Assembly (NCBI GenBank): GCA_025210965.1
Contig: JAOAQY010000073.1
Location: 1 to 46,754 of the forward strand
Reading direction: 5' to 3'
DNA length: 46,754 nt
From: Tissierellales bacterium
GTDB lineage: Bacteria; Bacillota; Clostridia; Tissierellales; JAOAQY01
In this document: positions 1-46,754 of the stretch, piece by piece
Position numbering within the stretch: position 1 is the stretch's first letter
How the letters are laid out: each line of letters opens with the position of its first letter
Notes under the pieces: model-generated
What the model was told of the DNA's origin: nothing
Seen by the model: the letters and a program-made list of their open reading frames with translations, nothing else
The model's database searches: none
Translations under genes and position numbers: made by a program

Positions 1-117
1 ATTTGTTGCATAAGTATCATGCCTTATACGGGCAAAATAAGTTTTTATAGGGAAAATAGTATTGAAAAAAGTCAAATTATATATATCAAAGAAAAAATAA
101 GTGATGATTTAAAATAA
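1..117 (+). CDS. possible C-terminal end of an upstream gene (partial)
   Basis: This frame is open from the window edge to a TAA at 115-117, about 38 residues, and the other two forward frames stop early. The tail is hydrophilic and ends in a lysine- and aspartate-rich stretch. No family is recognisable from so short a piece. It could be the end of a real gene that starts outside the window, or chance. Confidence 0.35.
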   Translation: MCCISIMPYTGKISFYRENSIEKSQIIYIKEKISDDLK

Positions 118-192
118 ATATGATAGAATAGTGTAAATTAGGTGTATCAATATAGTGATAGTAGGCTAAATTGCATTTGAGGGAGGAATACT

Positions 193-468
193 ATGGCAGA
201 TTTAAAAGCTCACAATATGGTTGAAATTGAAGTTAGAAAAGAATTAGAAAATCAGCTAAAGAAGCGAAAGCAGATTTGTCACTGTGAACAGTGTAAAGAG
301 GATATGGTAGCTATTGCTTTGAACAACTTAAAACCAAGGTATGTAGTTTCGTATAAAGGAGAAACGTATACTAGAATCAAGGAGTTAGAGATACAATTTA
401 TGGTTGATGTCACTAGAGAAGTGATAAAGGCCATAGAACTTGTGAATAGAGAGCCGCACCATGAGTAA
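193..468 (+). CDS. ComFB-like late-competence family protein
   Basis: A 91-residue soluble protein resembling the ComFB family. It has a charged N-terminal helix, a cysteine cluster (C29, C31, C34) just before a Met-Val-Ala-Ile-Ala-Leu-Asn-Asn-Leu segment, then a Pro-Arg-Tyr-Val-Val-Ser motif near residues 48-53. The CxCxxC-D-(x)-ALN-L-PPRYV pattern is the family signature. In Bacillus the gene lies in the comF operon, but its biochemical role is unclear. The start follows a strong GGGAGG at about 181-186. It is the first complete gene here and lies 62 nt before aroQ. Involvement in competence or type IV pilus biology is inference from the family name only. Confidence 0.75.
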   Translation: MADLKAHNMVEIEVRKELENQLKKRKQICHCEQCKEDMVAIALNNLKPRYVVSYKGETYTRIKELEIQFMVDVTREVIKAIELVNREPHHE

Positions 469-530
469 AAAAGAACCTATTCAAAAGCTCAATATTGTGG
501 TAATATATACTAGAACGGATGGCGATAGAT

Positions 531-965
531 ATGAAGAAAATTTTAGTTATTAATGGACCCAACTTGAATAAATTGGGAAAGAGGGATCCTAAAATTTATG
601 GAAAAGAGACATTAAGTGATATAGAAAGCTCAATGAAAAAACTTGGCGAAGCTAAGGGTTTTGTGTTGGACTTTTTTCAATCAAATAGCGAAGGCGATAT
701 AATTGACAAGATACACGAGTATCAGGACTACAATGGTATAATATTGAATGCAGGGGCGTATAGTCATTATAGCATAGCAATCAGAGATGCTATAGAGATT
801 GCTACGTGTCCAGTGATTGAAGTGCACTTATCGAATATCTATAAAAGAGAGGATTTTAGAAAAACATCAGTCATATCTGAAGTCTGTTTGGGCCAGATTA
901 CTGGATTTGGTAGTTTGAGCTACATAATGGCGATTGAAGCTTTTGCTAGAATTTTTAATGAGTAA
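531..965 (+). CDS. aroQ: type II 3-dehydroquinate dehydratase
   Basis: Shikimate-pathway enzyme converting 3-dehydroquinate to 3-dehydroshikimate; cytosolic, normally a dodecamer. The N-terminal NGPNLN motif (residues 8-13) is followed by the active-site Arg18 and Tyr23. An NAGAYSHYS segment, the EVHLSN motif with its catalytic His, and a downstream REDFR arginine are all present. Length (144 aa) is normal for the family. The frame is open from an ATG at 519, but the family usually begins 4-8 residues before NGPNLN, so 531 is preferred; neither start has a strong Shine-Dalgarno. A second shikimate-pathway gene, the DAHP synthase, lies at 43749. Confidence 0.93.
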   Translation: MKKILVINGPNLNKLGKRDPKIYGKETLSDIESSMKKLGEAKGFVLDFFQSNSEGDIIDKIHEYQDYNGIILNAGAYSHYSIAIRDAIEIATCPVIEVHLSNIYKREDFRKTSVISEVCLGQITGFGSLSYIMAIEAFARIFNE

Positions 966-994
966 AAGTGTATTAATATTTTAGGAGGTTATTT

Positions 995-1552
995 ATGATT
1001 TCAGCAGGTGATTTTAGAAAAGGAATGACGATTATTATTGATAATGATCTTTATACAATTGTAGATTTCTTACACGTAAAACCGGGTAAAGGTGCAGCTT
1101 TTGTAAGAGCTACTATCAAAAATTTGAAGACAGGATCAATCAAAGAGGATACATTTAATCCAAATGATAAGTATCCAAAAGCTCATATTGAAACAAAAAT
1201 GATGCAATACTTGTACACAGATGGTGAGTTGTACCATTTTATGGACAATGAAACTTATGAGCAAATTGCTTTGAATTTTGATCAAGTTGAAGATGCTATC
1301 AAATTCTTGAAAGAAAATGATAGTGCTACTATGAAATTCCACGAAGGAAAGCCATTCCAAGTTGATGCGCCAAACTTCGTTGAGTTAGAAATTGTTGAAA
1401 CAGAACCTGGCGTTAAAGGAAACACTGCAACAGGAGCAACAAAGCCAGCTAAAGTTGAAACAGGAGCAACAGTAAATGTACCGTTGTTTGTAAACCAAGG
1501 AGATGTTATCAAAATCGACACACGTACTGGAGAGTACTTGTCGAGAGCATAA
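995..1552 (+). CDS. efp: elongation factor P
   Basis: Translation factor that binds between the P and E sites and rescues ribosomes stalled at polyproline. The 185-residue length and three-domain layout are typical: an N-terminal KOW-like domain, then two OB-like domains. The KPGKGAAF loop near residues 29-36 carries the lysine that is modified in many bacteria. The C-terminal [17 protein letters not shown] is the family signature. A perfect AGGAGG lies about 8 nt before the ATG. The modification enzyme is not in this window. In many Clostridia efp lies just upstream of the spoIIIA/asp23/nusB block, as the order here suggests. Confidence 0.97.
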
Positions 1553-1580
1553 GATCTTTTCAATTAAGGAGGGGACTTCC

Positions 1581-1868
1581 ATGGATGTATATGAAAAATT
1601 AGCGTATTTAAAAGGATTAGTTGAGGGCTTGAGTATTGAGAGTGACTCTAAAGAAGCCAAAGTGGTTTCGGTAATGGTTGAAATATTGGAAGAAGTTGTT
1701 GACAATATGGAAAATATTTATGAAGAACAAGATGAACTTAATGAATATTTAGATGTAATCGATGAGGATTTGGCCATGTTAGAGGAAGACTTCTATGAAG
1801 AGTGTGACGAGTTTTATGCTGATGAAGATGAAGTCAATTCCGATGAAGAGGTATTTGAAGAAGAGTAG
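1581..1868 (+). CDS. small acidic CD1247-type clostridial protein
   Basis: A 95-residue, very acidic protein. The first 40 residues (MDVYEKLAYLKGLVEGL...) match the N-terminal domain known from Clostridioides CD1247-like proteins, and the rest is a Glu/Asp-rich helix without catalytic motifs. The frame extends upstream into efp, but the start is set by the strong AAGGAGGGG at 1566-1574, seven nucleotides before the ATG at 1581. The gene is directly downstream of efp and is followed by a palindromic terminator, so the two are probably cotranscribed. Function is unknown; the acidic tail suggests a binding partner with basic surfaces, which is only a guess. Confidence 0.78.
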   Translation: MDVYEKLAYLKGLVEGLSIESDSKEAKVVSVMVEILEEVVDNMENIYEEQDELNEYLDVIDEDLAMLEEDFYEECDEFYADEDEVNSDEEVFEEE

Positions 1869-1876
1869 TAATTTTG

Positions 1877-1908
1877 GAAGCTGATATTTAAATATCAGCT
1901 TCATCTTT
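1877..1908 (+). terminator. palindromic terminator after the efp operon
   Basis: A perfect 26-nt palindrome (1877-1902, arms GAAGCTGATATTT and AAATATCAGCTTC) is followed by ATCTTTTC. It lies 8 nt past the stop codon at 1866-1868. The T tract is weak, but the stem is strong. Confidence 0.75.
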
Positions 1909-1930
1909 TCTAAGCACAAAAGGTTTAATT

Positions 1931-1961
1931 TTGATAATTAAGTTATATTTTATGTTATAAT
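1931..1961 (+). promoter_or_regulatory. extended -10 promoter for the asp23 operon
   Basis: TGTTATAAT at 1953-1961 is a TGN-extended -10 box, with a TTGATA 19 nt upstream (1931-1936). It lies after the terminator and about 50 nt before the asp23 start. The spacer is slightly long, so the extended -10 probably carries recognition. Confidence 0.6.
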
Positions 1962-2012
1962 GGATATAATTAGTAATGAATGGAAGTACATAAATAATTG
2001 GAGGTGCTAGAT

Positions 2013-2417
2013 ATGGCAAATATTGTACAGGGAAATGAATTTGGTGAATTGGTAGTATCGGATGAGGTTATAGGAGTAATTGCAAATATTGCTACAAAAG
2101 ATGTTGAAGGTATAGCTCAAATGAGCGGGGGATTAGGTAGCGACCTCGGAGAAATATTTGGAATGAAAAATGCTACAAAAGGAGTAAAGATTATTGTAGA
2201 AGATAATAAAGTTAAAGCAGAGCTTTATATAAGTGTTATTTTTGGATTTAAATTGCATGAAGTAGCTACTGAGGTGCAAAAAAACGTTACAGAAGCTATC
2301 GTAAATATGACTGGTTTAGATGTAGCTAGTGTGGATGTTCATGTAGAGAGCGTTAAAATGAAGGAAGAAAAAGCTACTGAGGTAGATTTAGAAAAAATTG
2401 ACGACAAAGAAATTTAG
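2013..2417 (+). CDS. Asp23/Gls24 family envelope stress protein
   Basis: A 134-residue cytosolic protein of the Asp23/Gls24 (DUF322) family, which forms membrane-proximal assemblies tethered by AmaP. The family pattern is visible: a GELVVSDEVIGVIANIATKDVEGIA start, a central VKIIVEDNKVKAELYISV strand region, and a VDVHVESVK strand near residue 110. The frame runs upstream to a TTG at 1998, but that codon overlaps the GGAGGT at 2000-2005; the ATG at 2013 sits at ideal spacing. It leads an operon with amaP, a DUF2273 gene and nusB. In Staphylococcus the family supports cell-wall stress tolerance; the role here is inferred. Confidence 0.88.
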   Translation: MANIVQGNEFGELVVSDEVIGVIANIATKDVEGIAQMSGGLGSDLGEIFGMKNATKGVKIIVEDNKVKAELYISVIFGFKLHEVATEVQKNVTEAIVNMTGLDVASVDVHVESVKMKEEKATEVDLEKIDDKEI

Positions 2418-2429
2418 GGAGGCAAGAAC

Positions 2430-2990
2430 ATGAAATTCTTTAGAGGATTTTTAATTGCTTTATATGCGCTAATTATGATGGGATTGGGCGTTGTTATTTT
2501 TGCCTATCCATTTGGAGTATTTGGTATGTCTTTGGATTCAATGGTCACTATTTATAGAATTGGAACTCAACCAGCTTTCGTTTATATGATAATAGGAGTA
2601 GTACTTGTAATTTTAAGTTTGGTAGTGTTGTTTGCAGGTGGTGGCAAATCTGAGCCCAGGATTCAATTTATTGTTAGAGAAACAGAACTTGGTGAACTTA
2701 AGATATCAGATGAGACGATAAAAGGATTGGGATTGTCAGCGCTTGAGAAGTTTTCAGAATTAAAGGATGTTTCTCTTAAAGTGAAACTAACTAAAGAGGG
2801 ACAAATGGATATTGAGGTTAGAGCTAAGATAAACAATGATTCTAACATTCCTGAGATTACAGAAAATGCTCAAAAAAGTGTTAAGGATACTATAGAAAAT
2901 TGTAGTGGTTTACCGGTAAAAAGTATCCAAATGGAGATTACTAGTTTGACAGGAAATTCCAATGATTTACTTGTCAAAAAAGGGGTGTAA
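2430..2990 (+). CDS. amaP: alkaline shock response membrane anchor AmaP
   Basis: A 186-residue protein with two N-terminal transmembrane helices (about residues 4-28 and 45-70). A cytosolic domain of the same alpha/beta fold as Asp23 follows, with the core phrase GELKISDETIKGLGLSALEKFSELKDVS near residues 88-115. This architecture and its position 12 nt after the Asp23 gene identify AmaP, the anchor that recruits Asp23 to the membrane. It has a GGGAGGC Shine-Dalgarno. Residual uncertainty concerns only the precise partner. Confidence 0.85.
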   Translation: MKFFRGFLIALYALIMMGLGVVIFAYPFGVFGMSLDSMVTIYRIGTQPAFVYMIIGVVLVILSLVVLFAGGGKSEPRIQFIVRETELGELKISDETIKGLGLSALEKFSELKDVSLKVKLTKEGQMDIEVRAKINNDSNIPEITENAQKSVKDTIENCSGLPVKSIQMEITSLTGNSNDLLVKKGV

Positions 2991-2993
2991 GCT

Positions 2994-3233
2994 TTGAAAG
3001 AAGAGATAAAGAAACACCTAATAGAGTTATTTAGCAATCATAGATTTGCGACGTTTGGTGCTGTAGTAGGTCTTGTTTTAGCGATATTATTTATGAGCGT
3101 AGGTTTTTTTAAAACACTGTTGTTGTCAATTTTGGTAGTACTAGGTTTTTATTTAGGACATCAAATAGACAGAAATGGATATATTAATGTATCTTGGATT
3201 AATAATATAATTGCTAGAATAAAGAGATTATAA
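2994..3233 (+). CDS. DUF2273 small membrane protein
   Basis: A 79-residue protein with a short amphipathic N-terminus and two closely spaced hydrophobic segments (about residues 20-38 and 42-58), then a basic tail. This is the DUF2273 pattern, and these genes commonly accompany amaP and asp23. It starts at TTG, three nucleotides after the amaP stop, with GGGGTG upstream; no ATG lies near. The close packing suggests that asp23, amaP and this gene form one functional unit. Its biochemical function is not known. Confidence 0.8.
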   Translation: MKEEIKKHLIELFSNHRFATFGAVVGLVLAILFMSVGFFKTLLLSILVVLGFYLGHQIDRNGYINVSWINNIIARIKRL

Positions 3234-3262
3234 ATATAAGAAGTAGGAATAGGAGAGAAAAC

Positions 3263-3664
3263 ATGAGTAGGAAATTAGCTAGAGAATCAGCGATGAAACT
3301 AGTATATCAAATGGAACTAATGGAAGATTTTTCACAAGAGGCTCTTTCGAAATATATAGATGACGCTGAATTAAAGAAAACTGAGATTGAATATGTAGAA
3401 TCTATATATGATACTATGGTTGAGCATAGAGAGGATATAGATAAGCTTATAAGTGAATATGCAAAAGGTTGGAAACTTGAAAGATTGCCAAAAATAGATT
3501 TGTCAATTTTGAGAGTGGCCATTTTAGAAATATTGTATAGAGAAGATATTCCAATAGAAGTTTCTATAAACGAGGCTTTGGAAGTTAGTAAAAAATTCAG
3601 CGCTGATGATTCAAGCAAATTTATTAATGGAGTCTTGGGAAGCGTTGTTAGGGAGAAACAATAA
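3263..3664 (+). CDS. nusB: transcription antitermination factor NusB
   Basis: A 133-residue all-helical RNA-binding protein that with NusE (S10) binds boxA in rRNA leaders. The N-terminal SRKLARESAMKLVYQME motif and the C-terminal INEALEVSKKFSADDSSKFINGVLG motif are diagnostic. A good GGAGAG lies before the ATG at 3263. The gene follows the Asp23 cluster and precedes the Kae1-like gene by one nucleotide, so it belongs to the long nusB-xseAB-ispA transcript. Confidence 0.96.
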   Translation: MSRKLARESAMKLVYQMELMEDFSQEALSKYIDDAELKKTEIEYVESIYDTMVEHREDIDKLISEYAKGWKLERLPKIDLSILRVAILEILYREDIPIEVSINEALEVSKKFSADDSSKFINGVLGSVVREKQ

Positions 3665-3665
3665 G

Positions 3666-4601
3666 ATGTGTAAACAGAAAGTCGTATTAGGACTAGATAC
3701 TAGTGCCTATACGACTTCTTTGGCGTTAGTGGACTTAGATGGAAAAATTATTTTAAGTAAGAGAAAGATATTGGAAGTACCACTTGGAAAAAGAGGGCTA
3801 AGGCAACAAGAAGCAGTGTTTCAGCATATAAAAAATTATCCAGATTTATTTAGTTCTATAGAAATTGAAAACTATGACATAGTTGCAGTAGCGAGTACTA
3901 GTACCCCGAGAAGGGTCGAGGGGTCATATATGCCGGTATTTGAAGTGTCGAAATCTTATGGAAAAACGCTAGCGCACACTTTTAGTGTGCCTTTTTTTGA
4001 ATTTTCACATCAGGAAGGACATATTGAAGCTGGTCTAGACAATGAACTTCGTGATGAGGGTACGTTTTTGTCGTATCATTTATCTGGAGGAACTAGTGAA
4101 CTTCTTTTGATTACAAAGGATAGAAAAAGGTACAAGATAGAGTTAATTGGTGGAACTAAAGATATAAGTGCAGGAAAATTAGTTGATAGAATAGGAGTTG
4201 CTATGGGGCTTAGATTTCCAGCGGGAAAGGACATGGAGTCATTAGCAAATGAAGGGGAGCTAGATAATTTGAAGGGCCCGGTTTCTGTTAGCGATACATG
4301 GTTTAATCTTTCAGGAGCAGAGACATTTTTATTAAGAAAATTTGAAGATGGAACAAGTCAAAATGATATATCACGAGCAGTTTTTGATGTTGTTATAAGG
4401 ACTATAGAAAAAACAGTTAATAATGCAGCTAAAAAGTATAAGATAAATAAAGTATTAATAAGTGGTGGGGTAGCTGCGAATTCAATGCTAAGAAGAAAGT
4501 TAAATGTTGCTGGTATTGAGTTTTATTTTCCACCTAAGGATTATTGCACAGATAATGCGGTTGGTATAGCCCGTTTAGGAGTTTTTGCATTGAAAGGATG
4601 A
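3666..4601 (+). CDS. Kae1/TsaD-like protein (O-sialoglycoprotein endopeptidase paralogue)
   Basis: A 311-residue ASKHA-fold protein related to TsaD/Kae1, the enzyme family that makes N6-threonylcarbamoyladenosine in tRNA. The metal-binding HxxxH (H115, H119, in HQEGH) and the C-terminal CTDNAVGIA aspartate are kept, as is the SGGVAANSMLR nucleotide loop. The N-terminus reads GLDTSAYTTSLAL rather than the ETSCDET of true TsaD, and the protein is about 25 residues shorter. It matches the clostridial paralogue often labelled O-sialoglycoprotein endopeptidase, lying between nusB and folD/xseA. The frame opens earlier inside nusB; the ATG at 3666, one nucleotide past the nusB stop, is the likely start. 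A separate tsaD gene is expected elsewhere. Confidence 0.85.
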   Translation: MCKQKVVLGLDTSAYTTSLALVDLDGKIILSKRKILEVPLGKRGLRQQEAVFQHIKNYPDLFSSIEIENYDIVAVASTSTPRRVEGSYMPVFEVSKSYGKTLAHTFSVPFFEFSHQEGHIEAGLDNELRDEGTFLSYHLSGGTSELLLITKDRKRYKIELIGGTKDISAGKLVDRIGVAMGLRFPAGKDMESLANEGELDNLKGPVSVSDTWFNLSGAETFLLRKFEDGTSQNDISRAVFDVVIRTIEKTVNNAAKKYKINKVLISGGVAANSMLRRKLNVAGIEFYFPPKDYCTDNAVGIARLGVFALKG

Positions 4602-4607
4602 TACTAT

Positions 4608-5456
4608 ATGGTAAAAATCATTGATGGAAAAGAGATTGCTAAAAAAATAAAGAATGAAATAAAAGAAAAAGTATTTATTTTAAATAGTCAGGGAAAAAGA
4701 GTACCTAAAATTGTTGTTGTAAAAGCAAATAACGATGGAGCTTCAGAGTCATATACAAAGAGTATAGTTAAGGTAGCTGGAAATTTAGGATATGAAGCGG
4801 AAAGGTTTGATTTAAGTGCGAATGCTAGTGTAACTGAAATTTTGAATTTAATATCAAAACTAAATAAAGATGATTCGATTGATGGAATAATAGTTCAAAG
4901 GCCGCTTCCTAAAAATATTATGGCATCTAAAATTAATGAATCATTGCTTCCAGAAAAGGATATAGATGGAGTACATCCTTTGAACATGGGCTATTTGATG
5001 ATGAAACATAAAGGTTTAGTTCCTTCTACACCGAAGGCTGTAGACTATGTGTTTGATTATGAAAAAATTGATTTGACTGGGAAAAAAGTAGCTATAGTAG
5101 GTCGAAGTGATATAGTGGGTAAGCCAGTAGGAATGCTAATGTTAAACAGAAACGCAACTGTAATTTATTGTCATTCAAAAACTAAAGATTTGACTAGTGT
5201 ACTAAAAAATGTTGATGTAGTTATTGCAGCTACTGGTGTAGCGCATTTAATAGATGGAAATATGATATCAGAGGGAAGTATAGTTATAGATGTAGGAATA
5301 AACTTTTTAAATGGAAAGATGGTTGGAGATGTAGAATTTGAATCTGCTAGTGAAGTAGCAGATAGAATTACGCCAGTGCCAGGAGGTATAGGAAGTATAA
5401 CTACGGCAATGCTTATGAAAAACCTTATGGAGGCTTATGAAAATCATGAAGGTTAA
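4608..5456 (+). CDS. folD: methylene-tetrahydrofolate dehydrogenase FolD, atypical cyclohydrolase site
   Basis: One-carbon enzyme of 282 residues interconverting 5,10-methylene- and 5,10-methenyl-THF, and usually also 10-formyl-THF. The N-terminal folate domain has Tyr49, the DGIIVQRPLP loop with Gln97, and Asp120; the dinucleotide fold has VGRSDIVGKP, and TPVPGGIGSIT closes the C-terminus. Aligned without gaps to E. coli FolD, Tyr50/Lys54 becomes Tyr49/Ile53: the catalytic lysine of the cyclohydrolase step is missing, while a later lysine (Lys55, equivalent to E. coli Lys56) is kept. The protein is therefore probably a dehydrogenase only, needing a separate FchA-type cyclohydrolase. Gene position before xseA is normal for Clostridia. 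Confidence 0.95.
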   Translation: MVKIIDGKEIAKKIKNEIKEKVFILNSQGKRVPKIVVVKANNDGASESYTKSIVKVAGNLGYEAERFDLSANASVTEILNLISKLNKDDSIDGIIVQRPLPKNIMASKINESLLPEKDIDGVHPLNMGYLMMKHKGLVPSTPKAVDYVFDYEKIDLTGKKVAIVGRSDIVGKPVGMLMLNRNATVIYCHSKTKDLTSVLKNVDVVIAATGVAHLIDGNMISEGSIVIDVGINFLNGKMVGDVEFESASEVADRITPVPGGIGSITTAMLMKNLMEAYENHEG

Positions 5457-6651
5457 ACCTTTTAAAGTGACAGATGTAAATTTGTATGTTAAAAATATAC
5501 TTGGTAGAGATCCTATATTATCTAATATACAGGTAGAAGGAGAGATATTTAATTTTAAATGGCATAGCTCGGGACATATTTATTTTTCGCTAAAAGATGA
5601 TAAGAGCAGGATTAAAGCAGTTATGTTTAAGCAGAATACGAAAAATTTATTGATTAATTTAGAAGAAGGTATGAAAGTTGTAGTTGAGGGATACGTTTCA
5701 GTCTTTGAAAGAGATGGTAATTATCAGCTTTATGCACAAAATATATTGTTGAAGGGGCAAGGTGAGCTGTATTTAAAATATGAAGAGCTCAAAAAAAAGC
5801 TTGAATTAAAAGGTTACTTCGATGAAGAAAATAAAAAGAAGTTACCATATATGCCTCAAAAAATAGGTGTTATAACTTCAGATACTGGAGCGGCTGTGAG
5901 GGATATAATTAGTGTCATAAAGAGGCGAATGCCATTTGCAGAGATTTTATTATATCCAGCACTTGTACAAGGAATTTATGCAGCTGAGGACTTGTGCAAG
6001 GGAATAGATGAACTTGAAAAAATTGAAGATATAGATATAATTATTATCGGACGAGGTGGAGGATCTATAGAAGAATTGTGGGCATTCAATGATGAAAAAT
6101 TAGCAAAAAAAATATTTGAAGCAAATAAACCTATAGTGTCAGCGGTAGGACATGAAACAGATTTTACGATTTGTGATTTTGTTTCTGATTTGAGAGTTCC
6201 TACTCCCTCGGTTGCTGGAGAAATGGTAGTGCCAGATTGTTTTATTGAAAATCAAAATATAATTAGTAATAAGAAACGATTGCTACAATCAATGAGATTT
6301 AAATTAGATAAAGAGAAAAGCATAATAAAAAAACGAGAACTAGATCAATTGGTTGAAAGATTGAAGCTGAATTTTAAATTGCAAAAAGAATCAGTAGCAA
6401 ATACGAGGAAAAGAGGGATAGAGAATATAAATAAAAAGCTGAAACTAGAAAGACAAAACATAGAAAAACTTGCTAAGCTTTCAGATGCATATAGCCCTCT
6501 TCGTACGCTATCAAGAGGTTATAGTATCGTCGAAGATTCAAATGGTGAAGTTGTAAGATCTGTTGATAATTTGAAAATAGGTGATGAATTAAATATAGTA
6601 TTTAATGAGGGAAGAGCTAAAACTAAAGTAATATCTATAGAAAATATTTAG
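5437..6651 (+). CDS. xseA: exodeoxyribonuclease VII large subunit
   Basis: Catalytic subunit of the single-strand exonuclease ExoVII. The N-terminal OB-fold domain (residues 10-105, with EGEIFNFKWHSSGHIYFSLKD) is followed by the nuclease core. There, IGVITSDTGAAVRDI, IIGRGGGSIEELWAFN and VSAVGHETDFTI are the conserved motifs. A long coiled coil (about 275-345) and a small C-terminal domain complete it. The gene overlaps the end of folD by 20 nt. Two starts are possible: 5437 (3 nt after GGAGG) and 5446 (12 nt after it), differing by three residues. It is paired with xseB, 15 nt downstream. Confidence 0.95.
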   Translation: MKIMKVKPFKVTDVNLYVKNILGRDPILSNIQVEGEIFNFKWHSSGHIYFSLKDDKSRIKAVMFKQNTKNLLINLEEGMKVVVEGYVSVFERDGNYQLYAQNILLKGQGELYLKYEELKKKLELKGYFDEENKKKLPYMPQKIGVITSDTGAAVRDIISVIKRRMPFAEILLYPALVQGIYAAEDLCKGIDELEKIEDIDIIIIGRGGGSIEELWAFNDEKLAKKIFEANKPIVSAVGHETDFTICDFVSDLRVPTPSVAGEMVVPDCFIENQNIISNKKRLLQSMRFKLDKEKSIIKKRELDQLVERLKLNFKLQKESVANTRKRGIENINKKLKLERQNIEKLAKLSDAYSPLRTLSRGYSIVEDSNGEVVRSVDNLKIGDELNIVFNEGRAKTKVISIENI

Positions 6652-6666
6652 AAATAGAGGTTCAAT

Positions 6667-6888
6667 ATGGAAGATATAAAATCATATGAAAAATATAAAG
6701 AGAAACTTGAAGAAAATATTTCTAAACTTGAAAGTGAAGAAATAAGTTTAGATGAAGCCCTTGATTCATTTAAAGAAAGTATAGAGCTTTATCAAAAATT
6801 AGAGAAAATATTGACTCAGGCTGAAAAAGAAGTAAAGGTTTTAGTTGACGGATTAGAAAAAACATTTGAGAAAGGTAGCGAAGAATAG
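6667..6888 (+). CDS. xseB: exodeoxyribonuclease VII small subunit
   Basis: A 73-residue helical-hairpin protein with the signature SYEKYKEKLEENISKLESEEISLDEALDSFKESIEL. It binds the XseA coiled coil in the holoenzyme. It lies 15 nt after xseA and its stop TAG is directly followed by the ATG of ispA with no spacer, which suggests translational coupling. Length is typical (60-80 residues). Confidence 0.93.
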   Translation: MEDIKSYEKYKEKLEENISKLESEEISLDEALDSFKESIELYQKLEKILTQAEKEVKVLVDGLEKTFEKGSEE

Positions 6889-7773
6889 ATGGATTTTAAA
6901 ACACGTATGGAAAAACGAGCTTTAGAAATAGAAACTTATCTTGATACTTATTTCAAAGAGGTTGAAAGTCCCAATAAAAAAGTAGTTGAAGCAATGAGAT
7001 ATAGCCTGCTTGCAGGTGGAAAAAGACTTAGACCTGTTTTAATGATTGAGACGTATGAAGCATTAGGTGGCAGTGAAGATATACTAGAAATGGCAATTGC
7101 ATTGGAAATGATTCATACATATTCGTTAATTCATGACGATTTGCCATCGATGGATGATGATGATTATAGAAGAGGTAAGCTTACGAATCATAAAGTTTAT
7201 GGTGAAGCAATGGCGCTTTTAGCAGGCGATGGACTTTTGAATTTAGCGTATGAAACCATGATTAATTGGGCATCTAAGCAATCGAATACTAAAAATTCAC
7301 TAAAGGCGATGAATTATATTTCGAAAGCGGCTGGATATAATGGAATGATTGGTGGACAAGTAGTTGATGTTATTTCAGAGAACAAAAAGATTGATTTTGA
7401 AACACTTGAGTATATTCAGTTGAAAAAAACTGCAGCGCTTATAAAATCTGCAATGATGGTTCCTGCATATGCGCTTGGTGTAGATGATAATATTCTAAAA
7501 AACATTGAGTTGTATGCCGAGTCAATAGGAGTTGCATTTCAAATACGAGATGATTTATTAGATGAAATAAGTACTTTTGAAAAGTTAGGTAAAGACATTG
7601 GAAGTGATGCAAAACAGCATAAAAATACGTATTTGAGTTTTTATTCAAAAGAAGATACTAAAGATGCACTAGCTAAATTTACTAGTGATGCAATAGAATA
7701 TATTGAAAGCGCATTTGAGAATTCTGAATTTTTTGTTCAAATGGCGAAATATTTAGAGATTAGAGATTGTTAG
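6889..7773 (+). CDS. ispA: polyprenyl (farnesyl-type) diphosphate synthase
   Basis: Prenyl elongation enzyme of 294 residues condensing IPP with allylic diphosphates, most likely to farnesyl or geranylgeranyl diphosphate. The first aspartate-rich motif is HDDLPSMDDDD (residues 82-92) with RRG behind it; the second is FQIRDDLLDE (about 222-231). GGKRLRPVL near 43-51 binds the IPP diphosphate. Chain length cannot be settled from sequence alone. The gene follows xseB without spacer and ends with a strong terminator. The MEP-pathway gene dxs is next, so precursor supply and elongation are adjacent. Confidence 0.92.
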   Translation: MDFKTRMEKRALEIETYLDTYFKEVESPNKKVVEAMRYSLLAGGKRLRPVLMIETYEALGGSEDILEMAIALEMIHTYSLIHDDLPSMDDDDYRRGKLTNHKVYGEAMALLAGDGLLNLAYETMINWASKQSNTKNSLKAMNYISKAAGYNGMIGGQVVDVISENKKIDFETLEYIQLKKTAALIKSAMMVPAYALGVDDNILKNIELYAESIGVAFQIRDDLLDEISTFEKLGKDIGSDAKQHKNTYLSFYSKEDTKDALAKFTSDAIEYIESAFENSEFFVQMAKYLEIRDC

Positions 7774-7790
7774 AATTTAATGAATCTAAA

Positions 7791-7817
7791 AGAGAACTTT
7801 TTAAGTTCTCTTTTTTT
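7791..7817 (+). terminator. intrinsic terminator after ispA
   Basis: A 9-bp stem (AGAGAACTT at 7791-7799, AAGTTCTCT at 7803-7811) with a TTT loop is followed by a run of T. It ends the asp23-nusB-ispA transcript 17 nt after the stop codon. Confidence 0.85.
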
Positions 7818-7916
7818 GACTTGCAATAATATGAGAATGGTGTGCATCAATTAAGATTCAATAGAGAGGTGTTATCTATTAAATTTTATAATTATGCAAT
7901 ATTTAATGATAAAGTA

Positions 7917-7945
7917 TTGAATTATATTGGTGTGTGAAATATAAT
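7917..7945 (+). promoter_or_regulatory. sigma-A promoter for the dxs operon
   Basis: TTGAAT (7917-7922), a 17-nt spacer and TATAAT (7940-7945) make a near-consensus promoter. The start point would be near 7952, giving a leader of about 78 nt before dxs. The 7818-7916 stretch between the terminator and this promoter holds nothing else I can identify. Confidence 0.75.
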
Positions 7946-8029
7946 AAGAATAGCATCTAAAACAGAAAAAATGCTGTATTAGAGATTTGATATTGATGAG
8001 TTAAATTAAAGATAGAAAAGAGAGTTTTG

Positions 8030-9874
8030 ATGAAATATTTAGAAAATATAAATTTAGAACAATTAAAAAAAATGAATTCAGGTGAAATGAGGATATTGGC
8101 GGAAGAATTACGTAGAGAATTAATCAATATAGTTTCTAAAACCGGTGGACATTTGGCATCAAATTTAGGAGTTGTTGAAATAACATTAGCAATACATAAA
8201 GTATTTGATAGCCCTAAGGATAAAATTATATGGGATGTTGGACATCAAAGTTACATTCACAAAATGTTGACTGGACGACTGGAAAAAATGAATACGATTA
8301 GGCAATTTGGTGGACTTAGTGGTTTCCCAAAACGTAAAGAGAGTGAGCACGATGCGTTTGAAGTAGGTCATAGTTCAACTTCAATATCTGCAGGTATTGG
8401 AATGGCACTTTCGCGAGATATACGAGGAGAAAGCCATAATGTTATTAGTGTCATTGGTGATGGGGCGATGACTGCTGGAATGGCATACGAAGCAATTAAC
8501 CAGCTAGGTGCATTAAAAACTAAAATGATAATAATACTAAATGATAATGAAATGTCGATAGACAAAAATGTTGGAGGAATGGCAGCACACTTTAACAGAT
8601 TGAGAACTGCTCCCCAATATAGAAAGCTTAAAACCAAGGTTAAAACTGATTTTAAATCGTTTCCGAGAATTATAAAGATACTTAAAGGTTTTAAAACGAG
8701 AGTAAAGTATTTCTTTGTTCCAGGAGTAGTTTTTGAGGAGATGGGACTGAAGTATATAGGCCCTGTTGATGGGCATAATATAGATGAGATGCTTGAGGTA
8801 TTAGATAGAGCTAAAAGGTTCAATAGACCAGTTTTAATTCATGCTATTACTCAAAAGGGAAGAGGGTTTGGGCCTGCAGAAAAAGCTCCAGAAAATTTCC
8901 ATGGAGTTAGTCCGTTTGATATAGAAACAGGGGAGAAGTTAAATAAAAATAAAACACTTGATTATTCAGCGGTGCTTGGAAATGAACTTGTCGATATGGC
9001 AAAAACTAATAGAAATATAGTTGCTATTACAGCGGCCATGCCTAAAGGAACTGGGTTAAATTTATTTAAAGAGACCTTTGAATCTAGATATTTTGATGTA
9101 GGCATAGCAGAACAGCATGGTGTTACATTAGCAGCTGGTATGGCAGCAACAGGCATTAAACCGTACTTTGTGGTGTATTCAAGCTTCCTTCAGAGAGGGT
9201 ATGATCAAGTACTGCACGATGTCTGCATTCAAAATTTACCGGTTGTTTTCGCAATAGATCGAGGCGGTCTTGTCGGTGACGATGGAGAGACGCACCATGG
9301 TGTATTTGATTTTTCATATTTGTCACATATTCCAAATATGACTATAATGAGTCCGAAAGATTATCATGAATTTATTCGTATGATTCGTTTTACAGAGAAA
9401 TTTGAAGGACCGATTGCACTTAGATATCCTAGAGGAGTTTGCGAAGTATGTGAGTCTATACCGAATAACAAAATTGTCGAATTTGGTAAGGCAGAGATAC
9501 TTAAAGAAGGTTCTAAAGTCGTTATTTTAGCGATAGGTGATATGGTAAAAACTGCTTATGAGGTTGCATTAGAATTGGATTTGGCAGAGGATAGAATAGG
9601 TGTTGTGAATATGAGATTTGTAAAACCTATTGATGAAGAATTACTTGATAAATTGAAAGATGTAGATCAAATAGTTACATTAGAAAATAATGTAATTAAG
9701 GGTGGTATGGCCAGTCAAGTTAATAGCTATTTGTTGACCAAAGGATATAAAGGCAGAGTCTTAAATTTGGGCATACCGGATGAATTTATCGAACATGGAA
9801 ATGTGAATTTATTGAAAAAAGTATGTGGTATAGACCATGAAAGTATAAAAGAAAAGATAAAAAAATTATTATAA
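8030..9874 (+). CDS. dxs: 1-deoxy-D-xylulose-5-phosphate synthase
   Basis: First enzyme of the MEP isoprenoid pathway: thiamine diphosphate-dependent condensation of pyruvate and glyceraldehyde 3-phosphate. The product also feeds thiamine and pyridoxal synthesis in many bacteria. The TPP/Mg motif is GDGAMTAG (143-150) with Asn171. The GGHLASNLG loop carries the active-site His41, WDVGHQSYIHK follows, and the GIAEQHGVTLAAGMA segment carries the catalytic Glu of the transketolase fold. The DRGGLVGDDGETHHG loop varies slightly from the usual DRAGLVG-DGPTHQG. The 614-residue length is normal. A TTG codon directly before the ATG is ignored. It begins a new transcriptional unit. Confidence 0.97.
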   Translation: MKYLENINLEQLKKMNSGEMRILAEELRRELINIVSKTGGHLASNLGVVEITLAIHKVFDSPKDKIIWDVGHQSYIHKMLTGRLEKMNTIRQFGGLSGFPKRKESEHDAFEVGHSSTSISAGIGMALSRDIRGESHNVISVIGDGAMTAGMAYEAINQLGALKTKMIIILNDNEMSIDKNVGGMAAHFNRLRTAPQYRKLKTKVKTDFKSFPRIIKILKGFKTRVKYFFVPGVVFEEMGLKYIGPVDGHNIDEMLEVLDRAKRFNRPVLIHAITQKGRGFGPAEKAPENFHGVSPFDIETGEKLNKNKTLDYSAVLGNELVDMAKTNRNIVAITAAMPKGTGLNLFKETFESRYFDVGIAEQHGVTLAAGMAATGIKPYFVVYSSFLQRGYDQVLHDVCIQNLPVVFAIDRGGLVGDDGETHHGVFDFSYLSHIPNMTIMSPKDYHEFIRMIRFTEKFEGPIALRYPRGVCEVCESIPNNKIVEFGKAEILKEGSKVVILAIGDMVKTAYEVALELDLAEDRIGVVNMRFVKPIDEELLDKLKDVDQIVTLENNVIKGGMASQVNSYLLTKGYKGRVLNLGIPDEFIEHGNVNLLKKVCGIDHESIKEKIKKLL

Positions 9875-9894
9875 GAATTAGATGGGAGAATTAA

Positions 9895-10698
9895 ATGGCT
9901 ATAAAAAAGGAAAGATTAGATGTTCATTTGACAGAACTAGGCTATTTTCAATCAAGAGAAAAGGCTAAAAGAGCTATAATGGCTGGTTTGGTTTTTGTAG
10001 ATGGTGAGAGACTTGATAAGGCTGGTACTAAAATTAAGGTTGAAGCTGAAATAGAAGTAAAAGGGAAAGCGCTTAAGTATGTTGGGCGTGGAGGTTTGAA
10101 AATGGAAAAAGCTATGGAAGCTTTTGACATAGATGTTAGAGAAAAAATAGGTATGGATATAGGAGCCTCTACTGGAGGTTTTACTGATTGCATGCTTCAA
10201 AATGGAGCGACTAAAGTTTATGCAATTGATGTGGGGTATGGACAATTAGATTGGAAACTTAGAAATGATCCTAGGGTTGTGTGTATGGAAAGAACTAATG
10301 CTAGATTATTAACTTTTGATATGATTGGAGAATTAGTTGATTTTATATCAATAGATGTGTCTTTTATTTCTCTAAAATTGATACTAGGTCCAGCAATGAA
10401 CCTTCTAAAGCCAGATGGGGAGATCGTTGCACTTATAAAACCTCAATTTGAAGCAGGTAGAGATAAAGTTGGTAAGAAGGGCGTAGTTAGAGATATAGAA
10501 GTGCACAGAGATGTAGTTAGAATGATTTATGATTTTTGTATAGAAAATAATCTTTATTTTAAGGATTTAGAATACTCACCAATAAAAGGTGCAGAGGGTA
10601 ACATAGAATATTTGGCTCATATTACAAAGCAGCCGAGTGATGTTGATTTTGAAAAGTTATTAAATGAAATAGTAAATCAATCTCATGAAAGGTTGTAA
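9895..10698 (+). CDS. tlyA: TlyA-type rRNA 2'-O-methyltransferase
   Basis: A 267-residue SAM-dependent methyltransferase of the TlyA family, which methylates cytidine 2'-O positions in rRNA and sometimes acts as a haemolysin. An N-terminal S4 RNA-binding domain (residues 1-65, with RLDVHLTELGYFQSREKAKR) precedes an FtsJ-like Rossmann domain with MDIGASTGGFTDCML (SAM binding) and ALIKPQFEAGR. It sits 20 nt after dxs and before argR. That order is classic in Firmicutes, although many Clostridia have nadK between tlyA and argR, which is absent here. Confidence 0.93.
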   Translation: MAIKKERLDVHLTELGYFQSREKAKRAIMAGLVFVDGERLDKAGTKIKVEAEIEVKGKALKYVGRGGLKMEKAMEAFDIDVREKIGMDIGASTGGFTDCMLQNGATKVYAIDVGYGQLDWKLRNDPRVVCMERTNARLLTFDMIGELVDFISIDVSFISLKLILGPAMNLLKPDGEIVALIKPQFEAGRDKVGKKGVVRDIEVHRDVVRMIYDFCIENNLYFKDLEYSPIKGAEGNIEYLAHITKQPSDVDFEKLLNEIVNQSHERL

Positions 10699-10714
10699 AT
10701 TCGGGGGGAATAAG

Positions 10715-11167
10715 ATGAAAAAATATGCTAGACAGGAAAAAATATTAAAGATTATCAGAGACCATGATGTAGAAACTCAAGAAGATTTGACGAAATATCT
10801 TAGAGAATTAGGTATAGATATAACACAGGCTACAATTTCAAGGGATATTAAAGAATTAGGACTCGTTAAAGTTATGGGTAAAAATGGGAAATACAGATAT
10901 GCATCATTTCAGAATGCAGGAGATGGTGCAACTGAAAGATTGATGAAGATTTTTGGAAGTTCTATAGTATCCATTACGCCCGCAGGGCACCTGCTTGTCA
11001 TAAAGACAATACCAGGTGCAGCACAGGTTTCAGCATCAGCAGTAGATGCATTAGGAATAGAGGAAATAATTGGAACCATAGCAGGTGATGATACTATTTT
11101 TATAGCTATAAATGACAAAACTAGAATGAATTATATCTTGGACATATTTTACAAGCTAATAGAATAA
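10715..11167 (+). CDS. argR: arginine repressor ArgR/AhrC
   Basis: Arginine-responsive hexameric regulator of 150 residues. The N-terminal winged helix-turn-helix (1-70) contains the recognition segment ATISRDIKELGLVKV. The C-terminal domain has the arginine-binding/oligomerisation signature EEIIGTIAGDDTIFIAI. The frame extends upstream to 10685 inside tlyA, but the GGGGGG at 10703-10708 fixes the ATG at 10715. No arginine biosynthesis genes lie nearby; the conserved location before recN is a feature of Firmicutes generally. Confidence 0.95.
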   Translation: MKKYARQEKILKIIRDHDVETQEDLTKYLRELGIDITQATISRDIKELGLVKVMGKNGKYRYASFQNAGDGATERLMKIFGSSIVSITPAGHLLVIKTIPGAAQVSASAVDALGIEEIIGTIAGDDTIFIAINDKTRMNYILDIFYKLIE

Positions 11168-11182
11168 AAGGTGGCGAATGAA

Positions 11183-12874
11183 ATGCTTCAGGAATTGAAT
11201 ATAGAAAATTTTGCTATTATTGATAAAGTAAGTGTATCTTTCAATAGAGGATTTAATGTATTGACAGGTGAGACTGGTGCGGGAAAATCAATATTGATAG
11301 ATGCCGTCAATGTAGTCTTAGGAGCGAAGTTTGATAAGAATTATATAAAGAAGGGCAAAGATAAGAGTGTTTTAGAAGCATTGTTTGATTTATCTTCGGA
11401 AAAATTAAGTATGGATTCTCTAAGCGAATTTGGTATAGATTGTAGCTCTCAATTGATAATTAGTAGGGAACTTTATCAAACAGGACGTTCAGTATCACGT
11501 ATAAATGGTAGAATAGTTAATGTTAGCATGCTTAAACAGGTTACAAAATCATTAATTGATGTGCATGGACAGCATGAACACCAATCGTTACTTGACGAGG
11601 GTAGACATATTGAGCTTATAGATGCTGTTGGAAACGATGAATATAAAGATCTATTAGAAGATGTAAAAAATCAATACTTGTTGTTACAGAAAAAACAAAA
11701 AGAATTGGCAGTATATGATGTCGACGAGTTTGAAAAAGCTAGGAAGATTGATTTATACAAATATCAAATCGACGAAATAGACTCTGCTGAATTGAAGGCT
11801 GGCGAAGAGGAGAAATTGTCAGAAGAATATAGAAATCTATATCATTTGTCAGAGGTAAGGCAATATTATTTCAGTTCACTAGACGCACTTTCAAATAGTC
11901 AAAATGGAGCAATAGATCAAATAAATTCGGCGGCAGGAAAGATTCAAAAAGCAATAAATTATGATTCTGATGCTAAGGCATTGTACGATGGTTTACAAGA
12001 TATAGTTGATCAGCTTCAAGATATTAAAGCTGATTTAAGAAATAAATCAGAGTTAATAGATGTAGATGAGAACACATTGTTAGAATTAGATCAAAGAATG
12101 TCGCTGATAAGTAAGATAAAACGAAAATACGGCTCAAGTGTAGAAGATGTTATTGAATATAGGGATAAGATTGAAAAAGATTATAGATTGTTGATAGAAT
12201 CAGAAGATGAGATTGCTAGATTAGAAGCTGAAATTGAAGAATTAGAAACTGATATGAGTAGTGTATGTGGTGAATTGACAAGACGAAGAATTATTATTGC
12301 AGAAGAATTATCTTCGAAAATTACGGCTAATTTGAAAGATTTAAACATGAAAGAGGCTGAATTTAGAGTAAATATTGAACCGTTAGATAAATTTTCATCG
12401 CGTGGAGCAGATAGAATTAGGTTCGAAATAAAAACAAACGGTGGTCAGCCTTTTATGAAATTATCAAAGATTGCATCAGGAGGAGAAATGTCTCGAGTTA
12501 TGCTTGCATTTAAAGCAATATTGGCAAAAGCTGATAAGATACCTACTTTGATATTTGATGAAATTGATACAGGTATAAGTGGCAGAACAGCTCAAGTTGT
12601 TGCAGAAAAGATATCGTTAATTGCTAAAAATCATCAGATTCTCAGTATAACCCATTTACCACAATTAGCAGCTATGGGAGACTACCATTATTATATATAT
12701 AAGAAAAATTATAATAACTCGGTTGAAGTTAGAGTTAAAGAATTATCTGAAAATGGAAGGATTGACGAAATATCTCGCTTAATCGGAGGCGTTGATTTAA
12801 CGGAAACTACTCAAAAACATGCTTTTGAGATGCTAAAAATGTCAAAAGCACTGAAGGTAAATTTAGTGGAATAG
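11183..12874 (+). CDS. recN: DNA repair protein RecN
   Basis: SMC-like ATPase acting in double-strand break repair. Walker A is GETGAGKS (29-36), the ABC signature is SGGEMSR, and Walker B is TLIFDEIDTGISG. A roughly 300-residue coiled-coil region (about 150-375) separates the two ATPase halves. The 563-residue length is normal. A GTG at 11171 is in frame, but the AAGGTGG Shine-Dalgarno (11168-11174) overlaps it and favours the ATG at 11183. Its stop codon lies inside the stem of the following terminator. In spore-formers recN is usually followed by spoIVB and spo0A, which are absent here. Confidence 0.96.
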   Translation: MLQELNIENFAIIDKVSVSFNRGFNVLTGETGAGKSILIDAVNVVLGAKFDKNYIKKGKDKSVLEALFDLSSEKLSMDSLSEFGIDCSSQLIISRELYQTGRSVSRINGRIVNVSMLKQVTKSLIDVHGQHEHQSLLDEGRHIELIDAVGNDEYKDLLEDVKNQYLLLQKKQKELAVYDVDEFEKARKIDLYKYQIDEIDSAELKAGEEEKLSEEYRNLYHLSEVRQYYFSSLDALSNSQNGAIDQINSAAGKIQKAINYDSDAKALYDGLQDIVDQLQDIKADLRNKSELIDVDENTLLELDQRMSLISKIKRKYGSSVEDVIEYRDKIEKDYRLLIESEDEIARLEAEIEELETDMSSVCGELTRRRIIIAEELSSKITANLKDLNMKEAEFRVNIEPLDKFSSRGADRIRFEIKTNGGQPFMKLSKIASGGEMSRVMLAFKAILAKADKIPTLIFDEIDTGISGRTAQVVAEKISLIAKNHQILSITHLPQLAAMGDYHYYIYKKNYNNSVEVRVKELSENGRIDEISRLIGGVDLTETTQKHAFEMLKMSKALKVNLVE

Positions 12875-12899
12875 GTAAATTTGAGCCTATTCCTTTTTT
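12868..12899 (+). terminator. intrinsic terminator overlapping the recN stop
   Basis: GGAATAGG (12868-12875) pairs with CCTATTCC (12886-12893) around a 10-nt loop and is followed by TTTTTT. The recN TAG stop (12872-12874) is part of the left arm. Confidence 0.82.
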
Positions 12900-12911
12900 A
12901 GGAGTGAAAAT

Positions 12912-13493
12912 ATGATTCGATATATAAAAGGAAGAGTGGAGTACATGAATAGCCAATTTGTTATACTTGACAATCAAGGATTGGGCTATAGAGTGTATAC
13001 CTCGTCAAATACATTAGGAAAATTAAATTTGAATACAGAGACGATGTTACATACACATCAACATGTTAGAGAAGATCAACTTACATTGTTTGGATTTGAA
13101 AGTTTAGAAGAACTTGAACTTTTTGAATTGTTGATTGGCATATCTAAAATAGGTCCAAAAGTAGGTTTGTCGGTATTATCTTCGATGAGACCAAAAGAAG
13201 TTAGAGCAGCAGTATTATCTAATGACAAAAAAACATTTTCTAAAGTCCCAGGAATTGGAGCAAAGACTGCTGAGCGAATGATATTAGAACTGAAAGATAA
13301 GCTTAAGGATTTTGACTTATGGGAGTATGAAGAGGCTATAGAAATTGAGAGCGATCAAAAAATACTTAAAGAAGCAGTTGAAGCTCTAGAAGCATTAGGA
13401 TATTCAAGTTTAGAAGCAGAGGGTGTATGCAAAAAAATATCAGCAGATACAGTAGAATCAATGATAAAAAAGGCGCTTAAGGAATTAATTTAA
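12912..13493 (+). CDS. ruvA: Holliday junction helicase subunit RuvA
   Basis: Binds four-way junctions and loads RuvB for branch migration. An OB-fold domain (1-63, with [12 protein letters not shown] and YRVYTSSNT) is followed by helix-hairpin-helix motifs ([15 protein letters not shown] and [20 protein letters not shown]). A flexible linker leads to the C-terminal RuvB-contact domain (about 145-193). The 193-residue length is typical. It overlaps nothing and is 18 nt upstream of ruvB. Confidence 0.96.
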
Positions 13494-13510
13494 AAAGGAG
13501 TCGAAAGCTC

Positions 13511-14524
13511 ATGCAAGAATTAGAAAAAAGAGTTGTATCGAGCCAGCTAAAAGGTGAAGATAAAGCTATAGAGTATTCGTTGAGACCTCAATATTTAAAA
13601 GAATATATTGGTCAAAAAAAGACTAAGGAAAAATTAGAGATTTTTATAGAAGCTGCCAAACAAAGAAATGAATCGCTAGACCATGTGTTATTATACGGGC
13701 CTCCTGGGCTTGGTAAAACTACATTGGCCAGTATTATTTCTAATGAAATGGAGTCCAATATAAAAATTACTTCTGGTCCTGCTATAGAAAAAGCAGGAGA
13801 TTTAGCGGCTATACTTACTTCGCTTGAAGAAAATGATGTGTTGTTTATTGATGAAATACATCGATTAAATAGACATATAGAAGAAGTGTTATATCCAGCT
13901 ATGGAAGATTATAAAATAGATATAGTTATAGGAAAGGGACCTAGTGCTAGATCTATAAGACTTGATTTGAATAAATTTACACTGATAGGTGCAACTACTA
14001 GGCTTGGACTTCTGACATCACCTCTTCGAGATAGATTTGGAGTTATATGTAAGTTGGATTACTATGATGTGAACGATTTAGAAAAAATAGTTGAGCGATC
14101 ATGTGATATATTGGATGTTACTATAAATACAAAGGGATGCTATGAAATAGCAAGAAGATCAAGAGGAACACCTAGAATTACTAATAGGATGCTAAAAAGG
14201 GTTAGAGATTATGCTCAGGTTAGATATGAGGGGCATATCGACGATTTGGTTGCAAAAGAAGCACTCGATTTATTGGAAATAGATCCTATAGGGCTTGATC
14301 ACATAGACAAAAAACTTATAAAGACTATAATTCATAAATTTGGCGGAGGACCAGTTGGACTAGATACACTTTCAGCATCTATTGGAGAAGAGAGAAATAC
14401 TGTGGAAGATGTTTACGAACCTTATCTTTTACAAATAGGTTTTTTAAATAGGACACCTAGAGGACGAATGGTAACAAAAGATTGTTTGAAACATTTCGGA
14501 ATGGATTTAGAGGATTTGAGATGA
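13511..14524 (+). CDS. ruvB: Holliday junction helicase motor RuvB
   Basis: AAA+ ATPase of 337 residues driving branch migration with RuvA. Walker A is GPPGLGKT (63-70) and Walker B is VLFIDEIHR. Sensor 1 lies in [20 protein letters not shown], and the C-terminal winged helix carries [15 protein letters not shown] and RTPRGRM. GGAG precedes the ATG at 13511. The TGA stop overlaps the ATG of the following SpoIID-like gene (ATGATGA), consistent with coupling. The organism's resolvase, RuvC or RecU, is not in this window. Confidence 0.97.
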
Positions 14525-15690
14525 TGAAGATTAATTTTTATAACAAAACATTAAAAATAATTTTGTATGTTAGCATTTTATTGAGTGTGTTATCAGCCCA
14601 AGCGTATGCGCAAAAAATTCGAGTTAGACTTGCGGATTTAGATGGTCAGGGCTTTGTCGATACTGCAAAGACAAGGGTAGATGATGGTACTAAATTGACA
14701 AAGGTAAAGGATAGAAGATACCGTGGGAGAATAGAAAAAATAGAAAGAAATGGTCAGATTTATTGGATAAATATTTTGGATTTAACCGATTATTTGTATG
14801 GCGTAGTGCCAGGAGAGATGCCATCTAGTTGGCCAGAAGATGCACTTAAAGCACAGGCAATTTGTGCTAGGACATTTGCTAGGAAGCAAATGTCTGAAAG
14901 AGAAGATGATTTTTATGATGTGATGGACAAAACGAGTAGTCAAATTTATCTTGGATATGATGGTGAAACTACATCTACGAAAAAAGCAGTTGACGAAACA
15001 GATAGTTTATATTTAAAATATAACGGTGACTATATAAGTGCGGTTTATCATTCGAATAGCGGAGGACATACAGCTGATAGTGAGTCTATATGGAGTTCTA
15101 AAGTTGACTACCTTCGTGGAGTTGATGATCCATATTCGCTAGATTCACCGAAGGCGAGTTGGACATTTGATATGGATAAAGATAAACTTGCAGAGATATT
15201 GGATAAAAATTTGTATGGGGTGGGACGGATCAAGAGCATAGAACCTCAAAATATATCAGATGATGGACGTGTTCAAAATCTTAGAATTGTTGGGGATGCG
15301 GGGATCCAAAATCTCAGTAAAGAGAAGATTCGTCAAGTACTAGGATACAACCAAATCAAAAGTACTTGGTATAGTGTGCATAGTGAAGAGCCAATCTATG
15401 TTTTAGATTTAAAAAAAGGAAAAACCGTTGAAGCTGATATTCAGGATATGTATAGCATAAATTCAGATGAAAAAGTAGAAAAAACTGAAGATGCAGTTTA
15501 TATTTTGAGTGCAGATGAGCAGAGACGTGTAGAGTCATTAGGTGAAAACGTTACATTTAAAGGCAAAGGCTATGGACATGGTGTGGGATTGAGTCAATGG
15601 GGGGCTAAAAATATGGCCAACTTAGGATTTGATTTTGAAGAAATACTTAAGTTTTACTATTGGAATGTTGATCTAATTAGTGAAGAGTAA
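14521..15690 (+). CDS. SpoIID/LytB domain peptidoglycan lytic transglycosylase-like protein
   Basis: A 389-residue secreted protein. Residues 1-30 form a signal peptide (charged start, hydrophobic core about 11-25, AQAYA cleavage motif). The SpoIID/LytB domain follows: [23 protein letters not shown], with Glu99 matching the catalytic acid of SpoIID, then [15 protein letters not shown], and a C-terminal [15 protein letters not shown] motif. The fold cleaves glycan strands in relatives. The start is the ATG at 14521, seven nucleotides after AGAGG. In Clostridia a copy in the ruvB-queA interval is common and is not by itself a sporulation marker. Whether it acts in sporulation or in vegetative wall remodelling is open. 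Confidence 0.88.
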
Positions 15691-15702
15691 AGGATGGGAG
15701 TT

Positions 15703-16728
15703 ATGAAGAAAAAAGATTTTTATTTTGATTTACCAGAGGAATTGATTGCACAAAGGCCAGAACTTGAAAGAACTGAATCAAGACTAATGGTACTTGATAA
15801 GGAAAGTGGAGAAATAGATCATAGACATTTTTACGATGTTTTGGATTATTTTGAAGAAGGGGATTGCCTAGTACTTAATAATACTAGAGTTATACCAGCA
15901 AGATTATATGGTCAGCGAAAAGCAACAGGAGGGAAGGTAGAATTTTTACTTCTTAAATGTATAGAGAAAGATCGCTGGGAGACATTGGTTAAGCCTGGTA
16001 GAAAAGCTAAAGTCGGTGAAATAATAAGCTTTGGAGATGGGATATTAGAGGCAGAGGTGCTGGAAATCGGAGATGAAGGAGCTAGAATAATAGAATTTCA
16101 CTACAACGGGATATTTGAAGAGATACTTGAATCACTTGGAGAGATGCCACTACCACCTTATATTCATGAAAAATTAGAAGATGGAGAACGTTACCAAACA
16201 GTATATTCTAAAGTGAAAGGCTCAGCGGCAGCGCCAACAGCAGGACTTCACTTTACGAATGAAATACTTGAAAAACTTGAGTCGAAGGGTGTAAAGTTAG
16301 CATATGTTACACTTCATGTAGGACTTGGAACGTTTAGACCAGTTAAAGAAGATGATATACTTGATCACAAAATGCACTCGGAATACTACGAGGTTAGTGA
16401 AGAAACCGCTGAAATTATAAATGATGCGAAAAAGAACGGAAAAAAGGTTATAGCAGTAGGAACTACTAGTACTAGAACTTTGGAATCAGTTGCTGACGAG
16501 AATGGAAATATGAAAGCTCAATCAGGCTGGACGGATATATTTATCTATCCAGGTTATAGCTTTAAAGTAGTGGATAGACTTATAACAAATTTCCATTTAC
16601 CAGAATCAACTCTTATAATGCTTGTAAGTGCGCTAGCAGGTCAAGATGAAGTATTAAATGCTTATAATACTGCGGTAAAAGAGAGATATCGTTTCTTTAG
16701 TTTGGGCGATGCAATGTTTATAAAATAA
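15703..16728 (+). CDS. queA: tRNA preQ1(34) S-adenosylmethionine ribosyltransferase-isomerase
   Basis: Queuosine-pathway enzyme of 341 residues that transfers and rearranges the ribosyl group of SAM onto preQ1 in tRNA. Family motifs are [12 protein letters not shown] at the start, [36 protein letters not shown] and [13 protein letters not shown]. An in-frame ATG at 15694 abuts AAAGG; the ATG at 15703, nine nucleotides after it, is preferred. It sits 12 nt after the SpoIID-like gene and 33 nt before tgt, the enzyme for the preceding step. Confidence 0.96.
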
Positions 16729-16761
16729 GGTGAGAAATTTTAGTTTAGGAGAGGATTTTAA

Positions 16762-17919
<1,158 letters not shown>

Positions 17920-17940
17920 TAATTGCATTTAAAAAAAATA

Positions 17941-17949
17941 TGGTATAAT
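17941..17949 (+). promoter_or_regulatory. extended -10 promoter for yajC
   Basis: TGGTATAAT at 17941-17949, with TTGCAT at 17923-17928 as a poorly spaced -35 (15 nt). The 12-nt string ATGGTATAATGG is identical to that in front of scfA at 18325-18336. Confidence 0.6.
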
Positions 17950-17973
17950 GGTAGTTGGAAAGGGGGTTGTTCA

Positions 17974-18282
17974 ATGCCTAATTTATTGACAGCTACAGCA
18001 GCAAGTCCACAATCTTTTATAGGAAGCTTGATTTTACCAGTAGTATTTCTAGTAATTTTTTACTTTATATTGATTCGTCCTCAAAAGAAAAAAGAGAAAC
18101 AAGTAAAAGAGATGAGAAGTGCTCTTAAAACAGGAGACAAGGTTATCACTATTGGCGGAATCAATGGCAAAATTACTAAGATTATGGACGATAAGGTGAC
18201 TTTAGAAATCGGAGATCAAGGCAGATTGGTCGTAGAAAAATGGGCTATTGGAAGTTTACAAAAAACTTCTCTTGATAAATAG
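17974..18282 (+). CDS. yajC: preprotein translocase accessory subunit YajC
   Basis: A 102-residue single-pass membrane protein with one hydrophobic helix (about 14-35) ending in FYFILIRPQKKKEKQ. The basic cytosolic domain with MRSALKTGDKVITIGGINGKI is the family signature. It associates with SecDF-YidC. The frame runs back to 17923, but that region holds the promoter; the AAGGGGGT at 17960-17967 fixes the ATG at 17974. secD and secF follow 2.4 kb downstream, split off by the SCIFF cassette. Confidence 0.94.
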   Translation: MPNLLTATAASPQSFIGSLILPVVFLVIFYFILIRPQKKKEKQVKEMRSALKTGDKVITIGGINGKITKIMDDKVTLEIGDQGRLVVEKWAIGSLQKTSLDK

Positions 18283-18325
18283 AACCGTATAAAGATTTAA
18301 GCTACTTTATTTTGTTTTAGAATTA

Positions 18326-18334
18326 TGGTATAAT
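18326..18334 (+). promoter_or_regulatory. extended -10 promoter for the SCIFF precursor
   Basis: TGGTATAAT at 18326-18334, 26 nt before the scfA start. The -35 region is poor, so the extended -10 is likely the main contact. The yajC promoter has the same core. Confidence 0.62.
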
Positions 18335-18360
18335 GGCTCTTGTCATTGAGGAGGGATAGT

Positions 18361-18519
18361 ATGAAGCATATTAAGACATTAACTAAAAGAAATTATCAGT
18401 CTACAACAATTCACGGCGGATGCGGCGAATGTCAAACTTCTTGTCAATCAGCTTGTAAAACATCGTGTACAGTAGGCAATCAGTTGTGCGAAAACGCTCA
18501 ACAAAAAGCAGAAAAGTAA
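18361..18519 (+). CDS. scfA: SCIFF ranthipeptide precursor (six cysteines in forty-five residues)
   Basis: A 52-residue peptide with six cysteines at positions 21, 24, 28, 32, 36 and 43, preceded by a basic leader (MKHIKTLTKRNYQSTTIHGG). Residue pattern, size and position directly upstream of a radical SAM/SPASM maturase match the clostridial SCIFF family. These are ribosomal peptides whose cysteines are joined by thioether bonds to non-alpha carbons. A perfect AGGAGGG lies five nucleotides before the ATG and its own promoter is upstream. A hairpin between it and scfB could give the excess of precursor over maturase that RiPP systems usually show. The mature form and any cleavage site cannot be read from sequence. 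In some Clostridia such peptides are linked to signalling; that is not shown here. Confidence 0.93.
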   Translation: MKHIKTLTKRNYQSTTIHGGCGECQTSCQSACKTSCTVGNQLCENAQQKAEK

Positions 18520-18571
18520 ACAAATAGGTTTTTAGCTGAAAGGTTACAAATTTAAGAGTTTAATTTGAAAT

Positions 18572-18597
18572 GGCAGGTGAAAGCCTGCCTTATTTTA
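18572..18597 (+). terminator. partial terminator between scfA and scfB
   Basis: GGCAGG (18572-18577), loop TGAAAG, CCTGCC (18584-18589), then TTATTTTAT. The T tract is interrupted, so it probably attenuates rather than stops transcription. Confidence 0.6.
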
Positions 18598-18686
18598 TGC
18601 CTTTTGATAGATTTTAGGAATCTATTAGAAATATGAAAGAGGTACATAAATATAAACACATAGTAGAAGAAGTAGGAGGATACAAA

Positions 18687-20048
18687 ATGGCACTACACTT
18701 GTATGAAATGAATGGCAAAAAAATGGCATTAGATATAAATAGTGGTTCGGTACATGTGGTTGATGATTTGACGTATGAAGCATTGTCTTTAAGCGAAAAA
18801 TTACCTCATGATGAGGCAATCAAAACTTTGAGCGAAAAATATCCAAATGAAAAAGAATCTATCAAGGAAATATTTGGTGAACTTAAAGAGTTAGAAGAAC
18901 AAGGAATGTTAAACGCTGATGATATTTATGGAAAATATGCGAATCAAACTATGAATCAAACAGTAAAGGCGCTTTGCCTTCATGTAGCACATGATTGTAA
19001 TTTAAGATGTAATTATTGCTTTGCATCACAAGGGGACTATAAGGGTTGTTCAGAGCTTATGCCTCTTGAAGTAGGTAAAAAAGCTTTAGATTTTATAGTT
19101 AGAGCATCTAAGGGAAGAAGAAATCTAGATGTCGATTTCTTTGGCGGAGAACCACTTATGAACTGGGATGTTGTAAAGAAATTAGTTGCATATGGTAGAG
19201 AATTAGAAAAAGAACACAATAAGAATTTTAGATTTACTATAACTACAAATGGTGTACTTCTTGATGAAGAAAAAATTGATTTTATAAACGAGAATATGCA
19301 CAATGTGGTACTATCATTAGATGGTAGAAAAGAAGTAAATGATAAGATGAGACCTACTCCAAATGGAAAAGGTAGCTATGACACTATAGTTCCTAAATTC
19401 CAAAGATTAATAGAGAAACGTGGTCAAAGAGAGTACTTTATTCGTGGAACATTTACTAGATATAATTTAGATTTCGCTGAAGATGTTAAACATTACAAAG
19501 ATTTAGGTTTTGATATTACATCATTAGAACCAGTTGTTACTGATCCTAAGATGGATTATGCTATTCGTGAAGAAGATTTGGATACAGTATTGAATGAATA
19601 CGAAAAATTATCTGCTATGTATATTGATATGAAAAAAGAAAATCCTAATTTTACATTTTATCATTTCGTAGCCGATTTAAATCAAGGGCCTTGTGTTATA
19701 AGAAAAATAACAGGATGTGGAGCTGGTTCGAGTTATTTAGCAGTTACTCCTAAAGGAGATCTTTATCCATGTCATCAATTTGTAGATAATCCAGATTTCA
19801 AGCTTGGAGATGTTGAAACAGGAGTCGTAAAAACAGAGCTAGTAGAAGATTTTAGCAAGGTAAATGTTTATTCAAAACCAGAGTGTTCTGATTGCTGGGC
19901 TAAATTTTACTGTAGTGGTGGATGTATGGCAAATGCGTTCCATGCGAATGGAGATGTTACGAAGCCTTATAAAGTAGGATGTGAAATGGAGAAAAAGCGT
20001 ATAGAGTGTGCACTTTCTGTAGCAGCTAATTTAGAAGGAGATGAATAA
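18687..20048 (+). CDS. scfB: SCIFF radical SAM maturase
   Basis: A 453-residue radical SAM enzyme that installs thioether crosslinks in ScfA. The N-terminal 95 residues are a RiPP-recognition-like domain. The SAM [4Fe-4S] site is CNLRCNYC with cysteines at 104, 108 and 111. DFFGGEPLMNWD follows, and a SPASM domain with many cysteines (CGAGSSYLAVTPKGDLYPCH; CSDCWAKFYCSGGC) binds auxiliary clusters. The frame extends upstream, but AGGAGG at 18674-18679 fixes the ATG at 18687. It lies about 170 nt after scfA. It should need iron-sulfur assembly and anaerobic conditions. Confidence 0.95.
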   Translation: MALHLYEMNGKKMALDINSGSVHVVDDLTYEALSLSEKLPHDEAIKTLSEKYPNEKESIKEIFGELKELEEQGMLNADDIYGKYANQTMNQTVKALCLHVAHDCNLRCNYCFASQGDYKGCSELMPLEVGKKALDFIVRASKGRRNLDVDFFGGEPLMNWDVVKKLVAYGRELEKEHNKNFRFTITTNGVLLDEEKIDFINENMHNVVLSLDGRKEVNDKMRPTPNGKGSYDTIVPKFQRLIEKRGQREYFIRGTFTRYNLDFAEDVKHYKDLGFDITSLEPVVTDPKMDYAIREEDLDTVLNEYEKLSAMYIDMKKENPNFTFYHFVADLNQGPCVIRKITGCGAGSSYLAVTPKGDLYPCHQFVDNPDFKLGDVETGVVKTELVEDFSKVNVYSKPECSDCWAKFYCSGGCMANAFHANGDVTKPYKVGCEMEKKRIECALSVAANLEGDE

Positions 20049-20052
20049 TAAG

Positions 20053-20568
20053 ATGATTAAATCTTACGAAGGATATAATCCAGAAGTAGATGAAGATGCT
20101 TATATTTCAGAATCAGCAGATGTTATTGGAAAAGTAGTACTGAAGTCAAAGAGTTCTATTTGGTATCATACGGTTTTAAGAGGAGATTTGGAGCCAATTT
20201 ATGTTGGAGAGAGAAGCAATGTACAGGATAACTCAACACTTCATACTTCAGCAGGTAATCCAGTTAAGATTGGAAATGGAGTTACTATAGGTCATAATGT
20301 TATTTTACATGGGTGTGAGATTAAGGATAATTCACTCATTGGTATGGGAGCTATAGTTCTCGATGGAGCTATAATCGAAAGCGATGTGTTACTTGGTGCA
20401 GGAAGTTTAGTTCCACCTGGAAAAGTAATTCCAAGTGGCTCACTAGCACTGGGATCTCCAGCAAAAGTAATTAGAGAGTTAACAGAAGAAGAAAAAAAGC
20501 ATATAAGAGAAAATGCAAAAGAGTATGTTGATTTTTCAGAAAAGCACGCTGGAAAAAGCGTCAAATAA
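20053..20568 (+). CDS. gamma-carbonic anhydrase family protein
   Basis: A 171-residue left-handed beta-helix protein of the YrdA/PaaY type. Hexapeptide repeats run from about 10 to 140. The zinc-site histidines are recognisable in STLHTS, TIGHNVILHGC and neighbours, and RGDLEPIYVG and NVQDNSTLHT are family motifs. Activity as a real carbonic anhydrase cannot be assumed; many relatives have none. Two starts are possible: 20041, which abuts GGAG, and 20053, 12 nt after it; the second is preferred. It follows scfB immediately, but no link to peptide maturation is known. Confidence 0.88.
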   Translation: MIKSYEGYNPEVDEDAYISESADVIGKVVLKSKSSIWYHTVLRGDLEPIYVGERSNVQDNSTLHTSAGNPVKIGNGVTIGHNVILHGCEIKDNSLIGMGAIVLDGAIIESDVLLGAGSLVPPGKVIPSGSLALGSPAKVIRELTEEEKKHIRENAKEYVDFSEKHAGKSVK

Positions 20569-20628
20569 TAAAAAATATGACATTTAGGAAATAATACCAT
20601 TTATTATATTTTAATATTTATAAAAATT

Positions 20629-20637
20629 TGGTATAAT
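20629..20637 (+). promoter_or_regulatory. extended -10 promoter for secDF
   Basis: TGGTATAAT at 20629-20637, 38 nt before the secD start, with no good -35. The 107-nt gap between the carbonic anhydrase-like gene and secD otherwise shows nothing. Confidence 0.58.
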
Positions 20638-20675
20638 ACTAGTTATGTGATGAATAAAACGAGGGGGAAACAAAG

Positions 20676-22031
20676 ATGAGCAAGAAAAATCTTATGGTAT
20701 TTGTCATCATTTTAGCGTTAGTTTGCTCTGCAGCATTTGTAGCAGTTAATGGTGCTAAAATTGGCGAATACACAATTTCACCACTTAGAGATCAGGTGAA
20801 ACTTGGACTTGACTTAGAAGGTGGAGTTTTCGTAGTACTAGAGGCAAAAACAGATTTAACAGGAACGGAATTAGCAGAAAAAATGGCTGACGCAAAATCT
20901 ATAATAGATCAGCGTATCAATGGTATGGGTGTTGGAGAGACAAACACTACTATTGAGGGAGATAAGCGAATTCGTGTTGAACTTCCAGGTGTAGATGATG
21001 TCAATAAAGCGATTGATATCATTGGTAAAACTGCTGAACTACAATTTATTAGTTTGAAAGAAGGATTCCCAGAAGATACGAAACCTGAAGATACTACAAA
21101 GTATTTACTAGAAAATGGTAAAGTTATAGTTACAGGTGCAAATGTTAAGGATTCAAAACCACAAAAGCAAGAGGATAAGGTTACAGGAGCTCGTGAAGAT
21201 GTTGTTGCACTTTCTTTTGATGAAGAAGGAGCAAAGCGTTTTGAAGATGCAACTGTTGAGTTGTCAAAACTACCAAGTCGTCAAGCAAGAACGATATATA
21301 TTGTACTAGATGGTGAAATAATAAGTGCACCAGCATTGACTCCAGGACTTATAATAACTGATGGTCAATCTGTTATTCAAGGAAGTTTCACATATGAGAG
21401 TGCAACTGAACTTGCTATGCTTATTCGTGGTGGAGCACTTCCAGTTGAACTTGAAGAAGTACAATCTTCTGTAATTGGACCAACACTTGGTTTAGAATCA
21501 TTAGATAAGAGTATTTTTGCAGCTATGATAGGACTTGCTATTGTATTTGCATTTATGATTGTGTTCTATAGATTACCAGGATTTGTTGCCGATATTAGTT
21601 TGGTTATATACATTTTATTATTGTTCGGAACTATGAACTTAATTGGTGCAACACTTACACTTCCAGGTATTGCAGGTATAATTCTTTCTATAGGTATGGC
21701 CGTTGACGCCAATGTAGTAATATTTGAGAGAATTAAAGAAGAAATCAGATTAGGTAAATCGGTTAGAAGTTCGGTTGAATCAGGATTTAAACGAGCACTT
21801 ACTACAGTAATGGATGCTAATATTACAACTCTTATTGCAGGTATTGTATTGTATGCATTTGGTACAGGTCCAATAAAAGGTTTTGCTGTTACACTTATAA
21901 TTGGTTTGATAGCATCACTTATTACAGCTGTATTTATTACTAGATACTTACTTAAATTACTAGTAGGATCAAGTAAAGCTATAGCAAAAAACAAATCACT
22001 ATTTGGTGTTAAGGTTAAGGAGGTAGCGTAA
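20676..22031 (+). CDS. secD: protein translocase subunit SecD
   Basis: A 451-residue membrane protein that uses the proton gradient to complete protein export. One N-terminal helix (about 5-25) leads to the extracytoplasmic P1 domain starting LGLDLEGGVFVVLEA. Five helices follow, with the conserved GMAVDANVVIFERIKEE near residue 345. It is unfused here, unlike Bacillus SecDF. Strong GAGGGGG upstream. The stop TAA overlaps the secF ATG by one base (TAATG), so they are coupled. Confidence 0.96.
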   Translation: MSKKNLMVFVIILALVCSAAFVAVNGAKIGEYTISPLRDQVKLGLDLEGGVFVVLEAKTDLTGTELAEKMADAKSIIDQRINGMGVGETNTTIEGDKRIRVELPGVDDVNKAIDIIGKTAELQFISLKEGFPEDTKPEDTTKYLLENGKVIVTGANVKDSKPQKQEDKVTGAREDVVALSFDEEGAKRFEDATVELSKLPSRQARTIYIVLDGEIISAPALTPGLIITDGQSVIQGSFTYESATELAMLIRGGALPVELEEVQSSVIGPTLGLESLDKSIFAAMIGLAIVFAFMIVFYRLPGFVADISLVIYILLLFGTMNLIGATLTLPGIAGIILSIGMAVDANVVIFERIKEEIRLGKSVRSSVESGFKRALTTVMDANITTLIAGIVLYAFGTGPIKGFAVTLIIGLIASLITAVFITRYLLKLLVGSSKAIAKNKSLFGVKVKEVA

Positions 22032-22909
22032 TGAATATTATTAAAAGTAGAAAAATATTTTTTGCAATATCATTAGCGATCATCCTCATAGGCCTTGTTA
22101 CTATGGGAGTTAAAGGGTTGAATCAAGGTATAGACTTTACGGGTGGTACATTGGTTCAAATTGACTTTGGTAAAGAGGTTCCAGTTAATGAATTGAGAAT
22201 GATTACAGATGAATTAGATGCTAAGACAGACATTATTCATGCTGGTGATGGAAACCATGAAGTAATAATAAAAACTACAAAAGACTTAGACAATAAAGAG
22301 CGTTTAGCTTTTTTTGAAAAGTTTGCTGCTAAGTACGACTTAAATGAAGCTGATAATTTGATTCAGTCTCAAAAATTCAAGCCAAGTATTGGTGATGAAA
22401 TTAGACAATCAGCTTATATTTCTATATTCATAGCAACACTTTGCATGTTATTGTATATAACTGTTAGATTTGAGTTTAAATTTGGTGTAGCTGCGGTTGT
22501 AGCACTAGTACATGACGTTTTAGTTGCACTTGCAGTTTATGCAGTACTTCAAATTCCAATTACAAGCTCATTTGTTGCAGCGATACTTACAATAGTTGGT
22601 TATTCTATAAATGATACTATTGTTGTATTTGATAGAATTAGAGAGAACAGAAAATACTTTAAAAGAAATGCTCAGGAAGAATTAGTTAATAAGAGTATAG
22701 CTCAGACTATAGTTCGTTCTATTAATACATCGGCAACTACTCTTATTACTATATTATGTTTATATATCTTTGGTGTTGAGGCTATTCAAGATTTCGCATT
22801 GCCACTTATTGTAGGGGTTGCAGTTGGAACATATTCTTCAATATTTATAGCAAGTCCAGTATGGTATATGCTTACAAAGAAATTTAAATCTAAATCGGCA
22901 AGAGCTTAA
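22031..22909 (+). CDS. secF: protein translocase subunit SecF
   Basis: A 292-residue partner of SecD with six transmembrane helices. The N-terminal GLNQGIDFTGGTLVQIDFG motif (about 30-48) and VGYSINDTIVVFDRIREN near 195 are family signatures. Its ATG overlaps the secD stop. It ends 31 nt before apt. Confidence 0.96.
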   Translation: MNIIKSRKIFFAISLAIILIGLVTMGVKGLNQGIDFTGGTLVQIDFGKEVPVNELRMITDELDAKTDIIHAGDGNHEVIIKTTKDLDNKERLAFFEKFAAKYDLNEADNLIQSQKFKPSIGDEIRQSAYISIFIATLCMLLYITVRFEFKFGVAAVVALVHDVLVALAVYAVLQIPITSSFVAAILTIVGYSINDTIVVFDRIRENRKYFKRNAQEELVNKSIAQTIVRSINTSATTLITILCLYIFGVEAIQDFALPLIVGVAVGTYSSIFIASPVWYMLTKKFKSKSARA

Positions 22910-22940
22910 AACTTGGGTAGTTTAGGTCAGGGGGAAAAAA

Positions 22941-23468
22941 ATGGATTTACGATCGAAAATTAGAAATGTACAAGATTTTCCGAAAGAGGGTATTGGTTTT
23001 AAAGATATCACTACGGTTTTAAAAGATGGACAAGCGTGGAAATTTTGTATAGATGATATCAAGAATAATCTTGAAAAAGACAATATCGAGTTTGATCTAG
23101 TTGTTGGACCAGAAGCGAGAGGTTTTTTAGTAGGAGCACCTTTAGCTTATGCAACTGAAACTGGATTTATTCCAGTTAGAAAACCTGGTAAATTACCGGC
23201 AGAGACGGTTAAATTTGAATATGATTTAGAATATGGAACAGATGTGCTTGAGATGCACAAAGACGCGATTTACGAGGGTGCTAGAGTAGTTATAGCAGAT
23301 GACTTGCTTGCGACAGGAGGAACTGTTGAAGCCGTTGTAAATATGATTGAATCTTTGGGTGGAGAAGTTGTTGCACTTTGTTTCATGATAGAACTTGATT
23401 TTCTTAAGGCAAGAGAAAAGTTCGCTAAATATCCAATTTATTCTTTAGTTCATTATGATGGAGAGTAA
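22941..23468 (+). CDS. apt: adenine phosphoribosyltransferase
   Basis: Purine salvage enzyme of 175 residues making AMP from adenine and PRPP. The PRPP-binding motif VVIADDLLATGGT (116-128) and the flexible-loop RKPGKLPAETVKFEYDLEYG are diagnostic, and the N-terminus PKEGIGFKDITTVL is typical. AGGGGGAAA is upstream. The gene lies before rel, as is common in Firmicutes (apt-relA), though here a terminator separates them. Confidence 0.96.
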   Translation: MDLRSKIRNVQDFPKEGIGFKDITTVLKDGQAWKFCIDDIKNNLEKDNIEFDLVVGPEARGFLVGAPLAYATETGFIPVRKPGKLPAETVKFEYDLEYGTDVLEMHKDAIYEGARVVIADDLLATGGTVEAVVNMIESLGGEVVALCFMIELDFLKAREKFAKYPIYSLVHYDGE

Positions 23469-23501
23469 AAAATTATTAATTGGATTTACTAAGACAAAGA
23501 T

Positions 23502-23530
23502 AAAATGCACTTTTTAGTGCATTTTTTTTT
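23502..23530 (+). terminator. intrinsic terminator after apt
   Basis: AAAATGCACT (23502-23511), a TTTT loop and AGTGCATTTT (23516-23525), continuing into a T run. It is a strong hairpin with A- and T-tracts on both sides. The rel gene therefore needs its own promoter; TGTTATACT (23537-23545) and TATAAT (23588-23593) are the two candidates I see. Confidence 0.85.
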
Positions 23531-23620
23531 GAAAACTGTTATACTCGTATATATAGAATTTATAGATAATTACAAAAACGCGGCAATTATAATATGTCTT
23601 AAATACAAGTGGGTGAAAAT

Positions 23621-25807
23621 ATGGCAAGCGAATATCTATCAGTAGATTATTTGATTGAAAAAATAGAAGAATATAATCCAGAAGGTGATTTTGAAATCAT
23701 AGTAAGAGCTTATGATCTTGCGAAAAAATCACATGATGGTCAACTTAGAAATTCTGGTGAAGAATTTTTTATGCATCCCTATAATGTGGCACTAATATTA
23801 GCTGAATTAAAAATGGACATAGCTACTATAGCAAGTGCATTGTTACACGATGTTGTAGAGGATACCGAAATAACAAAAGAAGATATAGCAGATGAATTTG
23901 GTGAAGAAATAGCATATTTAGTTGAGGGTGTTACCAAATTAACAAAAATGACGTATCATTCTAAAGAAGAAAGACTAGCTGAGAATATGCGTAAAATGGT
24001 AATAGCTATGTCTAAAGATATCAGAGTAATAATTATTAAATTGGCAGACCGGGTTCACAACATGAGAACGCTAGAGTATATGTCAGAAGCTAAAAAAAGA
24101 GAAAAAGCATTAGAGGTAGTAGAAATATATGCTCCCATTGCTAATAGATTAGGTATTTTTAAGATAAAGTGGGAATTAGAGGATCTTTCGCTTAGATTTT
24201 TAGATCCAGATGGATATTATAATTTAGTAGAGAAAGTTTCAATGAAGAGGCAAGAACGTGAGAAATACATTAATGAAGTTAGTGAGGCTCTTAAAGAAAA
24301 ATTAGATCAAATGGGAATAGAAAATGAAATTTATGGACGACCAAAACATTTCTATAGTATATATAAGAAAATGGTGTACAAAAATAAAGACTTTGATCAG
24401 ATTTTTGATTTAATAGCGATACGTGTTATTGTAGATTCTGTTAAAGATTGTTATGGAGTTCTAGGTATTGTTCATACGCTTTGGAAACCTCTTCCTAGGA
24501 GATTTAAAGATTATATAGCTACACCAAAGGCTAATATGTACCAATCACTTCATACTACTGTTATAGGTCCAAATGGCGGCACATTTGAAATTCAAATTCG
24601 TACAAAAGATATGCATAGAACTGCAGAATATGGTATAGCGGCACATTGGATGTATAAAGAAGGTGTTCAAGAACCTGAAAAGATGGACCAAAAGCTTAAT
24701 TGGATTATGCAAATGTTAGAATGGCAAAAAGAGACAAAAGATCCTAAAGAGTTTATGGAATCATTGAAGATAGATTTGTATCAAGATGAGGTTTTTGTAT
24801 TTACGCCTAAAGGAGATGTTATTAATTTGCCACAAGGTTCTACTCCATTGGATTTTGCATATAGAGTGCATACTGCTGTTGGGAATGCTTGTGTAGGTGC
24901 AAAGGTTGATGGGAAAATAGTTCCAATTGAATACAAACTCAAAAATGGAAATATTATAGAGGTGCTCACTTCACCTAAATCACATGGGCCAAGTCGTGAC
25001 TGGCTTAAAATAGTTAAGAGTAATCAAGCTAAAAATAAAATTAATCAATTTTTCAAGAGAGCGGATAGAGATCAAAATATCATAAAGGGCAAAAGTATGA
25101 TAGAAAAAGAGATTAAGAGGCTTGAATATAAAATTCCAGAAGCAGTGAAAGAAGATTGGCTTGAAAAAATTGTTGAGAAGAATAAAATGCCGGATGTAGA
25201 AGCGTTGTACAATTCACTAGGTTATGGTAGTATGACACTTAACCAAGTTATGGCAAAGATTAAAGATTTTTATGAAGAAAAATATGGACAAAAAGAAGCA
25301 GAAGCAACACTTTTAGAGAAACTAGAAAAAGGACCAACAAAGCCTGATGAAAGAAGGAAGAATGATCAGGGAATACTGGTAAGAGGTGTCGACAATATAA
25401 AGGTTAAGTTTGCGAAATGTTGCAACCCAGTTCCAGGCGATGAGATTGTAGGATATATTACTAAAGGTAGAGGAGTTTCTGTTCATAGGAAAGATTGTCC
25501 TAATATAAAGCATGTTTCAGAACAAGGTCGTTTCATAGAAGTAGAGTGGGATCAAGTTGAAGAGATTTCTTTCGGTGCGGAGATTCAAATAAAAGCACTT
25601 GATGAAAGAGGTTTACTATATGAAGTTACAAAAATGATTTCAGAGGCTAATTTATATGTGTCATCTTTAAATGCACGTACAAATAAGGACAAGACTACGT
25701 TCATAAATATAACTATAGAAATAAAGGGCATAGATCAATTAAATACTTTAATGAAGAAAATAAAGGCATTAAAAGAAGTAATAGATGTATATAGAGTCAT
25801 ATCATAA
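23621..25807 (+). CDS. rel: bifunctional (p)ppGpp synthetase/hydrolase Rel
   Basis: Stringent-response enzyme of 728 residues. The HD hydrolase domain (about 30-180) keeps His52 and HDVVEDT (His76, Asp77), so hydrolysis should be intact. The synthetase domain (about 220-340) has [13 protein letters not shown] and [22 protein letters not shown] (about 385-450) begins [12 protein letters not shown], a Cys-containing zinc-finger region follows ([17 protein letters not shown]), and an ACT domain ends the protein. The upstream GTG at 23609 is ignored in favour of the ATG at 23621 after GTGGGTG. Full length and all domains present. Confidence 0.97.
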
Positions 25808-25820
25808 AGAGGTGAGTAGT

Positions 25821-26273
25821 ATGAGAAGTGTGGTTCAGAGAGCAAAGGAAGCTAAAGTTTACGTTGAAGGTGAAATTGTTGGAGCTATAGATCATGGTTT
25901 GATGGTTTTAGTAGGAGTAGAGCCGGATGATGAGCAGGTTGATTTGGAATTTATGGCAGATAAAATCGCTAATTTGAGGATTTTTGAAGATGAAAATGAT
26001 AAGATGAATTTATCTGTTAAAGATGTTGGTGGTAAAATACTTTTAGTTTCACAATTTACATTGATGGGTGATTGTAGAAAGGGTAGACGACCAAATTTTA
26101 TGGGTGCAGCTAGACCAGAAAAGGCAAATCCTACATTTGAGGCACTTAAAACTAAGTTAGAAACGCAATATGATTTAGAGGTTGAAACAGGTAAGTTTGG
26201 TGCACATATGAAGGTAGATTTTGTAAATGATGGTCCAGTTACATTGCTTTTAGATAGTAAAAAAATATTTTAG
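25821..26273 (+). CDS. dtd: D-aminoacyl-tRNA deacylase
   Basis: Proofreading enzyme of 150 residues that removes D-amino acids from tRNA. Signatures are [35 protein letters not shown] and the cis-proline-bearing [11 protein letters not shown] near the end. The frame extends upstream into rel, but GAGGTGAG five nucleotides before the ATG at 25821 defines the start. It is 13 nt after rel, a conserved rel-dtd pairing. Confidence 0.96.
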
Positions 26274-26306
26274 ATAAAATTAGTAGAAAAGACAAGGGTG
26301 GGAAAT

Positions 26307-26939
26307 ATGATACAGATACAAGCATTAAAAGTAGGACTTATGATGGCAAATTGCTATATAATTTATGATGATGAGACGTTAGAATCATTAGTTGTGGATC
26401 CAGGTGGTAATCCTGAGACGATTGAAGAATTTGTAAATAACAGAAATCTAAAAGTTCAAAAAATATTGTTGACACACGGGCATGGTGATCATATTGGTGG
26501 AGTTAAAGGATTAGCAGAAGCGTTAGATGTACCTGTTTGGGTTCATGAAGATGATAGGGAATTAATGGAAAGTGCAGAGAAAAACCTCTCTATAATGCTT
26601 CATTTGGGTGAAATAACTTATGATGCAAATGTTTACTTTAATGAAAAAACAAATCTTGAATTTGCAGGTCGAAGAGTTAAGATAATTCATACTCCAGGAC
26701 ATACTGAGGGAAGTAGTTCATTTTTAATAGAAAAGGACTTATTTGTTGGCGATACTTTATTTTTTAGATCTGTTGGAAGAACTGATCTTTATGCTGGAAA
26801 TTTAGAAAAACTTGAAAATTCAATAAAAAATAAAATTTACAGTTTAGAAGAGGATGTAGTGATTTATCCTGGACATGGTCCGAAAACTAATGTTAAAGAT
26901 GAGAAAGAACAAAATAGATATGTTAAATTTGAGGGATAA
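26307..26939 (+). CDS. metallo-beta-lactamase fold hydrolase (glyoxalase II-like)
   Basis: A 210-residue hydrolase with the dimetal motif THGHGDH (His57, His59, Asp61, His62), then HTPGHTEGS and YPGHGPKT histidines. The family covers hydroxyacylglutathione hydrolases and thioesterases; the substrate cannot be assigned. The GTG at 26298 overlaps the AGGGTGGG Shine-Dalgarno; the ATG at 26307 is preferred. It stands between dtd and hemZ, a common clostridial arrangement. Confidence 0.9.
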   Translation: MIQIQALKVGLMMANCYIIYDDETLESLVVDPGGNPETIEEFVNNRNLKVQKILLTHGHGDHIGGVKGLAEALDVPVWVHEDDRELMESAEKNLSIMLHLGEITYDANVYFNEKTNLEFAGRRVKIIHTPGHTEGSSSFLIEKDLFVGDTLFFRSVGRTDLYAGNLEKLENSIKNKIYSLEEDVVIYPGHGPKTNVKDEKEQNRYVKFEG

Positions 26940-26941
26940 CT

Positions 26942-28399
26942 ATGAAACTAGGTGTATTTATTCAAAAAATTTATAAAGATTCTTTATCAGAGCTCATTAG
27001 AGCTCTTTTTACTGATGATGAGTATGTATTGGTCGAAGATTTAAAGGAAATGGAAAAATTTAATGAGCGTTTGGATATCGATATAGACAATAAAAATATA
27101 AGTGTTACGCTAACTATTGGAGAACAAAAATATATCAAAACATTGAATATTAGCAAACAATTTTCTGAAATAATTTTGAAAGAAAGAAGCAGTATTAATT
27201 TTTATGTAAAGAAATTATGCTATGAGCATATAACAAAATACTATGGCAGAATATCACCTTGGGGAATATTGACTGGAGTTAGACCAGTAAAATTAGTTCA
27301 CAAAATGAAACGCGAAAACTGGGCAGATGATCGTGTAATAGATGAACTTTGTCAAAAATTTTTAGTGTCTATAGAAAATGCGGAACTCATATCAGATATA
27401 GCTAATAGAGAATTAAAGATTATAAATGATTCTAAAGGGAAGGCGAGTTTGTATATTAGTATACCATTTTGTCCTAGCAAATGTGTTTATTGCTCTTTTC
27501 CGACTCATGTATATAGTAAATGGAAACATCTGGAGAACGAATATATAGATGCATTGTGCGATGAAATTGAAAGATTTTCAAAGTATATAAAAGAACCTAT
27601 TCATACAGTTTATATAGGCGGAGGCACCCCCTCTTCTATAACTAGAAAATCAATTAAGCAAATGCTAGAGGCTATAGAGAATAATGTGAATTTGTCAAAT
27701 GTGATAGAGTTTACATATGAAGCTGGAAGACCGGATACTATAGATGAAGAATTGTTAATGATGCTAAAAAAATATGGAGTAACTAGGTTGAGTATAAATC
27801 CTCAGACTTTTAATGACGAAATTCTAAAGAAAATGGGACGCACTCATTCTGCGAAGTCTATAGTGTATGCTTATAATTTAGCTAGAAAATATGATTTTGA
27901 TATAAATATGGATTTGATATTAGGATTGCCAGATGAGGATGCAGAGAGTTATAGAATTACTTTAGAAAAGATTATAGAGCTCTCGCCAGAAAATGTTACG
28001 ATACATTCGTTAGCTATAAAAAGAGCTGCGGAGCTGAAACATTTTATAAGTAAATATAGTTTTATGGAGTCTAAAACGATAGAGAAGCTCGTAGAAGAAA
28101 GTTTAGACTTGCTGAGTAGAGAAGGGTATAGCTCGTATTATCTTTATAGACAGCAACATATCAGTGGAAATTTAGCGAATATTGGCTATGCTAAGGAGCA
28201 CAAAATGGGAATTTATAATATATTGATGATGGAAGAGGTTCATCCGATATATTCTTTTGGAGTTGGAGGAGTTTCTAAGATATTTGAAAGTGAAAAAAAC
28301 AAATTCAAATCTGTTCCAAATTTTCGAGATATAGTGCCTTATTTGGAGCGATTTGAGGAGATGTTAGAGAAGAAAATAGAAATCTTGACAAATAATTAA
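26942..28399 (+). CDS. hemZ: coproporphyrinogen dehydrogenase-like radical SAM protein HemZ
   Basis: A 485-residue radical SAM protein of the HemN/HemZ group. An N-terminal domain of about 165 residues, characteristic of HemZ, precedes IPFCPSKCVYCSFPTH with the cluster cysteines at 177, 181 and 184. YIGGGTPSS and a later INMDLILGLPDED are conserved. Members are named for oxygen-independent coproporphyrinogen oxidation but many act otherwise. No other haem genes lie nearby. Its last codons contain the -35 box of the next operon's promoter. Confidence 0.88.
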   Translation: MKLGVFIQKIYKDSLSELIRALFTDDEYVLVEDLKEMEKFNERLDIDIDNKNISVTLTIGEQKYIKTLNISKQFSEIILKERSSINFYVKKLCYEHITKYYGRISPWGILTGVRPVKLVHKMKRENWADDRVIDELCQKFLVSIENAELISDIANRELKIINDSKGKASLYISIPFCPSKCVYCSFPTHVYSKWKHLENEYIDALCDEIERFSKYIKEPIHTVYIGGGTPSSITRKSIKQMLEAIENNVNLSNVIEFTYEAGRPDTIDEELLMMLKKYGVTRLSINPQTFNDEILKKMGRTHSAKSIVYAYNLARKYDFDINMDLILGLPDEDAESYRITLEKIIELSPENVTIHSLAIKRAAELKHFISKYSFMESKTIEKLVEESLDLLSREGYSSYYLYRQQHISGNLANIGYAKEHKMGIYNILMMEEVHPIYSFGVGGVSKIFESEKNKFKSVPNFRDIVPYLERFEEMLEKKIEILTNN

Positions 28400-28413
28400 A
28401 ACTGATTTATAAT
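28385..28413 (+). promoter_or_regulatory. consensus sigma-A promoter for the T-box hisS-aspS operon
   Basis: TTGACA (28385-28390), exactly 17 nt, then TATAAT (28408-28413): a full consensus match. The -35 lies inside the last codons of hemZ. Transcription should begin near 28420, just before the T-box stem I. Confidence 0.88.
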
Positions 28414-28424
28414 ACAATTTATAT

Positions 28425-28668
28425 ATGAAATGCAGAGAATAAGAATAGTAGTCTTGAAGTTTGTGTACAGCGATTTGACGTCGGTGAAAGGTCAAAGGCA
28501 ACTTGAGATGAAGGACACTTAGGAGCAGGTGATAGAATAAATATATCACACGTAAATCCGCGTTAAGGAGCGAATGAGTAGGATCTTTGATCTAAAAAGG
28601 GTGGTACCACGGGAGAAACTCTCGTCCCTGCAATTAAATTATTTAATTGTAGAGACGAGGTTTTTTTT
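28425..28668 (+). promoter_or_regulatory. T-box riboswitch upstream of hisS-aspS
   Basis: This leader of about 245 nt fills most of the 330-nt gap between hemZ and hisS. Stem I shows the GA-motif region (28433 on), the AG bulge near 28468, and an apical hairpin TTTGAC/GTCAAA closing a GGTGAAAGG-type loop. The specifier region on the 3' side reads GGACAC (28513-28518). The T-box core AGGGTGGTACCACGGG (28598-28613) with bulge TGGT pairs with the tRNA acceptor end. Uncharged tRNA would stabilise the antiterminator and permit hisS-aspS transcription. The overlapping GAC (Asp) and CAC (His) make the cognate tRNA ambiguous. Confidence 0.92.
28621..28668 (+). terminator. T-box terminator hairpin
   Basis: CTCGTC (28621-28626) pairs with GACGAG (28654-28659), and CTGCAATTAAA with TTTAATTGTAG inside it. 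The run of eight T (28661-28668) follows. It is the conditional terminator of the riboswitch. Confidence 0.9.
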
Positions 28669-28729
28669 GTTACCACAGAGTTTTGGATTCTAGATCAAAA
28701 AATTTTTAGAAAGAAGGAGGCGGCTATTT

Positions 28730-29998
28730 ATGAAATTAATCGCGCCAAAAGGAACACAAGATGTTTTGCCTAATGATGCGTATAAGTGGCATTATTTAGA
28801 AGAGCTTATCAGAGAAGTTTGTAGAGAGTTTGGTTATAAAGAGCTTAGAACACCTACATTTGAACATACAGAACTTTTTAAAAGAGGAGTAGGAGAGACT
28901 ACGGATGTTGTTCAAAAAGAAATGTATACTTTTGAGGATAAAAAAGGAAGAAGTATAACACTTAAGCCAGAAGGAACTGCACCAGTTGTTAGAGCTTATG
29001 TAGAGAGAAAATTAAGTGCAGGCCCACAACCAACTAAAGTTTATTATCTTACACCTTGCTTTAGATATGAAAGACCACAGGCGGGTAGAATGAGAGAATT
29101 TCATCAATTTGGAGTAGAGGCATTTGGAGCACAAGATCCAACGATAGATGCTGAGGTTATATCTATTGCTCATAGATTGTTTGAAAAGTTAGGACTTGAA
29201 AATATAGAATTAAATATAAATAGTATAGGATGTCCTAAGTGTAGGGCTATATATCACGAGAAATTAAAAGAATTTTTGAAATCAAAATTAGAAAACCTTT
29301 GTGGAACATGTAAAGAAAGATTTGAAACAAATCCTATGAGAATCATAGATTGTAAAGTAGAATCTTGCCAAGCTGAATTGACAGATGTACCACTTATGCT
29401 TGACTATTTGTGTGAAGATTGTGAGGAACATTTTGGACAGGTAAAAATGTACCTAGAAAGTATTGGAATACCATTTGTAGTGAATCCTAAAATTGTTAGA
29501 GGTCTTGATTACTACACTAAAACGGCATTCGAATTTATAAGTAAAGATATTGGATCACAAGGAACTGTTTGTGGCGGTGGTCGATATGATAAATTAGTTA
29601 AAGAAATTGGTGGTCCTGAAGTTCCGGGAATTGGTTTTGGAATGGGAATGGAGAGACTACTTCTAACATTGGATAATTTAGATATTGAGATTCCAAATGA
29701 AGAAACTGTTGATGTATTTGTTGTAACACTTGGTGAAAATGCAAGAAAAAAAGGTTTTGAAATAGTTTATAAGCTTAGAAAAATGGGATATGCAGCAGAA
29801 CTTGATCATTTGGCAAGAAGTGCCAAAGCTCAATTTAAATATTCAAATAAAATGGGTAGCAAGGTGAATTTGACACTTGGAGACCAGGAACTTGAGAGCG
29901 GTGTTGTAATGCTTAAAGATATGCAAAAAAGTGAGCAAAGTGAAGTTGAAATAAATAATATTTATGAAGCTGTTGAAGCAATATTAGGAGGAAAGTAA
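28730..29998 (+). CDS. hisS: histidyl-tRNA synthetase
   Basis: Class II aminoacyl-tRNA synthetase of 422 residues charging tRNA-His. Motif 1 lies in [16 protein letters not shown] and the following helix; motif 2 in [24 protein letters not shown]; and motif 3 in [20 protein letters not shown] is nearby and [13 protein letters not shown] is the HisA motif. A C-terminal anticodon domain ends the protein. A cysteine-rich stretch (CRAIYHEKL... CGTCKERF... CEDCEEHF) occurs around 170-240, as in many Firmicute HisRS. AGGAGG is upstream and the T-box controls it. Confidence 0.97.
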
Positions 29999-29999
29999 A

Positions 30000-31790
30000 A
30001 TGACAGAGAAAATGGGAAACTGGAGAAGAACTCACAAATGTGGTCTTCTTAGAGAAGAAAATATAAGTGAAGAAGTCATCCTTATGGGATGGGTTCAAAA
30101 AAGAAGAACATTAGGTGGCTTGATATTCGTAGATCTTAGAGATACAACTGGTATTTCACAGATTGTATTCGATACGGATATATCTAAAGAGGCTTTTGAT
30201 AAAGCAGAGGGCTTAAGAGGCGAATTTGTTATAGCTGTTAGGGGTACTGTAAAAGCTAGACAATCTGTTAATCTTGAAATGCCAACTGGTAAAATTGAAA
30301 TATATGCGAGTGAGCTTAGAGTTTTAGATACAGCACAAACTCCTCCAATTTACATTAAAAACAATGATGAAGTATCTGAACAAAAGAGATTAGAGTATAG
30401 ATATTTAGATCTTAGAAAATCAGAGATGCAAGATAAGCTTAAGATGAGACATAGAGCGTCAAACCTTATTAGAAACTATTTGGATGAAAACTGCTTTATC
30501 GAAGTAGAAACACCAATGCTTAATAAACCAACACCAGAGGGTGCACGTGACTATTTAGTTCCAAGTCGTGTGAATCCTGGTAAATTCTACGCTTTACCTC
30601 AATCACCACAGCTTATGAAGCAATTGCTTATGGTATCTGGAATGGATAGATATTTCCAAATAGTAAAATGCTTTAGAGATGAAGACCTTAGAGCTAATAG
30701 ACAACCTGAATTTACGCAAGTCGACATGGAACTTTCGTTTGTAGACATTGATGATGTAATAAATGTAAATGAAGGTCTATTGTACAGAGTGTTTAAGGAA
30801 CTTAAGGGTGTTGAAATTGAGCTTCCAATAAAGCGTATGCCTTATAAAGAAGCGATGGAAAGATTTGGTTCAGATAAACCAGATTTGAGATTTGGATATG
30901 AACTTAGGAATTTATCAGAAAACCTTAAAGAATCTGGATTTGGTGTATTCAAAAATACTATAGCAGAAGGCGGAAGTGTTAGAGCTATAAAAATAGATGA
31001 TGGAGCGGATGCTTTTAGTAAAAAACAAATCTCTAAATTAGAGAAATTTGTAAAAACGTACGGAGCAAAAGGACTAGCTTGGATAAAAGTTACAGAAGAG
31101 GGAATAGATTCTCCAATTGCTAAATTTCTTGGCGAAGAAGAAGTGAAATCAGTATTAGAATCAATGGAAGCTAAAGCTGGAGATATGATATTCATCGTTG
31201 CAGATAAAGATAGTGTTACATTTGATTCTTTAGGACATTTAAGACAGGAAATAGCTAAAAAGATGAATGTTATTGATCCAAATGCTTTTGAATTCTTGTG
31301 GATAACAGAGTTCCCATTATTTGAATATGATGAAGAAGAAGATAGATATGTAGCTAAGCATCATCCATTTACTCACCCAATGGATGAGGATATTGATCTT
31401 TTAGAAACCGAGCCAGAGAAAGTTAGAGCTAAGGCTTATGATATCGTAATAAATGGAGATGAAATTGGTGGAGGAAGTATCCGTATAAACAACTCAGAAT
31501 TACAAGAGAGAATGTTTACTGCTTTAGGATTTACTAAAGAAGAGGCGTGGGCTAAATTTGGTTTCTTGATGGAGGCGTTTAAATATGGAGTACCACCACA
31601 TGGTGGTTTAGCATATGGATTTGATAGATTGGTTATGCTTCTTACAGATAGTGATAATATAAGAGACGTTGTTGCATTTCCAAAGACTCAAGCTGCTACT
31701 AGCTTACTTACAGAGGCTCCAACAGGGGTTACTGAAGCGCAGCTCAAAGAATTGAGTATAAAATTGGATTTAGAAAAAGAAGAGAAGTAG
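30000..31790 (+). CDS. aspS: aspartyl-tRNA synthetase
   Basis: Class II synthetase of 596 residues charging tRNA-Asp (or Asp and Asn if nondiscriminating, which sequence alone cannot settle). The OB anticodon-binding domain opens [29 protein letters not shown]. Motif 2 is [20 protein letters not shown], motif 3 [11 protein letters not shown], and the bacterial GAD insertion spans about 290-420. It begins one nucleotide after the hisS stop, so the two form one T-box-controlled operon. Confidence 0.97.
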
Positions 31791-31801
31791 TATTTGATTT
31801 G

Positions 31802-31829
31802 AGCAAGGGCTTGTCCCTTGCTTTTTATT
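31802..31829 (+). terminator. intrinsic terminator after aspS
   Basis: AGCAAGGG (31802-31809), loop CTTGT, CCCTTGCT (31815-31822), then TTTTATT. A weak promoter for tcdA may overlap it (TTGTCC at 31811-31816, 17 nt, TATGAT at 31834-31839). Confidence 0.82.
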
Positions 31830-31882
31830 ATGATATGATTGATAGAGAAAACATACCCACGTGGGGTAATGGAGGATGATTT

Positions 31883-32599
31883 ATGAAGCAAAGGTTTACT
31901 AGAACAGAGATGTTAGTTGGGAAAAAAGGTATCGAAAGGCTTAATGGTGCTAAGATAATAGTATTTGGAGTAGGTGGAGTAGGTGGATATGTGGTAGAAG
32001 CTCTTTCGAGAGCTGGGATAGGCGAATTGCATCTAGTAGATTACGATATTGTAGATGTTACAAATATAAACAGACAAATAATAGCTAATGATCAAACCAT
32101 AGGGAAAAGTAAGGTAGATTTATTTAAAGAGAGAATAAAATATATAAATCCAGATTGTAAAGTAGTTGTTTATAATGAAAAAATCGAAGCACAAAATTGG
32201 AAACATTTTTTTGAATTTGATTGGGACTACGTGGTAGATGCTATAGATATGATTTCATCAAAGATTCTTTTGGCAGAAGTTTGTGAGAAAAGAAAGATAC
32301 CAATTATATCGAGTATGGGTACTGCAAATAAGTTTAATCCGTTAGATTTAAAAGTGGCGGATATAAAAAAAACAAAAATGTGCCCTTTGGCAAAAGTTAT
32401 GAGAAGAGAATTAAAAAATAGAGGAATCAAGAAATTGAAAGTTGTTTATTCTGAAGAGCAGCCAATAAAACCAGAGCAACTAGAAAAAAATGAATCTCCA
32501 TTTAAGCAGATTAATGGGACGATGTCATTTGTGCCAGGGGCAGCAGGACTTGTAATAGCATCAGAAGTTGTAAAAGGAATTTTAGAGAGTGAGGGATAA
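31883..32599 (+). CDS. tcdA: tRNA threonylcarbamoyladenosine dehydratase TcdA (ThiF/E1-like)
   Basis: A 238-residue adenylating enzyme of the ThiF/MoeB/E1 family, TcdA/CsdL branch, that cyclises t6A in tRNA. RFTRTEMLVGKKGIERL opens it, the Rossmann loop is GVGGVGG (29-35), DYDIVDVTNINRQI follows, and DAIDMISSK and CPLAKVMRREL are family-typical. The C-terminus FVPGAAGLVIASEVVKGIL is also typical. GGAGG precedes the ATG. It begins a short operon with the RseC-family gene and csoR. A Kae1-type protein is encoded at 3666, though the true TsaD partner is outside the window. Confidence 0.92.
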   Translation: MKQRFTRTEMLVGKKGIERLNGAKIIVFGVGGVGGYVVEALSRAGIGELHLVDYDIVDVTNINRQIIANDQTIGKSKVDLFKERIKYINPDCKVVVYNEKIEAQNWKHFFEFDWDYVVDAIDMISSKILLAEVCEKRKIPIISSMGTANKFNPLDLKVADIKKTKMCPLAKVMRRELKNRGIKKLKVVYSEEQPIKPEQLEKNESPFKQINGTMSFVPGAAGLVIASEVVKGILESEG

Positions 32600-32601
32600 A
32601 G

Positions 32602-33030
32602 ATGGAAGAGAGAGCTTTAGTTACAAATGTAGATGGTGGAAATATGAAAGTACACATCATACGAATGACACAATGAGGTGAAAGTTGTGCAGACTGCAGT
32701 GGCAGTTGCAAATCTAATAGTTTAGAAATAGACCTAGCTAATAACATTGGTGCTAAAGTTGGAGATATAGTATTGCTTGAAACAGAGACAAAAAAATTTA
32801 TGAGACAAGCATATATGGTATATGGTATACCTCTAGTAGCTCTTATTGTAGGAATAGTGCTTGGAATTAATGGTATAGTGTCAATAGTAAAAGATTATGA
32901 GACAAATGCTATGGTAATTGGTTTTATAATGATGTTTTTATCAGGCGGGGTTTTGAAAATATTAGATAATAGGTTTAAAATAGAGGACCAAATGAGAGTT
33001 AAACGCTTGATAGAAAAAGAAAATAAGTAA
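32602..33030 (+). CDS. RseC/MucC-family membrane protein, predicted selenoprotein (UGA at codon 25)
   Basis: Read with one in-frame TGA (32674-32676), this is a 142-residue protein. The N-terminus (1-24) is followed by U25-G-E-S-C29-A-D-C32-S-G-S-C36, two transmembrane helices (about 70-93 and 105-125) and a charged tail. The layout is that of the RseC/MucC (SoxR-reducing, RnfF-like) family, whose N-terminal Cys cluster starts with the residue replaced here by TGA. The ATG at 32602 follows GAGGG six nucleotides upstream and lies two bases past the tcdA stop. Past the TGA the frame stays open to 33030. A hairpin 21 nt downstream fits a bacterial SECIS. Standard translation would give a 24-residue stub, or a call starting inside at 32773. 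The reading as selenocysteine is inference; a sequencing error or pseudogene is the alternative. Confidence 0.82.
32685..32712 (+). promoter_or_regulatory. candidate bacterial SECIS hairpin
   Basis: ACTGC (32693-32697) pairs with GCAGT (32702-32706) around the tetraloop AGTG (32698-32701). G32692 wobble-pairs with T32707, A32691 is bulged, and TGC (32688-32690) pairs with GCA (32708-32710). The loop begins 21 nt after the TGA and has G among its first two bases. These features meet the published geometry of bacterial SECIS elements (loop 16-37 nt after UGA, G in the first two loop bases). Confidence 0.68.
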
Positions 33031-33042
33031 GGGAGATTGATT

Positions 33043-33327
33043 ATGGAGAATATAGAAAAATGCAAAAAAGATGAGGCTATAATTAAGAGACTTAGAAAAA
33101 TTGAAGGTCAAGTAAAAGGAATACAGCGAATGGTTGATGAAGGGAAGTATTGCGGAGATATACTTATACAAGTAGCTGCTGTAAAATCTGCGATAAACAA
33201 AGTCGGAGGAATAATACTAGAATCTCATATGAAGGATTGTCTTCACAAAAAATTTGATAATATAGATGAAAATCTGGATGGAGAATTAGAAAAGTTAGTT
33301 GATATTATGATTAAATATACTAAATAA
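33043..33327 (+). CDS. CsoR/FrmR-family metal- or thiol-sensing repressor
   Basis: A 94-residue all-helical DNA-binding protein of the DUF156 family. The sensor triad is Cys37, His62 and Cys66 (KYCGDIL and ESHMKDC), matching the Cys-His-Cys of Cu(I) sensors of the CsoR group. Related CstR persulfide sensors lack the histidine, and FrmR senses formaldehyde. RLRKIEGQVKGIQRMVDEGKYC is the family signature. The ATG at 33043 follows GGGAG. It is 12 nt after the RseC-family gene, so it may be cotranscribed with, and possibly regulate, that putative redox protein. No copper transporter is nearby, so the ligand is unsettled. Confidence 0.88.
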   Translation: MENIEKCKKDEAIIKRLRKIEGQVKGIQRMVDEGKYCGDILIQVAAVKSAINKVGGIILESHMKDCLHKKFDNIDENLDGELEKLVDIMIKYTK

Positions 33328-33363
33328 AAGCGTCTATATAGACGCTTTTATTTAGTATATTTA
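33312..33363 (+). terminator. 52-bp perfect palindrome, bidirectional terminator
   Basis: Every base from 33312 to 33363 pairs with its mirror image about a centre between 33337 and 33338. The GC-containing core AAAAGCGTC/GACGCTTTT is flanked by A- and T-rich arms, so each strand ends its hairpin in T-rich sequence. It lies between the converging csoR (+) and exporter (-) genes, and the csoR stop codon is in the left arm. Confidence 0.88.
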
Positions 33364-33383
33364 TAGATAGTATTCTAAAAGCA

Positions 33384-33806
33384 CTACCTGCGAGGAAATG
33401 CTTTGCTAACAGATGTTGCTAGGATTATTCCGATGGCTATTGATAGTGCAATCATTAGAGTTTCTATACCAAATTGTGCAGATTTTGAGAGGTCATTTTG
33501 TACTAAATGATACATAGTGTAGTACATGCCAGCACCTGGAACTAAAGGAATTATTCCAGGTATTATAAAAAGCGTTGCTGGTTGTTTTCTTATTCTAGCA
33601 AAAACTTCTCCAATGAAACCGACTATTAATGCGCCCCAAAAAGCAGCTATTATAGGCGAAGAGGATAATTTATAAAAATAATATACGCACCAGCCTATTG
33701 AACCTAAGAGGCTTGCAGCGACCATTTGCTTTCGTGGAATATTAAATATGATTGTAAAGCCAAGCGTAGATATGAATGCAAATGAAAACTGATTTATAAA
33801 TGTCAT
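33384..33806 (-). CDS. threonine/serine exporter family protein, small subunit (ThrE_2)
   Basis: A 140-residue protein with about four transmembrane helices and the conserved FIIPGIIPLVPGAGMYYTMY. This is the C-terminal half of the ThrE family, encoded separately, like YjjB of E. coli. Its start overlaps the stop of the larger partner by 4 bp (ATGA). The pair probably forms one exporter. The substrate is not determined; relatives move threonine/serine or succinate. Confidence 0.88.
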   Translation of the reverse strand: MTFINQFSFAFISTLGFTIIFNIPRKQMVAASLLGSIGWCVYYFYKLSSSPIIAAFWGALIVGFIGEVFARIRKQPATLFIIPGIIPLVPGAGMYYTMYHLVQNDLSKSAQFGIETLMIALSIAIGIILATSVSKAFPRR

Positions 33807-34582
33807 TGTATTAGCCCTCCTATAAATTGAGATAAATTAAGAATGATACCTACACCAAAGGCTATTCCAATTGCAATTATTATAGCTTCGATGGCTCTAG
33901 AAACTCCAGCTAAATAATCTCCATATATAAAATCTCTTATAGCATTTGTTATTGCGACTCCTGGAGCTAAAGGCATTATTGATCCACTTATTATTGCTGC
34001 TATGTTGAAATCAGAATAAAAAAAGTGGAAAATAAGAGTTATTATTGTAACTACCATTCCGCCGAGAATATTGTTTACTAATATAGATATATTATTTTTT
34101 TGAGTAAGGTGGCTAAATGTAAGCAGTATAAAGCCAGCGCAAAATGCTGGGAAAAAGTCAATATAATTTCCACCAAATAGTATTGCAAAACCAGCACTTC
34201 CAAGTCCACCTCCAATTCTTTGAAGATATTTAGGATAGTACAGTCCAGTTTCAATTTTTTTAATAGTTTTAAACCCATCTTTAATGCTCATATTTGAGGA
34301 TACAAAAAGTCTTGAAAATTCATTTATTTCAGAAACTTTTTGAAGATCTATTGATAACTTTTTTATTCTACGAATGTAAGAAAAAGAATCATTTTTATAA
34401 GATGCAGATATAAAGAGGCCTGTGGGAGTGACAAAAGAATCAAATTGTTCAATGTTGCGACTCATTGCCATTCTTTTCATGGTGTCTTCGACTCTGTATG
34501 TTTCAGCACCAGATTTTAGCATGAGGCGACCAGTGTATATTAATAGTAACATTAATGATTTAATTTTTTCTTCTGATTTCAT
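33803..34582 (-). CDS. threonine/serine exporter family protein, large subunit (DUF1212)
   Basis: A 259-residue protein of the ThrE/YjjP type. A cytosolic N-terminal domain of about 110 residues carries LMLKSGAETYRVEDTM, FVTPTGLF and a conserved arginine/histidine region. About five membrane helices follow, including the SGSIMPLAPGVAITNAIRDFIYGDYLAG loop. AAGGATGTG precedes the ATG. It pairs with the small subunit downstream and is transcribed away from the DUF512 gene. Confidence 0.88.
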   Translation of the reverse strand: MKSEEKIKSLMLLLIYTGRLMLKSGAETYRVEDTMKRMAMSRNIEQFDSFVTPTGLFISASYKNDSFSYIRRIKKLSIDLQKVSEINEFSRLFVSSNMSIKDGFKTIKKIETGLYYPKYLQRIGGGLGSAGFAILFGGNYIDFFPAFCAGFILLTFSHLTQKNNISILVNNILGGMVVTIITLIFHFFYSDFNIAAIISGSIMPLAPGVAITNAIRDFIYGDYLAGVSRAIEAIIIAIGIAFGVGIILNLSQFIGGLIQ

Positions 34583-34619
34583 GAAATCACATCCTTTTAG
34601 TAGAATATTTACTTTCCCT

Positions 34620-34647
34620 ATTATACAGCTAAAAGAAGTTTTTACAA
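34620..34647 (-). promoter_or_regulatory. promoter for the exporter pair
   Basis: On the minus strand TTGTAA (34647-34642), a 16-nt spacer and TATAAT (34625-34620) lie about 38 nt before the start codon at 34582. Position and spacing are good. Confidence 0.6.
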
Positions 34648-34720
34648 GTCTTTTTTACGAATTATGAGTTATGTAGTTGCAATTACAGCAAATTTATATT
34701 AAAATAATGAGGTTTGAATG

Positions 34721-34729
34721 TGGTATAAT
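34721..34729 (+). promoter_or_regulatory. extended -10 promoter for the DUF512-der operon
   Basis: TGGTATAAT at 34721-34729 is 47 nt before the ATG. A small hairpin (TTTTAGG/CCTAAAA, 34743-34760) lies in the leader. No convincing -35 is present. Confidence 0.6.
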
Positions 34730-34776
34730 AGAAGCGGACAGTTTTTAGGAATACCTAAAATTAGAAAGGTGTAAAA

Positions 34777-36108
34777 ATGGAATTAAATTCGTATTGTAAA
34801 AGTAGAAATTTTATTAGTGAAGTAGAAACAGATAGTATAGCAGAAGAATTAGGAATTGAAATAGGTGATGTGCTTGTATCTATTAATGGTCAGCCAGTAG
34901 CAGATATAATTGAGTATAAGTACTTGATTACAGATGAGTATATTGAAATGGTTATTGAAAAACCTAATGGAGAGATTTGGGAATTGGAGATAGAGAAAGA
35001 ATATGATGAGAGAATAGGTATGTTCTTTACAAATCCACTTATAGATAAAGCTAAAAGCTGTCGGAATAAGTGCATGTTCTGTTTTATTGATCAATTGCCA
35101 AAGGGAATGAGAGAAACATTGTATTTTAAAGATGATGATTCAAGGCTTTCATTTCTACAGGGTAATTTCATAACATTGACTAATATGAGCGATGAAGATT
35201 TAGATAGAATTGTTAGATACAGAATTAGCCCAATAAATGTTTCAGTACATGCTACAGAACCAGATTTAAGGGTGAAAATGCTTACTAACCCTAATGCAGC
35301 ATTATTGTATGAGCGTATGAAAAAATTACATGAAGCTAGAATAGAAATGAAATGTCAAATAGTGTTGATTCCTGGAGTAAATGATGGTGAACATTTAGAG
35401 AGGACACTTGACGATTTGGCAAAGTTCCATCCTTGGGTTGTTAGTGTAGCTATAGTTCCAGTGGGAATAACTAAACATAGAGAACATCTACCTAAATTAG
35501 AGATCTTTGATAAGGAAAAGACTTTGGAAGTTTTTGAGTTGATGGATAAAAAACAAGAAGAGTTTTTAGAAAAGCTTGGAACTAAATTTGCGTTTCTTTC
35601 TGACGAATTTTATGTGGTTGGTGAACGTGAGATTTTACCAGAAGAAGATTATGAAGGTTTTCCACAAATTGAAAATGGAGTTGGAATGCTTAGAAATTTT
35701 ATAACAACACTTGATGAAGGTCTGAATAATGTAGAGCATGGTTTGAACATTTCGAAGAGTTTTTATATGGTTACAGGTACATTAGCCAAGGGATTTATAA
35801 AGGATATGATTAATCGTATAAAAGACAAGATAAAAGTTGAACTTGATGTAATCTCAGTCAAAAATAAATTTTTTGGCGAAACGATTACTGTTGCAGGGCT
35901 TTTAACTGGGGGAGATATTATAGAAGAGGTTTTAAAGTGGCCCAAAAGAGATGCTATAATAATTCCTAGAGCAATGCTAAAAGCAAATGATACGGTATTT
36001 TTAGATGATTTGGATCTCAGCGATTTAGAAGAAAGACTTAGTATGAAAGTAATTGTTGCAGAAAATGATGCAGAAAATTTGGTAGACATTATAGTTGAAG
36101 AGTTTTAG
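34777..36108 (+). CDS. DUF512 radical SAM protein with PDZ-like N-terminus
   Basis: A 443-residue protein. Residues 10-60 resemble a PDZ domain (SIAEELGIEIGDVLVSINGQPV). Then CRNKCMFCF carries the radical SAM cluster cysteines (95, 99, 102), and a DUF512 C-terminal region follows. The reaction is unknown. In Clostridia it is almost always next to der, as here (20 nt upstream). AAAGGTG precedes the ATG. It may act in ribosome or tRNA biology given that neighbour, but nothing in the sequence shows it. Confidence 0.88.
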   Translation: MELNSYCKSRNFISEVETDSIAEELGIEIGDVLVSINGQPVADIIEYKYLITDEYIEMVIEKPNGEIWELEIEKEYDERIGMFFTNPLIDKAKSCRNKCMFCFIDQLPKGMRETLYFKDDDSRLSFLQGNFITLTNMSDEDLDRIVRYRISPINVSVHATEPDLRVKMLTNPNAALLYERMKKLHEARIEMKCQIVLIPGVNDGEHLERTLDDLAKFHPWVVSVAIVPVGITKHREHLPKLEIFDKEKTLEVFELMDKKQEEFLEKLGTKFAFLSDEFYVVGEREILPEEDYEGFPQIENGVGMLRNFITTLDEGLNNVEHGLNISKSFYMVTGTLAKGFIKDMINRIKDKIKVELDVISVKNKFFGETITVAGLLTGGDIIEEVLKWPKRDAIIIPRAMLKANDTVFLDDLDLSDLEERLSMKVIVAENDAENLVDIIVEEF

Positions 36109-36137
36109 AAAGAGCTTAGAAGAAAGGTGTGATTAAT

Positions 36138-37454
36138 TTGGCAAGACCCGTTGTTGCGGTTGTTGGACGACCGAATGTTGGTAAATCAACATTATTTAAT
36201 AGATTAGCAGGAAAGAGAATAGCTATAGTAGAGGATAAACCAGGAGTTACCAGAGATAGAATTTATGCAGAGGCAGAATGGTTAAGTAAATATTTTACTT
36301 TAATCGATACAGGAGGTATAGAGCCTAATACAGCAGATGTAATTCTTTCTCAAATGAGAATGCAAGCTGAAATGGCAATCGATACAGCAGATGTAATTCT
36401 TTTTATGGTTGATGGTTCAGCAGGACTGACTTCAACAGATAGAGAAGTTGCAGAAATGCTTTATAAATCAGGCAAGCAAGTACTATTAGTTTGTAATAAG
36501 GTAGATACACACGAAACACCAGATTCTATTTATGACTTTTATGAATTAGGGTTAGGCGAACCGTTGATTATTTCAGCTGGTAGAGGGTATGGTATTGGTG
36601 ACATGCTTGATGAAGTTATTAAATATTTTCCTGAAGATAAAGATACAGATTATGATGATTCTGTAATTAAAGTTGCAGTTGTTGGACAGCCTAATGCTGG
36701 TAAATCATCACTTATAAATAAAATGTTAGGAGAGAATCGTGTTATAGTTAGTGATATTCCGGGAACGACAAGAGATGCGATAGATACTCCATTTACTTAT
36801 GAAGATCAGAACTATGTCCTAATTGATACAGCTGGTCTTAGAAAAAGAAAAAAAATCAATGAAAATGTTGAGAAATATAGCGCAATTCGTTCTCTTACGG
36901 CAATAGAAAGAGCTGATGTTTGCTTGATTGTCATTGATGCAGAAAAAGGACCTACAGAGCAGGATACTAAAATAGCAGGTTATGCTCATGACAATGGTAA
37001 AGCTGCAATATTTTTAGTAAATAAGTGGGATATAATAGAAAAAGATCATAAGACATATAAAGAGTATGAAGAAATGGTTAGAAATAAATTCCCATTTATG
37101 CAGTATGCACCTATAGTTTTAATTTCGGCTATGACAGGACAAAGAGTTCAGAAAGTTATAGAACTTATGAAATTAGTTCATGGCAATTATTCGAATAGAG
37201 TAGCTACTGGAGTACTCAATGATGTTATTGGTGATGCTATATTGATGAATCAACCACCATCAGATAAAGGTAAGAGATTAAAGATTTTCTATGCTACACA
37301 AGCAACAGCAAAACCACCGAAGTTTGTCATTTTTGTTAATGATAAGGAACTTATGCATTTTTCTTATTTAAGATATTTAGAGAACCAAATTAGAAAAACA
37401 TTTGTATTTGAAGGAACACCTATAACTTTTGAAATTAGAGAAAAGAGGGGATAA
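36138..37454 (+). CDS. der: ribosome biogenesis GTPase Der
   Basis: Essential GTPase for 50S assembly with two G domains: GRPNVGKS (10-17) and GQPNAGKS (about 180). Each has a DTxG motif and an NKxD motif (NKVD, NKWD). A C-terminal KH-like domain follows, ending in [13 protein letters not shown]. The 438-residue length is standard. The frame begins with GTG at 36129, but the AAAGGTG Shine-Dalgarno overlaps it; TTG at 36138 gives the family-typical [16 protein letters not shown] start. plsY and gpsA follow. Confidence 0.96.
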
Positions 37455-37456
37455 TA

Positions 37457-38053
37457 GTGACGAAAATTCTAATGGTTGTTATTGCGGCGTATTTTTTAGG
37501 TAATTTTTCTCCATCGTATCTTTTAGGTAAGATATTTAAGGGAGAGGATATTAGAGAAAAGGGTAGCAAAAATGCGGGTTCTACTAATGCACTTCGTGTA
37601 TTTGGCAAGAAAATAGCGATTGTAACATTTATATTAGATATAGTCAAGGGTGTTTTAGCGGTTTGGATAGGCAAAAGGTTATTTGGAATGGATGGAGCTT
37701 ATTTAGCGGGTTTGTTTGTAGTGATTGGTCATAATTGGCCTATATTACTCGGTTTTAGAGGTGGAAAGGGAATAGCAACGACAATAGGAGTTATGATTGC
37801 GATTCAGCCACTTTATTTTCTGATTTCATGTCTAGCTGGTGTAGCTGTAATCTATATTACTAGATATGTATCATTGGGATCGATTACTATAGTTACGTTA
37901 TTACCAATATGTGCGCTTATATTTAATAGACCATTTGACGGAGATTTGTTTTCTCTATGTGCGATGCTGGCTATAATGGGTATATACCAACATAGAAAGA
38001 ATATAGAGAGACTTAGAAATGGAAATGAAAACAAGCTTAAATCTAAAAAATAA
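37457..38053 (+). CDS. plsY: glycerol-3-phosphate acyltransferase PlsY
   Basis: Membrane enzyme of 198 residues transferring acyl groups from acyl-phosphate to glycerol 3-phosphate. The SPSYLLGKIF, GSKNAGSTNALRVFG and FRGGKGIAT motifs are the three conserved blocks; about five hydrophobic helices are present. It starts at GTG, two nucleotides after the der stop, with GAGGGGAT upstream. The next gene, gpsA, makes its substrate. Confidence 0.95.
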   Translation: MTKILMVVIAAYFLGNFSPSYLLGKIFKGEDIREKGSKNAGSTNALRVFGKKIAIVTFILDIVKGVLAVWIGKRLFGMDGAYLAGLFVVIGHNWPILLGFRGGKGIATTIGVMIAIQPLYFLISCLAGVAVIYITRYVSLGSITIVTLLPICALIFNRPFDGDLFSLCAMLAIMGIYQHRKNIERLRNGNENKLKSKK

Positions 38054-38068
38054 CTGGAGGCATTTGAC

Positions 38069-39097
38069 ATGAATAATAAGATTGGAATTCTTGGTGGCGG
38101 AAGCTGGGGAACTGCATTAGCTATATTGCTAGCGAAAAAAGGCATAGAAGTCAATCTTTGGGTTAGAAATAAAGATAAAGCAGATTTAATGAAAACAGCT
38201 AGAGAAAATGTTGATTATCTTGCTGGAGTTATAATTCCGGAGGATGTGAATATAACAGAGAATCTAGAGAAGGCTGTTGAAGGTTCAGAAATACTTGTGC
38301 TAGCGGTTCCAACGCATGCAGTTAGAAATTTATGTACAGAATTAAATGGCAAAATTGTCAGCAATCAAATTTTTGTAAATGTTGCAAAAGGGATTGAGAT
38401 AAGCAGTTTAAAGCGAATATCAGAGATTGTGGAAGAATATTTTCCAGAAAATGAGTTTGTTGCACTTTCAGGGCCGACACATGCAGAAGAAGTTTCAAAA
38501 GATATGCCGACAACTATAGTAGCGGCTTGTGAGAATGAAAGTATTGCTGAGAAGATACAAGATATATTTATGACTCCAAAATTTAGAGTTTATACTAATA
38601 CTGATTTAATGGGAGTTGAACTTGGAGGAGCTCTTAAAAATGTTATTGCCTTAGGGGCAGGGATAGCTGATGGACTTGGATATGGTGACAATTCACTGGC
38701 GGCACTTATGAACAGAGGTATAACAGAAATTGCACGCTTAGGCGAAAAAATGGGAGCAAATAGAATGACATTTACTGGTTTATCAGGCATAGGAGATTTA
38801 ATAGTTACTTGTACGAGTAAACACAGTAGAAACCGAAGCGCTGGTGTGAAAATTGGCAAGGGAATGAATTTAGAAGAAGCTGTTGAATCTATTGGTATGG
38901 TAGTTGAAGGTGTAAAGACTGCCAAATCTGTGCATGAACTTATGAAAAAATATGAAGTTGAAATGCCTATATGTGAGAACATTTACGAAGTATTATATGA
39001 GAATTTAGATCCTAAGCATGCAGTTATCAGGTTGATGATGCGTGACAAAAAAGATGAATTGGAACACATGAAGGAATCAGAGAGTTTTGGCTGGTAA
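38069..39097 (+). CDS. gpsA: glycerol-3-phosphate dehydrogenase [NAD(P)+]
   Basis: A 342-residue enzyme making glycerol 3-phosphate for phospholipids. GGGSWGTALA (8-17) binds NAD(P); the later SGPTHAEEVS, ELGGALKNVIALGAGIADGLGYGDN and TSKHSRNRSAG motifs are standard. CTGGAGGCA precedes the ATG. It closes the DUF512-der-plsY-gpsA operon with a strong terminator. Confidence 0.96.
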   Translation: MNNKIGILGGGSWGTALAILLAKKGIEVNLWVRNKDKADLMKTARENVDYLAGVIIPEDVNITENLEKAVEGSEILVLAVPTHAVRNLCTELNGKIVSNQIFVNVAKGIEISSLKRISEIVEEYFPENEFVALSGPTHAEEVSKDMPTTIVAACENESIAEKIQDIFMTPKFRVYTNTDLMGVELGGALKNVIALGAGIADGLGYGDNSLAALMNRGITEIARLGEKMGANRMTFTGLSGIGDLIVTCTSKHSRNRSAGVKIGKGMNLEEAVESIGMVVEGVKTAKSVHELMKKYEVEMPICENIYEVLYENLDPKHAVIRLMMRDKKDELEHMKESESFGW

Positions 39098-39126
39098 CGA
39101 AGGGGGCAATGCCTCCTTTGTTTTTT
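39097..39126 (+). terminator. intrinsic terminator after gpsA
   Basis: An 11-bp stem (39097-39107 with 39111-39121, two G-T wobbles) has an AAT loop and is followed by TTTTTT. It begins in the last base of the gpsA stop codon. I see no clear promoter in the 100 nt before the next gene. Confidence 0.85.
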
Positions 39127-39226
39127 CATATTTAGAATTGTTATAAAATATTAAAAGTAGAGTAGGCGTTTTTGCTCTAATATGATAAAATTGTACGTAG
39201 ATATTGGAATTAAAGAGGGATGGTGT

Positions 39227-40315
39227 ATGAAAAAAAAATTAAAAATATCATTGCTTTTAATTATAGGAATTATTATATTGGGATTGAAAACGTATAATTT
39301 GTTTAATCGTTATGATGTGACTAGAACTATTCGCTATGGGATATTGGAAGATACCTTGGATTATGAAGGGGCACTGATTTTTAATGAGAATGTATTAAAA
39401 AGCAGTGGGTTAGGTGCTGCGAATTATCATTATAAAACAGGTGATAGAGTCAGAAAAGGGAAAAAAGTTTTAGATATTGGTGTAAGTAATGTGTCAGGTA
39501 ATCAAGAGAAGTCTGCACAATATGATGTAGAAGCACTTTCAATAGCTCAAATGATAAGAAATTCAGAAGAAATTGATACTCAGAAGATAAAAACAATGAA
39601 GAATGCAATAATAAGTTCACGCTATGACGATAGAAAAAAATCCAATGAAATGAGTAGAGTTAACGTAAAAGCTTCATCAAATTATGCAATGCAAGCGGGA
39701 ATGTTTACTAGTTTTACAGATCAGATGGAAGGCTATTATACATTGGAAAATTTTCAAACTATGAAACTAATACCTATAAGTGAGATGATAGATCGAAGTG
39801 AATCTCCAATTGTTCAAAGTGGTGATGTTGTAGGTCGAATTGTAGATAATTATGTTTACTATATTGTGTTCGATATAAAGAAAGAAGATGAAAAATATTT
39901 TGAGTTAAAAACAAAGCGTGAGTTGATACTTGATGAAGGTATGATTATAAAGGGTATTGTAGCTAATAAAAGTGAATTTGATGATAAAGTTCGAATTCTA
40001 ATGAGTTTTAAAGAAAATGCAGAATATTTTTTGAGTCGGAGATGGGTAGATTTCAAAGTAATTATAGATCATGAGCAGGGATTGTTGATTCCTAAAACAG
40101 CTCTTTCAACTCATGAGGAGAAAATAGGTGTATATGTTGAAAATATTGATCAAACTTACACGTTCAAACCAATAAGTATAATAAAAGAGAATGAAGTAAA
40201 TGTGGTTGTAAAAGAAAACTATTTCAAAAAAGATGACAAAACGTTTAAGACTGTAAAACTATACGATGATGTTTTAATTGATTCAGAAAATATATCTCAT
40301 TATAAGGTAAGGTAG
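39227..40315 (+). CDS. HlyD-like membrane-anchored adaptor protein
   Basis: A 362-residue protein with a single N-terminal transmembrane helix (about 5-24). The extracytoplasmic part has a lipoyl/barrel-sandwich-like motif (YHYKTGDRVRKGKKVLDIG, near 74-92), a central helical part, and later beta-rich segments with GLLIPKTALST. This is the HlyD periplasmic-adaptor pattern, but no ABC or RND transporter is nearby. The GAGGG at 39216-39220 fixes the ATG at 39227 within an earlier-opening frame. It leads directly into yggS and the sepF division cluster, an arrangement recurring in Clostridia. A division or wall role is conceivable but unproven. Confidence 0.72.
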   Translation: MKKKLKISLLLIIGIIILGLKTYNLFNRYDVTRTIRYGILEDTLDYEGALIFNENVLKSSGLGAANYHYKTGDRVRKGKKVLDIGVSNVSGNQEKSAQYDVEALSIAQMIRNSEEIDTQKIKTMKNAIISSRYDDRKKSNEMSRVNVKASSNYAMQAGMFTSFTDQMEGYYTLENFQTMKLIPISEMIDRSESPIVQSGDVVGRIVDNYVYYIVFDIKKEDEKYFELKTKRELILDEGMIIKGIVANKSEFDDKVRILMSFKENAEYFLSRRWVDFKVIIDHEQGLLIPKTALSTHEEKIGVYVENIDQTYTFKPISIIKENEVNVVVKENYFKKDDKTFKTVKLYDDVLIDSENISHYKVR

Positions 40316-40325
40316 GTGTCCGGAA

Positions 40326-41018
40326 ATGACAATTGAGGAAAGACTAAGAGCAGTATATGATAAAATAGAATGTGCAACAGAAAGAGCTGGAAGGGAAAAA
40401 GGTTCTGTAGATTTGGTTTGTGTAACCAAAACGGTTCCATTTGAAAGAATGAAACCAGCATTAGATGTTGGAGTAAAAATTATTGGAGAGAGTAAAACTA
40501 CTGAGTTGATAGAGAAAAGTGGATTAGTAGCTCCATATGGTGTTGAAAAGCATTTTATTGGTCATTTGCAGTCTAATAAGGCAAAACAGATAATAAATGA
40601 AGTTGATTTATTACATTCGCTAGATAGATGGTCATTAGCAGAAGCTTTGCAGAAAAAATTAGAAAATGGAGATTCTACACTTGATGTATTAATTCAGGTA
40701 AATGTTTCTAAAGAAAAATCAAAAGGTGGAGTATTTGTTGAGGAAATTCACGATTTTGTTGAAGAAATGAGAAACCTTAAATTGTTGAAAATTAAAGGTT
40801 TAATGACTATGGCTCCTTATGCTGATAATCCAGAAAATGTTAGATATGTATTTAGGGAATTAAAAGAGCTTTCGGAAAAATTAAAACTTAAAAATTATGA
40901 ATGGGCGGAGTTTGAACAATTATCTATGGGTATGAGTAATGATTATGAAATTGCTATAGAGGAAGGTGCTACTTTAGTTAGAGTTGGCTCAGCTATATTT
41001 GGGAAACGTAATTATTAG
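40326..41018 (+). CDS. PLP homeostasis protein (YggS/YlmE family)
   Basis: A 230-residue alanine-racemase-like PLP-binding protein. Lys35 in VCVTKT binds PLP, FIGHLQSNKAK and LMTMAPYADNPE are family motifs, and LSMGMSNDYEIAIEEGATLVRVGSAIFG ends it. The family handles PLP homeostasis; the gene is called ylmE in Bacillus, upstream of sepF (ylmF). It lies 11 nt after the HlyD-like gene and 9 nt before sepF. Confidence 0.93.
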   Translation: MTIEERLRAVYDKIECATERAGREKGSVDLVCVTKTVPFERMKPALDVGVKIIGESKTTELIEKSGLVAPYGVEKHFIGHLQSNKAKQIINEVDLLHSLDRWSLAEALQKKLENGDSTLDVLIQVNVSKEKSKGGVFVEEIHDFVEEMRNLKLLKIKGLMTMAPYADNPENVRYVFRELKELSEKLKLKNYEWAEFEQLSMGMSNDYEIAIEEGATLVRVGSAIFGKRNY

Positions 41019-41026
41019 GAGGCATT

Positions 41027-41467
41027 ATGAAAAAAATTAAAACATTTATGAAAAAGGCGAAATATGTCATTGGATTAAATGATGATTATGAGCAAGATTA
41101 TACAAAAAATGATTCAAATGTAACTTATGTAGATAGATTTGAAAAAAGAGAAGAAGATTATTTTGAGGAAGAAGCTACAACTGAAGTTGAACTTAAGGTA
41201 TTGAAAACGCCCAAAATGGTAATAAAGAAGCCCTTGGACTTTTCAGATGCGGAATTTATAGTAGATGCTTTCAAAAAAGGAGACCGAGTTGTTTTAGATT
41301 ATACTGATTTAAAAGGGAATGATAGAAGACAAGTATTTGATTTCTTAAATGGAGCAATATTTGCATTAGATGGCTCAATAGAAAAAATGAGTAAAGATAG
41401 GTATATATATTTGCCAAAAGGCGATTTTTATAGCGAAGAGATTGAGAAAAAATTTAGCATAAAATAG
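41027..41467 (+). CDS. sepF: cell division protein SepF
   Basis: A 146-residue FtsZ-binding protein. An N-terminal amphipathic membrane-binding segment (KKIKTFMKKAKYVIGL) is followed by an acidic linker. The C-terminal DUF552 domain (about 65-146) contains the FKKGDRVVLDYTDLKGNDRRQVFDFLNGAIFALDGSIEKM motif region. TTAGGAGG lies before the ATG. It forms rings that organise FtsZ filaments. Confidence 0.93.
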   Translation: MKKIKTFMKKAKYVIGLNDDYEQDYTKNDSNVTYVDRFEKREEDYFEEEATTEVELKVLKTPKMVIKKPLDFSDAEFIVDAFKKGDRVVLDYTDLKGNDRRQVFDFLNGAIFALDGSIEKMSKDRYIYLPKGDFYSEEIEKKFSIK

Positions 41468-41479
41468 GAGGCTGGTTAT

Positions 41480-41752
41480 ATGTATGGGATAATAATAAGC
41501 GGGATAATGTTATTTTTTAGAGCTATTGAAATATTGGTATTAGTTAGATGTGTTCTTTCATTTATAGCTCAAGGACAAAGAGGAAATGTACTTATAGATG
41601 TAGTATATCAGATGACAGATCCTTTACTGACACCTATAAGAGAAGGCATGTATAAGCTGAATATAAATACTGGAATGATTGATTTTTCACCTATAATTTT
41701 GTTCTTCTTACTTAGAATAGCTAGATCAATAATACTTGGAGTATTGCTATAA
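41480..41752 (+). CDS. YggT family membrane protein
   Basis: A 90-residue protein with two transmembrane helices (about 5-28 and 66-88) joined by the loop RCVLSFIAQGQRGN...DPLLTPIREGMYK, which carries the family's conserved DPLLxPIR. Relatives (YlmG) affect septation and nucleoid organisation. The stop codon overlaps the next start by one base (TAATG). Confidence 0.9.
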   Translation: MYGIIISGIMLFFRAIEILVLVRCVLSFIAQGQRGNVLIDVVYQMTDPLLTPIREGMYKLNINTGMIDFSPIILFFLLRIARSIILGVLL

Positions 41753-42546
41753 TGAGTAGTATAGATGGCAGTTTTTATACAAAGCATTTGAATAGAGAAG
41801 ATGAAATTGTTTTGGGTCGGCGAATAGTTGATATATGTAACAGAGCAATGCGCAGTTATGAAATTCAAGAAACTGATTTCTTAGATCCTAGAGGTGTAGA
41901 GGTTGCTATATCTATAATAAATAGATTTGATGAAGTTTCATATTCTATTCAAGGAATATTTGATAATGCAGAGCGAGCGATTATAACGATATATCCTTCG
42001 TATATGTGTGAAGATGATATTGATTCAAGAATAGTTCTGATTTCAGCAATTGGAAATTTTAAATTTTTTAGAGCTTCGCATAGAGATGTGCTGGGAAGCT
42101 TATTAAATTTAGGAATTGAAAGAGATAAAATTGGCGATATAATAGTGAGTCCAGAAGAAATACAATTTGCGGTGAAGAAAGAATTAGAACATTTTCTATT
42201 GAATAGTTTCAATAGAATTGGAAAGCTGAGTATCAAATGTAATGAAAAAAACTTTGATGAAAAGCTAGATAAAATTATAAAAACAGAGACTTTAAATCTA
42301 AATATAAGTGCGCTTAGACTAGATAGTTTGATTGCAGCTATAGCAAATATCAATAGAAAAAAAGCGTGCGATTTAATTTCAGCAGAAAAAGTAAAATTGA
42401 ACTGGAGAATAGCTACAAAAAATTCTGCGGATATAAAAGAAAATGATCAAATTTCTATTAGAGGCTTTGGAAGATTTAAACTTTCGAGTGTCAATGGACA
42501 AACTAAAAAAGATCGATTTCGAATCACAGTTTTAAAATATGTGTAA
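41752..42546 (+). CDS. YlmH-like S4 domain RNA-binding protein
   Basis: A 264-residue protein of the YlmH family with a C-terminal S4 RNA-binding domain (about 183-245, RLDSLIAAIANINRKKACDLISAEKVKLNWRI). The N-terminal part has LDPRGVEVAISI and HRDVLGSLLNLGIERDKIGDI. Recent work links the family to ribosome rescue. It is coupled to yggT and sits in the normal division-cluster place. Confidence 0.9.
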   Translation: MSSIDGSFYTKHLNREDEIVLGRRIVDICNRAMRSYEIQETDFLDPRGVEVAISIINRFDEVSYSIQGIFDNAERAIITIYPSYMCEDDIDSRIVLISAIGNFKFFRASHRDVLGSLLNLGIERDKIGDIIVSPEEIQFAVKKELEHFLLNSFNRIGKLSIKCNEKNFDEKLDKIIKTETLNLNISALRLDSLIAAIANINRKKACDLISAEKVKLNWRIATKNSADIKENDQISIRGFGRFKLSSVNGQTKKDRFRITVLKYV

Positions 42547-42560
42547 GTAGGAGGGGTATT

Positions 42561-43043
42561 GTGATTACACCGTTGGATATTCAAAACAAAGAATTTTCAA
42601 AAGGTTTTAATGGATACAAAGTTGATGAGGTACAATCTTTTTTAAGAGAGTTGATGCGTGATTACGAAAGATGTTATAAGGAAAATATTGAAATAAAAGA
42701 GCGCATGGATATGCTTAAATCAAAACTGAAACATTACGATACACTAGAAACTACATTGCAAAATACGTTAGTAGTAGCCCAGAAGTCAGCTGAAGATTTG
42801 AGTATAAATGCGAGAGAAAAAGCAGAAAATATTGTAAAAGATGCAGAGAATGAAGCAAATAGAATTATTGAACAAGCACAAAAACGAGCAGAGGATAAGA
42901 AGAGAGAACTTGAAAAATTACAAGAAGAGGTTCTAGTTTTTAAACTTAGATTTAAGACTCTTTTAAATTCAGAGTTAGAGGCTCTAGATAATTTTTATGC
43001 GGAATCAAAACTTGAAAATAATGGAGGAGAATTGAATGAATAA
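42561..43043 (+). CDS. divIVA: DivIVA domain protein
   Basis: A 160-residue coiled-coil protein that marks curved membrane at division sites and poles. The N-terminal membrane-binding domain reads ITPLDIQNKEFSKGFNGYKVDEVQSFL; a long coiled coil follows (about 30-60, 80-145). It starts at GTG after TAGGAGGGG. The stop overlaps the mtnN start by 8 nt, so they are coupled. Length and position after ylmH are standard. Confidence 0.93.
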   Translation: MITPLDIQNKEFSKGFNGYKVDEVQSFLRELMRDYERCYKENIEIKERMDMLKSKLKHYDTLETTLQNTLVVAQKSAEDLSINAREKAENIVKDAENEANRIIEQAQKRAEDKKRELEKLQEEVLVFKLRFKTLLNSELEALDNFYAESKLENNGGELNE

Positions 43044-43737
43044 GATTGGTATAATAGGAGCTATGCAAGAGGAAGTAGATATTTTGCAAGCTGAAATGAA
43101 TATATCGAAAAAAGAAGTACTAGCAGGTATGACTTTTTTCTCAGGTGAGTTACGAAATAAAGAGGTTGTTGTTGTAATGTCAGGCATAGGAAAAGTTAAT
43201 GCTGCTGCATGTGCACAAATATTGTCAACACATTATGATGTCGATTTGATGGTAAATACTGGAGTAGCTGGAGCTATTCATCCTGAGTTAGAACCAGGAG
43301 ATTTAGTTATTTCAAAAGATTTAGCCCAACATGATATGGATGTTACAGGTGCAGGTTGTCCTTTGGGAGAAATACCAAGACTTGGAAAAACTTATTTTGA
43401 AGCAGATACTAGACTTATTGGTGTGTTTGAAGAGGCGGCAAAACTCAAAGCTAAAGAGTCTAAAATTATGATAGGAAGAATTGTATCAGGAGACTTATTT
43501 GTTTCAGCTCAAGATACAAAGGATTTCCTTTGGGAACATTTTGGAGCATATTGTGCTGAGATGGAAGGTGCAGCTATTGCTCAGATTGCATATTTGAATC
43601 AAGTTCCATTTGTTGTTGTTAGAGCTATTTCTGATAAAGCTGATGGGTCTGCTGAAGTAACTTATGAGGAATTTGTTAAGGATGCAGCAAAGATGTCTGC
43701 GTCGATTGTAGATGAGGTGCTTAATCGATTAGCATAG
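43036..43737 (+). CDS. mtnN: 5'-methylthioadenosine/S-adenosylhomocysteine nucleosidase
   Basis: A 233-residue enzyme cleaving adenine from MTA and SAH, which recycles methionine and clears products of radical SAM and methyltransferase reactions. Signatures are GAMQEEVDIL at the N-terminus, VNTGVAGAIHPELEPGDLVIS, EMEGAAIAQIA and VRAISDKADGSA with the catalytic Asp. It overlaps divIVA by 8 nt. Adenine from this step could feed the apt gene at 22941. It and the following DAHP synthase separate divIVA from lspA. Confidence 0.95.
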   Translation: MNKIGIIGAMQEEVDILQAEMNISKKEVLAGMTFFSGELRNKEVVVVMSGIGKVNAAACAQILSTHYDVDLMVNTGVAGAIHPELEPGDLVISKDLAQHDMDVTGAGCPLGEIPRLGKTYFEADTRLIGVFEEAAKLKAKESKIMIGRIVSGDLFVSAQDTKDFLWEHFGAYCAEMEGAAIAQIAYLNQVPFVVVRAISDKADGSAEVTYEEFVKDAAKMSASIVDEVLNRLA

Positions 43738-43748
43738 TGGAGGAAGAT

Positions 43749-44558
43749 ATGGAGTTAAGATATGTAGGGAGTGAAAAGCCCAATATAGTGGTAGATATGG
43801 GTGATGATGTAAGATTTGGTGATGGGAATTTTACTGTAATTGCAGGACCGTGTTCTATAGAAAATAGAGAGCAAATGGAAATTATTGCAAAAAGCTTGCA
43901 ACAAAATGGGGTAAAGGTACTTCGTGGAGGGGCATTCAAACCGCGCACATCACCATATAGTTTTCAAGGCTTGGGAAAAGCTGGTGTAGAAATAATGGCA
44001 GAAGTGGCCAAAAAGTATAATTTGAAAACAGTTACTGAAGTTATGGATCCTCGAGATGTTGCTTGGTTGAGCCAAAGGGTGGATATGCTTCAAATTGGAT
44101 CAAGAAATATGCAAAATTTTGCTTTATTGACTGAAGTGGGTAAGGCGAAGAAGCCGGTTATGTTAAAACGTGGAATGACATCAACTATAGAAGAGTGGTT
44201 GTTTGCAGCAGAATATATAGCTAAAGAAGGAAATTTAGATATAATCTTGTGTGAAAGAGGAATTAGAACATTTGAAAATCATACAAGAAATACATTGGAC
44301 TTGACTATAGTACCTATAATAAAAAAATTGTCAAATTTACCTATAATAGTTGATCCAAGTCATGGAACTGGAAAACGCGATTTAGTTATACCTATGACTA
44401 AAGCCGCCCATATAATAGGAGCTGATGGAGTTATGGTAGAGATGCATCCCAAACCAGAAATAGCACTTTCTGATGGAGAGCAATCGTTAAAATTAGAGGA
44501 TATGGATGAGCTTGTAAGAGTAGTAAAGTATTTAGATGAAATATTTAGAGGGAGATAA
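43749..44558 (+). CDS. aroF: DAHP synthase, type I-beta, without a regulatory domain
   Basis: First shikimate-pathway enzyme: condenses PEP and erythrose 4-phosphate. The 269-residue catalytic barrel contains AGPCSIEN (32-39), KPRTSPYSFQGLG, GSRNMQNFALL, LCERGIRTFE and DPSHGTGKR. Only about 30 residues precede the barrel, so both the ferredoxin-like domain seen in Thermotoga and the chorismate-mutase fusion of Bacillus are absent; feedback control by these means is not expected. GTG at 43737 is passed over for the ATG at 43749 after GGAGG. aroQ lies 43 kb upstream. Confidence 0.93.
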   Translation: MELRYVGSEKPNIVVDMGDDVRFGDGNFTVIAGPCSIENREQMEIIAKSLQQNGVKVLRGGAFKPRTSPYSFQGLGKAGVEIMAEVAKKYNLKTVTEVMDPRDVAWLSQRVDMLQIGSRNMQNFALLTEVGKAKKPVMLKRGMTSTIEEWLFAAEYIAKEGNLDIILCERGIRTFENHTRNTLDLTIVPIIKKLSNLPIIVDPSHGTGKRDLVIPMTKAAHIIGADGVMVEMHPKPEIALSDGEQSLKLEDMDELVRVVKYLDEIFRGR

Positions 44559-44559
44559 G

Positions 44560-45030
44560 ATGAGCTGGTTATTTATTATTATTATAGTTTTATTGGATCA
44601 AGCGACTAAATTAATGACGGTAGCATGTTTGGATATTGGAGAAAAAATAGTATTAATTGATTCTTATCTTCAAATAAATCATGTTAGAAATTACGGAGCG
44701 GCGTGGTCTATATTAGAAAATAAGCAAGTATTTTTGATTGGAATTACTGGATTGATAATTATTGCTCTAGTTTATTATAAAAAAACAGAATCATTTACAA
44801 GAGCTATGCATTTTGCAACTGATTTAATAGTTGCTGGTGCTGTTGGAAATTTAATCGACCGAATAAGGTTAGGCAATGTAATTGACATGATAGATGTAAA
44901 GTTTGGTAATTTATATGATTACCCAGTATTCAATGTTGCAGATATAGCGGTTGTTTTAGGAACTTTATTGATGGCGTATTTGGTACTAAAAAATAAGGCC
45001 ATAGAAGAGGATGTAAAGAATGATGCTTAA
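44560..45030 (+). CDS. lspA: lipoprotein signal peptidase
   Basis: A 156-residue membrane aspartic protease that cuts prolipoproteins. Four hydrophobic helices are visible, together with DQATK near residue 13, NYGAAWSIL, and the catalytic aspartates in GNLIDRIRLGNVIDMID and PVFNVADIAVV. GAGGGAG precedes the ATG at 44560, one nucleotide after the DAHP synthase stop. The frame overlaps the following synthase gene by 11 nt. Confidence 0.95.
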   Translation: MSWLFIIIIVLLDQATKLMTVACLDIGEKIVLIDSYLQINHVRNYGAAWSILENKQVFLIGITGLIIIALVYYKKTESFTRAMHFATDLIVAGAVGNLIDRIRLGNVIDMIDVKFGNLYDYPVFNVADIAVVLGTLLMAYLVLKNKAIEEDVKNDA

Positions 45031-45934
45031 GTATGAATTATGTGTAGAAGAAGAGGATCTTAGATTAGATAAGTATTTATCGGAAGAACTTGAGGAGTAC
45101 TCAAGATCATATGTTAATAAACTTATAAAGGAAGGGTTCATAAAAGTTAACGGAAGGATAGTTAAGCCCAAATATCTTGTAAAAAGTGATGATAAGATAG
45201 AGGTGGAAATTCCGGAACCTGTAGAGCTTAAGATAGAAGCAGAAAATCTGCCAATAGAAATAGTTTATGAAGATGAAGAATTAGCAGTGGTAAATAAGCC
45301 TAAAAATATGGTTGTGCATCCTGCGCCAGGCCATTATTCAAAGACTTTAGTAAATGGTTTGCTTTATCATTTAGATCATTTGTCAAATATTAATGGAGTA
45401 AAAAGACCTGGAATAGTTCATCGAATAGATAAAAATACTACGGGATTGCTTATGATAGCTAAAACAAATCGTGCACATCAAAGTCTGACAGAGCAGCTTA
45501 AAGAGCATAGTACGCATAGAGTTTATCATTGTATTGTTCACGGAAATATAAAAGAAGATGAGGGTACGATTGATTTACCAATTGGAAGGCATCCGAAGGA
45601 TAGAAAAAAAATGGCTGTAACAGCTCAAAATTCTAAAAGAGCAGTTACACATTTTAAAGTTATTGAGAGATTTGGCGATTATACTTATGTAGAGAATAAA
45701 TTAGAGACAGGCAGAACGCATCAGATTAGAGTTCATATGGCTCATACGGGACATCCGTTATTAGGTGATGATATTTATGGTCCTAAAAAAACCAAATTTA
45801 ACTTGGAGGGGCAAACGCTTCATGCTAAAGAAATAGGTTTTATTCATCCAACATTAGAGAAGCAGATGGTTTTTAATTCGGAGCTGCCAGAGTATTTTCA
45901 AAAATTGCTTAGATATTTTCGAGATAGAAAATAA
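45020..45934 (+). CDS. RluA/RluD-family pseudouridine synthase
   Basis: A 304-residue rRNA-modifying enzyme with an N-terminal S4 domain (residues 13-65) and the catalytic motif GIVHRIDKNTTGLLMIAKT with Asp137. HPAPGHYSKTLVNGLLYH and LETGRTHQIRVHMAHTGHPLLGDDIYG are standard. It is probably RluD-like, targeting 23S rRNA; the exact site cannot be told. lspA followed by this gene and pyrR is the classic Firmicute order. ATG at 45020, nine nucleotides after GAAGAGG. Confidence 0.94.
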   Translation: MMLKYELCVEEEDLRLDKYLSEELEEYSRSYVNKLIKEGFIKVNGRIVKPKYLVKSDDKIEVEIPEPVELKIEAENLPIEIVYEDEELAVVNKPKNMVVHPAPGHYSKTLVNGLLYHLDHLSNINGVKRPGIVHRIDKNTTGLLMIAKTNRAHQSLTEQLKEHSTHRVYHCIVHGNIKEDEGTIDLPIGRHPKDRKKMAVTAQNSKRAVTHFKVIERFGDYTYVENKLETGRTHQIRVHMAHTGHPLLGDDIYGPKKTKFNLEGQTLHAKEIGFIHPTLEKQMVFNSELPEYFQKLLRYFRDRK

Positions 45935-45937
45935 CTA

Positions 45938-45966
45938 TAGACAAAATATTGATAGTATGATATAGT
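45938..45966 (+). promoter_or_regulatory. promoter for the pyrR leader
   Basis: TAGACA (45938-45943), 17 nt and TATAGT (45961-45966), each one mismatch from consensus. A start near 45973 would lie just before the PyrR-binding sequence. Confidence 0.7.
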
Positions 45967-45983
45967 ATGTAAAGAAGTGAATA

Positions 45984-46096
45984 GAAGTCCTTTAAGTCAG
46001 CACGAGAGGTTGACAAGGTCAGTGTGAAATTATCTTAGCGTATGCTAGGACTAGTTGTGTAATTATACCTTGTTGACAGTGTCGGCAAGGTTTTTT
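45984..46096 (+). promoter_or_regulatory. PyrR-dependent attenuator leader
   Basis: The binding hairpin is at 45989-46018: CCTT pairs with AAGG and GTCA with TGAC around a loop containing CGAGAGG, the PyrR recognition core. ACAAGGT (46013-46019) can instead pair with ACCTTGT (46067-46073), forming the antiterminator. With UMP-bound PyrR the binding hairpin is favoured and the terminator below forms. pyrR thus controls itself. Confidence 0.9.
46068..46096 (+). terminator. pyrR attenuator terminator
   Basis: CCTTGTTGAC (46068-46077) pairs with GTCGGCAAGG (46081-46090), with two G-T wobbles and an AGT loop; TTTTTT follows. Confidence 0.88.
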
Positions 46097-46130
46097 GTTA
46101 TTATGCAAAGGATTTTTAGGAGGGGATTAA

Positions 46131-46667
46131 ATGCAAGTAAAAGCTGAGCTTATGGATAATAAAGCGATTCAGCGATCAGTTACTAGAATTGCTCATGAAA
46201 TCATAGAAAAAAATAAGGGTGTAGATGATGTCGTTTTAGTTGGTATAAAAACACGAGGTGTTCCGTTTGCAAAAAAAATAGCGGAGAAGATAAAAGAAAT
46301 AGAGGGAAAAATTGTAGAGGTATTGACTCTAGACATAACCATGTATAGGGATGATTTGAGTGAAATAGATAAAGGTCCTATTGTTGGAAATAAAAAATTG
46401 GAGATAGATATATCAAATAAAATAATAGTATTAGTGGACGATGTTCTATTTACTGGAAGAACAGTAAGGGCGGCATTAGATGCAATAACAGATAATGGAA
46501 GACCTATGAAAGTTCAATTGGCAGTACTAATAGATAGAGGTCATCGAGAATTTCCTATAAGACCAGATTTTGTTGGCAAAAATGTTCCAACATCAAAGCA
46601 TGAGGTTGTAGGGGTTAAATTTGAAGAGACAGATGAGCAGGAAACTGTTGTAATATATGAAAAATAA
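46131..46667 (+). CDS. pyrR: pyrimidine operon attenuation protein PyrR
   Basis: A 178-residue RNA-binding regulator with residual uracil phosphoribosyltransferase activity. The PRPP motif [12 protein letters not shown] spans 100-111, and [16 protein letters not shown] and DITMYRDDL are family signatures. AGGAGGGG is upstream. It follows its own attenuator, and another PyrR-type hairpin begins downstream, so UMP-bound PyrR would act at both. Confidence 0.97.
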
Positions 46668-46704
46668 AGTTTGAAAGCATTTTGCTTTATATACAATTGA
46701 AGAA

Positions 46705-46754
46705 GAAACCTTTTAAAGAGTTCAGAGAGGCTCAAAAGGGAAGGTTTCTCCTAG
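46705..46754 (+). promoter_or_regulatory. second PyrR-type leader, cut by the window end
   Basis: CCTTTT (46709-46714) pairs with AAAAGG (46734-46739) and GAG with CTC around the loop TTCAGAGAGG, the PyrR-binding consensus. The flanks GAAACCTT (46705-46712) and AAGGTTTC (46741-46748) can pair as an alternative stem. The controlled gene lies beyond the window; a uracil permease or pyrB is the usual occupant. Confidence 0.8.

Follow-up and report, generated by a model that had tools for sequence, protein, structure and literature searches.

The T-box leader in front of hisS-aspS in a Tissierellales bacterium probably senses tRNA-Asp

When a single T-box leader precedes two aminoacyl-tRNA synthetase genes, and its specifier region contains an overlapping codon for the amino acid of each, the question arises to which tRNA the leader responds. 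This question is posed by a leader located in a contig of a Tissierellales bacterium (JAOAQY010000073.1, assembly GCA_025210965.1); the whole stretch of 46,754 nucleotides that was analysed is referred to here as the window. A first-pass annotation of this DNA had placed a T-box before hisS and aspS, had read GGACAC in the specifier region as an Asp codon (GAC) overlapping with a His codon (CAC), and had leaned towards Asp while suggesting that the overlap could allow both tRNAs to be read. The presence of the T-box is borne out by the Rfam covariance model RF00230, which matches positions 28426-28632 of the forward strand over its full length (model positions 1-219) with a score of 118 bits, above the curated cut-off of 93 (E 1.3e-25), and profile matches identify the downstream genes in the order proposed, hisS and then aspS. 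The features of the locus are as follows.

28385-28413, forward strand: sigma-A type promoter, TTGACA-17-TATAAT, 12 of 12 consensus matches, called on sequence consensus only
28426-28632, forward strand: T-box leader from stem I to antiterminator (RF00230, 118 bits)
28440-28443, forward strand: TAAG, 5' strand of the stem I helix below the specifier loop, which pairs with 28518-28521 (covariance-model alignment; the closing pair covaries across homologues)
28447-28450, forward strand: AGTA box, 5' side of the S-turn (covariance-model alignment)
28510-28512, forward strand: GAA, 3' side of the S-turn, located 5' of the specifier (covariance-model alignment)
28514-28516, forward strand: specifier GAC (Asp), in the register in which the genome's other T-boxes carry theirs
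28516-28518, forward strand: CAC, overlapping with GAC but out of register, with C28518 paired to G28443
28517, forward strand: purine A after the specifier (covariance-model alignment; role as in PMC7583486)
28518-28521, forward strand: CTTA, 3' strand of the stem I helix (covariance-model alignment and comparative pairing)
28602-28605, forward strand: antiterminator bulge UGGU, which pairs with tRNA NCCA; variable base U28605 (covariance-model alignment and folding)
28622-28669, forward strand: intrinsic terminator hairpin (stem 28622-28658, -17.2 kcal/mol) followed by a U tract
28730-29998, forward strand: hisS, histidine-tRNA ligase (TIGR00442, 520 bits)
30000-31790, forward strand: aspS, bacterial-type aspartate-tRNA ligase (NF001750, 863 bits; TIGR00459, 794 bits)

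The leader has the stem I with AGTA/GAA S-turn, the downstream stems, the antiterminator and the terminator that are common to the canonical long-stem-I T-boxes of RF00230, and no notable difference from these was seen. The two alternative folds are an antiterminator formed by AGGGUGGUACCACGGGAG...CUCUCGUCCCU (-11.1 kcal/mol) versus the terminator hairpin (-17.2 kcal/mol) with its U tract; a simple consensus scan for terminators did not list the 28622-28669 hairpin. The GGACAC noted previously is present at 28513-28518, inside a specifier loop that reads GAA(28510-28512)-G-GAC(28514-28516)-A(28517)-CTTA(28518-28521)-G-GAG(28523-28525), and two further details of the first-pass annotation, an A directly after GAC and a T as the variable antiterminator base in the bulge TGGT, correspond in the covariance-model alignment to A28517 and U28605, respectively. 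As for the genes, the model for the non-discriminating type of AspS (aspS_nondisc, TIGR00458) scores 240 bits against the aspS of the window, which is under the cut-off of that model. The same genome contains, at a contig end, a second HisRS-like open frame fragment (L125, G000:C119:4-387; 30% identity over 127 residues), which is possibly a HisZ- or HisRS-like paralogue.

Covariance-model alignment, calibrated on the 20 other T-boxes of the genome, places GAC (28514-28516), an Asp codon, in the specifier position. In these other leaders, whose genes were named from their translations, the loop codon fits the downstream gene: AUC for ileS, GCA for alaS, CUC for leuS, AAC for both asnS and asnA, GUA for valS, AGA for argS, UGC for cysS and cysK, CCC for proS, UCC for serA, UCU for serS, AUG for metG, UGG for trpB and trpS, UUC for pheS, UAC for tyrS and ACU for thrS. 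The tyrS and thrS specifiers are shifted 5' by one base, away from the helix; the metG, tyrS and thrS loops were read by eye, the automatic parser having chosen a neighbouring frame, and the parse of one T-box, in front of a transporter gene (L007), is unreliable. Read in the same register, the specifier of the leader in the window is GAC. The second, overlapping codon is present at 28516-28518, two bases 3' of the specifier register, and the conserved stem I helix begins with its last C. It should be noted that the T-box database TBDB restricts its choice of specifier to the standard frame and those shifted from it by one base in either direction. The placement by covariance model that had been proposed as a check on the first-pass annotation thus puts GAC in register and CAC two bases off.

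A sample of orthologous leaders allowed us to examine which of the two codons is conserved. It comprises 69 hisS leaders of order and class relatives with a T-box and a readable loop, distributed over 26 family-level groups, 21 of which leaders were read by hand. A collection scan for hisS yielded leaders mostly without a T-box, and in L148-L154, order-mates whose best HisRS match belongs to a different HisRS lineage (~30% identical), no T-box core was found within 420 bases upstream of that match. The specifier is GAC in 52 of the 69 leaders, AAC (Asn) in 13, CAC (His) in three and GGC in one, and covariance-model alignments confirm representatives of the GAC-G, CAC-A and AAC-A types. Nearly all 69 are leaders of hisS-aspS operons; of the 52 GAC loci, 49 have aspS at a distance of no more than 300 bases. 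The two bases after GAC are AC in 37 leaders, AT in eight, GC in two, GA in two, and GT, CT and CC in one each, and the seven leaders that have neither a CAC nor a CAT overlap come from six families. Hence, when GACAC is compared among homologous hisS-aspS leaders, as had been suggested beforehand, GAC is kept and the following AC is not; conservation of the second codon, by which we judge whether such an overlap is functional, was not found.

The pairing of the last base of CAC was analysed in 64 leaders. The first helix base forms the closing pair with a partner located four bases 5' of AGTA; 41 leaders have G-C at this pair and 10 have A-T, which makes it Watson-Crick in 51 of 64 leaders versus a mean of 38 after shuffling, a count that was reached in 0 of 5000 shuffles, which ignore the relatedness of the leaders. 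A shift of either strand by one base lowers the Watson-Crick count. These data support, rather than prove, the view that the last base of CAC would be held in the helix by compensatory change. Energy folding of stem I alone, in a model that has no S-turn or K-turn, failed to recover the known stem I and was set aside; comparative pairing was used for C28518.

The variable base of the antiterminator bulge provides another line of evidence. In agreement with the G73 and C73 that had been ascribed to tRNA-Asp and tRNA-His, respectively, tRNA-Asp of this genome has G73, as do its tRNA-Asn and the tRNA-Asp of relatives, and tRNA-His has C73 in every relative where it was located; the genome's own tRNA-His was not found in the draft assembly by two pattern searches, the first of which used a poorly designed pattern. 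U28605 matches G73 by a wobble pair only, and the genome's own asnS and asnA leaders (AAC) likewise have UGGU, together with a G73 tRNA-Asn. The bulge base of the 52 GAC leaders is C in 34, T in 17, A in one and never G, versus T in 54 and C in one of the leaders for Ile, Val, Leu, Arg, Phe, Pro and Ala (p 1e-13), the tRNAs of which we take to have A73. G, the partner of C73, occurs in none of the 69 hisS leaders; among the three CAC leaders, two have A at this position and one has C. The bulge base of the GAC leaders therefore fits G73 of tRNA-Asp and not C73 of tRNA-His. TBDB makes no discriminator matching for His T-boxes, because position 73 of tRNA-His can pair internally; given this exception, the discriminator evidence makes Asp more probable than His.

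The suggestion that the overlap is read by both tRNAs would imply a two-codon T-box in which tRNA-Asp binds at GAC and tRNA-His, once the C28518-G28443 pair has opened, at CAC (28516-28518), such that both synthetases respond to either shortage. The precedent invoked for this is real: a T-box of a tRNA-dependent transamidation operon in C. acetobutylicum binds both tRNA-Asn and tRNA-Glu (Saad et al. 2013, summarised in PMC4052509). According to that summary it has, like the leader in the window, two overlapping codons in one specifier loop, but both tRNAs have been shown to bind to it, whereas here a single codon is in register and the overlap lacks conservation. Dual reading is also favoured by the bases behind the specifier, since AC follows GAC in 37 of 52 hisS leaders versus 20 of 60 other NNC T-boxes taken from the own genome and 12 relatives (p 7e-5; 14 of 19 by family majority, p 0.003), and follows AAC in 10 of 13 hisS leaders versus one of eight other AAC leaders (p 0.008). 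However, this background is uneven: ileS leaders with the specifier AUC (Ile) read ATCAC in 8 of 11 cases, as often as hisS leaders (p 1.0), and the CAC in them cannot be meant as a His codon. The asnA leader of the genome itself (L008) reads AACAC. Moreover, the excess of AC after AAC in hisS leaders is expected from common descent from a GACAC leader, although selection for CAC also fits, and shared ancestry of the hisS-aspS leaders accounts equally for the AC excess in general. Considering further that the third base of CAC sits in a covarying helix, that the codon lies beyond the frames that TBDB considers, that the overlap is missing from seven GAC leaders in six families and that the bulge base is never G, we regard a two-codon T-box as improbable here, and we are equally doubtful of dual sensing through a shifted register in which the AC excess had been selected for reading by tRNA-His. 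Reading by both tRNAs thus finds little support, and none as a conserved feature, and a tempting but weak dual-sensor claim is removed; the overlapping His codon would for the most part simply follow from the rules that govern the loop sequence.

It is also very unlikely that the leader is simply a His T-box, with CAC as the specifier and hisS as the intended target. This possibility is raised by the position of hisS as the first gene of the operon, by the hisS-aspS leader of S. aureus, which has been named a histidine T-box (PMC7927825), and by three relatives (L133, L139 and L144, from two families) whose hisS-aspS leaders truly use CAC as specifier. Yet the register in the window gives GAC, and these His-type relatives read GAA-CAC-A, unlike the leader in the window. 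Besides the wobble-only match of U28605 with G73, two observations count against the Asp reading: among the T-boxes of this genome no other specifier is clearly at odds with the first gene, which here is hisS, and no His T-box was found elsewhere in the draft genome, so that a His shortage would go unsensed at hisS. Wels et al. (2008) reported that a T-box in front of a synthetase gene invariably has a specifier that corresponds to the ligase, and also that some operons have a second synthetase gene behind a T-box of different specificity (PMC2494555).

The lean towards Asp is thus upheld by the placement of the specifier, by GAC being conserved where the AC behind it is not, and by the bulge base. 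Combining the observed leader anatomy, register, conservation and bulge statistics with known T-box biology, from which we infer binding and antitermination, we consider it very probable that the leader is a transcription-attenuating T-box with uncharged tRNA-Asp as its ligand. The anticodon GUC of tRNA-Asp would pair with the specifier GAC at 28514-28516, and A28517 would stack under the resulting duplex, a purine after the specifier having a known role (PMC7583486). The free 3' end of the tRNA, GCCA with G73, would pair with the bulge UGGU at 28602-28605, including a G73-U28605 wobble. This pairing is predicted to favour the antiterminator at the expense of the terminator (28622-28669), and hisS-aspS would then be transcribed when charging with Asp falls, hisS being co-regulated because it is on the same transcript.

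The GACAC motif of hisS-aspS leaders is already published: it has been described as characteristic, and a main interaction with tRNA-Asp has been suggested (Gutierrez-Preciado 2009, cited in PMC5313534). As far as they are described there, these leaders share with the leader in the window the operon, the GACAC in the specifier loop and the conclusion that it is mainly tRNA-Asp that is sensed; the leader in the window differs in its bulge base U and in its origin, a clostridial lineage with no other member of its family in the genome set compared. The label given to hisS-aspS leaders varies in the literature, from His for that of S. aureus to mainly Asp for others. Judged from sequence comparison, our data favour Asp in the majority of Clostridia, whereas some lineages have genuine His and Asn variants. 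A specifier that is mostly Asp means that the supply of HisRS in Clostridia would be tied to the charging of tRNA-Asp.

The variants indicate that the specifier of this operon is changeable. On the HisRS protein tree nine specifier changes are needed, of which at least seven are forced by well-supported branches; by this tree, the hisS-aspS specifier of Clostridia has switched between Asp, Asn and His codons on no fewer than seven occasions. The AAC specifier is found in 13 genomes of seven families (L180, L195, L196, L199, L202, L212, L218, L221, L227, L244, L255, L260 and L266), and a single family, f70, has AAC in two genomes and GAC in three. An association of AAC with genomes that have no AsnRS was considered and is not supported, asnS being absent from 5 of 13 AAC versus 5 of 26 GAC genomes (p 0.25). 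In family f10, L147 has GAC and yet the unusual bulge TGGA, which it has in common with two CAC leaders, its close relatives; this looks like a recent specifier switch. Covariance-model alignment places GGC in the specifier position of the hisS-aspS leader of L220 (about 290-310), the family mate of which, L207, has GAC. Switching among Asp, Asn and His within one operon would make drift of T-box specificity testable with natural variants. Finally, four loci (L026, L030, L039 and L058) that have no Rfam T-box match above the cut-off and no readable specifier loop carry the T-box bulge sequence GGGTGGNACCNCG upstream of hisS, and these are possibly divergent leaders.
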